DNA of 64,000 bases from the NCBI RefSeq assembly GCF_030653755.1, contig NZ_JAURYU010000037.1, forward strand, positions 1 to 64,000, read 5' to 3'. This stretch comes from Methylotenera sp. GTDB taxonomy: Bacteria; Pseudomonadota; Gammaproteobacteria; Burkholderiales; Methylophilaceae. The notes beneath the pieces are model-generated. The model worked only from the letters and a program-made list of their open reading frames with translations. It ran no database searches and was not told where the DNA came from. Positions within the stretch are counted from its first letter, which is position 1; each line of letters starts with the position of its first letter. Below, one piece after another: positions 1 to 64,000 of the stretch. The translations under genes were made by a program, and so were the position numbers.

Positions 1-284
1 TGTCGTAACCAGCTTTTTATCTAAAATTTCATTTGAGAATTACGAGTGGCCGCTATTGCAAATTATGGGTGGATTTTTTGCGATAAGTTTAAGTGGCCTT
101 TTTGAAATTGTTTTAGTTGGCCTTTTTACTAAGAATACGCACTAAGATCGAAACTATCTTTAAAGATAGCCTAGGATGTTGTCAGCGTCTTCAAAAGTTA
201 AAACATCAATTAATGTGTGTTGGCAGAGTTTTTCTAATAATGCCACTTTTAGAATTCTTGAATCACATTTAATGTTGGAAAGTT
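1..284. other. Non-coding region left of the Tn7-like operon
   Basis: No gene is supported here. The stretch is AT-rich and begins with TGTCGTAACC. It holds three spaced copies of a short motif, AGTGGCC at 45-51 and 92-98 and AGTTGGCC at 115-122, the last two followed by a T-run. Spaced short repeats near a TGT-starting terminus are what TnsB-binding sites at a Tn7-like end look like, but the motif does not match the repeats at the other candidate end (15031-15095). Its role is unproven. Confidence 0.4.
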
Positions 285-1265
285 TCACCACATGACAGGT
301 GTTGGCTCGATGTAATCTATAGCCTTTTTAAGGCTGGGTATATTTCGTGTTAACTTGTACGGAAGGCTGCTCAAGTTTTGAAAGATTACAGATGCTAGTA
401 AAAGAAGATTAATCAGTTTTGGGTCGTCTTTTATGATCTTGTCGAGCCCTTTATTAAGCTCTCCAGCAGAATTCTTTTTTAACTCAGGAAAATTTCTTAC
501 TAACCATGCTCTTGGAAATTTCTCAATTAAGAAATCACTCAAAAGTGTATCACTGGGCCGTAAAGAATTGTAAATGAGTTCATTAAACTGATAATTAATC
601 AGGGAGGATATATCAGAATAATCAAAATTATGATCAGTAGCTGATAGATATTGAATGAGATTAATGAATTTCTTAATAAAACGGTTCTGCCCTGATTCAT
701 CATTTATCTCATAAATAAGATTTTTATGACTTTTTATATACTTGTAAGGTGGCTGATTCATCGCATATTCTTTATACACAATAAATAGGCCACAATGATG
801 TTTTAAGCACCAATCTACACCTATAAGTTGGTGGGATCTTTTCCAGCTAGAGATCCCATATTCATCTATATCCTCTTCAGCACATTTTTTGCAGAAAAAT
901 GCCCCTTTTTTCATTATTTTTCTAGCATATTCATTGAAAACAACAGGTTTCTTGGTGGGTCTGTAATGATATGAATTTCTTGTTATCAATAAAGGAATGA
1001 GCGTGTGATGTTGAATAAATTCTTTATATGGAGTTTGGGACATAAGAGCTAGCTTATACGACATGGATGCTTTTATATTTTCATAATCAGCATTGCCAAA
1101 AAGACCATTAAAATAGGGATTGGCTTTCTGAATTGTCGGAATGTCCTTAATACTATTAGCCATCAGTATTCTGCCAAAATATCCAATCCAGAATTCATCA
1201 GGTATCAAAGATGGAATAAATAAGTGTGATTTGGGAAAAATAATTTTCTTTTTTTTGGCGGTCAT
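285..1265 (-). CDS. tniQ: Short TniQ-family transposition targeting protein
   Basis: This 326-residue protein is the second TniQ-type protein of the operon. TniQ proteins join a target-recognising factor to the TnsC ATPase. The visible signature is a TniQ zinc-ligand set, C125-x2-C128 then C153-x2-H156, with an intervening SSWKRSHQL stretch matching the family pattern. It lacks the long C-terminal DNA-binding portion of the neighbouring TnsD-like protein. Its start overlaps the stop of that gene in an ATGA arrangement, so it is co-translated. No cas gene or CRISPR array lies next to it in this window, so what it pairs with is unknown. Family call is fairly sure; targeting role is inferred. 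Confidence 0.8.
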   Translation of the reverse strand: MTAKKKKIIFPKSHLFIPSLIPDEFWIGYFGRILMANSIKDIPTIQKANPYFNGLFGNADYENIKASMSYKLALMSQTPYKEFIQHHTLIPLLITRNSYHYRPTKKPVVFNEYARKIMKKGAFFCKKCAEEDIDEYGISSWKRSHQLIGVDWCLKHHCGLFIVYKEYAMNQPPYKYIKSHKNLIYEINDESGQNRFIKKFINLIQYLSATDHNFDYSDISSLINYQFNELIYNSLRPSDTLLSDFLIEKFPRAWLVRNFPELKKNSAGELNKGLDKIIKDDPKLINLLLLASVIFQNLSSLPYKLTRNIPSLKKAIDYIEPTPVMW

Positions 1266-2986
1266 AATTTATTTAATCGCTGAATTTCACCTTGAACCCA
1301 TAATTTTGATTTTGGTAATTTATCTAATCTTGGTGAAAATGATAGTTTCGGAAGACGCCTCAGAAAAGCTTTAGGTTTTATTCGTTCCCAGCTTTCAAGG
1401 TTTTCCATATTTATAACCTTTAGTGCAGCCAAACACTGATTGTCTCTTTTTACCCAGTTAACTCTTGGTTTAACAGGAAGTGATTGTGCTCTTTTTATTG
1501 TGCGTTTCGTTGGTAGGTGTTGTGACAGCCATAATAAATCATTGTTATAGAGCCACCGGTATCCTGAGTCGTTACTTTGCCTTAGCTCAGATTGTGTTGT
1601 TGATGGATAGAGGGTTAAAAAATTCAGAAACTTTTCACGTTCTTTTTGACGTTTGTATTTCTTGTGGGCTTCTTTCCAAATTTTCTGCAGATTAGGTTCT
1701 TCATTACATATTCTGTCAATGGAGGAGCTCGAAAGTCCCGTTTGATAGGAAACGGCTTTCAGTGGGCAGCCCTGTTTAAGAAGATTGATAACATTCGCTC
1801 TGATCTTTGCAGATATTGTTTTCGGTTTGCGTGGTATTTCAATGAGGCCTAGTTTTCCTAACCATCGCATGGCTGTATTGATGTTTATATTTAGCTGTTT
1901 TGCAAGTGAAGTAAGCGATCCTTTTTTATTATTAAACCGGTTTGCTAATTCAAGAAGGTGGTCTTCAAGATCTTTGCTCAAGTTCTTATGGCTAGGGCAG
2001 GTGGCTTGGAGTTTGGTACCATTCTCTAATGGCAGATCCATTTGTTGTTCCCATAGATAGACCGAATTAAACAATTTCCAATCACCAAAAAGGAAATCGA
2101 CCATAATCAGATGACTCGCTGTATGGAAATTTACTCTGGGTTTGCGCACTAATCTTAATAACCCATCTGCAAAGCGAGACCCTACAATCCGGTCAAATGT
2201 CGGAAGGTTTGATATGGCTTCATAATGTTTAGTTATTCTATTAACGAAATCTTTTGCTCGCACACGACCTGATACTGAAAGTAGTCCCTGCTGCTTTAGC
2301 CCATGTAAATAGGTTGCCTTTAGTGAATTGGCTGAATAAGGTGCGGATAACTCTTGGTCAAGCACCATTGATGATAATGTGGATAGTCTTTCCAGTATTG
2401 GTTTAGCGCTACCTATTAATTGTTTAGATTGATATTTCTGAATCTCATCGTCATTAGGCAAAAATAGGCCAGAGCGACCACGACCATTAATTCTTAGTTT
2501 TGCATAATTCAATGGAGTTGAATGTGTAGGACACACCATGACGGTTGGCAATTGATGTTTGCGGTGCCAATATGCATATCCATAATTTATAATATCCTCT
2601 TTAAGACATTCGTTGCAATAACTCAATGGTAGGAATGCCCCTGATGGTCCTGGCGGTAATCCCAAGACAAACTTAAGAGGCTCTACCGTTGACCCAGCCA
2701 TCAATCCTAAAGCTTTGTCATGAGTGGTTTGTGGACGAAAGCGTAAAAAGTAAGGAAGTGTGGAAGTCTTGATTGCTACTTCAATTGGGTTTCCAAAAGC
2801 ATTGCCAGTTTTGTTACAAAATACATCTAGATCTGGCGAAAAGTCATGTCTTAGTGCTGCAGATGAGTTGGAGAAAAGGGTTCTGCTGATTTCTTCTGCT
2901 TTTCCAATACCATTTAAGCGTTTAGTAACTGCAAGTAATGAATAGAAAGTCATGTCTGGATTTAATATTGGCATCATGATTTGCAT
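1262..2986 (-). CDS. tniQ: TnsD-like TniQ protein, target-site selector
   Basis: This 574-residue protein has an N-terminal TniQ domain with zinc ligands C124-x2-C127 and C152-x2-H155. A long C-terminal part carries helix-turn-helix-like segments around residues 355-385 and 400-430. The layout is that of TnsD, which binds a chromosomal attachment site at the 3' end of a conserved gene and recruits TnsC. The start overlaps the tnsC stop (TAATG) and the stop overlaps the next tniQ gene (ATGA). It is the likely site-specific targeting factor; a nearby candidate target is the 3' end of sodB, which is inference only. Confidence 0.85.
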   Translation of the reverse strand: MQIMMPILNPDMTFYSLLAVTKRLNGIGKAEEISRTLFSNSSAALRHDFSPDLDVFCNKTGNAFGNPIEVAIKTSTLPYFLRFRPQTTHDKALGLMAGSTVEPLKFVLGLPPGPSGAFLPLSYCNECLKEDIINYGYAYWHRKHQLPTVMVCPTHSTPLNYAKLRINGRGRSGLFLPNDDEIQKYQSKQLIGSAKPILERLSTLSSMVLDQELSAPYSANSLKATYLHGLKQQGLLSVSGRVRAKDFVNRITKHYEAISNLPTFDRIVGSRFADGLLRLVRKPRVNFHTASHLIMVDFLFGDWKLFNSVYLWEQQMDLPLENGTKLQATCPSHKNLSKDLEDHLLELANRFNNKKGSLTSLAKQLNININTAMRWLGKLGLIEIPRKPKTISAKIRANVINLLKQGCPLKAVSYQTGLSSSSIDRICNEEPNLQKIWKEAHKKYKRQKEREKFLNFLTLYPSTTQSELRQSNDSGYRWLYNNDLLWLSQHLPTKRTIKRAQSLPVKPRVNWVKRDNQCLAALKVINMENLESWERIKPKAFLRRLPKLSFSPRLDKLPKSKLWVQGEIQRLNKL

Positions 2987-4482
2987 TACATGCCTGCCTT
3001 CTCAATTTCTATTCTTAATTTTTCTAGACTCTTAAGATTGCTGTTAATCAATCCTTGCTGACGTATGTCCTCTGGACTCATAGTTGCAATCAGTTTTGCC
3101 CGATTTTCAACTTTCTTTTGGTTACGCTTTTGCTCAAGCATGAGCTTTGTTTTTCCAGATAAGGGTCTTTTCTGTTTGGTCCTTTCTTGCACCGCCTTAT
3201 TTGAAATTTCATTTACATGTATTGTTTTTTGTTTGTTGTTGTCTTTTAATTGTTCCCATATGGCTTTGTAAAATTCGTCATTAACATCAGGATATAACGC
3301 TAATAGTTCTGAATTTTTGTAATGGAATCCGTCTGCTAACGGTCGCATTTCATCAAAACAAGCTGACTCATAAGCAGCCAGAATGTCAGCAGGGCCGATT
3401 GTTTTGCTGCCGTCATATAAAGCATTAGTTTGTGCGTAACACCACAAGGTTAGTGCTAGTCTTGCGATTCCTCCACTACATATCCTTAAAGTGAAGGAAC
3501 ACTCTTCTGGGTTAGTGATCGGATTCTTTAGCAAGTAATATGAAGATACTCCATCAAAGAGTGCATCCCATTCATCATCGGCTTCACGCTCATTCATCGC
3601 ACCTATTGGAGAAAAAAGGGATTCTTGAGTTAATCCAAAGCGCGATTTATCTTGGCTATAGTCTACCCAGTTGAAAGCGCATTCATTGCCTGAAAAGACC
3701 AATGGAATACCGGAATTCATCAATTTTAGTAAAAACATTTGCATCTGCTCAGCCTGCGCTGAGTCAACGATATTACGTAATTGCGCTTCGTCCACGAATA
3801 TAATGCCTGTGTAGTGGGCGACTAATCTTCCTATGGTGCCCACTGCCAGTGTTTCAACAGTTCTGAATTGTTTGGGTAAATTGTCTGCATAGTTGGTTTC
3901 CAAGTGTTTGTCCATCTCGGATAGTATGCTTATCAAGAATCCGCCACGGCTGCCATCGTGCGACAGATCAACGTTAAGATAAACCAATTGACGCATATTT
4001 TGCCATCCAGCAGCTTCCACTTTCCCGTGATCAATCACTTGAGGAAGGCATGCACAGAAGCGCTTATGCGTCACAGTTTTTCCAGTCCCGGTGGGACCTT
4101 TCATTATATTGATCGCCATTCCTGAAGTTGGAGCAACAGGAAGTCTGGTTTTGCCTTCATTAGCGCATTCTAGAACTTGGTAGTAGTATGCCCTGTTATT
4201 GGCAAGGGTAGGATTTCTGGCTCGTAAACCATTCACAAGCATGCCATGCCAGGTTATTGCTGCGCGTACAGATTTCATTGTCGGTTCTAACGGCGTTTTT
4301 TCTCCAGCTAACAGTCCAACTTTATCGACAAATGACATGGTGTTGACATCTATGCCTTCCAGAGGATTAAAAGCGATAGCATCTACTACGTCCTCATAAT
4401 TGTTAAAGACCGGAATTTGCTCAAGTAGAGGATTGTAAGCATAAAACCAAGATTGAGTTCTAGCGTTATCTAACTCAGACAT
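2986..4482 (-). CDS. tnsC: TnsC-like AAA+ ATPase of Tn7-like transposon
   Basis: This is the AAA+ regulator that links target selection to the transposase. Counted from the upstream in-frame ATG at 4488, the Walker A motif GPTGTGKT is at residues 131-138 and the Walker B motif IIFVDEAQ at 229-236. The start was placed at 4482 (498 residues) because AAGGAG lies about 8 bases upstream of that ATG, while it nearly touches the ATG at 4488. The gene overlaps the end of tnsB and abuts the TnsD-like gene. The C-terminal tail is rich in lysine and glutamate, as expected for a segment contacting the transposase, but that role is inferred. Confidence 0.88.
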   Translation of the reverse strand: MSELDNARTQSWFYAYNPLLEQIPVFNNYEDVVDAIAFNPLEGIDVNTMSFVDKVGLLAGEKTPLEPTMKSVRAAITWHGMLVNGLRARNPTLANNRAYYYQVLECANEGKTRLPVAPTSGMAINIMKGPTGTGKTVTHKRFCACLPQVIDHGKVEAAGWQNMRQLVYLNVDLSHDGSRGGFLISILSEMDKHLETNYADNLPKQFRTVETLAVGTIGRLVAHYTGIIFVDEAQLRNIVDSAQAEQMQMFLLKLMNSGIPLVFSGNECAFNWVDYSQDKSRFGLTQESLFSPIGAMNEREADDEWDALFDGVSSYYLLKNPITNPEECSFTLRICSGGIARLALTLWCYAQTNALYDGSKTIGPADILAAYESACFDEMRPLADGFHYKNSELLALYPDVNDEFYKAIWEQLKDNNKQKTIHVNEISNKAVQERTKQKRPLSGKTKLMLEQKRNQKKVENRAKLIATMSPEDIRQQGLINSNLKSLEKLRIEIEKAGM

Positions 4483-6898
4483 TTGCATATCTCCTTTCCC
4501 GGCGTTTCCTAAGAGCAGCTAATGCAATGTTGTTTTCCTCAGATACGGAGTTGGCTTTTTCAGATTTCATCTCTTGCATGCTTAGTTGAGTTATGAAGTC
4601 TTTTGTATTTTCTCCATTTTTGTCGGAGATACTGGATATGTCTGGTGGTGAGCTGGTATTTACATTTTCTGGAATCTGTGGCGGCATTCCGTAAATGAAT
4701 CTTCCTTTTTCTTGATTACGATTATCTTTTTTATTTCTTTTTAAAGAGGCTTTGGATGGAGGTTTGTCTAATTTGGAAAGTGAGTCCTGATATTCCTCTT
4801 CAGCATTTTCTTTTGTCTGTTCTTGATGAAATTCCAGATCGCTAAGTGTTTGATTGCGAGACTCTTTGACGTTGAATGAGTAAATTGCATCTCGCTTCAT
4901 AAGATCAACAATGTCTGGCATGCTGCACTCATCAGGCAGATCGCTATCTTTAGTAACTAAATCAAGCTTGATTAATTCGCCGGTGTAAATATCTTTAAAG
5001 AAAATCTCTGTCGGTTTGTATGGGTTGTGTAGGAAATCATCATCGTGTGAAATGGCATTCACTCTTGCCCGAGCAACTTTAGCTTTCATGGCACGCGCTT
5101 TGATGAGAGGGTGATGGCTGATGTACCGAATTTGCTCAATGAATTCACGTTTATTTCCAGTATCGGTTCTTAAAAGTTTTACGCCATGCTGTGTGAATGT
5201 GCCACGAACAGGAATAAGTAATTTGATGAGTGCTTCATCTTCTCCCATTAAAGTTGTATGACATCTTCCCCGATTGATTTCCCAGCGAGTCAGGTTGGCT
5301 CTCGTGAGTTTTATGCCTTTTTCAATCAGGTCACGTCTCATTTCCAGTGTTGGCTGGATATCGAGCTCAATGGTGTTATGTGTATATATGGCACGAGCAG
5401 TTTCACGGATTGCTTCTATTGTTGTGTGCCTTGCCAGGACAGTTGCAAGCTCTTCTCCGCGCTCGTGTTTTTGTCCATGTGTCGTGCCATGCATATTGTG
5501 GTCAACCATTCGATGTAAAATATGGTGTGAGGTCTCTACAGTTGCGTTTAGATCTGATCTGGCTACACCAACAAATTTGATGCCAGTACCTATGGAGGCC
5601 AGTTTTTCTTCGACTGCCTGGCAGCGAAGATCTGTATTGTCTGCAGTGACTGATCCATATTGAATTGGTATCCAGTCTTCCGGGTTTTGGTCATCAAGAC
5701 CAAGCCACTTTAGCCATTCTGTTTTGTCTGTAAGTGAGTGAAGAAAAGCTAAACCTACAGTTTCGGCGCTTGGTGCATCAAGACCCAGATAGAATCCACT
5801 TATGTAGTAATACAGACCATCTACAATAAGAATTCTGTGAGCTGTTCCGATCCTATCCAGTCGGCTTGCGACACTTACTAATTCCACATCAATGCTTGTT
5901 GAATCAACTGCACCTCGCTGACCGACAGCGATAATGTCGCTATCCGATGTACCAAATAGCACACGTCCTAAGCGATTAAGGTTGAATTTTGAGATCTGTT
6001 TTTTCCAGCTCTCATGACCGGGCGATCTATTCTGTCCCCATGTTTCAAATTGATTTTGTGAAGGGTGTTCATTTATCCTTTTTAGCGATAGGACTGATTT
6101 TCCTTCGTCATTAATTGAAATGTCAGAGTAAAACTCGCGCCTCATCTTTCGATGTGCTTTTGTTATGGTGCTACCTTTGATGTAGTAATTTCGCCATGCA
6201 AATCCACAGATATCTTTGTCTTGATCTGACATTATGAATCCGGCGGTATTGTTAGCACCGTTTGTTGTTGGTGTATTCGGCCTGCCAAGCTTCCGTTTCT
6301 TTTTAGTACTTTTTTCTTTTCCTCTACCGCCTTGATTTGCTGAGTATGGCGTGACTGCTCCGACCGTACTTCCTTCTGCAAAATACTGATTTAATATCTC
6401 GGAGATCTGTTTAGTTATTCTTTTAAGTGAGCAATCTTCACTTTTTAAGTCGTTCGCTCTTTTTGTAATAAGCTCGGATCTAACCTGAGGGTCAAACAAT
6501 AATGTTATGTTTTCATGATCATGAACAAGCGGTTGAATAATTGCATATCTCTCTGCTCTTTTCTTTCTTGGGATACTGATTGACTGGCCCTTACGTAGAT
6601 ATTTCTTGTCGAGTTCATCATCTGTTGCCATGACGTCAGCACGAGGTTTTACGCCATTGGTCAGGAGACGGAGCTTATGCTGAGAGATTTCCTCATTGAT
6701 TCGATCCAAAGGTAACGACCTCATGCCCACAAAATACAATCTCATGTTGGTTTTATTACTTCCGGATCTTTTGGGAAGAATCGGAATAACTATACTTAGA
6801 TTATTGTCTTTATTGATATATAAGACCCTGACTATGCAATCTAGTAACGCACTACCATTTTTTGTTTGAATGGCCATGCCTGGGATGATGTTGTTCAT
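4475..6898 (-). CDS. tnsB: TnsB-like DDE transposase
   Basis: This 807-residue Mu/Tn7-type transposase would join the 3' transposon ends to target DNA. The retroviral-integrase fold carries a plausible triad D332 (AVDSTSID), D420 (SVTADNTD) and E455 (NATVETSH). The last two are 35 residues apart, the classical D-D(35)-E spacing. The N-terminal 200 residues should bind the end repeats, and a lysine-rich stretch around 195-206 precedes the core. The charged C-terminal tail (from about 690) probably contacts TnsC. Start and stop overlap tnsA (ATGA) and tnsC. It is somewhat longer than Tn7 TnsB, about 700 residues. Confidence 0.9.
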   Translation of the reverse strand: MNNIIPGMAIQTKNGSALLDCIVRVLYINKDNNLSIVIPILPKRSGSNKTNMRLYFVGMRSLPLDRINEEISQHKLRLLTNGVKPRADVMATDDELDKKYLRKGQSISIPRKKRAERYAIIQPLVHDHENITLLFDPQVRSELITKRANDLKSEDCSLKRITKQISEILNQYFAEGSTVGAVTPYSANQGGRGKEKSTKKKRKLGRPNTPTTNGANNTAGFIMSDQDKDICGFAWRNYYIKGSTITKAHRKMRREFYSDISINDEGKSVLSLKRINEHPSQNQFETWGQNRSPGHESWKKQISKFNLNRLGRVLFGTSDSDIIAVGQRGAVDSTSIDVELVSVASRLDRIGTAHRILIVDGLYYYISGFYLGLDAPSAETVGLAFLHSLTDKTEWLKWLGLDDQNPEDWIPIQYGSVTADNTDLRCQAVEEKLASIGTGIKFVGVARSDLNATVETSHHILHRMVDHNMHGTTHGQKHERGEELATVLARHTTIEAIRETARAIYTHNTIELDIQPTLEMRRDLIEKGIKLTRANLTRWEINRGRCHTTLMGEDEALIKLLIPVRGTFTQHGVKLLRTDTGNKREFIEQIRYISHHPLIKARAMKAKVARARVNAISHDDDFLHNPYKPTEIFFKDIYTGELIKLDLVTKDSDLPDECSMPDIVDLMKRDAIYSFNVKESRNQTLSDLEFHQEQTKENAEEEYQDSLSKLDKPPSKASLKRNKKDNRNQEKGRFIYGMPPQIPENVNTSSPPDISSISDKNGENTKDFITQLSMQEMKSEKANSVSEENNIALAALRKRRERRYANV

Positions 6899-7818
6899 CT
6901 TGTTACTCCTGCCATGGAATTTCTTATTGCTTGAATTAGAGCTAAGCCACCTTTTTTTGGAGGTTGTGATTCTTTCAACTTTACTGAAAGATCACAGTCG
7001 ATTAACTGGTTCCAAAGGATATGGTTTTTAAAGAAAGTGGCCTGCGCAGGTGAGCAGTTATAGTCCGTGATCAATCTTTCACGAATACTCTGCAAAGGTT
7101 CATTTTGTGCAGCCTCTCCGTGACGATCCAGAAAACTATGTAAGGTATATGACCAAGGATGAGTTGCAGGAAGAATTGCCGCATCAGCGAGCAATTCAAG
7201 CTGTGCAAAGACTGGTCCAGGGAAGAGAGATCTATCCCCAACAAAATAGTTTATTCCAAGCTGATTGGCATATCTTCTTTCACACTCCAGCTTTTCAGTT
7301 CCACGGTGTAGAGGATCTACATACAAATACTGTTCTGAGGTTAGAGGTTTTACAGAGATTAGGCATGTGGACTTCTTTAAATCAGATACCCAAGGCATGT
7401 GAGCGCAAAGATCCATGCTCCAGATATATGGAATATTTGTGCCTACAAAAGTACCGTGTTTGATTCCTGCATCTCTGCATATTTCAGCCATTCCCACTGA
7501 TTCGGGTAGGATTGAGTCCATTTCTTGGTTACGACTGTATTCTGGGTGGCTATGTTGCCATGGCCATAGCGGAAATTGCTCCCTGATATGCGCACCAACC
7601 CAACTGAAGAGTAGCCCCAAATACCACTCGCTGTGAGAGAAAAAGTGACACTCTCTTTTGAATCGGGGTAGAGCTTTTAGTACCTGCACCGACATCGGCG
7701 ATGGATTCCAGCGTTTTATTTCTAGCACGGGTTTATAGTATTCACCAAAACCAGTGCCCATGCCTGAAGCCATTGCACTATTCAATCTAACCCATGTGAC
7801 TTTAGGTGCGCGCGCCAT
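6895..7818 (-). CDS. tnsA: TnsA-like endonuclease of Tn7-like transposon
   Basis: This 307-residue protein matches TnsA, the restriction-enzyme-like nuclease that cuts the 5' ends and so allows cut-and-paste transposition. The catalytic pattern is visible: SEWYLGLLFSWVG (glutamate), IWSMDLCA (aspartate) and ISVKP (lysine), followed by the family-typical LECERRYANQLGINY. A shorter C-terminal helical region follows. The start is preceded by GAGGTGAAATA, a good ribosome-binding site, and overlaps the stop of a 15-codon upstream reading frame. It is the first gene of the five-gene tns operon. Confidence 0.85.
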   Translation of the reverse strand: MARAPKVTWVRLNSAMASGMGTGFGEYYKPVLEIKRWNPSPMSVQVLKALPRFKRECHFFSHSEWYLGLLFSWVGAHIREQFPLWPWQHSHPEYSRNQEMDSILPESVGMAEICRDAGIKHGTFVGTNIPYIWSMDLCAHMPWVSDLKKSTCLISVKPLTSEQYLYVDPLHRGTEKLECERRYANQLGINYFVGDRSLFPGPVFAQLELLADAAILPATHPWSYTLHSFLDRHGEAAQNEPLQSIRERLITDYNCSPAQATFFKNHILWNQLIDCDLSVKLKESQPPKKGGLALIQAIRNSMAGVTR

Positions 7819-7865
7819 TATTTCACCTCATTAGCGATAGAGGTGTTGAAGTTAAGGTAAGTCAT
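7818..7865 (-). CDS. 15-residue upstream ORF coupled to tnsA
   Basis: A micro-ORF reads MTYLNFNTSIANEVK and stops in a TAATG overlap with the tnsA start. AGGA lies 6 bases upstream of its ATG (7872-7875). The arrangement would allow translational coupling into tnsA. The promoter guess at 7878-7907 would start transcription at about 7871 and cut off this Shine-Dalgarno site, so the peptide may only be made from longer transcripts. Function unknown. Confidence 0.35.
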   Translation of the reverse strand: MTYLNFNTSIANEVK

Positions 7866-7877
7866 TGTATTTCCTAT

Positions 7878-7907
7878 ATTATGAAGAGAAGTTGTAGGCT
7901 TTGTCAG
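7878..7907 (-). promoter_or_regulatory. Predicted sigma-70 promoter of the tns operon
   Basis: On the minus strand a -35 CTGACA (7907-7902) and a -10 CATAAT (7883-7878) are separated by 18 bases, each 5 of 6 to consensus. The -35 lies inside an imperfect dyad, TTGTC at 7901-7905 and GACAA further right, which could be an operator for one of the two divergent regulators upstream. Predicted start of transcription is about 7871. Confidence 0.45.
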
Positions 7908-7967
7908 TAGGTAGACAAGCGCCATCGCACACTCTTTGATTGCGAAAATTTAGGGCGAACTAACCCC

Positions 7968-8080
7968 TTGACTCTTCACGCATTGATAGGCAGAATACAG
8001 TTATGTACTACGTTGTAACCCTGTTAGCGCAGGGGCATCAATAGCAAAGAGCCGATCTTAATGTTCGGCTTTTTTCTTTT
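7968..8080 (+). ncRNA. Candidate small RNA with own promoter and terminator
   Basis: On the plus strand TTGACT (7968-7973) is followed after 17 bases by CAGAAT (7991-7996), giving a predicted start near 8003. The transcript would hold a CCCTG/CAGGG hairpin (8019-8034) and end at a terminator, AGCCGA (8050-8055) pairing with TCGGCT (8065-8070) plus a T-run. No plus-strand gene precedes this terminator, so it has no other obvious job. The RNA would be divergent from the tns promoter and antisense to read-through from the gp16-like gene. The alternative is that it is merely a weak terminator for that gene. Confidence 0.35.
8046..8080 (+). terminator. Rho-independent terminator (plus strand)
   Basis: A 6-bp GC-rich stem AGCCGA/TCGGCT, extended by A-T pairs, is followed on the plus strand by TTTTTTCTTTT. 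Read on minus it has no U-run of comparable quality. Confidence 0.65.
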
Positions 8081-8109
8081 ATATTTTCTCTGTTAACTAT
8101 TCCCCTTAT

Positions 8110-8358
8110 TTAGTTTGCCATCTCAACTGATTGATTAACATGGTTGATGATTTCTAATTGCTTCCGTTGTTCGTGAGACGCTTTTGGCTTGATGCCTAAT
8201 GCAATTGCAATTTTGTGGGTTTCTCCACGTCTGCATTTTGCTTCACCTCTTAACACTCTATATACCAAGGCAGAAGGAAACCCATGATCGCGTGACCATT
8301 CCGCAACCGATATTCCATTAGCCTCGAATAAATTGCGCACTTCCAAGAACGAGAGCAT
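8110..8358 (-). CDS. BcepMu gp16-like DNA-binding protein
   Basis: This 82-residue protein resembles the phage-associated BcepMu gp16 family: EVRNLFEANGISVAEWSRDHGF, then VYRVLRGEAKCRRGETHKIAIALGIK. That is a small helix-turn-helix regulator typical of Mu-like transposable phages. It lies between the tns operon and a divergent XRE gene, so a Ner/Cro-like role in controlling transposition is a reasonable inference. GGGGTG precedes its ATG. No strong minus-strand terminator separates it from the tns region. Confidence 0.7.
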   Translation of the reverse strand: MLSFLEVRNLFEANGISVAEWSRDHGFPSALVYRVLRGEAKCRRGETHKIAIALGIKPKASHEQRKQLEIINHVNQSVEMAN

Positions 8359-8441
8359 TTTTCACCCCAATAGTATAAACATATTTATTATATTTTATAT
8401 ATATTGTAAAAATGTTCAACAATTTGTGAGATAATTTTTTC
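8359..8441. promoter_or_regulatory. Divergent regulatory region between gp16-like and XRE genes
   Basis: Very AT-rich 83-bp intergenic DNA. GATAAT at 8430-8435 is a good -10 whose predicted start would fall at the XRE ATG itself, so that message could be leaderless, as with lambda cI. The dyad ATTGT (8403-8407)/ACAAT (8419-8423), containing TGTTCAACA (8413-8421), is a plausible repressor operator. Confidence 0.4.
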
Positions 8442-8876
8442 ATGAATACAACTTCTGAAAAACCTGTTGAAGCTTTCTCGCTACGATTGCGTGAAGAACG
8501 TAAACGCCTAAAGTTAAGCCAAGAAGAGTTTGGGAATTTAGGTGGCGTGAGTAAAACTGCTCAATATCTGTATGAAAGTGAGAGGAACTGGCCAACCCTG
8601 GAGTATCTTGAAGCCTTAAGGATGAGAGGTGTTGATGTTGGCTTTATCGCTACTGGTAAGCGTGCTAACCAAGATATTCTTGATTGGGAGTTGCTAAAGA
8701 ATGCTTTCCTGCTGATTCAGCGAACCTTTGCCCAAAGACAAGACATGTCTTTTACAGCAGAGCAATTGTTTGATGCATTTAAGAGTGTGGTCGATGCAGC
8801 GAATGGGTCAACCAGACCAGAAATCAATGTTGATGATATGCTTACTAATAATGCGCTGGAGAGGTTAGGTGAGTAA
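8442..8876 (+). CDS. XRE-family repressor-like regulator
   Basis: This 144-residue protein has an N-terminal helix-turn-helix: FSLRLREERKRLKLSQEEFG, then VSKTAQYLYESERNWPTLEYLEALR, at about residues 12-60. It resembles phage and conjugative-element repressors, with a short C-terminal helical part. No Shine-Dalgarno sequence is evident before the ATG, and the best -10 is so close that the mRNA may be leaderless. It is divergent from the gp16-like gene and overlaps the next gene by 8 bases. It probably represses the element's own promoters; the target is not shown by the sequence. Confidence 0.75.
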   Translation: MNTTSEKPVEAFSLRLREERKRLKLSQEEFGNLGGVSKTAQYLYESERNWPTLEYLEALRMRGVDVGFIATGKRANQDILDWELLKNAFLLIQRTFAQRQDMSFTAEQLFDAFKSVVDAANGSTRPEINVDDMLTNNALERLGE

Positions 8877-9483
8877 GGAGCAAGACCAGATTAACGAATT
8901 CAAAGTAATGGTCGAGGCTCTTAGTAAGCAGGTTAAAGGTAGAGATGATTTAGGCTTAGCATTTATTGATAAATTATCAATGCAGTTTGATGACCATTTA
9001 GCACATCAGAATATTTATCCAAATGAATCTGGAAAAACTAGTGGCGTAAAATCATTATTTACTAAGTTATTAATAAAACTAGGGCTTCAAGCCAACAGAT
9101 TATTCAGTATTGACCCAGTGATACAAAACTTCATTAATGAATTGAGTAAAACAGGTGTAATTACTACTGCTCAGTTTGAGCTGCTTAGAATTTATAGAAT
9201 GATAAGGGTTGATGATGATGGCTCATATTTTGTGATGCAGCCAAGGGAGACAGATTACAAGAAGGCAAAATTACAGGCATTGTTGCTTCTAATTTTGACA
9301 CCTTTTATGGTAGCCTTCGTGTGGGATATGTCTAAGTGTATTTATCCTGGATTACCAACTGCATTTATATTGGGGTCGGCTTTAGGATTGCTTTGGCAGG
9401 GGACATATAATTTGGCATGGGGTCGTGAGAAGTTAGCCAAATTTATAGTTTCTAGATACCCTTGGTTTAAGCTAGTTAAGTGA
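8869..9483 (+). CDS. Membrane protein coupled to XRE regulator, unknown function
   Basis: A 204-residue protein with a GTG start overlapping the XRE stop by 8 bases and GAGAGG just upstream, so expression is coupled. Residues 1-130 look soluble. Two hydrophobic segments follow at about 139-157 (LQALLLLILTPFMVAFVWD) and 164-182, then a short basic tail. I do not recognise the family. A regulator tied to a two-helix membrane protein fits signalling or an effector unit, but nothing in the sequence decides this. Confidence 0.6.
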   Translation: MSKEQDQINEFKVMVEALSKQVKGRDDLGLAFIDKLSMQFDDHLAHQNIYPNESGKTSGVKSLFTKLLIKLGLQANRLFSIDPVIQNFINELSKTGVITTAQFELLRIYRMIRVDDDGSYFVMQPRETDYKKAKLQALLLLILTPFMVAFVWDMSKCIYPGLPTAFILGSALGLLWQGTYNLAWGREKLAKFIVSRYPWFKLVK

Positions 9484-9545
9484 TTTACCCGGCAGGAGTA
9501 ATTTGGGGAGTTTACTTCAGAGTCTAACTTTAGCCATGCTAGATG

Positions 9546-11126
9546 TCAGCCCCTCATTGGTTGCAGAGGAGTGGTGTCAGTAGTTTGAGTACCTATATTC
9601 GGTAGCCCATTATTATTGAACTGTACAAATGACCCCACGGAGATAATATTTAAAGGATAATTTTTATTTAAATAAAGCATTAGTACAGAATTTGTAACTG
9701 TGTCACCAGTTGGGTCAATCAGTACAAAGCCAACTAAACTAGGTGTGTTGGCTGCACCTTGAGTACCATAAATAGACTTTAAATGTAGCTCAAGAATCCA
9801 GACTCGCTTAGGTAAGTCCATTGTCCTAAGTTCATCTTTTAATTCTTTTGCCATTATTGTTGAAGCAGCCCAATTTCTTAGTTTTCGTTTCTCAACCAAC
9901 AAAATGCGAATAGCAATTTCTGCGGCAGAATGTTCCAAGTCAGCCTTATTCGCAGCAGTAACGAAGCCTTGGTATAAATCTGCAACTATGGTTAAACCAA
10001 CACTTAGTGCCTCTTCACCAGACATAAAAACATCAGATGGTAATAATGGCATTGCATATACCATTTGCTCCATCGAGTAGCCAGTACCACCGCCATTAGA
10101 AGGTGGAAACTTCATGTAAGGCCCAGAGTTATCATTGTTTATAATAAATTCTGGAATCCAGCTAACGGCATGTGCAAACTTTAGATTTAAACCAACGGAG
10201 TTAGATACGTCCACATTTTTGAAAGTTTTAATTTTTTCATTCCATGTGTGACCAACAGCAACTACGGCATGACCACCATTTTGATTGATTAATATTAAAA
10301 CTACTGGTATTTCAGATTCTATATATGGATGAATGTTTTGTTTTGCGATTTCAACATCAGAAGCGTTCATGACATTTAGGTTTTGATTATGCCATTGACC
10401 CAACCAAATTGAGTGTGGAGAATATCCAGCGGAGCGAATTGCCTCAATCATCTGTATATGAGTTAAGCCCTGGCGATTAGGTTTAATGCGCCCGTTTGCG
10501 TTATAACGAGTGGCTGCATCTGTAATTTGCGCTGGATCATGTGCTCTATCACCTTCACGTTTACGTAATGTCCGTAATGCCATCCATATCGAAGCTTGTG
10601 CACAAGCGCCCACAGCATTATCTTGCTGCATAAACGGAGTGCCACATACAGTTAATTGTTTTCCCATAATATGTACGGGAAATTTGTCCGCGCTGCGTAT
10701 AAATCCAATTGATACTTCGCGACTTAAAATGGAGGCACCTACAGGACTCATGATGACAGGCCTAAGGGTAACAAATCCTAGATAATTTTCTGGGAGTATA
10801 GAATCAATATATTCAAGCGGAGTTGCTACACCAACTTTTGTTTCTTTGAAGAAATGAAGCCTTGTACAAAGTCGATTCACTTCTGTGAATTGTTTACTGT
10901 AATAAGAGCTATATTCTGCAAGAAAATCAGGATCATGCACCCTGTGTTGTGCCAAGATAGCAACTGCTCCAGCGTTAAACAGTGCTTCACAGCAATTAAG
11001 CAATGGTACTTGAGTGTTAGCAGATTGTTGAGGTTTGCGATGTGAAATTAACTCTAGCTCTTGATACACCGTATCAAGAAGACTTTTATAGTTTGTGATT
11101 TCGTGGATTGTTATTCTTGGGTCCAT
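9546..11126 (-). CDS. Papain-like (C39-like) cysteine protease, putative
   Basis: A 526-residue protein with a papain-like core in the middle: C175 in VGACAQASIWMALRTL, H286 in NQNGGHAVVAVGH, and a possible third residue at D306 (VDVSNS). The N-terminal 165 and C-terminal 200 residues match nothing I know. There is no signal peptide or membrane segment, so it should act in the cytosol. It lies downstream of a 61-residue gene under one strong promoter, but a terminator hairpin ends directly against its ATG and no Shine-Dalgarno site is seen. It could process a cargo-encoded substrate such as the ubiquitin-like protein nearby, or act as a toxin or defence effector; both are inference. Confidence 0.55.
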   Translation of the reverse strand: MDPRITIHEITNYKSLLDTVYQELELISHRKPQQSANTQVPLLNCCEALFNAGAVAILAQHRVHDPDFLAEYSSYYSKQFTEVNRLCTRLHFFKETKVGVATPLEYIDSILPENYLGFVTLRPVIMSPVGASILSREVSIGFIRSADKFPVHIMGKQLTVCGTPFMQQDNAVGACAQASIWMALRTLRKREGDRAHDPAQITDAATRYNANGRIKPNRQGLTHIQMIEAIRSAGYSPHSIWLGQWHNQNLNVMNASDVEIAKQNIHPYIESEIPVVLILINQNGGHAVVAVGHTWNEKIKTFKNVDVSNSVGLNLKFAHAVSWIPEFIINNDNSGPYMKFPPSNGGGTGYSMEQMVYAMPLLPSDVFMSGEEALSVGLTIVADLYQGFVTAANKADLEHSAAEIAIRILLVEKRKLRNWAASTIMAKELKDELRTMDLPKRVWILELHLKSIYGTQGAANTPSLVGFVLIDPTGDTVTNSVLMLYLNKNYPLNIISVGSFVQFNNNGLPNIGTQTTDTTPLQPMRG

Positions 11127-11149
11127 AAAAAAGCCGTCTGTTTGACGGC
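11127..11149 (-). terminator. Intrinsic terminator abutting the protease start codon
   Basis: On the minus strand GCCGTC, loop AAACA, GACGGC is followed by TTTTTT and then immediately the ATG of the protease gene. It can terminate the 61-residue gene's transcript or act as an attenuator for the protease. Confidence 0.65.
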
Positions 11150-11170
11150 CCTATTCTTGTATAAGTAATA

Positions 11171-11356
11171 TTAAAATATCGTAATATTTAGCGACTCTTC
11201 GACCGCTCTTCTTTGCACATTACGTATTTCTTCAATTTTACTAAAAATTTGATTTGAGAGGTTATCGTGAATCTCCTGAGCTTTATCTACAGGCATTACG
11301 ACAGTTTTGTTTTCGCTCTTAGCTACCTCGAGTACGAATAAACCGAGATTAGACAT
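11171..11356 (-). CDS. 61-residue protein upstream of the protease, unknown
   Basis: The start was chosen at the ATG giving MSNLGLFVLEVAKSENKT, because GGAG lies 8 bases upstream; a longer frame to 11398 lacks such a site. The protein has a short hydrophobic start and an amphipathic helical remainder (residues 22-55), without motifs I recognise. It lies behind the promoter at 11541-11569 and before a terminator that separates it from the protease. It may be a regulator, inhibitor or substrate of the protease; this is only suggested by position. Confidence 0.5.
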   Translation of the reverse strand: MSNLGLFVLEVAKSENKTVVMPVDKAQEIHDNLSNQIFSKIEEIRNVQRRAVEESLNITIF

Positions 11357-11540
11357 TTTTAACTCCAAAGATAAGCATTTATAATGCTCAAATTGCAAAA
11401 GATTATAATTTCACAGATGCATTAGTTAGAAATACTAAATTTATAAACAGTTCCTTAAATTTAATAATTCATTTTACGTAAAAAAAGAAATTGCAAACGA
11501 ATCTCTACAATAACATTGATTAATCCCTCTCTTTTCTGAA

Positions 11541-11569
11541 ATTATCTACTTGACAATTTACATTGTCAA
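11541..11569 (-). promoter_or_regulatory. Strong promoter with embedded operator-like palindrome
   Basis: On minus, TTGACA (11569-11564), a 17-base spacer and GATAAT (11546-11541) form a near-perfect sigma-70 promoter directed at the 61-residue gene and the protease. The -35 is one arm of the perfect inverted repeat TTGACAAT (11550-11557)/ATTGTCAA (11562-11569), which would place a dimeric repressor on the promoter. Confidence 0.65.
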
Positions 11570-11862
11570 TAAAGAGATTAGGGGAAATCCTTTACTAAAC
11601 ACAGTATTAGATTACTCTCAAGCTTTAGGAATGACTTTCTAGCAAAGAAAAACAAATTTCCTAAGCATTATGTAGGAATTAAATAATTATTGGCGTTAAA
11701 GTCTGCCTATGTTGATACAGCGGGGATGCTTTACTAGCGGTTAATATCTTTAAGTAAGCAAATATTCAATAAAACAACCTCAATTCATCATAAAAACAAC
11801 AAATCAAGCTTAAGACTAAAAGATAGCGTACTTGAGGAGTGATAAAAGACTATGGAGGGGTA

Positions 11863-11894
11863 ATCGAATCACCAGAAAAAGTTGATGATTCGAT
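11863..11894. repeat. 9-bp perfect inverted repeat after DUF6527 gene
   Basis: ATCGAATCA (11863-11871) and TGATTCGAT (11886-11894) flank a 14-base spacer, directly downstream of the DUF6527 stop. There is no T-run on minus, so it is at best a weak terminator; a protein-binding site is equally possible. Confidence 0.45.
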
Positions 11895-11898
11895 GAGG

Positions 11899-12348
11899 CT
11901 ATCGAAATAAGTCGACTAATTTTTTGAAAACTACGGTAACAAAACTTAATCTAGCCACTTCAGGCTGAACATTTTGAATTTTTCTTGCAAGTTTTTGCTT
12001 GTCATTTCGTTCAAAATGTTCAGATTTTCTATACTTGTCTCTCTTCCTGACCTCATCGACTTGGTCTTTTGAAAACTTTCCAGACCACTCAATTTTGCCA
12101 CTTCTGATCCAATAGTGGGACTGACAAGGAAAGCTCCAATTACCAATTGAAGGACTTAGAGAAATATTTTCCCCGTCATATATCAACTTCCAATCTGTTG
12201 GGGATAATGGCGTTACGACTTTATTGCCACAACCACAGCAGCAGTTATGAATCGCTGTTCCAAATCCCATGGATACATAAAGTATACCGTCCTTCAGTGA
12301 CTGTGGCATGTACTCTACAAATTCCGCCTCAAGAAATTCAGTCTTCAT
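11899..12348 (-). CDS. DUF6527-like zinc-ligand protein of ubiquitin-like cassette
   Basis: A 149-residue protein with a cysteine-rich centre: C36, C37, C38 and C40 (HNCCCGCGNKV), then C75-x2-H78 (PCQSHYWI), arranged to hold a metal ion. The pattern CGCG, PSIGNW, CQSHYWI fits the DUF6527 family as I recall it, which accompanies bacterial Multi_ubiq/E1 genes. Its start overlaps the E1-like gene by 11 bases, making it the last of three coupled genes. A role as ligase-like, carrier or hydrolase partner is not shown. The C-terminal third is basic. Confidence 0.65.
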   Translation of the reverse strand: MKTEFLEAEFVEYMPQSLKDGILYVSMGFGTAIHNCCCGCGNKVVTPLSPTDWKLIYDGENISLSPSIGNWSFPCQSHYWIRSGKIEWSGKFSKDQVDEVRKRDKYRKSEHFERNDKQKLARKIQNVQPEVARLSFVTVVFKKLVDLFR

Positions 12349-13507
12349 TTATACATTCGCTTAAGTATAAGTTTGTATCAACAGTGTACGTAGAATGATG
12401 CTCGCTTTCGTGATCATGATAAAACCCGCTTAGTTTTTTCCACTTTATTACAGCCAAAGATGCGTTTAATGAGTTCAAATCTGCAATCTGGATATTTTGC
12501 GCATATTCGTCATCATCTCTATCAACCAATGACACTTTTTTAATAAAATGGTCACGCTTTGCTTCAGTACTAGTGGTAACTCTTAGAGTGGCTATTAGAG
12601 CATTTTTTACAGCTTGTACGCCAATTCCTACATCAATGAAGGAGGTGCCTTCGTTTTCAAGTTTAGCTATAAGTAACTTCTTAACTTCACCCTTATCTAT
12701 GCATATAAATACAAAGTCAAAATGTGGTAAGTCATTAATATTTTGATCATTAAGATATTCAGAATGTGCAACAATATTCTTATGCATTTTTGAATATACA
12801 TTATTGAAATAATCTACTTTATAGTTTTTCTCGTTAAGTTCTTCTAGGCTGATTGCGCCTGGTGCACGGAAAGCATTGTGCTGTAAAAATCTATCGCCAT
12901 CAAATAAGTGAATTTCTGCCACAGGTGTTTTAGCAACAAGATCTAATACGTATGAGCCAGTACCACCCAGACCGATAATTGCAATTTTCTTACTTTTAAA
13001 TTTATCGTTAATTGTTGAAATACCTGCTCGGCTTGACCATGAATCTAGATAATGAAAAACAGACTCAGGATCTTCTGATTCAATTACTTTAAAAGTCTGT
13101 GCGGATAATCCAGTTGGGGCCGAAATAATTTCGATGTAACGCTTCATTTTCTCGTAATAATCAGGATAACCAAGTCCGTCACGAGGTTTGCTAGAAAAAG
13201 AGTGATTAACCTCTACACCTTCTGCGAGTATCTGAGTGTTTGATGTATGTCTAAAGCCTTCTATTGGGGACCCATTTTTATGACATGGGTAATCTCCTTT
13301 AAACATTCCAACGTGCGTATCTGGCTTAGTAGTAATATTGCCAGCGAGATGCAATGTTGAAACCACAGTGCCATACTTAATTACACGGTCTGCATTGATA
13401 TATGGTATGCCAGAAATCAGTAAGTGACCCGATTTTATTTGTACCTCATATCCCTCGTCACGCAGTTTCTTTAGATCAGGACTATGATTTATCAGTTGGT
13501 GTGACAT
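12338..13507 (-). CDS. E1-like ThiF-family adenylyltransferase with N-terminal DUF6791-like domain
   Basis: A 389-residue two-domain protein. Residues about 165-320 are a ThiF/E1 Rossmann domain: GLGGTGS at 179-185, FDGD with D203 and D205, an N211-x2-R214 pair (HNAFR) and DFVFICID at 264-271. Such enzymes adenylate the C-terminus of a ubiquitin-like protein. Residues about 1-160 fit the DUF6791-type N-terminal domain, with GDYPCHK carrying C75. Cysteines are few (C75, C269, C386), limiting candidates for a thioester. It overlaps the Multi_ubiq gene by 26 bases and the DUF6527 gene by 11. No separate E2 or JAB peptidase gene is in the window. Confidence 0.75.
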   Translation of the reverse strand: MSHQLINHSPDLKKLRDEGYEVQIKSGHLLISGIPYINADRVIKYGTVVSTLHLAGNITTKPDTHVGMFKGDYPCHKNGSPIEGFRHTSNTQILAEGVEVNHSFSSKPRDGLGYPDYYEKMKRYIEIISAPTGLSAQTFKVIESEDPESVFHYLDSWSSRAGISTINDKFKSKKIAIIGLGGTGSYVLDLVAKTPVAEIHLFDGDRFLQHNAFRAPGAISLEELNEKNYKVDYFNNVYSKMHKNIVAHSEYLNDQNINDLPHFDFVFICIDKGEVKKLLIAKLENEGTSFIDVGIGVQAVKNALIATLRVTTSTEAKRDHFIKKVSLVDRDDDEYAQNIQIADLNSLNASLAVIKWKKLSGFYHDHESEHHSTYTVDTNLYLSECINED

Positions 13508-13763
13508 TGAATATCATCCCTTTCTTAATTTTAACTGTATCACCAATATCCATGGCACCTTGTTGATTTGATGATGTGCCTTTTTTGTATGTAACTGTGT
13601 AAATAACATTGCCACCTATAACTGCGCTAGGGAAGCATAGTTGAACAACTTCAAGGTATGTTATGTCCTTATCGTCAACTACTTGCTCGGTTGCATTTAC
13701 AATGATTGTAATTTCATGCTCTTTCGATTTATGAGGTTGTGATTGATTTTCTAATTCATTCAT
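13482..13763 (-). CDS. Multi_ubiq-family ubiquitin-like protein (single domain)
   Basis: A 93-residue protein matching the prokaryotic Multi_ubiq beta-grasp family: ITIIVNATEQVV, ITYLEVVQLCFP, VIYTVTYKKG, then IKKGMIFNVTPTDKS at the end. Only one ubiquitin-like domain is present, and it ends in TDKS rather than a diglycine. The start was set at 13763 because GGAGAG precedes that ATG, whereas the longer frame to 13826 runs into the divergent promoter region. It is the first of three overlapping genes with the E1-like and DUF6527 proteins, and presumably the modifier or substrate of that system. Confidence 0.8.
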   Translation of the reverse strand: MNELENQSQPHKSKEHEITIIVNATEQVVDDKDITYLEVVQLCFPSAVIGGNVIYTVTYKKGTSSNQQGAMDIGDTVKIKKGMIFNVTPTDKS

Positions 13764-13890
13764 ATTGCTCTCCAAATTATGAGGTTTGTTTGCTGCATAA
13801 TTACAAAGGCTTAATAAGCATTGCATGCAGACAATTAAATTAAATATTTTTTATTTGTCTGCATCGTTAAGTTTTGGAGCCTTACGTTCT
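13764..13890. promoter_or_regulatory. Divergent promoter region of ubiquitin-like and sigma-like genes
   Basis: A 127-base intergenic gap between the outward-reading Multi_ubiq and sigma-like genes must hold both promoters. I could not assign convincing -35/-10 pairs in it, which would fit control by the neighbouring sigma-like protein, though this is not evidence for it. Confidence 0.35.
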
Positions 13891-14463
13891 ATGGGAAATG
13901 CATTGATCAAAAATGAAGATGTACAAGATGTTCTGTCGATATCTGAAATTAAGATATGCCTAGACACGCTTACAGAAGCTAAATGGATAAAACTGGGTAA
14001 AACTGCAAATAACTTATGTGTAGGTTTACCGTTTGAGGGAGCAGATCTTTTACATATTGTTGTATGTAAAGCGCTTGAAGGTAAGCGGAAATGCCGAAAA
14101 TATTTGCCGATTGAGGTTTTTATATATGGTGCTATGGAGAGCTTAGTCGATGCATTTATTAAAAAGCGTAAGTCAGATCCACTTCAGCTAACTAGACATA
14201 TTTCTGAGGAAAATGATGTCACAGAGCTAATTGACTTGTTTAGTAATAATATTGACACGCCTGAAGAAGAGTTAATTGCCAGTCAAGCTTTGCAAAGGAT
14301 TGAACAGTTATTTGAAGGTGACGAAAATTCATTAAAGATTTTATCTTACCAAATGGATAATTTAACACCTGCAGATATTCAAGAGTTAATGCAACTTACT
14401 TCAGTGCAGTATGCAAGTGCATTAAGAGCTATTCGACGTAAATATGAAAAATTGGAAATATAG
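13891..14463 (+). CDS. Sigma-70-like regulatory protein
   Basis: The start at 13891 (MGNALIK, 190 residues) has GGAG about 11 bases upstream; the frame also opens at 13825, without such support. The region EGADLLHIVVCKALEGKRKC with IEVFIYGAMESLVDAFIKK resembles sigma region 2 of small phage-type or ECF-like factors. The end, NLTPADIQELMQLTSVQYASALRAIRRKYEKL, resembles a region 4 helix-turn-helix. It is divergent from the ubiquitin-like cassette and followed 8 bases later by a partner gene. It may switch on the cassette. The sigma assignment is by eye and tentative. Confidence 0.55.
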   Translation: MGNALIKNEDVQDVLSISEIKICLDTLTEAKWIKLGKTANNLCVGLPFEGADLLHIVVCKALEGKRKCRKYLPIEVFIYGAMESLVDAFIKKRKSDPLQLTRHISEENDVTELIDLFSNNIDTPEEELIASQALQRIEQLFEGDENSLKILSYQMDNLTPADIQELMQLTSVQYASALRAIRRKYEKLEI

Positions 14464-14471
14464 GACTCAAT

Positions 14472-14885
14472 ATGACTAGCGAAGCAAAAAATACTTTTGA
14501 GCAGTTATTTAATATTGCTCAAGCAAGATCACGTGAAATTATCAGTATGCCTGACGATGAAATATTAATTGAAGCTAATAAGGACTCTACACTGAAGAGC
14601 GATGGAATTATGGCTAAAAATGCATACCTTAAAGCGCTGAAAACAGTAAATTACCAAGAATCAAAAGAATTTGAACAGAAAAACAATAGTTTTAATTTAG
14701 CAAATATATTAATAAAGGGTATGGATGTTAGTTTGGTTCGACAAAAAATCATGGGATTGGCCGCTGCAAATGATCCATCTTTACAGCTGGTCGCAGGCAG
14801 AGTTAGCTCATTGTCTGATGATGAGGCATTAAAGATTTATCAGAATCTACTATCTACTGGGGTGCTTAAGTCTGATCCCAAATAA
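14472..14885 (+). CDS. Unrecognised small soluble protein paired with sigma-like gene
   Basis: A 137-residue helical, soluble protein with no cysteine, signal peptide or membrane segment, starting 8 bases after the sigma-like gene. Its position suggests an anti-sigma or accessory protein, but no motif supports this. The C-terminal half (DVSLVRQKIMGLAAANDPS, then LSDDEALKIYQNLL) is predicted helical. Real coding is supported by its length, spacing and codon use like the preceding gene. Confidence 0.5.
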   Translation: MTSEAKNTFEQLFNIAQARSREIISMPDDEILIEANKDSTLKSDGIMAKNAYLKALKTVNYQESKEFEQKNNSFNLANILIKGMDVSLVRQKIMGLAAANDPSLQLVAGRVSSLSDDEALKIYQNLLSTGVLKSDPK

Positions 14886-14969
14886 ATATTAAATCAGCCT
14901 GTAATAAAGTAAATCATGCACTAAGTTATCAATAAATGCCCTTCATTTATTTCCAAGTAAGTGTCAAAT

Positions 14970-15002
14970 AAAAAGCCTTAGAGTTTCCCCTAAGGCTTTT
15001 TG
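14970..15002. terminator. Bidirectional rho-independent terminator
   Basis: AAGCCTTAG and CTAAGGCTT form a perfect 9-bp stem flanked by an A-run and a T-run, so it can end both the plus-strand sigma-like operon and the minus-strand sodB transcript. Confidence 0.75.
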
Positions 15003-15027
15003 AATTACATAATAACTATACGATTGA

Positions 15028-15095
15028 AGAGTTACGTATTTAATATTATCGACATCTCATAAAGTTACGTATTTATTATTTAAGTTACGTATTTA
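15028..15095. repeat. Three copies of a 12-bp repeat, possible transposon end
   Basis: GTTACGTATTTA occurs at 15031-15042, 15064-15075 and 15084-15095; the last two belong to adjacent 20-bp tandem units. Between them and the sodB stop lie only 22 bases, which on minus begin TGTGACAATTGTTTCTGCAG right after the stop codon. A TGT terminus followed by closely packed 20-bp repeats is the layout of a Tn7-like right end with TnsB sites, and this is the tnsA-proximal side as in Tn7. The call is inferred; no matching left end was found. Confidence 0.4.
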
Positions 15096-15117
15096 TTCTG
15101 CAGAAACAATTGTCACA

Positions 15118-15699
15118 TTAAGCAAAGTTTGCTGATGCGAAATCCCAGTTAGCTAAAGATGCTAAGAATACTTCTACAAATTTAGCACGTGCATTACGGT
15201 AGTCGATATAGTAAGCGTGTTCCCATACGTCAATCGTTAGTAGTGCTTTATCGCCAGTTGTTAGTGGTGTACCTGCAGCGCCCATGTTAACGATATCTAC
15301 AGAGCCATCTGCTTTTTTAACAAGCCATGTCCAGCCAGAGCCAAAGTTGCCAACAGCAGACGCTTGGAATGCCTTTTTGAACTCGTCGAATGAGCCCCAT
15401 TTCGCATTGATAGCATCAGCTAATGCGCCAGAAGGAGCACCACCGCCGTTTGGTTTCATGCCATTCCAGAAGAAGGTATGGTTCCAGATTTGAGCTGAGT
15501 TGTTATAAATGCCACCAGAAGATTTCTTAATGATTTCTTCTAGACTTGAGTTTTCAAACTCTGTACCTTTAATCAGGTTGTTTAAGTTAGTCACGTAAGT
15601 TTGATGATGTTTTCCATAGTGAAACTCGATAGTTTCTTCTGAAATATGTGGTGCAAGTGCATCTTTCGCGTATGGTAAAGCTGGTAGTTGATGTTCCAT
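15118..15699 (-). CDS. sodB: Iron superoxide dismutase
   Basis: A 193-residue Fe-type SOD, close to E. coli SodB in length and sequence, which disproportionates superoxide in the cytoplasm. The metal ligands are visible: His in EFHYGKHH, His in WNHTFFW, and Asp/His in [11 protein letters not shown]. The start follows AAGGACTATC, a good ribosome-binding site. Its 3' end faces the accessory region, and the stop is followed within 22 bases by repeats that may mark a transposon end, so this gene is the candidate attachment site. Confidence 0.97.
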
Positions 15700-15728
15700 G
15701 ATAGTCCTTTGTTCGTGAAAAAGTCTAA

Positions 15729-15753
15729 AGTGTTATTTTGCCATAATAACACT
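15729..15753. promoter_or_regulatory. Perfect 9-bp inverted repeat between xerC and sodB
   Basis: AGTGTTATT (15729-15737) and AATAACACT (15745-15753) flank 7 bases. On minus the stem is followed by TTTAGACTTTTTC, so it could be the xerC terminator; its position 30-50 bases before the sodB start also allows an operator. Confidence 0.5.
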
Positions 15754-15782
15754 GTAAATTAGTAGGGTATTATTGAATTTGG

Positions 15783-16664
15783 CTATTTTTTCTTGGCTCT
15801 AGGGTGTGCGTTGTCGTAAATTTTAGCCAGATGCTGAAAGTCTAAGTGAGTATATACTTGTGTCGTACTAATGTTGGCATGCCCTAACATTTCTTGCACT
15901 GCGCGCAAATCTTGGCTTGATTGTAAAACATGACTGGCGAAACTATGGCGTAGGAGATGCGGGTGCATGTTAGAGTTCACGCCTTGTTTAATCGCCCATA
16001 ATTTGACTCTGTACTGTACGGCGCGTGGCGTTATTCTGCGACCTTGTTGGGTGATGAATACCGCTTGTGCATCTTTTTCATCAATCGTGATTAGCGCGCG
16101 TAACTGGAGCCACTTTTGCATGGATGTCGCAGCATGGCTCCCTAATGGCACGATGCGCGTTTTGTTGCCCTTACCAGTCACTTCAAGCGTACCTTCGCTA
16201 AAGTCTAAGCTATTGATGTTGAGATTAACGAGCTCGGCCAGACGTAACCCTGACGAATAGAATAATTCAAGAATGGCGTGGTCTCGAATTTCTAAAACAC
16301 TGTCACCTTGAATATCCACAAATTTAACAGCTTGGTCCACAGATAGCGCTTGCGGTAAGGTTTTGGATGCTTTGGGTGCGCGCAACCCGGCAACGGGGTT
16401 TTGTGTAAATCCATGATGGTGAATTAAATAGTCATAAAACCCTCTCCACGCAGAGAGCGCCCGCGCAATGCTTTTGCTACTTAAGTCTCGCGCATGCATC
16501 TTGCCAATAAAGCGCCTGATTTGCACATGATTGAGCTCGTTTAGACTGGTATTTTCAGCGAGAGACTCTAAAAGCAGAATGTCTCGTGTGTAGCTTTTAC
16601 AGGTGAGCTGGCTAAGGCCTCGTTCGAAAGTGAGATGCTGAATATATTGGTCTAGGTGAAGCAC
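15783..16664 (-). CDS. xerC: Tyrosine recombinase XerC
   Basis: A 293-residue site-specific recombinase acting with XerD at dif to resolve chromosome dimers. The catalytic pattern is complete: Arg in SSGLRLAEL, Lys in GKGNKTR, HLLRHSFASH, the second His in GHANIS, and the nucleophile Tyr in TQVYTHL. It is the last gene of dapF-DUF484-xerC on minus, a conserved proteobacterial order. That argues for the housekeeping XerC rather than a transposon integrase despite the mobile DNA nearby. Confidence 0.93.
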   Translation of the reverse strand: MLHLDQYIQHLTFERGLSQLTCKSYTRDILLLESLAENTSLNELNHVQIRRFIGKMHARDLSSKSIARALSAWRGFYDYLIHHHGFTQNPVAGLRAPKASKTLPQALSVDQAVKFVDIQGDSVLEIRDHAILELFYSSGLRLAELVNLNINSLDFSEGTLEVTGKGNKTRIVPLGSHAATSMQKWLQLRALITIDEKDAQAVFITQQGRRITPRAVQYRVKLWAIKQGVNSNMHPHLLRHSFASHVLQSSQDLRAVQEMLGHANISTTQVYTHLDFQHLAKIYDNAHPRAKKK

Positions 16665-16683
16665 GGTTTAATACAGTTGCTGT

Positions 16684-17376
16684 TTATAGATTTAAGGCAA
16701 ACAAATGATTCAGCAAGGTTGCCGCGACTAGTTCACCAATATGCTCTAGGTACAGTGTTCCCATGCCAACCTTGAAACGATCTTTGTCTTCTGCGCCTAA
16801 AATGAGCACTCCAAACGGGCGCTGATCCGCTGCTTTTGTGCCTAAAGGGATAATCACAAATGATTGCAATTTACTATCAAGTAAGTCACCAAGTATTTCA
16901 GGTTTACTACCGCAGTATGGTTGGGTTAATGACATCACCCATTCGTTAAATGCTTCACTCACATGGGTAAATGTAGGGTCTTGTACAATCGCACTGTTGC
17001 TTGGTTTAACCCAGATACGGATTAGTGACTCTGTCACAGCGAAATCAAGTTTTAAGGTTTCTGCTATCAGTTGTTGTAATGCTGTGTAGCTTTGTTGATT
17101 GAGTAATTTGACACTAAACTGATGCACTTTCTCACTTGTGGCATCATTTTCTTCTGCATGCACAATCATTTGTGCCATCATGGCCTCAATCACACGAGTT
17201 TTGTCACGCTGTGCTAATTGTTGGCGCTCTGTCAACGATATGACACCATTGCCGTGAGGGTTGGGTAGCGTAATCTCAGTGAGTAATGTGGCATTCTTTT
17301 CGAAAAAGTTTGGATGATTACGTAGATAATCTTTCACTTGTTCCGCAGAAATAGTCTCATCTTGATTGCTTGTCAT
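16684..17376 (-). CDS. DUF484 (GAF-like) family protein
   Basis: A 230-residue DUF484 protein with a GAF-like core: an N-terminal helix starting VKDYLRNHPNFFEKN, LPNPHGNGVISLTERQ, and a C-terminal FGVLILGAEDKDRF beta segment. The family nearly always sits between dapF and xerC, as here, with 18-28 base spacings. Its biochemical role is not established. Cytoplasmic; no signal or membrane segment. Confidence 0.88.
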   Translation of the reverse strand: MTSNQDETISAEQVKDYLRNHPNFFEKNATLLTEITLPNPHGNGVISLTERQQLAQRDKTRVIEAMMAQMIVHAEENDATSEKVHQFSVKLLNQQSYTALQQLIAETLKLDFAVTESLIRIWVKPSNSAIVQDPTFTHVSEAFNEWVMSLTQPYCGSKPEILGDLLDSKLQSFVIIPLGTKAADQRPFGVLILGAEDKDRFKVGMGTLYLEHIGELVAATLLNHLFALNL

Positions 17377-17404
17377 TTTCGGGCTTTCTTTTAAGTATTA
17401 TTAA

Positions 17405-18244
17405 TTAGATAGCGTCTAAATCTATTTCGCCTGTAAATACGGTGACTGCTGGCCCCGTCATCATTACTGGTGCATCTGCGCCCTGCCATGCAATGCTAAG
17501 CTCGCCGCCACGGGCAGATACGCTAACGGGCGAGCTTAAGCGACCTAACTGTATGCCAGTTACTGCTGCGGCACAAGCGCCTGTCCCACATGCAAGGGTT
17601 TCACCAGAGCCGCGCTCAAAAACCCTTAATTTAATATGGTGCTCATCAATGATTTGCATAAAGCCAACATTGACACGCTCAGGAAAGCGAGGATGGTACT
17701 CAATCGCGCTCCCTAAGGGCAATACAGGTGCCGTTTCTACATCATCAACAACCAGTAGCGCGTGTGGGTTGCCCATGGATACTGCGGAAATGTCTAGTAC
17801 TTGGTTGTCCACTTCAAGCATATAGCTATTTGCGCCTGATTCTGCAATAAACGGAATCGAGTCAGGGTTAAATCTTGGCGCACCCATGTTCACGGTTACT
17901 AGGCCGTGTTCTTCTAACTTAGGGGTGATGATGCCGCTGGCAGTTTCAACGCTAATTTCACGTTTGTTGGTCAGACCCTGATCAACGACAAAGCGCACAA
18001 AGCAGCGAGCACCATTTCCACATTGTGAAACTTCACTACCATCTGCATTAAAAATACGGTATTTAAAATCAGCGATGACTGAGGGTTCAACCAGTAACAA
18101 CTGATCAAAACCAATGCCAAATTGGCGGTGTGCCAGTTTCTTAATCGTATCGGTAGAGAGCGAGATTGATTGTGTGACACCATCAATGACCATGAAGTCG
18201 TTACCAGCACCTTGCATTTTTGTAAATTTAATCATTTTAGCCAT
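17405..18244 (-). CDS. dapF: Diaminopimelate epimerase
   Basis: A 279-residue enzyme converting LL- to meso-diaminopimelate for lysine and peptidoglycan synthesis. The two active-site cysteines are visible in SQCGNGARC and [16 protein letters not shown], with the N-terminal [13 protein letters not shown] signature. No clear Shine-Dalgarno site precedes the first ATG; an in-frame ATG three codons later is possible. It is first of the three-gene group with DUF484 and xerC. Confidence 0.96.
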
Positions 18245-18588
18245 GTGTTTATTGTAATGAGAATGTATATCTAGAGGGGAAAAATTAGCAGTTTTTATTC
18301 TGCAGTTTTTATTAAATATCAGTAGTATTGAGATTTAACTTAATATTTTAATTGATCATATTTTTATTGTATTTAGTGATGTTTATTTTTAAGTCAGTGC
18401 ATGTGCTAGACCTGTCATGTTAAATTTAATGAACTAATTGTTTTTTTACATCTCGTATACAGTTGGTAATGTGTTGATAATAAGTAATTTTTTATGCAAT
18501 TGCTAATTCAGGTACAATTCACCACCCTCAATACTTGCTTCAGCCTTTAGTAAGTATCTTATAAACTTTTTCTTTTCAAGGCAGATGA
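18245..18588. promoter_or_regulatory. Intergenic region with metK promoter and leader hairpin
   Basis: This 344-base divergent gap between dapF and metK is AT-rich. A plausible metK promoter is TTTATG (18491-18496), 16 bases, TACAAT (18513-18518). In the leader, ATACTTGCT (18531-18539) and AGTAAGTAT (18549-18557) pair over 9 positions with one G-U. I see no SAM-I or SAM-II riboswitch signature. The remainder shows nothing recognisable. Confidence 0.4.
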
Positions 18589-19752
18589 ATGAACGAATAT
18601 CTTTTTACTTCAGAATCGGTATCTGAAGGCCATCCTGACAAATTAGCAGACCAAGTATCAGACAGTATTTTAGATGCGATTCTGGCGCAAGATCCAACCG
18701 CACGCGTAGCCGCTGAGACTTTGGCGAATACTGGTTTAATCGTACTCGCTGGTGAAATTACCACAACAGCAAATGTTGATTACATTAAAGTGGCGCGCGA
18801 TGCAATTAAACGCATTGGTTACGACAATACAGAATACGGAATTGATTATAAAGGTTGTGCAGTATTGGTAGCTTATGACAAGCAATCACCTGACATTGCA
18901 CAAGGTGTGGATGGTGCACAAGACGATCCACTAGACCAAGGTGCTGGTGACCAAGGTTTGATGTTTGGTTATGCGGTAGACGAAACGCCACAGCTCATGC
19001 CGTTACCAATTTGGTTGAGCCATCGCTTGATGGAACGCCAAGCGCAATTGCGTAAAGATGGCCGTTTGCCATGGTTGCGTCCAGATGCTAAGTCACAAGT
19101 GACAGTGCAATATGTAGATGGTAAGCCATACAAAATTGATACGGTATTAGTTTCTACGCAACACGCGCCAGAGATGAGTTTAGAAGCCGTACGTGAAGCG
19201 ACGATTGAAGAAATCATCAAACCTATGTTACCTAAAGACTTAATCAAAGGTGACATCAAGTTCTTGGTCAACCCAACAGGTCGCTTTGTTGTAGGTGGTC
19301 CGCAAGGTGATTGTGGTTTAACATGTCGTAAATTCATTGTTGTTACTTATGGCGGTGCGGCACCACACGGCGGCGGCGCGTTCTCAGGAAAAGACCCTTC
19401 TAAAGTAGACCGTAGTGCTGCTTATGCAGGACGCTATGTTGCTAAGAATATCGTAGCTGCTGGTTTGGCATCACGTTGCCTAGTGCAAGTAAGTTATGCA
19501 ATCGGCGTAGCCAAACCAACCAGCGTGATGGTGGAGACTTACGGTACAGGTAAGGTATCTAACGAAGTGTTGACGCAATTAGTGTTAGAGCATTTTGACT
19601 TACGACCAAAAGGTATCGTACAAATGCTTGATTTGTTACGCCCTATTTATACAAAGACAGCTGCTTACGGTCACTTTGGCCGTGATGAACCAGAATTCAC
19701 ATGGGAGCACACTAATAAAGCTGCTGCCTTACGCGCAGCCGCTGGTTTTTAG
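18589..19752 (+). CDS. metK: S-adenosylmethionine synthetase
   Basis: A 387-residue enzyme making SAM from methionine and ATP. Visible motifs are the N-terminal [20 protein letters not shown], the signature [12 protein letters not shown], and the glycine-rich [19 protein letters not shown] loop. Length is normal for the bacterial enzyme. AAGG lies about 8 bases before the ATG. Together with ahcY and metF downstream it forms the activated-methyl cycle cluster. Confidence 0.97.
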
Positions 19753-19775
19753 TCTTTACTGATTTCTCTGCTAAA

Positions 19776-19834
19776 GCTATTGAATCAAAAACCCCGCCTT
19801 GCTAACTACAAGGTGGGGTTTTTGATTCAATAGC
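19776..19834. terminator. Long 26-bp hairpin terminator after metK
   Basis: 19776-19801 pairs with 19809-19834 almost perfectly (one G-U), enclosing a 7-base loop. The stem has a GC core (CCCCGCCTTG) with A- and T-runs, so it should terminate in both directions. Confidence 0.85.
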
Positions 19835-19938
19835 GACCAGATTTATTTTTAAAAATAATCATGAAGTAATCGCGGCAATAGTTGAAAGTAATTCATCTAT
19901 TCTAGTTATAATAATGTTAATTAAATGATTGTCATCAC

Positions 19939-21162
19939 ATGTTAAAAGTCGTTTCTACAAAGCAGGTGCGTTTAGGTATGTTTATTCATGAGCTTAAAGG
20001 CTCTTGGATAGATCATCCTTTCTGGAAGAAGGCTTTTAAACTAGAGGATTCGACAGATTTAAAGAAGTTACATGCTAGCGCAATTAAAGAGGTTGTGATT
20101 GATACCTCTAAAGGGCTAGATGTTCTGCAAGAGGTTGCATTAGATAAGCCTAATGAGCAGCAGTCGCCTATTTCTAAACCGATTGAAGAGCCACAAGCTA
20201 TTCATCAAACGGTGCAGGTTAAGCGTGTGACGGCAGCTGAAGAGCGGGCTCGTGCCAAACAAGTCATTTCTGCTTCAAAAAAAGCGGTTACCTCTATGTT
20301 TAATGATGCCCGCATGGGTAAAGCCATCAAGGCTGAGGCTGCGATGCAGTTTGTTGACGATATTGCAGATTCAGTCGCTAGAAATGAAGGTGCGCTCATC
20401 AGTTTAGTGAGGCTCAAAAATAAAGATGATTACACGTATATGCACTCAGTAGCAGTGTGTGCATTAATGGTTGCTTTAGCTAAAGGTTTGGGTATGTCTG
20501 AACTGGATGTTAAGCAGGCTGGGTTGGCTGGGTTGTTGCATGATATTGGTAAGGCCGCGGTCCCGCTTGATGTCCTTAACAAGCCTGGTGCATTGACTGA
20601 TGACGAGTTTTCTATGGTTAAGTTGCATCCAGAGCGCGGGCACGAGCTATTGATCCAAGCAAATATAACGGACACTGTCACGCTAGATGTGTGTTTACAT
20701 CATCATGAGAAAGTAAACGGCACTGGATATCCACATCGTTTGCAAGGCGATGCGATTAGTTTGTTTGCCAGGATGGGTGCAGTCTGTGATGTATATGATG
20801 CGATTACTTCAAACAGACCTTATAAAGATGGTTGGGAGCCAGGCGTATCTCTGCAGCGCATGGCGCAATGGGCTGGGCATTTTGATGATGTCGTATTTAA
20901 AGCGTTCGTGAAAAGTGTAGGTATATATCCTATTGGCTCTATGGTGAAATTGAAGTCTGGGCGCTTAGCCGTTGTGATCGATCAAAGCCCAAAATCTTTA
21001 TTAACACCGATTGTGAAAGTATTCTTTTCAACCAAGTCTAAAACAAGGCTGCCAGTAGAAGTCTTAGATTTATCTAAAGGTAGTGCCAATGATGCCATTA
21101 TAGGGCATGAGGATCCCGTGTTTTGGGGAGTACATGATGTTGATAAATTATGGGCCGAGTAA
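19939..21162 (+). CDS. HD-GYP domain protein with N-terminal DUF3391
   Basis: A 407-residue probable cyclic-di-GMP phosphodiesterase. Residues 1-130 are a DUF3391-type domain (VRLGMFIHELKGSWIDHPFW). The HD-GYP domain follows, with GLLHDIGKAAVP, LHPERGHELL, a metal-binding HHHEKVNGTGYP and NRPYKDGW. The HHExxDGxGYP motif has N in place of D, a known variant that need not abolish activity. No membrane segment. It stands alone between the metK terminator and the ahcY riboswitch. Confidence 0.85.
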   Translation: MLKVVSTKQVRLGMFIHELKGSWIDHPFWKKAFKLEDSTDLKKLHASAIKEVVIDTSKGLDVLQEVALDKPNEQQSPISKPIEEPQAIHQTVQVKRVTAAEERARAKQVISASKKAVTSMFNDARMGKAIKAEAAMQFVDDIADSVARNEGALISLVRLKNKDDYTYMHSVAVCALMVALAKGLGMSELDVKQAGLAGLLHDIGKAAVPLDVLNKPGALTDDEFSMVKLHPERGHELLIQANITDTVTLDVCLHHHEKVNGTGYPHRLQGDAISLFARMGAVCDVYDAITSNRPYKDGWEPGVSLQRMAQWAGHFDDVVFKAFVKSVGIYPIGSMVKLKSGRLAVVIDQSPKSLLTPIVKVFFSTKSKTRLPVEVLDLSKGSANDAIIGHEDPVFWGVHDVDKLWAE

Positions 21163-21223
21163 CAGGCTGAATCTCGATATAAAACAGATGCTTGATGCAA
21201 ATGACATTGCAGAAAATCCGTAT

Positions 21224-21251
21224 TTGCGCTAAAAATAATATCAAGTATAAT
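21224..21251 (+). promoter_or_regulatory. Promoter of the ahcY riboswitch transcript
   Basis: TTGCGC (21224-21229), a 16-base spacer and a perfect TATAAT (21246-21251) place the start near 21258, directly at the 5' edge of the riboswitch. Confidence 0.65.
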
Positions 21252-21257
21252 AATCCT

Positions 21258-21341
21258 TCTTCTGAGGGGCGTTGCGAGGCATGTTAACCATACAGGCTCC
21301 CAGGCTCAGAAAGCTGCAGTAAACGACGCTCACCAATATTA
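21258..21341 (+). ncRNA. S-adenosylhomocysteine (SAH) riboswitch
   Basis: The conserved SAH-aptamer elements are present: TCTGAGGGGCGTTGCG at the 5' side, CAGGCTCAGA closing the first stem (21261-21266 with 21305-21310), and AACGACGCTCACC forming the pseudoknotted helix with GGGCGTT. This class activates ahcY when SAH accumulates. Downstream, CTCACC (21329-21334) can instead pair with GGTGAG (21364-21369) around a CCGTGC/GCACGG hairpin (21343-21357), giving a visible alternative structure. Confidence 0.88.
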
Positions 21342-21426
21342 ACCGTGCCGGGCACGGGATATGGGTGAGATAGATTATCTTTCAATAAACACCCCTTCCC
21401 CCCGGTCACACATTCAAGGAAAACAT

Positions 21427-22836
21427 ATGAATACTGTGACTGATTTTAAAGATTACGTAATTGCGGACATCAATTTAGCGGCTTTTGGCCGTAAAGAAAT
21501 TGCGATTGCCGAGACAGAAATGCCTGGCTTAATGGCAATTCGTGAAGAGTTTGCTAAAGCACAACCGCTCAAAGGTGCTCGTATTACGGGCAGCTTACAC
21601 ATGACGATTCAAACTGCTGTGCTGATTGAAACTTTAAAAGACTTAGGTGCAGATGTACGCTGGGCGTCTTGTAATATTTACTCTACTCAGGACCACGCAG
21701 CAGCAGCGATTGCTGCAGGCGGTACGCCTGTATTTGCAATTAAAGGTGAAACACTGACAGAGTACTGGGATTACACACACCGTATTTTCGAATGGACTGA
21801 TGGTGGCTACACCAACATGATTTTAGATGATGGCGGCGATGCAACTTTGCTGTTACATCTTGGTACCCGCGCAGAAAAAGACTTATCTGTGATTGCCAAT
21901 CCAAGTTCTGAAGAAGAAACCTGTTTGTTTGATGCAATTAAAGCGAAATTAAAAGTTGACCCAACTTGGTACTCAACACGATTAGCTAAAATTCTAGGTG
22001 TGACTGAAGAAACCACAACTGGTGTGCATCGTTTGTATCAAATGCATAAAGAAGGCAAGTTGGCTTTCCCTGCGATTAACGTGAACGATTCAGTGACTAA
22101 ATCTAAATTTGATAACTTATACGGCTGTCGTGAGTCTTTGGTTGATGCAATCAAGCGTGCAACCGATGTGATGATTGCGGGTAAGGTGGCTGTGGTTGCT
22201 GGTTATGGCGATGTAGGCAAAGGTTCTGCGCAAGCTTTGCGTGCCTTGTCTGCCCAAGTATGGGTAACGGAAATTGACCCAATCTGCGCGCTACAGGCAG
22301 CAATGGAAGGCTACCGTGTCGTAACGATGGATTATGCTTGTGAGCATGGTGATATTTTTGTGACATGTACAGGTAACTACCACGTGATTACACATGACCA
22401 CATGGCTAAAATGAAAGATCAAGCCATTGTGTGCAACATCGGCCACTTTGATAACGAGATCGACGTTGCCTCACTCGAAAAGTATGAGTGGGATGAAATT
22501 AAGCCACAAGTTGACCATGTAATTTTCCCTGATGGCAAAAAAATCATTCTGTTGGCAAAAGGCCGTTTGGTTAATTTAGGCTGTGGTACTGGTCATCCAA
22601 GCTATGTAATGAGCTCTTCATTTGCAAATCAAACGATTGCGCAAATCGAGTTGTTTACGCAAACAAATAAATACCCAGTAGGCGTATATACTTTACCTAA
22701 ACATCTAGATGAGAAAGTGGCTGTATTACAATTGAAAAAATTGAATGCACAATTGTCGACACTTACTGATGAGCAAGCTGCTTATATTGGTGTGCAAAAA
22801 CAAGGTCCATTTAAGCCTGACACTTATCGCTATTAA
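21427..22836 (+). CDS. ahcY: S-adenosylhomocysteine hydrolase
   Basis: A 469-residue cytoplasmic NAD-dependent enzyme splitting SAH into adenosine and homocysteine. The start is at 21427, where AAGGA lies 6 bases upstream; the frame extends to 21361 but that part overlaps the riboswitch platform. Motifs: [32 protein letters not shown], the NAD-binding [12 protein letters not shown], and the C-terminal KPDTYRY. Expression should rise with SAH through the upstream riboswitch. Confidence 0.97.
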
Positions 22837-22879
22837 TCAAAACTGCTTAGTAGTTTAAGCATACAAAAGGAGTTGCCAC

Positions 22880-23224
22880 ATGAAGTTGTTATTGGTTTGG
22901 ATACTAAATGCATTAGCCTTATTAGCTGTCGCATATTTGTTGCCTAATATTCATGTGGCAAGTTTCTTGACTGCCTTGCTCGCGGCTTTCGTGATAGGGT
23001 TAGTCAATGTGTTGATTAGGCCGTTGCTCGTTATATTAACTTTGCCAATTACCGTACTTACATTAGGGCTGTTTATTTTAGTAATCAATGGGGTCTTGTT
23101 TTACGCAGTAGGGCAATGGCTACAAGGTTTTAATGTTGATACTTTGGGTGCTGGCATCTTGGGCGCTGTACTTTATAGTGTACTGTCATGGCTACTGACT
23201 GCAACATTGATTGATAATAAATAA
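22880..23224 (+). CDS. Phage_holin_4_2-like small membrane protein
   Basis: A 114-residue protein with four hydrophobic segments (about 2-20, 28-48, 55-75, 88-108) and the family motif FVIGLVNVLIRPLLVILTLPITVLTLGLF. The family name is historical; members are chromosomal inner-membrane proteins of unknown function. AAAGGAG precedes the ATG. It lies between ahcY and metF, an arrangement common in betaproteobacteria, and is probably co-transcribed with them. Confidence 0.85.
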   Translation: MKLLLVWILNALALLAVAYLLPNIHVASFLTALLAAFVIGLVNVLIRPLLVILTLPITVLTLGLFILVINGVLFYAVGQWLQGFNVDTLGAGILGAVLYSVLSWLLTATLIDNK

Positions 23225-23243
23225 TTACTAAAAAGAATTAGAA

Positions 23244-24086
23244 ATGAAACCGACTGCTAAAAAGTTCGACCTTAGTTTTGAGTTTTTCCCTCCTAAAACA
23301 ACAGAGGGTATGGATAAACTGCGCGAAGCACGTGCGAAGTTAGCAAAATTTAATCCAGAATTTTTCTCCGTCACCTTTGGTGCGGGTGGATCTACGCGCG
23401 ATAGAACCATGGATACAGTGCTCGAAATACAGCGAGAAGGGTTTCAGGCTGCGCCGCATATCTCCTGCATATCATCTAGCAAGTCAGAAATTCGCGATTT
23501 GCTACAAGCTTATCAAGCACAAGGTATTACGCGGCTAGTCACCCTGCGGGGTGACATTCCATCGGGTGAGGTGAGTGCTGGCGATTTTAAATACGCTTCA
23601 GAGTTGGTTGCATTTATTCGTGAAGAGACAGGGAATCATTTTAATATTGAAGTAGCGGCGTATCCAGAGTTTCATCCTGAGGCGCGTACGCCAGCGGCTG
23701 ACTTGTTAAATTTGAAACGAAAAGTGGATGCGGGTGCTAACTCAGCGATTACGCAGTATTTTTATAATGCGGATGCATATTTCCGTTTTGTTGATCAATG
23801 TGATGCATTGGGCATCAATGTGCCCATCGTACCAGGCATTATGCCTATATATAACATCACGCAATTAGCGCGCTTCTCTAGTGTTTGCGGCGCTGAAATC
23901 CCACGCTGGTTAAAAATGCGTTTGGAAGAGTATGGTGAGGATATGGTATCTCTTCGTGCTTTTGGTATCGACGTGGTCAGTGAGTTGTGTGAAACATTGT
24001 TGGCTTGGGGTGTGCCAAGCTTGCATTTCTATACATTGAATCAATCAAATATCATTAGCAATATCATTGAGAATGTTCAGGACTAA
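23244..24086 (+). CDS. metF: 5,10-methylenetetrahydrofolate reductase
   Basis: A 280-residue flavoprotein reducing methylene-THF to methyl-THF for methionine regeneration. Typical features: an N-terminal SFEFFPPKT, SVTFGAGGSTRDRT, HISCISSSKSEI, LVTLRGDIPSG, EVAAYPEFHPEA and QYFYNADAYFRF. It follows the membrane-protein gene by 19 bases in the ahcY transcript and completes the methyl-cycle group. Confidence 0.96.
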   Translation: MKPTAKKFDLSFEFFPPKTTEGMDKLREARAKLAKFNPEFFSVTFGAGGSTRDRTMDTVLEIQREGFQAAPHISCISSSKSEIRDLLQAYQAQGITRLVTLRGDIPSGEVSAGDFKYASELVAFIREETGNHFNIEVAAYPEFHPEARTPAADLLNLKRKVDAGANSAITQYFYNADAYFRFVDQCDALGINVPIVPGIMPIYNITQLARFSSVCGAEIPRWLKMRLEEYGEDMVSLRAFGIDVVSELCETLLAWGVPSLHFYTLNQSNIISNIIENVQD

Positions 24087-24134
24087 AACAGTCTTGCAAG
24101 GCTGAAGCAGCTTATTAGGTGGCTAAGCTTGATT

Positions 24135-24183
24135 AAAGATTGCACTCATCTTGTTAAGATTGTCTGATGAGTGCTTAATCTTT
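24135..24183. terminator. Convergent hairpin between metF and smg
   Basis: AAAGATT-GCACTCATC pairs with GATGAGTGC-TT-AATCTTT, a 16-bp stem with a two-base bulge and 15-base loop, placed between convergent genes. The U-run is short, so strength is uncertain. Confidence 0.6.
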
Positions 24184-24214
24184 GAGTCTAAATTATTAGT
24201 TAAAAGTATTTGCA

Positions 24215-24688
24215 TTAATGTAATGTCGGCTTTTGCTCGTTGAGCAATACATCTTCAATAAATAAATACTCTTTTGTTTTATCTGGGCCAGATTTACTAG
24301 CGCCCCAGGTCGTCATGAGTACAATCCAACGCATTTCTTCAATGCCAATCGTAGCTTGCGGTAGATTCATGGCGAGTTCTAATACTAGCTCTCGTTGTGA
24401 TGTATTCAGTATCTTGGCTTGTACTAGAAATAACATAAAGCCGATACTTTCACCAGAAATTTTCTTAAGCTCAATTTCCGTGAACACTCTGCTATTGGCC
24501 GCATCTGCCATTTGAAATAGCTCTGGCTTGCCAGTCATGGACTCTAGCTGATTAAACCAATCACATGCGCCATTAATATCTTCTTCGTCAAAGCCGGCAG
24601 CAAACAACTCTCTTGTTAACGTGTTGTTGTCAGGTCTAAATTGCGTATCAATGTAGTTTTCGAACATATAAACCAAGGCTTCAAACAT
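24215..24688 (-). CDS. smg: Smg family protein (DUF494)
   Basis: A 157-residue DUF494/Smg protein: MFEALVYMFENYIDT, then LTRELFAAGFDEEDINGACDWFNQLE and a C-terminal IEEMRWIVLMTTWG. The family is conserved next to dprA and def in proteobacteria, as here. Its function is not established. Soluble, acidic; the start is the first ATG after AAAAAGGATAATA. Confidence 0.92.
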   Translation of the reverse strand: MFEALVYMFENYIDTQFRPDNNTLTRELFAAGFDEEDINGACDWFNQLESMTGKPELFQMADAANSRVFTEIELKKISGESIGFMLFLVQAKILNTSQRELVLELAMNLPQATIGIEEMRWIVLMTTWGASKSGPDKTKEYLFIEDVLLNEQKPTLH

Positions 24689-24753
24689 AATTATTATCCT
24701 TTTTAAATGATTTACTTAAATGAAATGGTTTAACTAAATTTTGAAATTAAAAA

Positions 24754-25878
24754 CTACATAATTTTTTGATATTGCCCTCCTGATAGACTGGCTACTTTCC
24801 CTTCTAACTCCAGTAGCATTAGCATGGATGAAACTTCGGCGACCGTCAAGCCTGTTAGCGTAACAAGACGCTCTAAAGGCGCTGGATCAAAGCCCATGGT
24901 GTCGAGCAGTAGTTGTTCTGGAGGCGTGCTCGTAGAGGTGTTGTCAGTATTTTTGGGAGTTTGTGTCGTTGATGAAGTGGCATCAGCCCGAGACTGTATT
25001 TTTAATTCTTCAGTAATGTCTTGTAAGCAATCTACTAGCTTTGCACCTTGTTTAATCAACTGATGGCAGCCTTTAGACATAGGTGAGTGGATTGAACCTG
25101 GAATTGCAAAAATTTCTCTACCTTGTTCTGCTGCCATGCGTGCGGTAATTTGGGAGCCACTTTGAATGTTGGCCTCAACCACTAAGCAGCCAAGACTTAG
25201 ACCACTGATAATGCGGTTTCTCTTTGGGAAATTTTGCGGCTTAGATGGTGTGCCTAATGCAAATTCAGACACAATCAGGCCGTGCTCAACAATTTGGTGT
25301 GCGAGCTCGCGGTGTTTTGCGGGATATACAATGTCTAGCCCTGTCCCCACTACCGCAATTGTTGCGCCATTGGCTCTAAGGGCGCCACGATGTGCTGCAC
25401 CATCAATACCTAACGCAAGCCCACTGACAATACATAGGCCGTGATGGCTTAAGTCATAAGCAAAAGCCTCTGCATTTTTTTCACCTTGTACGGATGCGTT
25501 GCGGCTACCAACGATCGCGATACTCGGTTGGTTCAGTAGCGCTAGATTTCCTTTTGCGTATAAATAAGGCGGCGGATCGCTGATTTCTAGTAAGGATTGA
25601 GGATACTCGGTATCCGCTAATGTCACGAGATGATTGTCAGGCGATGCAAGCCATTGTGCAAGGCTACTGAAATGCTCTTGATCAACACCTCTGTTAATTA
25701 GGCTGGCAATGTTGGCAGAAACAACTTCTTTTAGTTGTGAGAGGCTGGCGGCATAGACATTAGCTGGACTGCCAAAGGCTTTGAGCAAATTGCAATAGGT
25801 TTGTGAGCCTACGCCAGAAATACTGCCCAAGCTCACCCATAGCGATTTCTCCGCAATCTCTTCGCGATTAATCGTCAT
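24754..25878 (-). CDS. dprA: DNA-processing protein DprA
   Basis: A 374-residue protein that loads RecA on incoming single-stranded DNA during transformation. The Rossmann-like core is clear: IAIVGSRNAS, IVSGLALGIDGAAHRGAL, TIAVVGTGLDIVYPAKHREL, FPKRNRIISGLS, and GSQITARMAAEQGREIFAIPGS. The C-terminal part (from about 318) is a winged-helix-like domain. It ends just before smg and follows the LysM gene by 6 bases. Its presence suggests competence capability but does not prove it. Confidence 0.95.
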   Translation of the reverse strand: MTINREEIAEKSLWVSLGSISGVGSQTYCNLLKAFGSPANVYAASLSQLKEVVSANIASLINRGVDQEHFSSLAQWLASPDNHLVTLADTEYPQSLLEISDPPPYLYAKGNLALLNQPSIAIVGSRNASVQGEKNAEAFAYDLSHHGLCIVSGLALGIDGAAHRGALRANGATIAVVGTGLDIVYPAKHRELAHQIVEHGLIVSEFALGTPSKPQNFPKRNRIISGLSLGCLVVEANIQSGSQITARMAAEQGREIFAIPGSIHSPMSKGCHQLIKQGAKLVDCLQDITEELKIQSRADATSSTTQTPKNTDNTSTSTPPEQLLLDTMGFDPAPLERLVTLTGLTVAEVSSMLMLLELEGKVASLSGGQYQKIM

Positions 25879-25884
25879 GCCTTG

Positions 25885-27054
25885 CTATGGGTTATGTATA
25901 GAGTCTAATGTGTTAATCGGCTCATTTGCTTGCATGACTAATCCATAAGAGATTCGGTCAAACACGCGGAACACCATCATTAAGCCTACACGCTCATCTG
26001 GCAATTTAACGTAGCCTGGCTCAAGCGCTAAAGTTGTACTTTCGTTTTTCTTTTTTTCGAAGTTAACAATAGGTTTGCCATCTTCTCCGCTAGAGACATC
26101 AAAGTTTAGTTCTTTTAGTTTTGGTTTCGCATCGGCTTCAGCTTTAGCCGCTTTTTCTTTATCTACTTTTGTTGGTTCAGGGTCTTTAATGATGCGGCCG
26201 TAACGACTAATTGCTAATACGTGCCCAACTTCTACGCCATCCTGTGAGCCACGATTAATGGAAACGATACTTTCTGGGCCAGCTTCAGCTAGGCCACCAT
26301 AAATTTTAAGTAAGCGTCCTTTAATTGGAGTCTCTGGCGCTCGAGGGGTAAAGTTGGTAATCACTTCGTCGCCACTTGGCACCAGTCTGTCTTTCACAAA
26401 AATTTCTTCTTTTGCTTTCACTACTTCAGCCGTGGCAGGTCTGCCAAATCTTTTAACTCTTAGGTCACCTAAGTAAGTGGCTTCAACACCTAATACCTCT
26501 TTACTGTCTGGGTCGATTAAAGCGTCTCCTGGTCGATAAATGAACCAGTTGAGGTCAGAGTCTTCTTCAATATTGTTAATATAGACGCGTGTGCCTGTGC
26601 TTAATACGACACGATTGTCTGGCCCAGCAATGATTCTTGGCGAGTCAGCTAGCTGGTCTTTTTCTATAATCAGTGGTTGACTTAAAAAAGGTGTGATGAC
26701 ATTGAGTGGGATGGTCGAAATAGCCGATTGATCAAGTGGCTCGACAACAACGCCAGGCTCCAATGTGATGGTTTGGCGTAACAGTTTTAATTGAGGCTGT
26801 CCGCTACTTAAATCTAGTACGATCACATCACCAGGATAAATTAAATGCGGGTTTTTAATTTGGCTACGGTTTAATTGCCAAACTTTTGGCCATAACCAAG
26901 GGTCTTTAAGAAAGCGGTCTGATATCCACCATAAAGTATCCCCTTTGACAACAACATGGCGATCTGGGTGACCTTCTTTTAGTGCAATTACCTGTGCATT
27001 TAGATTGAAGCTTAAGCAACAAAACATGAGCAGCGTTATAATATTGCGAAACAT
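25885..27054 (-). CDS. LysM-domain exported protein
   Basis: The start was chosen at 27054 because the resulting N-terminus, MFRNIITLLMFCCLSFNLNAQ, is a signal peptide; the frame to 27120 would bury it. The mature 389-residue-class protein carries one LysM domain (HVVVKGDTLWWISDRFLKDPWLWPKVWQLN, IKNPHLIYPGDVI), followed by about 280 residues without recognised domains. This is the LysM protein usually found divergent from def in betaproteobacteria. Periplasmic peptidoglycan binding is likely; the detailed role is unknown. Confidence 0.88.
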   Translation of the reverse strand: MFRNIITLLMFCCLSFNLNAQVIALKEGHPDRHVVVKGDTLWWISDRFLKDPWLWPKVWQLNRSQIKNPHLIYPGDVIVLDLSSGQPQLKLLRQTITLEPGVVVEPLDQSAISTIPLNVITPFLSQPLIIEKDQLADSPRIIAGPDNRVVLSTGTRVYINNIEEDSDLNWFIYRPGDALIDPDSKEVLGVEATYLGDLRVKRFGRPATAEVVKAKEEIFVKDRLVPSGDEVITNFTPRAPETPIKGRLLKIYGGLAEAGPESIVSINRGSQDGVEVGHVLAISRYGRIIKDPEPTKVDKEKAAKAEADAKPKLKELNFDVSSGEDGKPIVNFEKKKNESTTLALEPGYVKLPDERVGLMMVFRVFDRISYGLVMQANEPINTLDSIHNP

Positions 27055-27237
27055 ATGTTGATGACCTCGGTCTAAAGTGCTTTTAAAGACATGCAGTGGT
27101 GTGCGAAGCGCACTGAGCACACCGTGAATTTACGTTAAATTTATCACGTAATTCATTAAAGAATCAAGCTTTTATAGAAAAAGCCACTGATTTGAGTTTT
27201 TTTGAATTTTTGAATACGAAATATTAAAGAGTTTTTT

Positions 27238-27738
27238 ATGGCAATTTTAGATATCCTTAATTACCCTGATCCGCGTTTGCATACGGTGGCTAAGCCAGTC
27301 AAAGAGGTGAATGCAACTGTGCGCCGATTAATTGATGATATGGCGGAGACGATGTATGCAGCGCCTGGTATCGGCTTGGCTGCAACGCAGGTTAATCAGC
27401 ATATTCAGTTGTTATTGGTGGACACTAGCGAGACCAAAGATCAGTTGCAGGTGTTTATTAATCCGAAAATACTGGAGCGTGATGGTGAGCAGGTTTATGA
27501 AGAAGGATGCTTGTCGGTGCCTGGCATCTATGAGAGTGTCACGCGGGCAGAAAAAATCTTAGTTGAGGCTTTGGATAAAGACGGTAAAAAATTTACTTTA
27601 GAAGCCCATGGCTTATTAAGCGTGTGCATTCAGCATGAGATGGATCATCTGCTTGGTAAGGTGTTTGTTGAATACTTGTCTCCACTTAAGCGCAATAGAA
27701 TTAAAAATAAGATGCTCAAGCAATATCGAGGCAAATAG
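27238..27738 (+). CDS. def: Peptide deformylase
   Basis: A 166-residue metalloenzyme removing the N-formyl group from nascent proteins. All three signature motifs are present: [18 protein letters not shown] and [10 protein letters not shown] (metal ligands Cys and two His). First of the def-fmt pair, divergent from the LysM gene. Confidence 0.97.
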
Positions 27739-27758
27739 ATAAATTAAAGGTTAATGCG

Positions 27759-28721
27759 TTGAAAATTATTTTTGCGGGAACTCCCGAATTTGCAGTACCC
27801 GCTTTGGCCGCGCTTATTGCGGCAGGGCATGAGATTGTGATGGTATTGACACAGCCAGACCGTCCAGCTGGTCGTGGCATGAAGCTCAAGGCAAGCCCCG
27901 TTAAAGTGCTTGCAGAGCAGCATCAGTTGTTTGTGTTTCAGCCAGAAACGTTAAAAGATGAGGCTGTTCAAGCGAGAATTGAACAGACGAATGCGGATGC
28001 GATGATCGTTGCTGCTTATGGCTTAATTATTCCAACAGTGGTGTTGAATATGCCAAAGCATGGCTGTTATAACATTCATGCCTCGTTATTGCCGCGCTGG
28101 CGAGGCGCTGCTCCTATACATCGTTCGATATTGGCTGGTGACACTGAGACTGGTGTGACAATTATGGAAGTGGTGCCTGCATTAGATGCTGGAGCCATGG
28201 TGAGTAAAGGTGTTGTGCCAATCACTGAAGCAGATACAACGCAGGGTTTGCATGACGCATTAGCAACTATCGGCGCAGGCTTGATGGTAGAAGCGATGCA
28301 TGTATTAGCCGAAACGGGGCATTTAGCCAGTACGCCGCAAGATGAGGCTTTGGTTACCTATGCACATAAATTGGAAAAAGCTGAATCGGCTATTGGTTGG
28401 CGTAAAAGTGCTACCGAAATATCGAGGCAAGTGCGTGCGTTCAATCCGTTTCCAGTTGCGCAAAGTTTTTTGCGTGGAGAGGTTTGTCGCATTTGGATGG
28501 CAACAGCTGCCTCAGAAATAATAAGTGAAGATATCTTGCGTAGCGCTACACCTGGAGAAGTGCTCGGCGTGCATGATGGTGTTTTAGTGGCATGCGGCGA
28601 GGGGGTGCTGCGTATCACTGAGCTACAGGCGCCTGGGGGTAAGCGCTTGAGTGCTCAAGTGTTTATACAAGGGCATGCGTTAAAAGCTGGCGACCGATTT
28701 ACAGCGGCCTCCGAGGGTTGA
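27759..28721 (+). CDS. fmt: Methionyl-tRNA formyltransferase
   Basis: A 320-residue enzyme formylating initiator Met-tRNA with 10-formyl-THF. Motifs: KIIFAGTPEFAVPAL, TQPDRPAGRGMKL, AYGLIIP, and the catalytic NIHASLLPRWRGAAPIHRSI. It begins with TTG, preceded by AAAGG, 20 bases after def. The C-terminal RNA-binding domain (from about 205) is complete. Confidence 0.96.
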   Translation: MKIIFAGTPEFAVPALAALIAAGHEIVMVLTQPDRPAGRGMKLKASPVKVLAEQHQLFVFQPETLKDEAVQARIEQTNADAMIVAAYGLIIPTVVLNMPKHGCYNIHASLLPRWRGAAPIHRSILAGDTETGVTIMEVVPALDAGAMVSKGVVPITEADTTQGLHDALATIGAGLMVEAMHVLAETGHLASTPQDEALVTYAHKLEKAESAIGWRKSATEISRQVRAFNPFPVAQSFLRGEVCRIWMATAASEIISEDILRSATPGEVLGVHDGVLVACGEGVLRITELQAPGGKRLSAQVFIQGHALKAGDRFTAASEG

Positions 28722-28779
28722 ACTTTTGATGATCGTCTCCATTTTATGTAACATGAGTGCATAAAATGAGGATGAAAAT

Positions 28780-29643
28780 ATGCTAGGTAATTGGTTGAAA
28801 ACTGCGGTCTTAATGGCCGCTATTGTTGCCTTGTTCGGTATGGTTGGGGCAGCATTAGGTGGTGCTGGTGGCATGATGGTTGCGCTATTACTTGCTGGTG
28901 CGATGAATATCTATGCGTACTGGTTTTCTGATAAAGCCGTACTCAAGATGTATGGCGCGCAGGAAGTGACTGCAGATAATATGCAGTTTCGTAGTTACTA
29001 TCAAATGGTGCGGCAGTTGGCAGAAAACGCACAGCTACCGATGCCTAAAGTCTATGTGATTAATGAGTCGCAACCCAATGCTTTTGCTACGGGGCGTAAC
29101 CCTGAGAATGCCGCGGTTGCAGCAACAGCAGGCATCATGCGCATTTTAAACGAGAGAGAGTTGCGTGGTGTGATGGCGCATGAGCTCGCACACGTAAAAA
29201 ACCGAGATACTTTAATTTCAACAATTTCAGCGACTGTCGCTGGGGCTATTGCTTCTATTGCCCAGTTTGGAATGCTATTTGGCGGTGGTCGAGATAATGG
29301 TGGTGAGCGTAATTTGAATCCAGTGGTTGGAATATTGCTGATGTTGTTGGCACCATTGGCCGCGTCGTTGATTCAGATGGCCATTTCGCGAGCACGTGAG
29401 TTTGAGGCAGATAAAGCAGGCGCTGAGATTAGCGGTGACCCAAAAGCGTTGGCTAGCGCGTTGGAGAAGATTCACCATTATGCACATCAGGTGACAAATC
29501 AAACGGCAGAGGCTCACCCTGAAACTGCGCAGATGATGATTATTAACCCATTGTCTGGTATCTCATTTGATCGTTTATTTAGCACACACCCAAGAACTGA
29601 GGAGCGAGTAGCAAGATTAATGGCAATGGCTAGTGACTACTAG
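28780..29643 (+). CDS. htpX: Membrane zinc metalloprotease HtpX
   Basis: A 287-residue inner-membrane protease involved in quality control of membrane proteins. Two N-terminal hydrophobic segments (about 4-24 and 29-47) precede the zinc motif [10 protein letters not shown], with the third ligand in [12 protein letters not shown]. Further hydrophobic stretches lie at about 145-165 and 180-200. It has its own short leader after fmt and may be independently expressed. Confidence 0.95.
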
Positions 29644-29800
29644 CCATTGCCATCGTTACATTTGGTGTTGGCTACAATTTTGTATCCCAATAGCCAACCC
29701 TACTAGTAGGGAGCTAGCTCAGTAATAACACTTTCATAATCTAACTAGCTATTAACGGAGGTTTAAAGTAGGTTAGCTTCTTACCTCCGTCTACACCTGA

Positions 29801-30247
29801 TTAGTCTCTACCTTTACCCTTGCCATTGCCGTGTTTGTTGTCATGTTTGTCTCTACCGTGATCATCATAATCACCGCGATGGTTGTTACCATGGCGCTCG
29901 CGATAACGCGGTGCGAAGTCATCACGATACCAACCGTCTTGAACAAAGTAGACTTGGCGACCACAGGCATTATATCGTTTGCAATAATTCTTCCAATTTT
30001 TATAGTGGCCAGGTGGAACGCGTAGATACATAGGCTCATACACTTGTACTTGGCGATGAACAATAATAGGCTCTCTATAGATGACGCGCGGTTGGGGATA
30101 CGGGTAGTCGCCAATGTCAATCTGACCATAAAAACCAGGTTGTCCAACGCTAATAGAAACCCCTACATCCGCTGCAATCGCTGTGTTAGCAGCAAGAAAT
30201 AAAGCCCCGGCAAATATAGTGCGTTTTAAAATACTAGTTTTGTTCAT
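29801..30247 (-). CDS. Exported basic histidine/glycine-rich small protein
   Basis: The start was set at 30247, where AAGGAG precedes ATG and the product begins with a clear signal peptide (MNKTSILKRTIFAGALFLAANTAIAA). The 148-residue precursor continues with VSISVGQPGFYGQIDIG and a VPPGHYKNWKNYCKRYNACGRQVYF core holding two cysteines. A charged tail rich in His, Arg, Asp and Gly follows. It resembles small exported proteins common in betaproteobacteria. Periplasmic, function unknown. Confidence 0.75.
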   Translation of the reverse strand: MNKTSILKRTIFAGALFLAANTAIAADVGVSISVGQPGFYGQIDIGDYPYPQPRVIYREPIIVHRQVQVYEPMYLRVPPGHYKNWKNYCKRYNACGRQVYFVQDGWYRDDFAPRYRERHGNNHRGDYDDHGRDKHDNKHGNGKGKGRD

Positions 30248-30381
30248 GAATAACTCCTTGTGAATCGAAATCACTTAACGCACGAGGGTGTCGTTAAGAT
30301 GACAGCATGTTAACAGCTTAACCCTAATATGTGGATATCAAGTAAAATCAGCGTTTTAGCAATTATGAATAGAAACTAATT

Positions 30382-31686
30382 TTGTATATTTCTCAACAAA
30401 TCGCTGCAGATGCTGTTCATCAGGTATTTTCAGGCCGAAATCTTACAACAGCATTGCCTGCATCTTTGTCAAATTTCCCGAGCGCTACGCCGCAACAAAA
30501 AGGCGCTGCGGCTGACTTAAGTTACGGTACGTTACGTTTCTATGGTGAAATTGATGCTTATTTGAGAGCTTTACTTGAGAAGCCGCTAGACGATGAGCGT
30601 ATTCATGCCTTATTGTTGGTGGCGATTTATCAGTTGACGCATGATAAAGCAGATGCGTTTACGGTAGTCAATCAAGCAGTGCATGCGGTTAGCCAGCTAA
30701 AGAAACCACCAGTCAAGTCTTGGGCAAAGGGTTTGGTGAATGCAATTTTGCGTAACTTTTTACGACAAAAAGAGCAATTATCCGCTAGGTTGAAGAGTAA
30801 TGAAGTCGCGAATTATTCTTACCCTCAATGGTGGGTCAATAAATTGAAAGCTCAGTATTCTAATGATTGGCAAGAGATGTTAACGGTAGGTAATCAGCAT
30901 CCACCGATGAGCTTACGTGTGAATGTAGAAAAGATTAGTGCCGTAGATTATTTGCAATTGTTAGCACGCAGTGAAATTGATGCTGTGCAAGTAGGTGCGC
31001 AGGCAGTGGTTTTAACTAAGCCAATTGCCGTTGAAAAGATACCTGGGTTCACTGATGGGGTAGTCTCTGTGCAAGATTACGGTGCGCAATTAGCTGCGCA
31101 TTTGATAGATGCTCAGGCGGGAATGCGTGTGTTGGATGCTTGCTGCGCACCAGGCGGTAAGACAGGACATATTTTAGAGCTAGCGAATGTGCAGATGACG
31201 GCTTTAGATAGTGATGAGGTGCGTTTGCAGCGGGTGCAGAGTAATTTGGCGCGCCTTAATTTAAAGGCGAATCTGTTGGTTGGCGATGCTTCTGTAACTG
31301 ATTGGTATGATGGGTCGCCTTTTGATAGAATTCTTGCAGATGTGCCGTGTACTGCCTCTGGTATTGTCAGGCGTCACGTTGATATCAAATGGTTAAGGCG
31401 AGAGGCTGATATTGCATCTTTTACTGCCCAACAAGCTAAAATTTTACCAACGTTATGGCAGATGTTGGCAAAGGGTGGTAAATTGCTTTACGTTACTTGC
31501 TCTGTTTTTAAAGAAGAAAATCAAGATCAAGTTGATCAATTTTTGCTGAAAAATTCAGATGCAGTTCAGTTGCCTATTCATCACATACTCGATACTACAC
31601 ATCAGAATATTAGACATATGCAAGGTCAGCTTATTCCTTCTAACTCACACGATGGTTTCTTTTATGCACTACTGCAAAAGAATTAA
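30382..31686 (+). CDS. rsmB: 16S rRNA m5C967 methyltransferase RsmB
   Basis: A 434-residue protein with an N-terminal NusB-like RNA-binding domain (about 1-140) and a C-terminal SAM-dependent methyltransferase. SAM binding is in LDACCAPGGKTGHIL, and the catalytic cysteines in DVPCTASGIVRRH and LLYVTCSVF. It begins with TTG. It leads the rsmB-DUF4390-ntrY-ntrX group and overlaps the next gene by 23 bases. Confidence 0.94.
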   Translation: MYISQQIAADAVHQVFSGRNLTTALPASLSNFPSATPQQKGAAADLSYGTLRFYGEIDAYLRALLEKPLDDERIHALLLVAIYQLTHDKADAFTVVNQAVHAVSQLKKPPVKSWAKGLVNAILRNFLRQKEQLSARLKSNEVANYSYPQWWVNKLKAQYSNDWQEMLTVGNQHPPMSLRVNVEKISAVDYLQLLARSEIDAVQVGAQAVVLTKPIAVEKIPGFTDGVVSVQDYGAQLAAHLIDAQAGMRVLDACCAPGGKTGHILELANVQMTALDSDEVRLQRVQSNLARLNLKANLLVGDASVTDWYDGSPFDRILADVPCTASGIVRRHVDIKWLRREADIASFTAQQAKILPTLWQMLAKGGKLLYVTCSVFKEENQDQVDQFLLKNSDAVQLPIHHILDTTHQNIRHMQGQLIPSNSHDGFFYALLQKN

Positions 31687-32233
31687 GGTCATTTTTTGCG
31701 TAGTCGCGTTGGTGTTGTTTTCAAGTTCAGTGCTTGCTGAAGGCAGTAGCCTACGTCTTAGAAGTGCAAATCTAACAGTATATGAAGATGATTATTTACT
31801 TAATGCAGATGCGGAAATCAACTTTGGCTCTGAAGTAGAGAAGGCGATTCTTAAAGGATTTGTGTTTAATTTCTTGATTGAATTTCAGTTATTCACGCCG
31901 AACAAGTATTGGTTTGATAATGAAGTTGTCACGACCGTACAGCAAGTGAGCTTAAGTTACCACGCGCTTACTCGCCAATACATCGTGATGCGAAATGATC
32001 AGCAGCGTGCATATGCTACCTTGGATGAGGCGCTTGAAGATTTGTCGATTATTCAGGATATGAAGGTGTTTCAAGAGGTCGATGTTGAGAAGGGCGAGCG
32101 GTATCGAGCCGCTTTATTAATGCGCTTGGATCAAAAGAAATTACCTAAAGCCCTACAGATAGAAGGCATGACTTCAAACGAGTGGAAAATTAGTTCGCAA
32201 CGTTTTGAGTGGACGCCTCATTTATTCAAATGA
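31664..32233 (+). CDS. DUF4390 exported protein
   Basis: A 189-residue protein started at 31664, where the N-terminus becomes a signal peptide (MHYCKRIKVIFCVVALVLFS, cleaved near VLAEG); earlier in-frame starts lie deep inside rsmB. The mature part is a beta-rich DUF4390 domain (VYEDDYLLNADAEINFG, NKYWFDNEVV, RQYIVMRN). The gene is coupled to both neighbours, overlapping rsmB and sharing an ATGA with ntrY. Conserved between rsmB and ntrY in betaproteobacteria; function unknown. Confidence 0.85.
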   Translation: MHYCKRIKVIFCVVALVLFSSSVLAEGSSLRLRSANLTVYEDDYLLNADAEINFGSEVEKAILKGFVFNFLIEFQLFTPNKYWFDNEVVTTVQQVSLSYHALTRQYIVMRNDQQRAYATLDEALEDLSIIQDMKVFQEVDVEKGERYRAALLMRLDQKKLPKALQIEGMTSNEWKISSQRFEWTPHLFK

Positions 32234-34371
32234 AATACATTGTATTCACAAGTGCGCTACTGGGAGGCTTGCTGCTCTATTTGCTATCCAATGCAAGTGC
32301 TAATACAGCGGCGTCAGGGGAGCACTACACGCTCTTAGTGGCATTAAATATTGCGTTGGCAGTATTGTTAGTGTTATTAATTGGTGTTCAGCTATTTAGT
32401 TTGTACCGTAATATTCGTCAGCGAGTGATGGGGAGTCGTTTCACGCTTAGACTGTTAGGGTCGTTTGCGCTGATGGCGGTTATTCCTGGCTTGATTGTGT
32501 ATTTGGTGTCAGTTAATTTTTTAACCCGATCGATAGAGTCATGGTTTAACGTCAAAGTGGAGTCTGCTTTAGAGGGCGGGTTGAACCTTGGGCAGACAGC
32601 CCTGGAAATCATGTTGGCTGACGTAAAGGAGAAGGGCGAAAGCATGGCGACTAGCCTAGCGTTTCAGCCAGCAAATATCCATTTCTCCATGCTCAACGAC
32701 TTGCGTGAGAAGAGTGGAGTGCAGGACGCAGCGCTATTTACACCGCAAGGTGGAATTTTGGCGGTATCTAGTGGAGACGCGAGTAGTTTTCTGCCAGATC
32801 TCCCGAGTGTGACGCAGCTTAGACAGGCGCGCCAGCGCATTTATGGCAATATTGAGCCTATTAATGGTAAAGGTTTGTATCTGCGCGTGTTGATTCCCGT
32901 CAGTGTGCAAGATATTTCGGGTGAAATGCGTATTTTGCAGTTACTACAGCCTGTGCCTAAGTCGTTAGCAACAACCGCAGAAGCGGTGCAGGACGTGTAT
33001 CAAGATTATCAGCAATTATCATATAGCAGAACTGCGCTAAGAGAAGTGTTTGCGCTGACGTTGACTTTAGTGATGATGCTGGCGATGTTCACGGCCGTGG
33101 CAATTGCATTTGTGTTGAGTCGTCGATTATCTGCACCACTCACGGTGCTGGCGGAAGGCACTAAAGCGATTGCCAGCGGAGATTACAGTACGATGTTGCC
33201 TGCACATGGGAAAGATGAGTTAGGCGTGTTGGTGCAATCATTTAACAGCATGACACAGCAGTTGGGCGATGCAACGAAAGCGGCTGATAGAAATCGCGCG
33301 CGAGTAGAAGCTGCCCGAGGTTATTTAGAAACTATCTTGGCACATTTGTCCTCAGGTGTATTGGCATTAAATGAGCGGAGTGAGTTACGTACCTTTAATG
33401 AAGCTACTGTGAACATACTAGGCGTGTCTCTAGAGGGCTATGTTGGATTTACGCCAGAGAAAATAATAGAAAAACAGCCTAATCTTGCGAACTTTTTTCA
33501 TGCCATTGCTGTGAGTATTCAGCAAGAACATCCGCAGAAGAGTATGCAAAAAGAAGAGGTGCAAGCACAGGTTGAGTTGGCCACTGCACATGGAAAAAAA
33601 ATTATTACGTTGCGAGGAACACGCTTGCCAGATGGCGGGTATGTTGCAGTTTTTGATGATGCTACCGCAATGGTTCAGGCACAGCGCGATGCGGCATGGG
33701 GGGAGGTGGCCCGCCGGTTGGCGCATGAAATTAAAAACCCGCTGACACCGATTCAGCTATCTGCAGAGCGGATGGCGCACAAATTACACAGCAAGTTGGA
33801 AGAGGCTGATGCTGAGATTTTGCAGCGCTCAACTGAAACCATCGTGAATCAAGTGGATGCACTTAAAAAAATGGTGAATGAGTTTAGTGAGTACGCACGC
33901 TCACCAACACCTCATCTGGAAAATTTAGACCTTAATGCATTAATTAGAGAGATTGTTTCTTTTTATGATGTGCCAAAAATAAAAGTTAAGTTAGCGCTCA
34001 CAAACAAAGCTTGTCCGATTAAAGGCGACAGCACGATGCTACGCCAGGTGTTGCATAACCTCATGCAGAATGCACAAGATGCATTGGCATCTACTTTAAC
34101 GCCGCTGATCCAAATTACAACCTCTGTTGATGACGGTATGTTGATATTAACTGTGCAAGATAATGGCGGTGGCTTTCCTGCCGAGATGATGTTGCACGTA
34201 TTTGAACCTTATATGACTACCAAGCCACACGGCACGGGCTTGGGCTTGGCGATTGTTAAAAAAATCATCGAGGAACATAGAGGGAATATTAAAATTGAAA
34301 ATGTATTATCTGATGAAGCAAATGGCTCGGGTGCTATCATAACGATTAGCATTCCACTATTACTCAATTAA
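32230..34371 (+). CDS. ntrY: NtrY-like membrane sensor histidine kinase
   Basis: The start at 32230 (ATGA overlap with DUF4390) gives 713 residues. Transmembrane segments occur at about 4-20, 36-55, 80-100 and 275-300. They are followed by a HAMP domain (SRRLSAPLTVLAEGTKAIASGDY), a PAS-like domain and the kinase core. The phospho-acceptor is in ARRLAHEIKNPLTPIQ; the ATPase boxes are LHNLMQNAQDAL, VQDNGGGFP and GTGLGLAIVKKI. It pairs with the adjacent NtrX-like regulator. The NtrY/NtrX pair is linked to nitrogen or redox control in other proteobacteria. Confidence 0.92.
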   Translation: MKYIVFTSALLGGLLLYLLSNASANTAASGEHYTLLVALNIALAVLLVLLIGVQLFSLYRNIRQRVMGSRFTLRLLGSFALMAVIPGLIVYLVSVNFLTRSIESWFNVKVESALEGGLNLGQTALEIMLADVKEKGESMATSLAFQPANIHFSMLNDLREKSGVQDAALFTPQGGILAVSSGDASSFLPDLPSVTQLRQARQRIYGNIEPINGKGLYLRVLIPVSVQDISGEMRILQLLQPVPKSLATTAEAVQDVYQDYQQLSYSRTALREVFALTLTLVMMLAMFTAVAIAFVLSRRLSAPLTVLAEGTKAIASGDYSTMLPAHGKDELGVLVQSFNSMTQQLGDATKAADRNRARVEAARGYLETILAHLSSGVLALNERSELRTFNEATVNILGVSLEGYVGFTPEKIIEKQPNLANFFHAIAVSIQQEHPQKSMQKEEVQAQVELATAHGKKIITLRGTRLPDGGYVAVFDDATAMVQAQRDAAWGEVARRLAHEIKNPLTPIQLSAERMAHKLHSKLEEADAEILQRSTETIVNQVDALKKMVNEFSEYARSPTPHLENLDLNALIREIVSFYDVPKIKVKLALTNKACPIKGDSTMLRQVLHNLMQNAQDALASTLTPLIQITTSVDDGMLILTVQDNGGGFPAEMMLHVFEPYMTTKPHGTGLGLAIVKKIIEEHRGNIKIENVLSDEANGSGAIITISIPLLLN

Positions 34372-34402
34372 ACAACACACTTATTAATCAAAAACGAATC
34401 GT

Positions 34403-35719
34403 ATGGCATCAAAACATATTTTAGTGATTGACGATGAAATCGGGATACGCGAACTCTTGCGTGATATTTTGCAAGATGAGGGATACCAAGTTCAGTTAGC
34501 AGAAAATGCTGCCACCGCACGGGAGATGCGTATGCATGAGCGTCCAGACGTGGTGTTGCTCGATATTTGGATGCCAGATTGTGATGGTATTAGCTTATTG
34601 AAAGAGTGGGCGAATAGTGGGCTGTTGACGATGCCTGTGGTGATGATGTCTGGACACGGCACCATTGATACTGCTGTAGAGGCGACGCGTATAGGTGCTT
34701 TTGACTTTCTAGAAAAGCCGATTGCTCTACAAAAGCTGCTTAAAACCGTGGCTACTGCATTAAAGCATAGCGAGCAACTGCCAAAATCAGAGATGAATTT
34801 GATTAGTTTGGGCAAAAGCCCAATCGTGATGGCCTTAAAAGAGCGTTTAGATAAAATTGCCGCTAGCTCGAGTGATGTGCCTAGCCCAGTTTTGTTGATA
34901 GGGCCAGTTGGATGCGGGGCTGAATTATGTGCGCGTTTTTTGCATAATACAAATACGCCATGGGTTGAGTTGTTTGAGTTTAGTCAGCTTGTGACTGCGC
35001 CACTAGATGTTTTAGCATCGGTCAATGATGGTGTCGTGTATATCCCTGAAATTGCAGAGCTCAATAAAACCGAACAAAAAGGGTTGTTGCTTTTGATTAC
35101 AAAAGCAGAAAAATACAATGTGCGTGTGATTTGTGGGACTAGCCATAACTTACAGAAATTGCAAGCTGAAGGCTTATTTGACCATAATCTACTGCAAATT
35201 CTATCTGCAGTTTCATTAAGAGTGCCTGCGTTAGAAGAACATAAAGAAGATATTCCAGATTTAGTGATTACGATGGCAAATTTGCAGTTTGAGCTTGCAA
35301 ACGTTCCTTACCGTGAGTTTGATATTGCTGCATTAAATGCATTACGCAATGCTAGTTGGCCAGGGGATATAGCACAGCTGGATGCTATAGTGCGCAATCT
35401 GATTCAGACCAGTTTAGGTGATAAGATTACCTTAGACGATGTAAACAGAGTAATGCATCAGTTTGAGGTTGGACTGCAATCAGAAGCTAAGGTCGCAGTT
35501 GCAACTAAATTGAATGGTGCAGAGCATTCGACTCCTGAATTGGAGACTAATCTTAATCAACCCTTACGTGAGGCGAGGGACGATTTTGAGCGGCTCTATT
35601 TTAATTATCACATTAAATCAGTCGCGGGAAATATGAACAAGCTGGCTGAGGTTTCGGGTCTGGAGCGTACACACTTGTACCGTAAACTTAAGCAATTAGA
35701 TGTCAAAATTAAGGGTTAG
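34403..35719 (+). CDS. ntrX: NtrX-like response regulator with degenerate AAA+ domain
   Basis: A 438-residue protein. The receiver domain is intact (VIDDEIGIRELL, phospho-acceptor D54 in VVLLDIWMPDC, EKPI). The central sigma-54-activator domain is eroded. Where Walker A should be is GPVGCGAEL (167-175), without the lysine; the Walker B position reads VVYIPEIA (from 211), with proline for aspartate; no GAFTGA loop is present. The C-terminal Fis-type helix-turn-helix (HIKSVAGNMNKLAEVSGLERTH) is intact. It probably binds DNA as a phospho-switch without activating sigma-54. Confidence 0.9.
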   Translation: MASKHILVIDDEIGIRELLRDILQDEGYQVQLAENAATAREMRMHERPDVVLLDIWMPDCDGISLLKEWANSGLLTMPVVMMSGHGTIDTAVEATRIGAFDFLEKPIALQKLLKTVATALKHSEQLPKSEMNLISLGKSPIVMALKERLDKIAASSSDVPSPVLLIGPVGCGAELCARFLHNTNTPWVELFEFSQLVTAPLDVLASVNDGVVYIPEIAELNKTEQKGLLLLITKAEKYNVRVICGTSHNLQKLQAEGLFDHNLLQILSAVSLRVPALEEHKEDIPDLVITMANLQFELANVPYREFDIAALNALRNASWPGDIAQLDAIVRNLIQTSLGDKITLDDVNRVMHQFEVGLQSEAKVAVATKLNGAEHSTPELETNLNQPLREARDDFERLYFNYHIKSVAGNMNKLAEVSGLERTHLYRKLKQLDVKIKG

Positions 35720-35852
35720 GTTTCTAATTTTTAGCATTTAATCATATGCAGGCAACGCCATGATGATGCTACCCAATCTTTTAGGATGCTTGGTTAGTCA
35801 TTGTGGTGAGTTCATTCATGACAGGCATGCTCACGATAGCGTTTATAAAATA

Positions 35853-36479
35853 ATGGCAAAAGAAAACTTACAACACATCCGTCAGTTAGTTGCACAGCAG
35901 GCCGCGCGCATGATGGCAGAAGATGGTATATCGGATTATGCCTATGCTAAAAAGAAAGCTGGGCGGCAATTAGGTGCATTGGAAACTAGCAGCCTGCCAT
36001 CTAACGCCGAGGTGGAAGAGGAGCTTAGGCTTTATAACGCACTCTTTTTAAGTGAAGAGCAGCCAGAAAACTTACGCGACTTACGCAACAATGCACTGTT
36101 TACAATGCAGATGTTAGAAAAGTTTAACCCGCATCTCACGGGGCCAGTATTGGATGGCACAGCAGGCTTGCTATCAGAAACCCACATTCATTTATTTGCA
36201 GATAGCATTAAGGAGGTTGAGATGTTTCTGCTTAACCAGCAAATTCCCTTTGATGTAAACGAGAAATCTTATCGCATTATGAATGATGGTAAGCGTGATA
36301 AAAGAGGCGATGGTCGTAAAACCGTGCCTGTGTTTACGTTAGAAATGGATACGGGACTAATTAAGTTGAGTGTATTTGAGGTGGATGATATTCGTGTGCC
36401 TACCAAGCGTGCAACAGATGGCAGTAATGCTGATCGGGTAGGCATCGACGGATTAAAGGCTTTGATTGCTGCAAGTTAA
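35853..36479 (+). CDS. Conserved betaproteobacterial protein, unknown function
   Basis: The start at 35853 (208 residues, MAKENLQHIRQLVAQQAARMMAEDGI) fits the conserved N-terminus; the frame opens at 35760 but neither start has a good ribosome-binding site. Features are a basic AYAKKKAGRQLGAL helix and a C-terminal part with PFDVNEKSYRIMNDGKRDKRGDGRKTVPVF. Homologues are often labelled nucleotidyltransferase, which the sequence itself does not show. No membrane segment. Confidence 0.65.
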   Translation: MAKENLQHIRQLVAQQAARMMAEDGISDYAYAKKKAGRQLGALETSSLPSNAEVEEELRLYNALFLSEEQPENLRDLRNNALFTMQMLEKFNPHLTGPVLDGTAGLLSETHIHLFADSIKEVEMFLLNQQIPFDVNEKSYRIMNDGKRDKRGDGRKTVPVFTLEMDTGLIKLSVFEVDDIRVPTKRATDGSNADRVGIDGLKALIAAS

Positions 36480-36510
36480 GTAAGCGCTCACCTATGTGGC
36501 GTTTACTTAA
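36476..36510. terminator. Hairpin between convergent genes before hemB
   Basis: TTAAGTAAGCGC (36476-36487) pairs with GCGTTTACTTAA (36499-36510), 12 bp with one G-U and an 11-base loop, overlapping the upstream gene's stop codon. There is no clear U-run. Confidence 0.45.
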
Positions 36511-36603
36511 CTTGAGTGACTGAAATCATTAATTTTTGAGAATTGTTAAATTGCTCGCTTTGAAATTGCCTGCTTTGGAATTGTAAGTTCTTTAGGAAAA
36601 TTG

Positions 36604-37602
<999 letters not shown>

Positions 37603-37675
37603 TCAGTAAAAAGTAACTTTGCCATCAGTGTGTTCGGCAGTGTTCTTTGTTGTATATGTGTTCTAAATAGTTGTC

Positions 37676-38464
37676 TTAAGCGAACACTTTTGCAAGTTCA
37701 GCGCCTGGGTCTGGTTGTCGCATAAATGCTTCCCCAACCAAGAAAGTGTGTACATTACTTTTACGCATGAGCGCTACATCTTCTTGGGTGAAAATACCCG
37801 ATTCAGTGACGACGATTTTGCCTTCTGGAATTCGTGCCAATAGGCCTAGGGTCGTGTCTAACGTGACATCAAACGTACGCAAATTACGGTTGTTGATGCC
37901 AAGTAGAGGGGTGTTGAGTTGCAACGCAAGCTCTAACTCTTCACCGTTATGGACTTCTACTAAAACCGCCATCCCTAGGCTGTGGGCAATTGATTCTAGT
38001 TCACGCATTTTGGCTAAATCAATAGCTGCAGCAATCAGTAAAATACAATCAGCGCCCATCGCCCGTGCTTCGTAAACTTGATACGGATCTATCATAAAGT
38101 CTTTGCGTAGCACCGGTAACTGACATGCGGCACGGGCTTGTTTTAAATACTCTGGTGAACCTTGAAAATACTCCACGTCAGTAAGTACTGACAAACACGC
38201 TGCGCCGCCTTGTTCATAGCTTGTTGCAATCTCTGCTGGTTTAAAATCTGCACGTATCACACCTTTAGATGGGCTGGCTTTTTTGATCTCAGCAATCACC
38301 GCAGCTTGTTTGTTCGCAATTTTTGTGCGGATGCTACCAACAAAGTCTCTTACTGCAATGGCAGATGCGGCTTCTGCCTGTACGACCTCAAATGGCTTTT
38401 TGATTTTCGCAGCGGCAACCTCAAGCATTTTAGTTGCAATGATTTTATTTAGAATGTCTGACAT
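37676..38464 (-). CDS. trpC: Indole-3-glycerol phosphate synthase
   Basis: A 262-residue monofunctional TrpC of tryptophan synthesis. The (beta/alpha)8 signatures are present: [73 protein letters not shown] and VTESGI. It is the last gene of the local trpG-trpD-DUF3465-trpC group. Confidence 0.96.
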
Positions 38465-38552
38465 ATGCTTTCGCTATTACATTAATAAATGAATTGGTAA
38501 TAAATGTACTGGTAGTAAATGTATTGGTCTAGGAGCAAAGCTCCTAGCGTCT

Positions 38553-39011
38553 TTATTGGTATTTCTGGTTGTTGTGTATTACCCATCCGCCTTCATGGTC
38601 GCCTTTAGGCGCATGGTGGGTCCAGTGCATCACCCCACCTTTTGGATTATATACATACTCACCATTAAACGAAATTGTATCGCCTACTTGTAAAGGTACC
38701 TTTGGTGCTAGGTCTATATTGTGTGCAAATAACAAGGTTTGTTTAGCGTTGATTTTAACTAGAAACTTTTGGTGTTTTGCGCCTTTGTTATCATCGGGTA
38801 ACAGTTTGATGACAACACCAGTGCCAGTGACTTGTACGTCGCTTAGTTTTGAGGCAAAAGCTTGTTCAATACTAGCATTGCTGACCGCAGCTAGGTCTGT
38901 ATGTTCTGCAATTGTAAGTTGCTGGGTATCGCTGGCGCTTGGCTGATTGCAGCCAAATAAAGTAAATGCTAAGCCAAGTGCGATGAACAGATATTTAGCA
39001 TCTACTCTCAT
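38553..39011 (-). CDS. DUF3465 lipoprotein within the trp group
   Basis: A 152-residue protein with a lipoprotein signal (LFIALGLAFTLFGC, cysteine at about 21) and a DUF3465 domain with a beta-rich nucleic-acid-binding-like fold: GTGVVIKLLPDDNKGAKHQKFLVKI, VGDTISFNGEYVYNPKGGVMHWTHHAP. It overlaps the end of trpD by 4 bases, so it is co-translated with tryptophan genes. No link to tryptophan synthesis is apparent. Confidence 0.85.
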   Translation of the reverse strand: MRVDAKYLFIALGLAFTLFGCNQPSASDTQQLTIAEHTDLAAVSNASIEQAFASKLSDVQVTGTGVVIKLLPDDNKGAKHQKFLVKINAKQTLLFAHNIDLAPKVPLQVGDTISFNGEYVYNPKGGVMHWTHHAPKGDHEGGWVIHNNQKYQ

Positions 39012-40024
39012 GTGTTTGACGTGCTGATGAGTGCCTGTAGCTTTTGCATTGCCTTTCCACTATCTAACATAACCGCTGCTGTTTTGACACCTTCTGCTAG
39101 CGTAGATGCGATGCCTGAAACATAAATTGCAGCGCCTGCATTAAGCAATACAATGTCTCTGGCGGGACCTGTTTTCCCAGCGAGTAAATCTAGAATCATG
39201 TTCTTAGATTCTTGTGCATCACTCACTTTAATACTGCTTAGGTCGTGTAAATCTAAGCCAAATTGGGTTGGATTCACGGTGTATTCATGCACTTCACCAT
39301 TTTTAAGTTCAGCCACATGGGTGTTGCCTGTGAAAGAGATTTCATCCATGCCGTCAGCACCGCATACCACCATCACATGCTCGCTACCCAGTTGCTTGAG
39401 CACATGCGCTAATTTAGCGGTTAAGTCTGGTGAAAATACACCCATGACCTGGCGCTTAGCATTGGCTGGATTGGTGAGAGGGCCAAGCAAGTTGAACAGC
39501 GTACGAATACCAAGCTCGCGACGTATTGGCGCGGCATGTTTCATTGCGCTATGGTGGTTTGGAGCGAACATAAACCCTAAGCCAACTTGATTAACTGAGT
39601 TGGCCACTTGCTCTGGGCTTAAGTTCACGTTAACGCCCAGCGCCTCTAATACATCTGCGCTACCACAAGTGGATGAGACTGAGCGGCCGCCATGTTTAGC
39701 TACTTTTGCACCAGCGGCTGCCGCTACAAACGCACTTACGGTAGAGATGTTGAAAGTTTGTATGCCGTCACCACCAGTGCCACAGGTATCGACTAGATAA
39801 TTGGCATCTTGAATATTCACTTTAGTTGAAAGCGCACGCATCACACTGGCGGCTGCGGCTATTTCATCTACCGTTTCACCTTTAATACGCAATGCAACCA
39901 ATAAGCCAGCAATCTGTGCGGGGGTAAGTTCGCCAGCCATGACTTGATGCATTAAGCTTTGCATAGCCGCAAAGCTTAAGTGTTCGCCGTTGATTAACTG
40001 GTTTAGCGTTTGCGCATAACTCAT
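39008..40024 (-). CDS. trpD: Anthranilate phosphoribosyltransferase
   Basis: A 338-residue enzyme transferring phosphoribose from PRPP to anthranilate. Motifs: LVDTCGTGGDG, NISTVSAFVAAAAGAKVAKHGGRSVSSTCGSADVLEALG, HHSAMKHAAPIRRELGIRTLFNLLGPLTNPA and VVCGADGMDEIS. It follows trpG by 4 bases and overlaps the DUF3465 gene. Confidence 0.97.
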   Translation of the reverse strand: MSYAQTLNQLINGEHLSFAAMQSLMHQVMAGELTPAQIAGLLVALRIKGETVDEIAAAASVMRALSTKVNIQDANYLVDTCGTGGDGIQTFNISTVSAFVAAAAGAKVAKHGGRSVSSTCGSADVLEALGVNVNLSPEQVANSVNQVGLGFMFAPNHHSAMKHAAPIRRELGIRTLFNLLGPLTNPANAKRQVMGVFSPDLTAKLAHVLKQLGSEHVMVVCGADGMDEISFTGNTHVAELKNGEVHEYTVNPTQFGLDLHDLSSIKVSDAQESKNMILDLLAGKTGPARDIVLLNAGAAIYVSGIASTLAEGVKTAAVMLDSGKAMQKLQALISTSNT

Positions 40025-40028
40025 AGGA

Positions 40029-40592
40029 TTAAGCTTTCAAGAAGTTATTTAAAAGCGCGTGCCCATGTTCGGTAAGGATAGACTCAGGGTGGAACTGCAC
40101 ACCCTCAACAGCAAGCGTTTTATGGCGAACGCCCATGATTTCGCCATCATCTGTCCATGCTGTAATTTCCAAGCAATCTGGTAGGGATTCTTTTTCAATC
40201 ACTAATGAGTGATAGCGTGTAGCAGTGTATGGGTTAGGCAGTCCCTTAAACACACCAATATCTTTATGATTGATGAGTGAGGTTTTGCCATGCATCAATT
40301 GCTTGGCATGGATGATGTTGCCACCAAACGCTTGACCAATACTTTGATGGCCTAAGCAAACACCTAGCAAAGGTATCTTACCTGCAAACTCTTTGATGAG
40401 TGGCACGCTAATGCCAGCCTCGTTAGGTGTGCAAGGGCCTGGTGAAATCACAATATGATCAGGCTTAAGTTCTGCAACCTTGGCTAAATCAATTTCATCA
40501 TTACGGTAAACCAATACCTCTTCACCAAGCTCACCTAGATATTGCACCAAGTTGTAGGTGAATGAGTCGTAGTTGTCGATCATTAGCAGCAT
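40029..40592 (-). CDS. trpG: Anthranilate synthase glutamine amidotransferase subunit
   Basis: A 187-residue class I amidotransferase giving ammonia to TrpE. The triad is visible: Cys in [15 protein letters not shown], and His/Glu in [10 protein letters not shown]. The N-terminal [19 protein letters not shown] is typical of TrpG/PabA. TrpE is not in the window; by homology this protein could also serve PabB. Confidence 0.95.
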
Positions 40593-40771
40593 GTTCTGTC
40601 CTAATTTACTTGCTGGCTTTTCATCCGTGAAAAGCCTTGTATTATCAGCACTATTTTACCAACGCTTAAAATCTACGTATAGGTAAATACGTCAAATTAC
40701 TGAAAAGAAATCATATCTATTTGCTTACTGATTGTGTGTCACTTTATCAATAAGGCTTAGGCGTGCTTAAG

Positions 40772-41857
40772 TTAGTAAGCGCAGGCGTAGGGTGTTGCGT
40801 CTATGCTTGGTTTTTCTTCTGACATGATAGCTGCAATTAACTTCGCACTGGCTGGCGCCATGGTAAGCCCGTATCTAAAATGACCAGTGTTTAAAAACAG
40901 ATTCTTGATAGTCGGATGAGCGCCTATGGTTGGAAGGTTCTCAGGGGTGCCTGGGCGCAAGCCGCTCCAGTGTTTGATAATGGGCTGGCCTTTTAATTCT
41001 GGCATAATGGTTTCAGCTTTTATCCGTAACTCTTCACGCACGTCTTCTGTCACGCTGGTGTCAAAGCCAACGTCTTCTAATGTGCTGCCCGCTAATAAGT
41101 AGCCATCTAAGCGAGGAATCATGTAGAAGCCTTCTCTATACACCATTTGCTCTAGATTTTTAGCGGGCTTGTAAAGCAGTATTTGTCCACGCATTGGCTT
41201 GATGTTGAGCTTTGCGCTGGTTTCTTTCAGTAAATCAAAACTCCATGCACCAGAGGTGACCACAAATTGATCTGCGCTGAGTTTCTCACCGCTTGTCGTT
41301 TGCCACTCATTCAGTTGTTGCGTCTCTTCTAGGGGCACAAGTTGAGTATGTTCAAGCATCGTTACATTGTGTTGCTCTAACCATTTACGCATACCCTGCA
41401 TCAAATAAGGTGGGCGTATTTGGCATACGGTAGGCAGCCATAGTCCATCTTCGCCGCTTGGCGATTGCACACCAAAAGCGGCAGCTTTTACTGGTTGGAA
41501 GCTAAGCTGGTTGTGCTTGCACCATGTTTTAGCCGCGTCGAGATCAAACTTAGGCAGCAATAAAAAGCCTGACTGTGCAAAATCGGATGGAAAGCCTGTT
41601 TCGTGTTCTAGTTGTTGCGATAACGCACGGTAAAAATTAGCGCTGTTGTGCGTTAAAGTATTGACCGCTTCTGAATATAGCCATGGTAATAATGGGAAAA
41701 TAATGCCACCGCCTGCCCAAGATGATTCGCCTGAAGTTTGGCTGGCAATTTGGTTGCGTTCAACGATGGTGACACGGTGACCACGGTTAATCAGCTCCAT
41801 TGCGGTCATGCAGCCGACAATGCCGCCGCCGATAATCATGGTATGTTGTTTAGACAT
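40772..41857 (-). CDS. thiO: ThiO-like glycine oxidase / FAD-dependent oxidoreductase
   Basis: A 361-residue DAO-family flavoenzyme with an N-terminal FAD-binding motif (MIIGGGIVGCMTAMELINRGHRVTIVERN). Conserved segments: SWAGGGIIFPLLPWLYSEAVN, VTSGAWSFDLL, MRGQILLYKP, YLLAGSTLEDVGFD and WSGLRPGTPENLPTIG. ThiO makes the dehydroglycine needed for thiazole synthesis. No other thiamine gene is adjacent, so a general D-amino-acid oxidase function is possible. Confidence 0.85.
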   Translation of the reverse strand: MSKQHTMIIGGGIVGCMTAMELINRGHRVTIVERNQIASQTSGESSWAGGGIIFPLLPWLYSEAVNTLTHNSANFYRALSQQLEHETGFPSDFAQSGFLLLPKFDLDAAKTWCKHNQLSFQPVKAAAFGVQSPSGEDGLWLPTVCQIRPPYLMQGMRKWLEQHNVTMLEHTQLVPLEETQQLNEWQTTSGEKLSADQFVVTSGAWSFDLLKETSAKLNIKPMRGQILLYKPAKNLEQMVYREGFYMIPRLDGYLLAGSTLEDVGFDTSVTEDVREELRIKAETIMPELKGQPIIKHWSGLRPGTPENLPTIGAHPTIKNLFLNTGHFRYGLTMAPASAKLIAAIMSEEKPSIDATPYACAY

Positions 41858-41879
41858 TAGATCCTCTAGATTTAAACCT

Positions 41880-43865
41880 TTATTTATTAGCGATACGCCC
41901 CATTAGCAATGCATTTTCTGCATTGGTTAAACCCGTTGGCTGACCAAGCAACACAACCACATCACCTTCGGCGAGTAGGCTTTCGTTAGACATCAGCGCA
42001 CCTTCCGAATTGGGGCGGCGAATGTTTTTAATGTTGACATCAAAGCTATCCAATTGCATATCATCAAGGCATCTGCCAATCGCGTATGCACCTGCGGTGA
42101 TGATGACCGAGTGAAGCCTAACCTCTTGTTTGGTGATGCTTTCATTTTCAGTGTCTGAAATACCGTGAAAGTAGCCTTTAAACATACTGTAACGTTCTTC
42201 ACGAAACATTCTGATGCGTTTAACTACGCGATTTAATGGAACGCCAAGCAACATTAGCGCATGCGACGCCAGCATTAAACTTCCCTCTAAAATCTCAGGT
42301 ACGACCTCTGTTGCACCAGCCTGACGTAGTATTTCCATATTGGAATCATCCACAGTACGAACGATGACTGGCAACTGCGGATAGCTTTCTTGTGCAATGT
42401 GTAAAATTTTCATTGCGGCACGGTTATCTGCATAGCTGATGATGAGTGCTTTTGCTCTGGCAGCGCCAGCTGCTTCTAGCACTACCCGTCTGGCGGCGTC
42501 ACCAAACATCACGTTTTCACCAGCGGCTGCGGCGTCCAAAACTCTGGATGGGTCAATATCCAATGCTACGTAAGGGATGTTTTCTTCTTTCAGGAAACGC
42601 CCAAGATATTGGCCGCTACGGCCGTACCCGCAAATCACTACGTGGTTATGCAGGTGTTTACTGCCTTCATCTATTTCTTCTATGATTTGGCCGCTGTTAC
42701 GGGTGTAACTACGTGCCAAACGGCGTGCAATGCGGCCATTGTATTGAATAAGAAGCGGTGCAATGACCATAGAAAGCAAAGCGGCAGCTAAGGTTACTTG
42801 TAATGCGGGGCCTTGAATCAGTTTTTGTTCAGCACCTAACGCTAGAATCACAAAGCCAAACTCACCAGCTTGTGCCAGAATGATGCCAGTGCGTATCGCT
42901 ACGCCTATTTCATAATTAACAAATCGAACCACGGCCGTCACGATGATGGCTTTGAATAGGATAAATCCAAATAGAATCAGTAAGATTAGCCAGATGTGGT
43001 TGATAATTTCTGTAATATTGAGCAACATGCCAACGCTGATGAAAAACAACCCTAATAATATGTCGCGGAATGGTGCAATGTCAGATTCCACTTGGTAGCG
43101 ATATTTGGTTTCGGAAATTAGCATGCCAGCGACAAAAGCACCTAAAGCATAAGATAGCCCAGCGGTTTTAGTGGCAAAAGCAACCAATAGAGTCACCATC
43201 AATACATTCATCACAAATAGTTCGCGTGAGCGTTGGTTGGCAACTAGGTTAAACAAGGGGTTAATCAACCATTTACCGACGGTGAATAGGAATAGCAGCA
43301 TGCCAATGGCTTTAAGTGTGGCTAGTCCAAGTACATCAAATAAATTGGAGTTTGCTGCGCCAAGCGCAGGGATTAACACTAAGACTGGCACAACGATAAT
43401 GTCCTGAAATAATAGTACGCCTATACTTAAACGGCCGTGCCTTGAGTTGAGGTCAATGCGCTCAGCTAAAATCTTTGAGACAATCGCTGTAGATGACATG
43501 GTCAGGGCAGCCCCAATCACAAAGGCGGCGGGCCAACTGACGCCAGCCAGTTTCGCAATACACATTGTGAGGGCTAGGGTAATAAACACTTGCGCGCCAC
43601 CTAGCCCTAATACTTTTTTACGCATGGCATATAGCTGAGGTAGGCTGAATTCTAAGCCGATGCTAAACATGAGGAACACAATGCCGAATTCGGCAAACTC
43701 GCGACTTGCTTCATCATCTGGAAGCACGCCAAATGTGTGTGGGCCTAGTGCTAGACCAACTAGGAAATATGCCAGCATGGCAGGTAGCTGTAATTTGCGA
43801 AAAAGCGCAACAGCAAGCACTGAGCTGATGAGCAGCATTAGAATTAAAGGAAGTGTGCCTGACAT
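41880..43865 (-). CDS. CPA2-family cation/proton antiporter with TrkA-N and TrkA-C domains
   Basis: A 661-residue KefB/YbaL-type protein. About 12 hydrophobic segments fill residues 5-375 (LALGPHTFGVLP, ALTMSSTAIVSKIL, LFQDIIVVPVL). A TrkA-N nucleotide-binding domain follows (HVVICGYGRSGQYLGRFLKEENIPYVALDID, about 408-525), and a C-terminal TrkA-C domain (about 570-655). It probably exchanges K+ or Na+ for protons under NAD(H) control. It starts divergent from kdsD. Confidence 0.9.
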   Translation of the reverse strand: MSGTLPLILMLLISSVLAVALFRKLQLPAMLAYFLVGLALGPHTFGVLPDDEASREFAEFGIVFLMFSIGLEFSLPQLYAMRKKVLGLGGAQVFITLALTMCIAKLAGVSWPAAFVIGAALTMSSTAIVSKILAERIDLNSRHGRLSIGVLLFQDIIVVPVLVLIPALGAANSNLFDVLGLATLKAIGMLLFLFTVGKWLINPLFNLVANQRSRELFVMNVLMVTLLVAFATKTAGLSYALGAFVAGMLISETKYRYQVESDIAPFRDILLGLFFISVGMLLNITEIINHIWLILLILFGFILFKAIIVTAVVRFVNYEIGVAIRTGIILAQAGEFGFVILALGAEQKLIQGPALQVTLAAALLSMVIAPLLIQYNGRIARRLARSYTRNSGQIIEEIDEGSKHLHNHVVICGYGRSGQYLGRFLKEENIPYVALDIDPSRVLDAAAAGENVMFGDAARRVVLEAAGAARAKALIISYADNRAAMKILHIAQESYPQLPVIVRTVDDSNMEILRQAGATEVVPEILEGSLMLASHALMLLGVPLNRVVKRIRMFREERYSMFKGYFHGISDTENESITKQEVRLHSVIITAGAYAIGRCLDDMQLDSFDVNIKNIRRPNSEGALMSNESLLAEGDVVVLLGQPTGLTNAENALLMGRIANK

Positions 43866-44056
43866 ATTGTCTTTATAGGAAGTTGTTTTTTTATTGTTGA
43901 ATTATTAGATTATCTATTGTTTCATAAAGCACATCAAAACTAAAAATATCTTAGTCGATTTTACTCAATTTTTTGTAAAAATTGTTGGTCAATAGCAAAA
44001 ACTATGCCTGTGGTGAAGTTTTTTTGGATATTTTTGACAATATTGGCATATTCATC

Positions 44057-44096
44057 ATGCTTTAGGCTTTATCACTAAAGCATTCCCTTTTATACT
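44057..44096 (+). promoter_or_regulatory. Promoter with dyad upstream of kdsD
   Basis: TATACT (44091-44096) is a good -10, with a weak -35 TTTATC (44068-44073) 17 bases upstream. The -35 lies in the loop of the perfect 9-bp inverted repeat ATGCTTTAG (44057-44065)/CTAAAGCAT (44075-44083), suggesting an operator for the Kdo/Lpt operon. Confidence 0.4.
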
Positions 44097-44158
44097 AGTT
44101 GCTTAATGCTTTAATTGTTACAACGTCATTAAATAAATGATTAAAGTGTAGATAAAAC

Positions 44159-45193
44159 TTGAGTGTAGATAAATTTATGGTGCAGTCATCACAGGTTAAA
44201 GCGACGCGTGAGCCGCAATTGGCAGATCAAACGCAGACGCTTGCATTGGCAAAAGAGATTCTGCAATTAGAATCAAGTGAGATTGATGCATTAGCGCAGC
44301 GTTTAGATCATCGCTTTAGCGAGGCAGTCTCCTTGATTTTACAGTGCAAGGGGCGTGTGGTCGTGAGCGGGATGGGTAAGTCTGGTCATATTGGCGGTAA
44401 AATCGCCTCCACACTGGCCAGCACAGGAACGCCTGCTTTTTTTATGCATCCAGCGGAAGCGAGCCATGGTGATTTGGGCATGATTACCGCAGAGGATGTT
44501 GTAATAGCGCTGTCTAACTCTGGTGAGAGTGATGAGATTTTAGCCATTATTCCTCCGCTAAAGCGCTTAGGTGCGAGCATTATTGGTATTACTGGAAATG
44601 ATGCATCGAGCTTGGCAAAAGCGGCAGATATTCATTTAAGTGCGCACGTAAGTAAAGAGGCTTGCCCTCTCGGTTTGGCGCCTACTTCAAGCACGACCGT
44701 TGCGTTAGCGTTAGGCGATGCCTTGGCGCTTTGTGTGCTGGATTTGCGCGACTTTACCGCTGAAGACTTCGCGCGATCACACCCAGGGGGCAGCTTAGGG
44801 CGCCGTTTGTTAGTGAGAGTAAGTGATTTAATGCGCACGGGTGACGATGTGCCTCATGTGCCTGAGCAAGCTAGCTTGGCAGAGGCTTTGCTTGAGATGT
44901 CACGTAAAGGTCTAGGGCTAACAGCTGTTATTGATGCAGATAAAAAGCCGATTGGTATTTTTACTGATGGAGATTTAAGGCGTGCTTTTGCGCAAAATTT
45001 GAATGTGATGACGGCTAAAATTCTAGATGTAATGCATTCAAACCCAAGCACGATTCATCAAGATCAGCTCGCAATCGCAGCCGTTGAAGTCATGGAACAG
45101 CGTAAAATTAATGGACTGTTGGTAGTAGATGGTGATGGCTATTTGGTCGGCGCATTAAATATGCACGATCTTTTATTGGCAAAGGTGGTTTAG
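44159..45193 (+). CDS. kdsD: D-arabinose 5-phosphate isomerase
   Basis: A 344-residue enzyme making arabinose 5-phosphate for Kdo. It has an SIS domain (VSGMGKSGHIGGKIASTLASTGTPAFFMHPAEASHGDLGM, SNSGESDEI, CPLGLAPTSSTT) and two C-terminal CBS domains (from about 215). The start may be the TTG at 44159 or the ATG at 44177; neither has a strong Shine-Dalgarno site, and both are preceded by a duplicated GTGTAGATAAA. It heads kdsD-kdsC-lptC-lptA-lptB-rpoN. Confidence 0.94.
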   Translation: MSVDKFMVQSSQVKATREPQLADQTQTLALAKEILQLESSEIDALAQRLDHRFSEAVSLILQCKGRVVVSGMGKSGHIGGKIASTLASTGTPAFFMHPAEASHGDLGMITAEDVVIALSNSGESDEILAIIPPLKRLGASIIGITGNDASSLAKAADIHLSAHVSKEACPLGLAPTSSTTVALALGDALALCVLDLRDFTAEDFARSHPGGSLGRRLLVRVSDLMRTGDDVPHVPEQASLAEALLEMSRKGLGLTAVIDADKKPIGIFTDGDLRRAFAQNLNVMTAKILDVMHSNPSTIHQDQLAIAAVEVMEQRKINGLLVVDGDGYLVGALNMHDLLLAKVV

Positions 45194-45754
45194 GTGAGTG
45201 TGTCACAAAATAATATAGCCTTAACTGAGCGGTTAAAGAATATTCGATTGTTGGTGCTGGATGTCGATGGCGTAATGACTGATGGCGGATTGACGATTGG
45301 TGATGATGGCCAAGAGTACAAAACGTTTCATGCACATGACGGCTTGGGTATGAAGCTATTGAAAGCAACTGGCGTTAATTTGGCTATTATCACAGGGCGG
45401 ACTTCAGAGGTTGTTAAAAAGCGCGCCGAAAGCACGGGTGTTGCACATTTTTATCAGGGGGCAGAAGATAAGCTGGCTGCATTGCAAGATTTAATGAAGT
45501 TGAGCGGCTTAGAGGCTGCGCAGTGTGCTTTTATGGGCGATGATGTTGTAGATCTGCCGCCGATGTTGCAATGTGGCCTCTCGATTGCGGTGCCAGATTC
45601 ACCAGATTTGCTGCTCAAGCACGCCCATTATGTGACGAAAAAACAAGGTGGTAGAGGAGCTGTGCGCGAAGTGTGTGAGTTGATTATGCAGGCGCAAGGC
45701 ACATTTGATGGGCAAATGGCACGATTTTTAACGCAAGCTAGTATTTCCAACTAA
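45194..45754 (+). CDS. kdsC: Kdo 8-phosphate phosphatase
   Basis: A 186-residue HAD-type phosphatase completing Kdo formation. The catalytic motif LLVLDVDGVMTDGGL, the threonine/lysine region LAIITGRTSEVVKKRAES and GDDVVDLPPM are intact. It begins with GTG immediately after the kdsD stop. Confidence 0.95.
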   Translation: MSVSQNNIALTERLKNIRLLVLDVDGVMTDGGLTIGDDGQEYKTFHAHDGLGMKLLKATGVNLAIITGRTSEVVKKRAESTGVAHFYQGAEDKLAALQDLMKLSGLEAAQCAFMGDDVVDLPPMLQCGLSIAVPDSPDLLLKHAHYVTKKQGGRGAVREVCELIMQAQGTFDGQMARFLTQASISN

Positions 45755-45822
45755 GTAGAGAGCTACACCTGCATGATTAAACAGTTAATGCAATCTAGTC
45801 TCAACGGGGCAGGTGTTTAGTT

Positions 45823-46533
45823 ATGCAGCTAGGCACAAAATCTGCGATTGTTTTCCCTTTAGCTTTGCTACTATTGTTAGCTTTGCTTACATTTTGGATT
45901 GATAAGTCGGTGCAGCAGCTGGCACCTAAATTAGATGGTAGTAGCCGTCACGACCCTGACTATATCATGAGTAATTTTGAGACAACGAAAACCGATGTCA
46001 ACGGTGCCTTACGATACAAGCTGGCGGCAAGTGAGATGAGGCATTTTCCAGATGTGGATAGCACGGATTTGATTAAGCCACGTTTTACACAGTTTGCAAA
46101 GGATAAGCCTTATACTAAGTTGCAAGGTGACACAGGTAATGTTTCCAGTGATGGTGAGCAAGTTGAGGTGTTTGGTAATGTGCTGGTGTTGCGAGAAGCG
46201 TTTGGAGACAAGGGCGAAATGACTGTAGAGACGGATTACCTTAAAATTCTACCTAATGAAGAGTATGCGACGACCGACCGTCCTGTGGTGATTAAACAGG
46301 CGCCAGGTACAGTTGTTTATGCGACTGGGCTTATTTACGAAAAACAACAGCAAACAGTGACGTTATTGCATAAAGTGCGTGCGCATTATGAGCGGCCGGC
46401 TGCGAAAGCGAAGAAAGTTATGGCAACAGATAAAAAAAACAATCGGCAGCCTAGTGTGGCAGGCAAGCCTGCTGTGACGGTTCAACCAGACAAGACGGAT
46501 AACAGTGCGCGCATTCGGAGACGCTATGAATAG
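45823..46533 (+). CDS. lptC: LPS export protein LptC
   Basis: A 236-residue bitopic inner-membrane protein with one N-terminal transmembrane helix (FPLALLLLLALLTFWI). The periplasmic beta-jellyroll domain (DPDYIMSNFETTKTDVNGALRYKLAASEMRHFP) passes lipopolysaccharide to LptA. The C-terminal 40 residues are a basic tail beyond the usual domain. It overlaps lptA by 8 bases. Confidence 0.92.
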   Translation: MQLGTKSAIVFPLALLLLLALLTFWIDKSVQQLAPKLDGSSRHDPDYIMSNFETTKTDVNGALRYKLAASEMRHFPDVDSTDLIKPRFTQFAKDKPYTKLQGDTGNVSSDGEQVEVFGNVLVLREAFGDKGEMTVETDYLKILPNEEYATTDRPVVIKQAPGTVVYATGLIYEKQQQTVTLLHKVRAHYERPAAKAKKVMATDKKNNRQPSVAGKPAVTVQPDKTDNSARIRRRYE

Positions 46534-47212
46534 GCAGTTTTTCATGATTAAAGTAAATACATTATCGCATTTATTGTTATGTAGCTTTTTGTTACTAAGT
46601 GCGAGCGACCGAGTATGGGCTGAGGCGGCGGATCGTGACAAACCGATTGATCTTGAAGCCGATACAATGAAGGTGGATGATGCAAAGCAAATCAGCACCT
46701 ATGCGGGTAATGTGATTTTAACGCAAGGTACCTTGGAGATTCATGCAGACAAACTGATTGTGCGCGAGGATAAAGAAGGTTTTCAGCACAGTACTTCGTT
46801 AGGTAACCCGACCACTTTTAAACAAAAGCTTGAGGGTAAGAATGAGTATATACAGGGAAGTGCGCAGCGGATCGAATATGACGGACGCATGGACAAAGTG
46901 CAGTTGTATACTAAAGCGTGGGTGAAGCGTGGTGAAGACGTCGTGCATGGCGATTACATTATGTATGATGCCAATGCAGAGTATGCTGAAGTGATTGGTG
47001 GAGGTTCGCAGAATGCGACCTCTGGATCAGGGCGTGTTAGGGCAGTGATTCAGCCTAAAAACAAAAAAGCACCCGTAGAAATTAAACCAGTCGCACCAGC
47101 TACTAAAGCGAAGCCAGATAGCACTAGTGATAGTGGTGGCATTCCAACGGTAAAAGACTCAAGGTTTAGCCGTACTTTAGAAGTGAGTAAAAACGCGGGC
47201 AATGCTCAATAA
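46526..47212 (+). CDS. lptA: LPS transport periplasmic protein LptA
   Basis: The start at 46526 (228 residues) was chosen because CGGAG lies just upstream and the product begins with a signal peptide (MIKVNTLSHLLLCSFLLLSA). The OstA-type domain runs from about 40 to 165: PIDLEADTMKVDDAKQISTYAGNVILTQGTLEIHADKL. A C-terminal lysine/proline-rich tail follows. It bridges LptC and the outer-membrane LptD/E complex. Confidence 0.94.
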   Translation: MNRQFFMIKVNTLSHLLLCSFLLLSASDRVWAEAADRDKPIDLEADTMKVDDAKQISTYAGNVILTQGTLEIHADKLIVREDKEGFQHSTSLGNPTTFKQKLEGKNEYIQGSAQRIEYDGRMDKVQLYTKAWVKRGEDVVHGDYIMYDANAEYAEVIGGGSQNATSGSGRVRAVIQPKNKKAPVEIKPVAPATKAKPDSTSDSGGIPTVKDSRFSRTLEVSKNAGNAQ

Positions 47213-47242
47213 TTTTCAAAATAATAACAGCATGATAAGTGA

Positions 47243-47971
47243 ATGATAATGAGCGAGCTGATTGTAGAAAACTTACGAAAATCTTACGGTGCACGTACTG
47301 TGGTACAAGATATTTCCTTGTCAATTAAAAGCGGCGAGGTAGTCGGCTTGCTGGGACCAAATGGGGCAGGTAAAACAACTAGTTTCTATATGATTGTTGG
47401 TTTGGTTGCTTTAGATGCAGGTCGAATTGGATTGGACGGGGCGGACTTGAGCCATATGCCGATTCATATGCGTGCCAGAATGGGCTTGTCCTATTTGCCA
47501 CAAGAGGCTTCTATTTTTCGCAAGCTCACTGTCTCTGAAAATATCTTAGCAATTTTGCAGTTACAGGATATTTCAGAAGAAGAAATGGCTGAGCGCCTAG
47601 AATCTTTGTTAGAAGAATTGCATATTACGCATATCCGAGACAGTGCTGCGGTGAGTTTATCTGGCGGTGAGCGCCGTCGTGTAGAGATTGCCCGTTGTTT
47701 AGCATCCGACCCCAGCTTTATTTTGTTAGATGAACCATTTGCAGGGATTGATCCCATCGCAGTCATTGATATTCAACAAATTATCCGTTTTTTAAGTTCG
47801 CGCAATATTGGCGTGTTAATTACTGATCATAATGTGCGTGAAACATTGGGAATTTGTGATCGCGCTTATATTGTGAATCAAGGGCATGTATTCGCATCAG
47901 GTATTCCCGCTGAGATTGTTGCGAACGAGAGTGTTCGTGAAGTGTATTTAGGTAAAGATTTTCGCCTATGA
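47243..47971 (+). CDS. lptB: LPS export ABC transporter ATP-binding protein LptB
   Basis: A 242-residue ABC ATPase powering LPS extraction. Walker A is GPNGAGKTT, the signature [16 protein letters not shown], and Walker [13 protein letters not shown], with the H-loop in [11 protein letters not shown]. An alternative start two codons later is possible. The last bases overlap rpoN in ATGA fashion, the usual lptB-rpoN coupling. Confidence 0.97.
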
Positions 47972-49551
47972 AGCAAGGTTTACAACTTAAGTTTTCACAA
48001 AATTTATCACTAACCCCACAGTTGCAACAGGCCATTCGTCTATTGCAGCTTTCAACATTGGAGCTCAATCAAGAAATTGATGTGTTGATGCAAACCAATC
48101 CATTGCTGGAGAGGGGCGATGATACAGAAGATGAGTACGGTAATGAAGTCGAGTCTGTGGTTGATAGTGCAGATTCAAACTCTCAAAGTGTAGAGGTCGT
48201 TGCTGACGCAGATAAAGCAGAGCCTGACAGTTTTGATGCGGAGTATTTGGAATCTGGCAATGAGTTTAGTGGCTTGGAATCTTCCGTATCTAGTGTCACA
48301 GGGCAAGCGGAACCTTCAGAATTTGACGTAACAAACGCTGAATATGCGGATACTTTTTCGGCTGAGTTCGGTGATGAGTTTGATGAGTTTTCAAATGGTA
48401 GTCGCTGGGATGAAAACACCATGCCAGCGGATGACGACAGCGACTTTAAACCGCAAGAAACATTGCAGACGAGTTTGCGTGAGCATTTGCTCTCTCAGTT
48501 AAAGCTGATGCCCTTGTCTGAGCGCGATCAGTCACTAGCCTTAATGTTGGTAGATAGTATCAACGATGATGGTTATTTAGAGCAGTCACTAGAAGAAATT
48601 GCTGAGCTGATGCCAGAAGAGCTGGAGATTGATGCGATTGAGCTACAAACCGCATTGCGCCATGTTCAGCATTTAGATCCTGTAGGTGTTGGCGCACGCA
48701 CGCTAAGTGAGTGTTTACTCTTGCAGCTTGAGGTGTTGCCAGAATTTACGCCACATTTAGCTTTGGCCAATTTGGTGGCCGAGCATCATCTACAAGCATT
48801 GGCATCGCGCGACTTTGTGAAGCTGCGTAAAGAGCTGGGTTGTGATGAAGCAACGTTAAAACAGATTCAGCAATTAATTACCAGTTTAAATCCTCGCCCT
48901 GGAAGCGCGTTCAGTCATATAGGCTCTGAGCATTACATCCAACATGAAGTGATTGTAAAAAAAGTAAAAGGTATTTGGATTGCCAGTTTGAATGACAGTG
49001 TGATTCCTAAACTTAAAATCAATCAGCTTTATGCTGGCATCTTGAAGCGTAATCGCGATAGTTCTAGTCAATACTTGCAAAGCCAAATGCAAGAAGCTAA
49101 ATGGATGATTAAAAACATTCAGCAAAGATTTTCTACCATTTTGCGAGTATCGCAAGCGATTGTGGATAGGCAGCGTAATTTCTTAGAGTACGGTGAAGTC
49201 GCTATGCGGCCACTGGTGTTAAGAGAGATTGCAGATGAGCTTGAGTTGCACGAATCCACTATCTCGCGAGTGACGACTAATAAATATATGCTGACGCCTC
49301 GCGGTATTTTTGAGCTTAAATACTTTTTTGGCAGTTCAGTTGCGACAGATACTGGCGGTACTTGTTCTGCAACCGCAATTCGTGCGTTGATTAAACAGTT
49401 GGTAGATCAAGAAAATCCTAAGAAGCCATATTCAGATAATCAGATTACAGACTTGCTAGCAAAGCAGGGGATCGTTGTCGCAAGGCGCACGATTGCAAAG
49501 TATCGTGAGTCAATGAACATTGCACCAGCAAGTTTAAGAAAAACGCTATAG
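47968..49551 (+). CDS. rpoN: RNA polymerase sigma-54 factor
   Basis: A 527-residue sigma-54. It has the N-terminal activator-interacting region ([33 protein letters not shown]), an acidic linker (about 48-165), a core-binding region and the C-terminal RpoN box [10 protein letters not shown]. It is followed by hpf, hprK, rapZ and pts genes, the classical rpoN cluster. Confidence 0.97.
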
Positions 49552-49696
49552 CTTGATTGTTGAAGTCTACGCAAAAAATTGTTGTATTCCTTGCCACAGA
49601 CCTAATGAAAAGTTGTAAACTGAAACTGTTCTGTAAGTCTTAATCACGAATCTCTAAGAATTAATATTTGCGGAATATTTTCAAAAGGAGCAAGTC

Positions 49697-50023
49697 ATGA
49701 ATTTACAATTAACAGGTCATCATTTAGAAATAACGCCCGCTTTGCGTGACTATGTCACAAGCAAACTAACTAAAATCAGCAATCACTTTGATCATGTGAT
49801 CGATGTCAAGGTGACCATGAGTGTCGAAAAGCTGGCTCAAAAGGTTGAAGCTACACTGCATGTGCCTGGTAATGATTTACACGCAGAATGCCAAGATGAG
49901 AATATGTATAGCGCAATTGATATGTTGACCGACAAGTTAGACCGTCAAGTGGTGAAACATAAAGAAAAAAATGCGGATCATCACAAAGCGAATGGTGCAG
50001 TTAAGCATCAAAACATTGACTGA
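49697..50023 (+). CDS. hpf: Ribosome hibernation promoting factor (short form)
   Basis: A 108-residue HPF/YfiA-type protein: MNLQLTGHHLEITPALRDYVTSKLTKI, then LHVPGNDLHAECQDENMYSAIDMLTDKLDRQV. It lacks the extra C-terminal dimerisation domain of long HPFs. AAAAGGAG precedes the ATG. It binds ribosomes in stationary phase. Confidence 0.95.
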   Translation: MNLQLTGHHLEITPALRDYVTSKLTKISNHFDHVIDVKVTMSVEKLAQKVEATLHVPGNDLHAECQDENMYSAIDMLTDKLDRQVVKHKEKNADHHKANGAVKHQNID

Positions 50024-50059
50024 GTTTTTTAGTATTTAATTGTTTTTGTTACCTTAAAT

Positions 50060-51001
50060 ATGGCTCAATTCAACGTCGCTGAGCTATTCAAAGAAACCCG
50101 CCGTAAACTCAAGTTAAGTTGGGTTGCAGGACTCGACGGCGGGTCAAATACTCTCACTAGCGAAACCGTTTCTAAACCATCTTTGGCATTGATAGGCCAT
50201 CTTAACTTTGTACATCCTAATCGAGTGCAAGTGCTAGGCTGTGCTGAGATGGACTATCTTAAAAACTTGCCCCCTGCAGACGCAGAGCGTGCAATTCATA
50301 ATTTATTTTCCACCGACTTAGCAGCAGTCATTGTAGCTAACGGTGAAAAAGTACTTGATATGTTGTTGGCAGCGGCCAATCAGCATAATGTTCCGTTATT
50401 TACCTCTACGTTACGTAGCCCAGAGCTTATGGATATTTTGAGCCACTTTTTAGCGCAAGCGATGGCTGAAACGCTCAGTGTGCATGGCGTTTTTATGGAG
50501 GTTCAAGGCTTTGGTGTACTCATTAAGGGTGAAGCTGCTATCGGTAAAAGCGAGCTGGCTTTAGAGTTGATTTCTCGTGGACATCGCTTGGTTGCTGATG
50601 ATATTGTTGATTTTTTCAGAATCTCGCCTGAACGCATTGAAGGACGATGTCCTGCCTTGTTGCAAGACTTCCTGGAGGTCCGCGGTTTAGGTATTTTAAA
50701 TATACGCGCACTGTTTGGTGATAACGCGGTGAAGCCTACTAAGCCGCTGGATTTAATTATTCAGTTGGAGAAGGCCGACCTGCAAACTTTGCAGATGTTA
50801 GATCGACTAAATATTAAAACACAGCATGAAGAAGTGCTCGGGTTAAAAGTAACCAAGGTACATATTCCGATTGCGGCAGGCCGAAATATTGCTGTGTTGG
50901 TAGAGGTTGCCGTGCGTAACCATATTTTGTTGTTACGTGGCGTCAATGCAACAAAGCAGTTGATGCAACGGCAACAACGCGCAATGAAGCAACACAAGTA
51001 A
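50060..51001 (+). CDS. hprK: HPr kinase/phosphorylase
   Basis: A 313-residue bifunctional enzyme acting on HPr Ser46. The P-loop GEAAIGKSELALELI and the signature EVRGLGILNIRALFG are present; the N-terminal domain (about 1-130) is typical. Its target site (AKSIMG) is conserved in the HPr encoded downstream, so a Ser46 regulatory circuit is plausible. Confidence 0.95.
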   Translation: MAQFNVAELFKETRRKLKLSWVAGLDGGSNTLTSETVSKPSLALIGHLNFVHPNRVQVLGCAEMDYLKNLPPADAERAIHNLFSTDLAAVIVANGEKVLDMLLAAANQHNVPLFTSTLRSPELMDILSHFLAQAMAETLSVHGVFMEVQGFGVLIKGEAAIGKSELALELISRGHRLVADDIVDFFRISPERIEGRCPALLQDFLEVRGLGILNIRALFGDNAVKPTKPLDLIIQLEKADLQTLQMLDRLNIKTQHEEVLGLKVTKVHIPIAAGRNIAVLVEVAVRNHILLLRGVNATKQLMQRQQRAMKQHK

Positions 51002-51027
51002 CTCTTCTACTAGGGCTCATCAATAGT

Positions 51028-51861
51028 ATGAAACAATTGATTATCGTTACAGGTCTTTCTGGATCGGGAAAAAGTATTGCATTGCGTGCGCTTGAAGATA
51101 GTGGGTATTACTGCATTGATAACTTACCAGCGACCATGCTGGCTACGATTGCCGATCATTTAGATGTTGACCATAAGCGCATTGCTATTAGCATTGATAG
51201 TCGTAGTATCGCCATTGAAGCGCTACCAGTACATATCAATCAGCTTAAGTTGAAAAATATCGATGTACAGGTGTTGTTCTTAGAGTCGAATGTTGAAACC
51301 TTGGTCAAAAGGTTTAGCGAAACAAGACGTAAACATCCGTTGAGTAAAGACGCGATCACCTTGGCTGAGAGTATCGCACTTGAGCGTGATTTGCTTGGCG
51401 GATTGGGTGGTCTTGGGCATGTGATTGATACTAGCTATTTAAGTGCTAATACCCTGCGTGGTTGGGTGAAAGAGGTGGTATCAATAGAGCATGCTGGGTT
51501 AACGCTTTTATTTACCTCATTTGGTTTTAAGCATGGTATTCCGTTAGATGCAGATTTTGTGTTTGACGTGCGTTGCTTACCTAATCCACATTACGATCCT
51601 GTTTTACGTGATCTCACAGGGCGTGATGAAAAAGTGCAGGACTTTCTTAAAGATCATGCAACTGTGAACGATATGATGCATGATATTAGAAATTATGTAG
51701 AGAAATGGTTGCCCTCTTTTGTGTTGGATAATCGTAGTTATCTCACGGTGGCAATTGGTTGCACTGGCGGGCAGCATCGTTCTGTGTATTTGGTTGAGCA
51801 GTTAAGTCAATATTTTCAAGATAAACAGAAAGTATTAACTCGACATCGCGAATTAAAATAA
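51028..51861 (+). CDS. rapZ: RNase adapter protein RapZ
   Basis: A 277-residue nucleotide-binding protein with a P-loop GLSGSGKS at the start, the second conserved segment DVRCLPNPHY and the C-terminal IGCTGGQHRSVYL. In enterobacteria it targets the glmZ-type small RNA to RNase E; its role here is inferred from homology and the rpoN-pts neighbourhood. Confidence 0.95.
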   Translation: MKQLIIVTGLSGSGKSIALRALEDSGYYCIDNLPATMLATIADHLDVDHKRIAISIDSRSIAIEALPVHINQLKLKNIDVQVLFLESNVETLVKRFSETRRKHPLSKDAITLAESIALERDLLGGLGGLGHVIDTSYLSANTLRGWVKEVVSIEHAGLTLLFTSFGFKHGIPLDADFVFDVRCLPNPHYDPVLRDLTGRDEKVQDFLKDHATVNDMMHDIRNYVEKWLPSFVLDNRSYLTVAIGCTGGQHRSVYLVEQLSQYFQDKQKVLTRHRELK

Positions 51862-51951
51862 AACCAATATTTTAAATAGAACTTAACACTTAAAATTAAA
51901 CTGAACATTAAAAAAATCAGGAATTAAAATAAACAGGATTAATTGTAAACG

Positions 51952-52374
51952 ATGATAGGCATTTTGATTGTGACGCATGGCGCATTAGGTGAGAGCTTAA
52001 TCTCTTGTGCTGCCCATGTGTTGGGTGAGGCTCCTGCCCAAGTTGTGTCAATGGCAGTCGGAGGACAAGATGATCCTAATATTATCTTACCGAAGGCGCT
52101 CAGTATGGTTAAGCAGCTAAACAGCGGTGATGGTGTGTTGGTGCTGTCTGATATGTATGGCGCAACACCATGTAATATTGTTGTTAAGCTCTTGCAACCA
52201 GGCGTAGTGGCTGGTGTAGCTGGTGTTAGCTTGCCTATGTTGGTGAGAGCCATATCCTACCGATATGAGCCACTAAGTGTTGTGGTAGAAAAAGCTATCA
52301 GTGGCGGTCGTGAAGGTGTGGTGCAGTTTACTAGCCAGCAATGCGAGCGCTATGAGCAGGGTTCCTCCGATTAA
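51952..52374 (+). CDS. PTS EIIA component, mannose family
   Basis: A 140-residue single-domain EIIA-Man with the phospho-histidine in ILIVTHGALGESL. It lies between rapZ and ptsH. No EIIB or EIIC gene follows, so sugar transport is unlikely and the protein probably serves a phosphorelay. Confidence 0.92.
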   Translation: MIGILIVTHGALGESLISCAAHVLGEAPAQVVSMAVGGQDDPNIILPKALSMVKQLNSGDGVLVLSDMYGATPCNIVVKLLQPGVVAGVAGVSLPMLVRAISYRYEPLSVVVEKAISGGREGVVQFTSQQCERYEQGSSD

Positions 52375-52406
52375 TAGATGTTATAACAATAACTAGGTCC
52401 AATAGC

Positions 52407-52676
52407 ATGATTAGTAAAGAGCTGGAAATTATTAATAAATTAGGGTTGCATGCACGTGCATCTACTAAGCTTACGCAGGCCGCTGGTAAGTTTGCGAGTG
52501 AGGTGTGGATCACGCGCAATGGTCGCCGTGTGAATGCAAAAAGTATTATGGGGGTGATGATGCTGGCAGCGGCACAGGGCTCTATTGTGACTTTGGAAGC
52601 GAGTGGTGGAGATGAAGCTGCTGCAATCGATGCGCTAGTGATGCTGATTAATAGCCGTTTCGGTGAGGATGAATGA
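52407..52676 (+). CDS. ptsH: Phosphocarrier protein HPr
   Basis: An 89-residue HPr with the active-site His15 (KLGLHARAS) and the regulatory Ser46 (AKSIMGVMML) both present. The stop overlaps ptsI by 4 bases. Confidence 0.97.
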   Translation: MISKELEIINKLGLHARASTKLTQAAGKFASEVWITRNGRRVNAKSIMGVMMLAAAQGSIVTLEASGGDEAAAIDALVMLINSRFGEDE

Positions 52677-54439
52677 GTAGTTTGACAATACCCAGCTTTA
52701 GCATTCATGGCGTCGCTGTTTCTAGCGGGATTGCCATCGGGCAGGCGCACCTTGTTTCTAATGCGCTGCTGGAGGTTGTTCATTACCAGCTACCAAAACA
52801 TTTAATTGAAACCGAAATTGATCGGTTTAGTGAGGCGATTACAAGCGTTAAGGCCGAATTAGAGCAAATAAATCATAATCTACGTAAAAATGCACCAGCA
52901 GAGTTAAGTGCGTTTGTGGGTACGCATTTAATGATGTTAGAAGATAAATCTTTAACGGAAACGCCTAAAGAGATTATTAGAAACGAGCAATGCAATGCTG
53001 AGTGGGCAATCAAGCTGCAAATGGATGATATCGTCGAGCAGTTTGAAAAAATTGAAGATGTGTATTTTCGTGAGCGCAAACAAGATGTTGTACAAGTCGT
53101 TGAGCGTATTATTAAAGCATTGTTGGGGCACCCGAGCCAACTAAGTACCGAACAGCAAATGAGTGCGGTGAGTCAGGAACGAAAACTGATTTTAGTCGCA
53201 CACGATATTTCACCTGCCGATGCAATTCAATTTAAGCAGCATCAATTTGCTGCATTTATTACGGATGTTGGTGGGGTTACTTCGCATACTGCTATTTTGG
53301 CGCGTAGCTTAAATATTCCATCCATTGTTGCTTTGCAGCGTGCGCATGATTTAATCAATGATGGTGAGCTGATTATTGTCGATGGTCATTTGGGCATTGT
53401 CATTGTTAATCCGTCAAAAGAGATTTTGGCCGAGTACAAATTACGTCAAGACCAGTGGGAATTAGAGCAGCAAAAACTTAAGCGTATCAAGAGCACAAAG
53501 GCTATCACTATTGATGGCGTTAGTATCGATTTGCTCGCGAATATTGAAGTACCAGAAGACGTAGCTGCAGTGAGGCTTGCAGGTGCTACTGGCATTGGGT
53601 TGTATCGAACAGAGTTTCTTTTTATGAATCGACACGATACGCCCGATGAAGAAGAGCAGTTTATTGCGTATAAAAAAGTAGCTGAGGCGATGAAAGGCGC
53701 GCCCGTCACCATTCGTACATTAGATCTTGGGGCAGATAAACAAGCTAACGCTGATACGGTGGTGAACTGTGCAAATCCAGCCTTAGGTCTGCGTGCAATT
53801 CGTTTTTGCTTATCAGAACCACAAGTCTTCCATACACAATTGAGAGCTCTGTTACGCGCTTCTCATTTTGGTAATATTAAGATTTTAATTCCTATGCTTT
53901 GTACGCTTTCTGAGTTACGCCAAACTAAGCTGTTGCTAGAGCGCGCAAAACAAAGTTTACGTAAAGAGAATATTTCTTTTGATGAAAATATTGCGCTAGG
54001 CGGTATGATAGAGATTCCAGCAGCAGCCATTAATGCAGAAGCATTTGCAAATGAGTTGGACTTTTTATCAATTGGCACTAACGATTTAATTCAATATACC
54101 TTGGCGATAGATAGGACTGATGATGCCGTTGCGCATTTATATAATCCTTTGCATCCCTCCATATTGAAATTGATTTCAATGACGATAAAAGCAGGTGCGA
54201 AACTTGGTAAGCCAGTATCTGTGTGCGGTGAAATGGCGGGTGATGCAAGATTTACTAAGTTGCTTTTGGGGATGGGTTTGCAGCAGCTGTCTATGCATCC
54301 ATCACATATTCTTAGTATTAAACAGCAAGTACTACATAGCCAACTTGCAGAGCTAACAGTGCAAGCGCGTAAGGTGCTAGGTTTAACAGATACAGAAAAA
54401 ATTGAACTCAGCTTAGCTAAATTTAATCAGATTCATTAG
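52673..54439 (+). CDS. ptsI: PTS phosphoenolpyruvate-protein phosphotransferase (Enzyme I)
   Basis: A 588-residue Enzyme I transferring phosphate from PEP to HPr. The phospho-histidine H205 is in TDVGGVTSHTAILARSL. The PEP-binding barrel carries GIGLYRTEFLFMNR, LGLRAIRFCL and FLSIGTNDLIQYTLAIDR. It is the last gene of the EIIA-HPr-EI set. Confidence 0.96.
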   Translation: MSSLTIPSFSIHGVAVSSGIAIGQAHLVSNALLEVVHYQLPKHLIETEIDRFSEAITSVKAELEQINHNLRKNAPAELSAFVGTHLMMLEDKSLTETPKEIIRNEQCNAEWAIKLQMDDIVEQFEKIEDVYFRERKQDVVQVVERIIKALLGHPSQLSTEQQMSAVSQERKLILVAHDISPADAIQFKQHQFAAFITDVGGVTSHTAILARSLNIPSIVALQRAHDLINDGELIIVDGHLGIVIVNPSKEILAEYKLRQDQWELEQQKLKRIKSTKAITIDGVSIDLLANIEVPEDVAAVRLAGATGIGLYRTEFLFMNRHDTPDEEEQFIAYKKVAEAMKGAPVTIRTLDLGADKQANADTVVNCANPALGLRAIRFCLSEPQVFHTQLRALLRASHFGNIKILIPMLCTLSELRQTKLLLERAKQSLRKENISFDENIALGGMIEIPAAAINAEAFANELDFLSIGTNDLIQYTLAIDRTDDAVAHLYNPLHPSILKLISMTIKAGAKLGKPVSVCGEMAGDARFTKLLLGMGLQQLSMHPSHILSIKQQVLHSQLAELTVQARKVLGLTDTEKIELSLAKFNQIH

Positions 54440-54454
54440 TGAGAGGATACTGAA

Positions 54455-54796
54455 ATGAATAACGTAATAATAGTACCAAGTAATGATGATAAAAACATTG
54501 CCACCATTACCCACTTAAGTGGGATTTTGTTTTCGTTTATTCCCTCTTTGATTGTCTGGCTACTCAAAAAAGATGACAACGAGTATTTGTCGGCACAGGC
54601 TAAAGAGGCTTTGAATTTTCAGCTCACTATTTTGTTAGCACAATTTGTTGCAGGTATCTTGATTGCAATACTGGTTGGCTTCTTGCTGATAGGCATTATT
54701 TGGTTATTCAATATTGTTTTATGCATCGTTGCTGCCATCTCTACTAGTAATGGCGAAACCTATCGTTACCCATTGTGTCTACGTCTTATCAATTAA
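54455..54796 (+). CDS. DUF4870 membrane protein
   Basis: A 113-residue protein with the DUF4870/Tic20-like pattern. The first hydrophobic segment holds THLSGILFSFIPSLIVWLLKKDD, then AKEALNFQLTILLAQFVAG, followed by a segment GFLLIGIIWLFNIVLCIVAA. Inner membrane, function unknown. GAGAGGATACTGAA precedes the ATG. Confidence 0.85.
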   Translation: MNNVIIVPSNDDKNIATITHLSGILFSFIPSLIVWLLKKDDNEYLSAQAKEALNFQLTILLAQFVAGILIAILVGFLLIGIIWLFNIVLCIVAAISTSNGETYRYPLCLRLIN

Positions 54797-54832
54797 TGCT
54801 GTACTCTATTAATGCTGTGCTAAGGATTGTTT

Positions 54833-56857
54833 GTGTCAAACCCATTATTACATTTTGCAGGCTTACCTAAATTTAACGAAATCAAGCCTGAGCATGTCGG
54901 CCACGCTGTTGATACGCTAATTGCCGAAGGGCGCGCTTTAGTCGAGCAATTGGCTACCAGTATAGAAACACCAACATGGCATAATTTTGCGATTAAGCTT
55001 GAAGATCACAGTGAAAAACTTGGTCGCTCATGGAGCCAAGTCGGCCATATGAATGCGGTGGTAAACAGCCCAGCGCTACGCGAAGCGTATAACGACAATT
55101 TGGCAAAACTTACCGATTTTTATAGCGATTTGTCACAAGATGAGCGTTTATACGCTAAGTTTAAATCTATTCAAGCCAGTGCAGAATTTGCCAAACTCAC
55201 CCCTACGCAACAAAAAATTATCAATAACGAAGTACGTGATTTTAAATTAGGTGGTGCTGAGTTACCTGCTGAGCAAAAAGTACGTTTTAAAGAAGTCAGT
55301 GAAGCCTTATCTAAGCTTAGTAGCAAGTTTGAAGAAAATATCATGGACAACACCAACGATTTTAAATATATCGTTGAAAATGTTGCTGATTTAGCAGGCT
55401 TGCCAGAAGATGCAATCGAGGCCGCCAAAGAAGCTGCAACAGCCGATGGTAAAGACGGCTACCAGTTTAGCTTGCACTTTCCATCTTATATGCCAGTGTT
55501 GCAGTATGCAGATAACCGCGCATTACGTGAAACCATGTACCGTGCTTATGCCACGCGCGCTTCAGAGTTGAGCAAGCCAGAATGGGATAACACAACTTTA
55601 ATTAGGGATATTCTCAAACTTAAACGAGAAGAAGCGCAAATGCTTGGCTTTAGCAACTTTGCTGAGTTATCACTTGCGACCAAGATGGCTGATAGTCCTA
55701 AACACGTGACAGAGTTTTTAAATACATTAGCTAAGCGCGCCAAACCTTATGCACAAAAAGATATGCAAGCGCTGACAGAATATGCCAGTAAATTGGGTAT
55801 TGCCGACATGCAAGCTTGGGATGTGGCCTATGTGAGTGAGAAATTGCGTGTTGAAAATTATGCATTCTCTGATCAAGAAGTTAAACAGTATTTTCCAGAA
55901 AATAAAGTGCTATCTGGGTTATTTAAAGTCACTGAAACCATTTTTGGCGTGCAAGTTCACAAAGTAGATGCCCCTGTATGGCATGCCGATGCAAGTTTTT
56001 ATGAAATTACAGATAGTGCTAATCAGCCAGTTGCATACTTCTACTTAGACCTCTATGCACGCAACCATAAACGCGGTGGTGCATGGATGGATGAATGCAT
56101 CAGCCGTCGTCAAAAAGAACATGGTGTTGAGTTGCCAGTAGCCTACCTCACCTGCAACTTCTCAGCCCCAGTTGGTGGTAAACCTGCATTATTCACGCAC
56201 GATGACGTCATCACCATGTTCCATGAGTTTGGTCATGGCCTTCACCATATGCTAACGCAAGTAGATGAATACGGCGTGTCTGGAATTAAAGGCGTGGAAT
56301 GGGATGCCGTAGAACTGCCTAGCCAGTTTATGGAAAACTTTTGCTGGGAATGGGATGTGCTGCGCCATATGACGGCTCATGTAGAAACTGGCGCACAGCT
56401 ACCGCGTGAACTGTTCGACAAAATGGTGGCCGCTAAAAACTTCCAAGCAGGTATGCAAACCGTTCGTCAAATCGAGTTTTCACTGTTCGATATGCGCCTA
56501 CATGGCGAATTTGATCCTAATGGCGCACTCACGGCCTTAGATCTAATTGAACAAGTGCGTGATGAAGTCGCCGTAGTTCGCCCACCAAAATGGAACCGAT
56601 TTCCTAATAGCTTTAGCCATATCTTTGCAGGTGGTTATGCGGCTGGCTACTACAGCTACAAATGGGCTGAAGTCTTATCTGCTGATGCTTACAGTCTATT
56701 TGAAGAGATGGGCGTACTTTCAGGTGACGCAGGTAAGCGCTTTAAAAATGAAGTGCTAGCAAAAGGTGGTTCGCGCCCAGCGATGGAATCATTTGTGGCA
56801 TTTAGAGGTAGAGAGCCGAGTATGGATGCGCTTCTACGCCATAATGGCATGGCTTAA
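54833..56857 (+). CDS. prlC: Oligopeptidase A
   Basis: A 674-residue M3-family zinc peptidase degrading peptides in the cytoplasm. The HExxH motif is in MFHEFGHGLHHML. The start is the GTG at 54833, with AAGGA 6 bases upstream; the TTG two codons earlier lacks such spacing. Length and the C-terminal FRGREPSMDALLRHNG fit OpdA/PrlC. Confidence 0.95.
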   Translation: MSNPLLHFAGLPKFNEIKPEHVGHAVDTLIAEGRALVEQLATSIETPTWHNFAIKLEDHSEKLGRSWSQVGHMNAVVNSPALREAYNDNLAKLTDFYSDLSQDERLYAKFKSIQASAEFAKLTPTQQKIINNEVRDFKLGGAELPAEQKVRFKEVSEALSKLSSKFEENIMDNTNDFKYIVENVADLAGLPEDAIEAAKEAATADGKDGYQFSLHFPSYMPVLQYADNRALRETMYRAYATRASELSKPEWDNTTLIRDILKLKREEAQMLGFSNFAELSLATKMADSPKHVTEFLNTLAKRAKPYAQKDMQALTEYASKLGIADMQAWDVAYVSEKLRVENYAFSDQEVKQYFPENKVLSGLFKVTETIFGVQVHKVDAPVWHADASFYEITDSANQPVAYFYLDLYARNHKRGGAWMDECISRRQKEHGVELPVAYLTCNFSAPVGGKPALFTHDDVITMFHEFGHGLHHMLTQVDEYGVSGIKGVEWDAVELPSQFMENFCWEWDVLRHMTAHVETGAQLPRELFDKMVAAKNFQAGMQTVRQIEFSLFDMRLHGEFDPNGALTALDLIEQVRDEVAVVRPPKWNRFPNSFSHIFAGGYAAGYYSYKWAEVLSADAYSLFEEMGVLSGDAGKRFKNEVLAKGGSRPAMESFVAFRGREPSMDALLRHNGMA

Positions 56858-57042
56858 ACAAACATCTTCGTTGCTTACGTTATTGCTTCTGCGCTTAAAT
56901 ATCATCGTAAACTAGGCAAGACCATGTGGCGTCTCAAAAGTCGCTGAGTCTTGTCTGAGTTAGATATTAGTGGTTTCATTTAAAATGGATTGCATGCCTC
57001 ACGGTAGTTAAGCGCAAACTTTTTGTTGTTATTCCCTTGGTT

Positions 57043-57789
57043 ATGAATAAAAAATTCGTTTTTATATTATCTTATATTGTTCTATTCACATCGATACCAG
57101 TACACGCAGACTTTGTAGAAGGCTCGGCAGGGTTAGGTAGCGCAGATCCACATATCCCAGAGCCACTACTTTTTGATTTAGTCAGGCCACTAGGAGCACG
57201 AAAGGGTGAGTTAGAGGTTAATACACTGGCACAAAGAAATGTGAATGGTGGCACTTTAGAATGGGCACCTGAAATTGAGTATGCGTTCGCAGATGGTCTT
57301 GCTATTGAGTTTGAGCTGCCAAGTGAAAACTCCAAACTTACTGATTATAAAATAGCACTTCAAGGCACCCTCAGTCATCATTTTAACAATCCAAGCTTGA
57401 TTCAAGGCTGGCAAGTGATTGTAAAAAAGAATCGTGATTTAGGTAAATATTCTGCAGACGCACTATATATTAATGGTTACCGCTTCAATTCAAAGTGGAG
57501 TACGCTCAATATGCTAGGGGTTAGGAAAACAGCATTCGGCGGTGATGGTAAGCTAATGACCTTGATAAATAACAGTGTTTTTTATGACCTAAGTCCGAAA
57601 CTGACCTACGGTATTGAGTTAAATCACGAGATTGACGCATCTGGCCGTTGGCGCTACAGCTATACTCCGCAAATACATGCCGATATAAATAGGCACTTCA
57701 CTATACAGGCTGGTTTGAGCTTTTCAAGACTAAATGAACTTAAAAGAAATGAAGAGACTTTTGCATTAAGGGCTATTTATGCCTTTTAG
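57043..57789 (+). CDS. Putative outer-membrane beta-barrel protein
   Basis: The start at 57043 gives 248 residues with a signal peptide (MNKKFVFILSYIVLFTSIPVHA). The mature protein alternates polar and hydrophobic residues in strand-like segments (GELEVNTLAQRNV, LEWAPEIEYAFADGLAIEFELP, YSYTPQIHADI) and ends in phenylalanine, as many outer-membrane barrels do. I do not recognise the family. It ends 6 bases before tpm. Confidence 0.65.
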   Translation: MNKKFVFILSYIVLFTSIPVHADFVEGSAGLGSADPHIPEPLLFDLVRPLGARKGELEVNTLAQRNVNGGTLEWAPEIEYAFADGLAIEFELPSENSKLTDYKIALQGTLSHHFNNPSLIQGWQVIVKKNRDLGKYSADALYINGYRFNSKWSTLNMLGVRKTAFGGDGKLMTLINNSVFYDLSPKLTYGIELNHEIDASGRWRYSYTPQIHADINRHFTIQAGLSFSRLNELKRNEETFALRAIYAF

Positions 57790-57795
57790 TTTAAT

Positions 57796-58443
57796 ATGCA
57801 TGTAGACTTCTGGCACCAAAAATGGCAAAAAAACGAGATTGGCTTTCATTTAGATGAAGCTAATCCCTTACTGGTTGCAAACCTCTACAGCCTTAATTTA
57901 AAACATGGTTCCCGAGTATTTTTACCTCTCTGTGGTAAGACGCTTGATATCGCTTGGTTGTTGGCGCAAGGTTATCGTGTTGTTGGTGCCGAACTAAGCG
58001 AAATTGCCAACCAAGAATTATTTAAAAATCTTGGGCTAATGCCAACAATTAGCCAGTTAGGTGAAGTCACACATTACAGCACGCTAAATCTTGATATGTT
58101 TGTTGGCGATATTTTTCATGTGTCGCCCGATATGTTGGGGGATGTCGATGCTGTGTATGACAGAGCCGCTTTGGTTGCGTTGCCTGCGGAGATGCGAAAA
58201 AATTACGCTGCACATTTAATGGCACTTACCTATCCAGCGCCGCAGCTGTTGATTTGTTTTGAGTATGACCAAGCTTTGCAGTCTGGCCCGCCATTTTCTA
58301 TAGGGGCAGATGAGGTTAAGCAGCATTACCAAACGAGCTACGATTTAACCTTGCTTGCCAGCGTAGGTGTTGCGGGTGGGTTAAAGGGTAAATGTGCCGC
58401 TACAGAGCATGTTTGGCATATGAGGCCTTTAAATTCGGGCTAA
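57796..58443 (+). CDS. tpm: Thiopurine S-methyltransferase family protein
   Basis: A 215-residue SAM-dependent enzyme of the bacterial TPMT family: DFWHQKWQKNEIGFHLDEANPLL, VFLPLCGKTLDIAWLLAQGYRVVGAELS, and VYDRAALVALPAEMRKNYA. In other bacteria such enzymes methylate tellurite, selenite or thiols. It overlaps the convergent HAD gene by 15 bases. Confidence 0.92.
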   Translation: MHVDFWHQKWQKNEIGFHLDEANPLLVANLYSLNLKHGSRVFLPLCGKTLDIAWLLAQGYRVVGAELSEIANQELFKNLGLMPTISQLGEVTHYSTLNLDMFVGDIFHVSPDMLGDVDAVYDRAALVALPAEMRKNYAAHLMALTYPAPQLLICFEYDQALQSGPPFSIGADEVKQHYQTSYDLTLLASVGVAGGLKGKCAATEHVWHMRPLNSG

Positions 58444-59064
58444 GTAATCTAGCAAGCTATCGACCACTTGATGGCTGTGTTTGCTGACAAACTCACTTGG
58501 CTGTATTAAGTCGGGCACTACGACTACTTTTAATCCTGCGGCAATTGCCGCGCGAGCACCTGCCTCACTATCCTCAAACGCAATGCACTGTTCTGCTTTA
58601 AAGCCTAATCTTTCAATCGCTAGTAGGTAAATATCTGGGTTAGGTTTGCCTCGCGCCACTTCTTGTCCGCTAGTGATGTATTTAAAATAATCGATGACGC
58701 CAACTTGGCTTAAGCGATGGCTAATGTGATGCGTAGCGGATGATGAGGCAACGCTACAAACAATATGATTGGTTTGGTAATGTTGGAGTAGCTTAAGAGC
58801 GCCTTGCTTGAGTGGAAAAGTATGGTTTAACTTTGCCAGTTCTGCATCTAGACCTACCATCACTTGATTAAATCGTTCAGTGCCACCTAATTGCGCTGTC
58901 ATTACGCGTGTTGAGTCTGGCCCTGCAAGGCCAATGAGCTCAACATATTCAGCTTGAGTGTAAGTGATGCCAACTTGTTGAGCGGCAGTCATACAAGCTT
59001 GCATGATGATACGTTCAGAATCAATCAGCAAGCCGTCCATATCAAATATTGCGGCTTTAATCAT
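58429..59064 (-). CDS. HAD-superfamily phosphatase (beta-phosphoglucomutase-like)
   Basis: A 211-residue HAD hydrolase with catalytic FDMDGLLIDSE, SVASSSATHHI, the lysine in GQEVARGKPNPDIYL and FEDSEAGARAAIAAG. Cap-domain length fits the sugar-phosphate phosphatase branch (YniC/HxpB type). Substrate unknown. Convergent overlap with tpm. Confidence 0.88.
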   Translation of the reverse strand: MIKAAIFDMDGLLIDSERIIMQACMTAAQQVGITYTQAEYVELIGLAGPDSTRVMTAQLGGTERFNQVMVGLDAELAKLNHTFPLKQGALKLLQHYQTNHIVCSVASSSATHHISHRLSQVGVIDYFKYITSGQEVARGKPNPDIYLLAIERLGFKAEQCIAFEDSEAGARAAIAAGLKVVVVPDLIQPSEFVSKHSHQVVDSLLDYLARI

Positions 59065-59282
59065 AGGCTTGTTTTTCTAAAAAATGGACTTTACCATACT
59101 CAGTTAAACTGAATACGTGCGACCTATATTTTTCTAATGATTGCGGCAAGAGAAAATACATTTAATATTTTTAAGTGCATGGTTTTCATGCATAGTCTGG
59201 CTTTTGACCCATGTGATGATGCGTGTTAGAGTTGCGCACCGATATATTCAATCATTTTCGTACTTTTTAATATCATAGGCCT

Positions 59283-60053
59283 ATGAAACTAGCTAGCTGG
59301 AACGTCAATTCTCTCAATGTTCGCTTGCCACACGTGGTGGACTGGTTAACGGCTAATCAGCCGGATGTACTCTGTTTGCAAGAAACAAAGCAAGAGGATA
59401 GCAAGTTTCCTTACGAGGCGTTGCGTGAACTAGGCTACCATGCAGTGCATATTGGTCAAAAAACCTATAACGGCGTGGCAATTATTAGTCGTCATCCTAT
59501 TCTTAACGTACAGCATAATATTCCTAACTTTGATGACGACCAGCAGCGAGTCATTACCGCTGATGTCAATGGAGTACGTATTGTGTGCGCTTACATTCCT
59601 AATGGTCAGGCAGTTGATTCAGATAAGTATCAATACAAAATGCGCTGGTTATCTGCGTTAAATAGCTGGCTTAAAACTGAGCTGGTACAGCATCCAAAGC
59701 TAGCGTTGCTCGGTGACTACAACATTGCACCAGAAGACCGTGATTGCCATGACCCAGTGGCTTGGGAAGGGCAGATACTGGTTTCTCCGTTAGAGCGAGA
59801 GGCGTTTAGTTGTTTAATTAATCTTGGCTTACATGATAGTTTCAGGTTGTTTGAACAGCCTGAAAAGAGCTTTAGCTGGTGGGATTATCGTATGATGGGT
59901 TTTAGACGAAATTTTGGTATGCGAATTGATCATATACTTGTAAGCGACTCACTCAAGCCGCTATGTAAAGCAGCGTACATTGATAAAGCACCACGTAAGC
60001 TGGAGCGCCCTTCTGACCATACACCCGTAGTGCTTGAGCTTAGCGTGGATTAA
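59283..60053 (+). CDS. xthA: Exodeoxyribonuclease III
   Basis: A 256-residue AP endonuclease/3'-5' exonuclease of base-excision repair. Visible motifs: LASWNVNSLNVRLPHV, VLCLQETKQED, LLGDYNIAPEDRD, WWDYR, MRIDHILVS and PSDHTPVV. It overlaps the 3' end of the convergent mrcA gene by 14 bases. Confidence 0.96.
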   Translation: MKLASWNVNSLNVRLPHVVDWLTANQPDVLCLQETKQEDSKFPYEALRELGYHAVHIGQKTYNGVAIISRHPILNVQHNIPNFDDDQQRVITADVNGVRIVCAYIPNGQAVDSDKYQYKMRWLSALNSWLKTELVQHPKLALLGDYNIAPEDRDCHDPVAWEGQILVSPLEREAFSCLINLGLHDSFRLFEQPEKSFSWWDYRMMGFRRNFGMRIDHILVSDSLKPLCKAAYIDKAPRKLERPSDHTPVVLELSVD

Positions 60054-62616
60054 GTAACTGTCTAACCTGCTCACTTGCTGAGCTTGTATTGTTAGGCTCA
60101 GGTTTTCTTGGTTTGGTTGGTTCAGCCGTTTTATTTGCTGCCAAATCTTTGTTGTTGGCAGCGTCATTAGGCTTCATTGTTTTTACAGCGCTAGGGTCTT
60201 TAAATTTTGATGGTTGCTCTGGCGTCTGTAGGGGTAAGCTTCTCGGTTGAAATATGACGTCAGGTTGTAGCATCTGCTGAGGTTGGCTAAGGGGCAGCGA
60301 CTCCTCCTCTAACATACTAGGTAATGGGATTTCAACTTCAGGCGGAGGATTCTCATGATAGAAGTATTCATAAATGCCATTCTCATCATTGTCTGCCCTT
60401 ATCCCCGTCACAGGGTCTACGCGTAGCGCCATTACTCCATCAGGTACTGGCATGTCGGTTTCAGGGACATTTCTTAATGCAGTTGCCATATATTTAATCC
60501 AAATAGGCAATGCTGTTGAGCCGCCAGTTTCGTTCCGACCTAAACGTTTTGGTTTATCAAACCCAACCCATGTCACTGCAACTTCTTTCGGGCTATAACC
60601 AGTAAACCATGCGTCAAAATGGTCATTTGTCGTACCAGTTTTTCCCGCCAAATCCCTACGACCAAGTTGTAAAGCTTTGGTTGCGGTGCCGTAGCGTACA
60701 ACATCTTGCATCATAGAGTTCATGATGAAAGCATTGCGCGCGTCGATGACACGTGGCGCATCATGTTGGGCTGTTGCAAATTTATTTTGTGAAATGACCT
60801 TGCCATTGTTGTCCACAATTTTTGATATTAAGTATGGATTAATTCGGTAACCGCCATTTGCAAACACCGCATAAGCGCTTACCATCTGCATGGGGGTTGC
60901 TGAGCCAGCACCTAATGCCATTGTCAAATAAGCAGGGTGGTCTTTTGCGGCAAACCCAAAACGAGTGATGTAGTCTTGAGCATAGTCTTTGCCTATACTT
61001 TCTAACATACGAATCGCCACCATGTTTTTAGACTTAGCTAAAGCTTGCCTGACTCGAATCGGTCCGTCGAACGTCGCGTCATAATTCTGAGGGACCCATT
61101 CTGTATTGCCTGTTTCTTTTGAAGTAAAACGTAATGGCTCATCTTCAACAATCGTTGCTGGTGTATAGCCCTTTTCTAAAGCGGCTGAATAAATAAAAGG
61201 TTTAAAGCTAGAGCCTGGTTGGCGCCATGCTTGGGTGACGTGATTGAATTTATTCCGGTTGAAATCAAAGCCGCCTACCAAAGCGCGAATTGCACCCGTT
61301 TCAGGGTTGATAGAAACCAATGCAGATTCAACCTGTGGCAGTTGAACTACACGCCATTGACCTGGTTGAGTAGATGGCGATGCGTTCAGAATACGGATCA
61401 CCGCCCCCACTTTTAATAAGCGTTTTTCGGGCTTTTTCTCATTGAGTGTCCTGTCAATTAACGCTAGGCCTTTACCACTAATTTCAATGTCATCGCCATA
61501 TTTTGTATGTACGGTAATTGATTTATCAGCAATATTAGTAATCGCTGCAGGAATTAGCCCATTTGATACCTCAATATCACCGAGCGCTTCTTCAATGGTT
61601 TCTTTGTCTGCTTCAGGGCTAGACTGGCTTAATTTAAGAAGTTTTTCTGGGCCGCGATAACCTTGGCGCGCGTCGTAATCCAATATACCATCCCTGAGCG
61701 CAATGTTCGCCGCCTCTTGGTTTGCTTTGCGCACTGTGGTATAAACTTTTAAGCCGCTACTGTAAATTTCGTCTTGATATGTAGCGTACAAGCTTTCTCT
61801 GACCATTTCAGCAACGTAATCTGCCGATAAATCACGAGATTGCCTAGAAGCTTTAAATTTAAGTGGGTGAGCAATCGCTTGATTAAAAACAGACTCCTCA
61901 ATAAACCCATAACGATACATATCGCGGAGTACTTCGTTTTGGCGGGCGATTGCACGCTTAGGATTTGTGTAAGGGTTGTAACCAGATGGCGCTTTGGGTA
62001 GGCCTGCTAGCAAGGCGGTTTCAGCTAGATTTAACTTTTCTAAAGGTTTGCCAAAGTACACTTGTGAGGCGGCCGCAAAGCCATATGAACGCTGACCAAG
62101 ATAAATTTGGTTAATGTAAAGCTCAAGAATTTTATCTTTACTTAAATTGTTTTCAATTTTAATAGCGAGTAAAGCCTCATTGATTTTTGTGCCAAGGGTA
62201 CGTTTGCCATTAGGTTTGGTAAAAAAGTTCTTGGCAACCTGCATGGTGATGGTGCTAGCACCTTCGTGGCTAACCCCAGTGATATTGTTCTTAATGGCGC
62301 GAATAATGCCTTTGGTGTCAATGCCGCCATGCTGATAAAAACGGCGGTCTTCAATTGCAAGCACTGCATCTTTCATGCTTTTGGGTACATCGGCAATCTT
62401 CACATAAGCACGTCGCTCTTCACCAAACTCTTCAATTAAGTAACCATCCTCAGAGTACACGCGTAAGGGTAGCTTAGGGCGGTAGTCGGTAAGCGTTTCA
62501 AGTGATGGTAGGCTGGGGTAAATGAGAGCAGCAGCAATCCCGACAAAAGCAATAGCTGATAGGCCGCTAACAACAATAGTTAACAAAAGATAGTGCCACC
62601 ATTTGTTTGGAATCAT
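60040..62616 (-). CDS. mrcA: Class A penicillin-binding protein 1a
   Basis: An 858-residue bifunctional peptidoglycan synthase: N-terminal membrane anchor (about 8-32), GT51 glycosyltransferase with EDRRFYQHGGID, and transpeptidase with the serine in ALAKSKNMVAIRML and KTGTTNDHFDAWF. An OB-like insertion and a proline-rich C-terminal tail (from about 780) are typical of betaproteobacterial PBP1a. It is divergent from the pil genes, as in many proteobacteria. Confidence 0.96.
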   Translation of the reverse strand: MIPNKWWHYLLLTIVVSGLSAIAFVGIAAALIYPSLPSLETLTDYRPKLPLRVYSEDGYLIEEFGEERRAYVKIADVPKSMKDAVLAIEDRRFYQHGGIDTKGIIRAIKNNITGVSHEGASTITMQVAKNFFTKPNGKRTLGTKINEALLAIKIENNLSKDKILELYINQIYLGQRSYGFAAASQVYFGKPLEKLNLAETALLAGLPKAPSGYNPYTNPKRAIARQNEVLRDMYRYGFIEESVFNQAIAHPLKFKASRQSRDLSADYVAEMVRESLYATYQDEIYSSGLKVYTTVRKANQEAANIALRDGILDYDARQGYRGPEKLLKLSQSSPEADKETIEEALGDIEVSNGLIPAAITNIADKSITVHTKYGDDIEISGKGLALIDRTLNEKKPEKRLLKVGAVIRILNASPSTQPGQWRVVQLPQVESALVSINPETGAIRALVGGFDFNRNKFNHVTQAWRQPGSSFKPFIYSAALEKGYTPATIVEDEPLRFTSKETGNTEWVPQNYDATFDGPIRVRQALAKSKNMVAIRMLESIGKDYAQDYITRFGFAAKDHPAYLTMALGAGSATPMQMVSAYAVFANGGYRINPYLISKIVDNNGKVISQNKFATAQHDAPRVIDARNAFIMNSMMQDVVRYGTATKALQLGRRDLAGKTGTTNDHFDAWFTGYSPKEVAVTWVGFDKPKRLGRNETGGSTALPIWIKYMATALRNVPETDMPVPDGVMALRVDPVTGIRADNDENGIYEYFYHENPPPEVEIPLPSMLEEESLPLSQPQQMLQPDVIFQPRSLPLQTPEQPSKFKDPSAVKTMKPNDAANNKDLAANKTAEPTKPRKPEPNNTSSASEQVRQLLNPR

Positions 62617-62812
62617 GGGTGATTTATTTCTTTAAACTAAAAATGTAACGCTATTATAAGTTGCTATGCAAGTTGACGCGAATAATCTAACAATAAAGTT
62701 AAATATTTGAATAAATGAAAAATTGCTTTACAGGGTTTAAAGTTGTTGCTAGGATTTAATGTAAATTATTAGAAATGTTCGTAACTAACGAAATCAGAAA
62801 AGGAATTTCAAT

Positions 62813-63886
62813 TTGAAATTCAGCTTTTTTACAGAATCGGTACCCCCGCTAGTAGGAATAGATATAAGCTCAACCTCGGTTAAAATGGTTGAGCTTATTA
62901 GTGATGGGCGTGGTGGTTACAAACTTGAGAACTACTCAATCTCTCCCCTTGCAAAAGACGCTATTTCTGATGGCAACGTTGGCGACTTGGAAAAGGTTGC
63001 TGATGCCGTAAAGCTTGGCTGGAAGCTACTTGGCTCGCGCGAGAAGCGCGTGGCATTAGCTTTGCCATCCTCTGCGGTTATTGCTAAAAAAGTTTTTATG
63101 TCTGCTGACTTACGTGAGGAAGACATGGAGATTCAAGTCGAGGCTGAAGCTAATCAATACATCCCCTTTTCACTCGAAGAGGTGAATCTCGACTTTCAAG
63201 TGCTCGGCCCAGCCCCCAATAACCCAAATGAAGTTGAAGTGCTCATCGCTGCTGCACGTAAAGAAAAGATAGAGGATCGCGTTGCTGCTGCTGAAGGTGC
63301 TGGTCTAAAAGTGATCGTCATGGATGTAGAGTCCTATGCCACGGAGGCTGCCTATACCTTAGTCGCTGGGCAACTGCCTAATGCTGGACGTGAGCAAACT
63401 GTGATGATTGTTGATATCGGCGCGACCATGATGCACATTAACGTGCTACACGACAACGTCCCAATATACGCACGTGAACAAAGCTTTGGCGGTGCGCAAC
63501 TAACACAAGAAATACAACGTCGTTTTGGGTTGTCCCAAGAAGAGGCTGAAATCGCTAAGCGCAAAGGCGGCTTACCAGAAAGCTATGAAAGTGAAGTCTT
63601 GCAGCCTTTTGTGCAACTGCTAGCGATGGAAGTTGCCAGAGCATTGCAGTTTTTCACCAGTTCTACGCAATATAATCGCGTTGATCACATCGTGCTGGCA
63701 GGTGGGTGTGCTTCTATTCCTGAGATTGACCTAACTGTCCAAGACCGTACACAGGTTAACACTATTGTTGCTAATCCCTTTCATAGTATGACTGTCAGTG
63801 CAAAAGTCAGGCCGCAACAGGCGGCAACAGATGCTCCTGCATTATTGATTGCTTGTGGTCTTGCAATGCGAGGGTTCGCTATATGA
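62813..63886 (+). CDS. pilM: Type IV pilus assembly protein PilM
   Basis: A 357-residue actin-like cytoplasmic ATPase anchoring the pilus alignment complex: VGIDISSTSVKMVEL, EDMEIQVEAEANQYIPFSLEEVNLDF, MIVDIGATMMHINVL, SFGGAQLTQEIQRRF and IVLAGGCASIPEID. It starts with TTG after AAAAGGA. The stop overlaps the next start (ATGA). Confidence 0.96.
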   Translation: MKFSFFTESVPPLVGIDISSTSVKMVELISDGRGGYKLENYSISPLAKDAISDGNVGDLEKVADAVKLGWKLLGSREKRVALALPSSAVIAKKVFMSADLREEDMEIQVEAEANQYIPFSLEEVNLDFQVLGPAPNNPNEVEVLIAAARKEKIEDRVAAAEGAGLKVIVMDVESYATEAAYTLVAGQLPNAGREQTVMIVDIGATMMHINVLHDNVPIYAREQSFGGAQLTQEIQRRFGLSQEEAEIAKRKGGLPESYESEVLQPFVQLLAMEVARALQFFTSSTQYNRVDHIVLAGGCASIPEIDLTVQDRTQVNTIVANPFHSMTVSAKVRPQQAATDAPALLIACGLAMRGFAI

Positions 63887-64000
63887 TACGCGTCAATCTA
63901 TTACCACATCGCCAAATAAGGCGCGAAGCAAGGCAGCGTGAATTTGGTTTCATGGCATTGTTTAGTGCTGTCGCAGCATGTGCGATTCTATTTATGGCTT
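63883..64000 (+). CDS. pilN: Type IV pilus assembly protein PilN (5' part)
   Basis: The window ends inside this gene. The visible 39 residues start MIRVNLLPHRQIRREARQRE, the typical PilN opening that binds PilM, and run into the beginning of its single transmembrane helix. It is translationally coupled to pilM. Confidence 0.93.
   Translation, partial: MIRVNLLPHRQIRREARQREFGFMALFSAVAACAILFMA

What the first reader, a model, noticed from the sequence alone, without database searches (positions are those of the whole stretch)
11899..14885. Ubiquitin-like conjugation cassette divergent from a sigma-like regulator pair
Multi_ubiq, E1-like ThiF/DUF6791 and DUF6527 genes overlap on minus, while a sigma-70-like protein and an unrecognised 137-residue protein read outward on plus. 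Bacterial ubiquitin-like operons (Bub/Bil type) are known antiviral systems, but I do not recall a version with its own sigma-like factor. If that protein drives the cassette, this would be an inducible ubiquitin-like module carried by a Tn7-like element.
Basis: partly seen in the sequence, partly recalled or inferred. Interest (0 to 1): 0.78.

Follow-up and report, generated by a model that had tools for sequence, protein, structure and literature searches.

The report
Sigma-factor switch controlling bacterial defence genes
A ubiquitin-like, defence-type gene cassette in a methylotrophic bacterium sits back to back with its own small sigma factor and a partner protein, and relatives of this pair sit beside many different antiviral gene cassettes, usually with a protease, so they look like a portable on-switch for bacterial immunity.

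Summary
Observation confirmed. Multi_ubiq, DUF6791-ThiF (E1-like) and DUF6527 genes overlap on minus; a sigma-like and a 137-aa protein read divergently on plus. The sigma-like protein has an ECF-type two-domain model, and its profile finds SigH in the PDB (E 1.6e-6). The pair belongs to a wider family. Of 80 genome loci found through a CapP-type ImmA/IrrE protease, 76 have both genes upstream of it; the divergent side usually carries Bub, CBASS, E2/E1/JAB, Pycsar or small DUF genes. Defence cassettes lie on that side in 33 of 52 testable loci and beyond the protease in 1 of 52. The intergenic regions carry one two-part promoter-like motif on both strands (TGTCYG-N16/17-GC block; held-out, both strands in 53 of 90); in the window both copies are TGTCTG-N16-AGCCTT. 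The window genome has no such protease, and its 137-aa protein lacks the AAR motif found in 91 of 91 protease-bearing modules. [quoted passage not shown] Tn7 cargo status is undecided. Regulation is inferred, not measured.

The parts
13891..14463 (+). SIGL: ECF-type sigma-like protein (190 aa from ATG 13891; TTG 13903 is an alternative start; ORF open from 13825)
   Evidence: AlphaFold2 mean pLDDT 85.9, pTM 0.58, two helical parts and a low-confidence linker; Foldseek top hits are sigma factors; profile vs PDB: SigH E=1.6e-6; 55% identical to Methylotenera L124
14472..14885 (+). MID: 137-aa all-helical partner protein, proposed anti-sigma
   Evidence: SIGL and MID hits upstream of the protease in 76 of 80 genome loci; helical model, mean pLDDT 83.2, pTM 0.47; no PDB fold match with E <= 0.001
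14781..14801 (+). Degenerate motif LQLVAGR in MID where relatives have LT(L/M)AAR(N/K)
   Evidence: AAR in 91 of 91 protease-bearing modules; without protease 1 of 7 by plain string, 0 of 7 in register (alignments)
13764..13890 (.). Divergent intergenic region with paired promoter-like motifs
13856..13883 (+). Promoter-like TGTCTG-N16-AGCCTT facing SIGL
   Evidence: held-out score 16.1, above the 99th percentile of shuffles (14.6)
13806..13833 (-). Promoter-like TGTCTG-N16-AGCCTT facing the Multi_ubiq cassette
   Evidence: held-out score 11.7, just under the 95th percentile of shuffles (12.1)
13482..13763 (-). Multi_ubiq ubiquitin-like protein, one matched domain, C-terminus ...TPTDKS (ORF open to 13826)
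   Evidence: Pfam PF14452 E=7e-16; translation
12338..13507 (-). E1-like protein, DUF6791 + ThiF (NCBIfam PRK06153.1-4)
   Evidence: 86% identical to L240
11899..12348 (-). DUF6527 protein
   Evidence: PF20137 E=1.2e-26
9546..11126 (-). C39-like putative cysteine peptidase that accompanies the cassette
   Evidence: Peptidase_C39_2 E=9.8e-5, 23.4 bits against a cut-off of 24; homologues in L240-L243 and in Bub loci L082, L083, L255

Best explanation
SIGL is a dedicated alternative sigma factor that recognises two matching, outward-facing promoters in the intergenic region. One drives its own operon (SIGL-MID) and the other drives the ubiquitin-like cassette. MID holds SIGL inactive as an anti-sigma partner. 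In most family members a third gene, a CapP-type ImmA/IrrE metallopeptidase, cuts MID at or near its conserved AAR motif on a stress signal (by analogy with CapP and PprI, single-stranded DNA), so SIGL is released and both operons turn on with positive feedback. The window is a protease-less version: its genome has no such peptidase and the AAR motif is gone, so MID must be removed by another input (a host protease, the neighbouring C39-like peptidase, or titration), or the circuit is less tightly held. SHOWN: gene content, conserved module, cassette swapping, sigma-type model and profile, paired motif, AAR/protease correlation. INFERRED: MID as anti-sigma, cleavage at AAR, ssDNA as signal, transcription from the motif.
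For: Sigma-type model and profile. Module: SIGL and MID hits upstream of the CapP-type protease in 76 of 80 loci; a representative protease matches PADLOC capP E=3.2e-67, and the protease profile matches solved CapP E=1.4e-15 and IrrE E=8.1e-8. Cassette side versus far side: defence class 33 of 52 versus 1 of 52. Promoters: strict motif on both strands in 25 of 90 non-redundant intergenics, mean 0.0 in shuffles; held-out matrix 70 (+), 62 (-), 53 (both) of 90 above the 99th percentile of shuffles; spacer 16 or 17 in 131 of 132 sites and equal on both strands in 47 of 53. The window twins are 2 of 4 matches to TGTCTG-N16-AGCCNT in 2.49 Mb (pattern read backwards: 1 match); the other two lie inside ORFs. 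AAR: 91 of 91 with protease, 0 of 7 in register without. No Peptidase_M78 match in the host genome.
Against: No transcript, binding or cleavage data exist. Under the held-out general matrix the window's minus-strand site scores just below the 95th percentile, and 37 of 90 loci fail the both-strand 99% test. The looser pattern TGTCTG-N15..18-AGC is not rare in the window (5 matches, 2.08 expected); only the outward pairing is unusual. In the window the plus-strand motif ends 7 bp before ATG 13891, which fits better if TTG 13903 is the start. MID has no meaningful similarity to a solved structure. SIGL misses the Pfam and NCBIfam sigma cut-offs; Foldseek gives no match with E <= 0.001 and the Z scores (up to 9.4) are in a range that the tool calls middling for helical models. 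13 of 13 Multi_ubiq loci from other genomes of the class lack the pair. The protease-less copy might be decaying.
Confidence: 0.68

Rival explanations
1. SIGL is not a sigma factor but an operator-binding regulator; the inverted TGTCYG pair is its palindromic operator, and repression or activation works through bound SIGL alone.
For: The two motif copies form an inverted repeat around an AT-rich centre, e.g. ATGCAGACAA...TTGTCTGCAT in the window.
Against: The distance between the inverted arms varies (for example 5, 6, 9, 17, 20, 33 in L101, L091, L033, L098, window, L113), while the distance from TGTCYG to the second block is 16 or 17 in 131 of 132 sites, as for a -35/-10 pair. Model matches are sigma factors.
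Confidence: 0.12
2. SIGL is a sigma factor but MID is a positive partner or an unrelated effector, and CapP-type cleavage switches the circuit off or activates MID.
For: MID has no PDB relative with a meaningful score; no interaction data.
Against: The set sigma, small partner, protease matches CalpS/CalpT/CalpL logic; the AAR motif or the whole C-terminal part is missing in register in 7 of 7 protease-less loci, which suggests that only the protease-facing part is dispensable.
Confidence: 0.2
3. In this genome the module is a decaying remnant: without the protease the pair has no role and the cassette uses an ordinary promoter.
For: Host has no Peptidase_M78 match; MID is less similar (36%) than SIGL (55%) to the Methylotenera L124 homologues; AAR lost.
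Against: Both ORFs and both promoter-like motifs are intact in the window and in the L240 type at 66% SIGL identity, so the protease-less arrangement has been kept over real divergence.
Confidence: 0.15
4. Chance adjacency of unrelated genes.
For: The pair is absent from 13 of 13 Multi_ubiq loci of other genomes of the class and from the Rhizobium, Acinetobacter and Runella relatives opened.
Against: It recurs opposite Bub cassettes in plasmids, Thiobacillus, Geobacteraceae, sphingomonads, Roseobacter-type bacteria and Methylophilaceae; side control 33 of 52 versus 1 of 52.
Confidence: 0.01

Closest known systems
CapH+CapP (described from passages of PMC13373217 and PMC10904395)
   Same: Protease of the CapP/IrrE kind in most relatives; sits beside Bub and CBASS operons; presumed DNA-damage input.
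   Different: No HTH repressor CapH found; a sigma-like protein plus MID stand in its place, implying activation rather than derepression. The window itself has no CapP.
CapK+CapS and CapW/BrxR (PMC13373217)
   Same: Portable controllers beside Bub, CBASS and other immune operons; that paper reports 231 Bub operons with CapK+CapS, and 219 of 544 Bub operons with CapW or CapH+CapP.
   Different: Those are described as repressors (WYL, or STAS-wHTH with a GHKL kinase); none of these domains was found in SIGL or MID.
CalpL-CalpT-CalpS of type III CRISPR (PMC12751052)
   Same: Sigma factor, anti-sigma partner and protease: the logic proposed here.
   Different: Calp uses a Lon protease with a SAVED sensor switched on by cA4; here the protease is a metallopeptidase or absent, and the module faces Bub, CBASS, Pycsar and others.
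ECF sigma genes in EACC2/caspase and TRADD-N conflict systems (passages of PMC8195603)
   Same: An ECF sigma factor encoded inside predicted immune neighbourhoods.
   Different: Different partner genes (caspase, TPR protein); no CapP-type protease or MID mentioned in the passages seen.
Bub (bacterial ubiquitination-like) operons
   Same: Multi_ubiq + E1-like + DUF6527 cassette.
   Different: Close E1 relatives on Rhizobium, Acinetobacter and Runella plasmids carry the three genes without the sigma pair.
ECF sigma factors (SigH, SigE, AlgU)
   Same: Two helical domains with a linker; profile hit to SigH and AlgU.
   Different: Below curated Pfam/NCBIfam cut-offs; TGTCYG...GC is not the usual ECF promoter (recalled).

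Membership tests
Sigma-70 / ECF sigma factor | Sigma-2 and sigma-4 type domains | tested here: met
   Two-part helical model; the top 20 Foldseek rows are chains of sigma factors, sigma-bearing transcription complexes or PhyR, best E 7.9e-3; PDB profile SigH 1.6e-6; Z up to 9.4
Sigma-70 / ECF sigma factor | Curated family score | tested here: not met
   No Pfam sigma hit for the window protein; NCBIfam sigma70-ECF 16.5 bits versus 42.9; a relative, L033, reaches Sigma70_r2 19.5 versus 24
Sigma-70 / ECF sigma factor | Directs RNA polymerase to a -35/-10 promoter | not testable with these tools
   Paired motif is consistent
CapH+CapP controller | CapP-type ImmA/IrrE protease | tested here: not met
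   Window genome: no Peptidase_M78 match. In most relatives opened it is present
CapH+CapP controller | CapH HTH repressor | tested here: inconclusive
   MID versus PADLOC capH E=0.0093 only; its profile finds no CapH in the PDB at E <= 5
CapK+CapS / CapW | GHKL kinase with STAS-wHTH, or WYL domain | tested here: not met
   No such family in either plus-strand protein
Calp | Lon-SAVED protease with sigma and anti-sigma | tested here: not met
   No Lon or SAVED hit among the scanned genes beside the pair
Bub operon | Ubiquitin-like Multi_ubiq, E1-like, DUF6527 genes | tested here: met
   That this set defines Bub is partly recalled
Bub operon | Protein conjugation and phage protection | not testable with these tools
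   PMC13373217 (Discussion) says that protection has not been demonstrated for Bub
Cargo of a Tn7-like element | Lies between the element's two ends | tested here: inconclusive
   TniQ/TnsD/AAA genes at 285-4488; no matching inverted ends above shuffles; contig starts at window base 1

The most novel reading that the evidence does not exclude
A previously undescribed fourth family of controllers of adjacent immune pathways: a dedicated sigma factor, a cleavable partner and a CapP-type protease that switch on Bub, CBASS, Pycsar, E2/E1/JAB and other cassettes from paired divergent promoters. It would act by supplying a sigma factor instead of lifting a repressor, and it has protease-less offshoots such as the window.
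Probability: 0.55. Interest if true: 0.88.

Novelty: new variant of a known kind. Interest (0 to 1): 0.8.

Why it matters
How immune operons that can kill the cell are kept off until needed is an open question. The three families of adjacent-pathway controllers named in PMC13373217 are described as repressors. A portable sigma/partner/protease module with a readable promoter signature would show positive control, give a simple motif to find its targets, and can be tested soon, since the laboratory strain Cereibacter sphaeroides 2.4.1 carries one opposite a CBASS operon. It also raises the question of what replaces the protease in the window's protease-less form.

Tried and rejected
Chance adjacency: rejected. 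Palindromic operator: less likely, because arm spacing varies while motif spacing is fixed. Direct repeats AGTTACGTATTTA at 15030-15095 as a Tn7 end: rejected by eye, because a copy follows sodB in a congener without the island. Tn7 ends by inverted alignment of the contig start with three candidate stretches: nothing above shuffles. SIGL alignment A1 for a contig scan: too diverse; A5 in viral contigs: 74 pattern matches, none confirmed. Window SIGL as a single query in 300 genomes of the order: only the window itself. SIGL HMM in 349 genomes of the phylum: 58 genomes hit, most of them weakly; I take the weak ones for ordinary ECF factors but did not identify them one by one. SIGL in phages: no match. 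The moderately scoring G056 relative has no MID or protease hit in the 17 kb fetched.

Rows dropped or kept apart: one search printed the 50 best inverted repeats of 101 regions. Searches used 90 of 97 loci after removal of near-copies; more distant kin remain between the held-out folds, and the seed pattern of the matrix came from my first look at some of the same loci. L146 (sigma fragment), L118 and L164 (no pair), L157 and L168 (cut by contig end) are outside the cassette counts, but L146 counts among the 76. L158 was 'unclassified' by script but has a Multi_ubiq ORF; I count it as Bub, so 14, not 13, of 75. L021 contains the string AAR outside the motif register. L240-L243 are identical over 2,982 bases and count once in the motif statistics. 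The cassette HMMs were built from members of these same loci; the far-side control uses the same HMMs. Only some members were checked with Pfam or PADLOC: L097 and L121 (E2/E1/JAB), L033, L107, L116 and L143 (cyclases), L134 and L156 (Pycsar-type), L025 (Beta_protein).

Literature: nine searches (one search was about Tn7 and sodB) showed no description of a sigma-type controller beside Bub, CBASS or CapP, but only the listed rows were seen (for example 20 of 255, 12 of 394). One listed title (PMC10693628, seen as listing only) reports a WYL-domain activator of adjacent genes, so activation as such is not new. The library is partial: the Bub structure paper (PMC12145246) is not held; Ye et al. 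2026 and Lau et al. 2022 were not looked up.
Full report
WHAT IS THERE. On the minus strand the window has a C39-like putative peptidase (9546-11126), DUF6527 (11899-12348), an E1-like DUF6791-ThiF protein (12338-13507) and a single-domain Multi_ubiq protein (ATG 13763, ORF open to 13826). On the plus strand are a sigma-like protein ('SIGL', ATG 13891 or TTG 13903) and a 137-aa protein ('MID', 14472-14885). TniQ-, TnsD- and AAA-type genes lie at 285-4488 and two proteins without Pfam matches at 4475-7818; the 807-aa one (4475-6898) is 26% identical to a Mu-transposase-like protein of a Methylotenera relative, so I take it for a TnsB. sodB, xerC and other chromosomal genes begin at 15118. By eye, the sodB terminator is shared with the congener G1005, after which the sequences part at about 14965. 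The island was not seen downstream of sodB in the four congeners compared, over about 0.3 to 14 kb.

SIGL IS A SIGMA-TYPE PROTEIN. Alone it scores below curated cut-offs. A 71-row profile finds Mycobacterium SigH in the PDB at 1.6e-6, and AlgU at 0.0016. The AlphaFold2 model (mean pLDDT 85.9, pTM 0.58) has helices at 17-95 and 124-189 around a low-confidence linker. The 20 best Foldseek rows are chains of sigma factors, of sigma-bearing transcription complexes, or PhyR; the best E is 7.9e-3 and none reaches 0.001. VIA-align gives Z up to 9.4, with large rmsd over both domains because their arrangement differs, and 2.1-2.9 A over 61-70 residues of the C-terminal domain in several rows. MID is predicted all-helical (mean pLDDT 83.2) with no PDB match of weight.

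THE PAIR IS PART OF A MODULE. tblastn in plasmids gave 14 records with SIGL relatives, and two more queries extended this. I opened 19 records, two of them unannotated. In 14 of the 19 an ImmA/IrrE peptidase gene follows SIGL and a ~140-aa gene. Opposite lie Multi_ubiq+ThiF(+DUF6527) genes (Paracoccus, Pseudosulfitobacter, Mesorhizobium, S. meliloti; in Aestuarium a Multi_ubiq hit), a CD-NTase with SAVED or phospholipase (Roseivivax, Cereibacter sphaeroides 2.4.1, Bradyrhizobium septentrionale) and others. A scan of genome contigs with the peptidase alignment found 281 relatives and kept the best 80. 76 of 80 have SIGL and MID hits upstream (in one, L146, only a sigma fragment). Of the four misses, two are cut by contig ends and two (L118, L164) lack the pair at my thresholds. 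A representative peptidase matches PADLOC capP (3.2e-67), and the peptidase profile matches solved CapP (1.4e-15).

CASSETTES. Of 75 genome loci with a full SIGL, the divergent side holds Bub 14 (13 by script plus L158), CBASS 16, E2/E1/JAB 10, Pycsar 3, Beta_protein 1, small genes (DUF2188, DUF3892, a 92-aa protein) 21, unclassified 8, contig end 2 (Pfam/PADLOC checks of representatives). Where at least 5 kb exists on both sides (52 loci), defence cassettes are on the divergent side in 33 and beyond the protease in 1; with the small genes, 48 versus 1. On the SIGL tree of 95 rows the cassette labels need 38 changes (least possible 8, shuffled mean 59.2), so cassettes cluster but have been swapped many times. 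The window sits in a starred clade (100/91) with three Methylophilaceae proteins that face DUF3892/DUF2188-type genes, so a cassette swap happened near this point.

SAME FAMILY OF BACTERIA. Among 187 genomes of the window's family, 9 have a close SIGL relative at E <= 1e-8 and 12 have Multi_ubiq. Four genomes of another genus (L240-L243, identical over 2,982 bases) have the window's five genes in the same order plus the C39-like gene, at 86% (E1), 75% (Multi_ubiq), 66% (SIGL), 63% (DUF6527) and 57% (MID) identity, and no protease hit in the 8.7-16 kb fetched. Two further genomes have a more distant SIGL+MID+protease opposite Bub (L249, L250). So 7 of the 12 Multi_ubiq genomes carry the pair beside it. 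Against: 13 of 13 Multi_ubiq loci from other genomes of the class do not (two of them, L086 and L089, have a CapP-like hit), and close E1 relatives from Rhizobium, Acinetobacter and Runella plasmids do not.

PAIRED PROMOTERS. The intergenic region shows TGTCTG-N16-AGCCTT on both strands (13856-13883 +, 13806-13833 -). A strict pattern TGTC[CT]G-N15..18-AGC occurs on plus in 34, on minus in 28 and on both strands in 25 of 90 non-redundant intergenics, against 0.44, 0.78 and 0.0 in shuffles. A two-block matrix (TGTCCGa ... [CA]GC[AC]TA), trained and tested on different loci, scores above the 99th percentile of shuffles on plus in 70, on minus in 62 and on both in 53 of 90. The spacer is 16 or 17 in 131 of 132 sites and equal on both strands in 47 of 53. 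The window passes 99% on plus and falls just under 95% on minus with this general matrix. In the whole genome TGTCTG-N16-AGCCNT occurs 4 times: two here, and two inside ORFs. The looser TGTCTG-N15..18-AGC occurs 5 times in the 64-kb window against 2.08 expected, so a single site means little; the outward pairing is the signal. The likely regulon is the module itself and the cassette.

PROTEASE AND AAR. MID proteins end with a conserved LT(L/M)AAR(N/K) stretch. AAR is present in the last 75 residues in 91 of 91 modules with the protease; without it in 1 of 7 by plain string and 0 of 7 in register (Fisher p = 6.7e-9 on the string count, not corrected for kinship). The seven are the window, L240, L021, L024, L030, L038 and L041. 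On the tree they fall in about three places (L240 was not in the tree and is grouped with the window by identity). Four of the seven have a shortened second protein of 79-97 aa, and three of those are placed by position only. The host genome (99.68% complete) has no Peptidase_M78 match. Deinococcus DdrO is cut by PprI in a loop where an Arg is critical, with ssDNA as activator (PMC10904395, passages), which makes AAR a reasonable cleavage or docking site. This is inference.

MECHANISM. Proposed: SIGL fires both promoters; MID restrains SIGL; the CapP-type protease removes MID on damage. The window's form has lost the protease and the motif and must be released in another way. The closest published logic is CalpL/CalpT/CalpS (PMC12751052, passages including the abstract). 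[quoted passage not shown] ECF sigma genes in other predicted conflict systems are mentioned in PMC8195603 (passages). In what I saw, none covers a sigma factor paired with CapP; the check is limited to the held library and to the listed rows of nine searches.

VERDICT. New variant of a known kind, well supported as a module, with function inferred from anatomy. Interest 0.8.

Noticed in passing
9546-11126 (-): C39-like 526-aa putative cysteine peptidase, also found beside Bub cassettes in L240-L243, L082, L083 and L255; a candidate processing or deconjugating enzyme.
   Followed up: partly
L133 (Methylotenera), 3230-5392: SIGL-MID-CapP module divergent from a small gene and then a Mu-transposase (TnsB-like) gene that is 26% identical to the window's presumed TnsB, so the module may travel with Tn7-like elements.
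   Followed up: partly
L240 659-1261: A ComM-like ORF that looks truncated (identified by eye) lies near the homologous cassette, as if an island had entered comM.
   Followed up: no
L033 4546-4824 and similar loci: A conserved 92-aa protein (MIYAINYDL..PGQNY) without a Pfam family, often paired with DUF2188, faces the sigma module and in L033 precedes a CBASS operon.
   Followed up: partly
15030-15095; also contig C8 2004 and 2124: Three direct copies of AGTTACGTATTTA just downstream of sodB; one copy also follows sodB in a congener.
   Followed up: partly
L025 and L169: SIGL relatives facing a Beta_protein (PF14350; Pfam-checked in L025) gene, a possible further defence cassette.
   Followed up: no
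L024, L030, L041: SIGL relatives with a short second gene and no protease, near methyltransferase-like genes in Bradyrhizobium and Microvirga plasmids.
   Followed up: no
1-284: TGGCCTTTTT occurs twice near the contig start, possibly part of a transposon end.
   Followed up: partly
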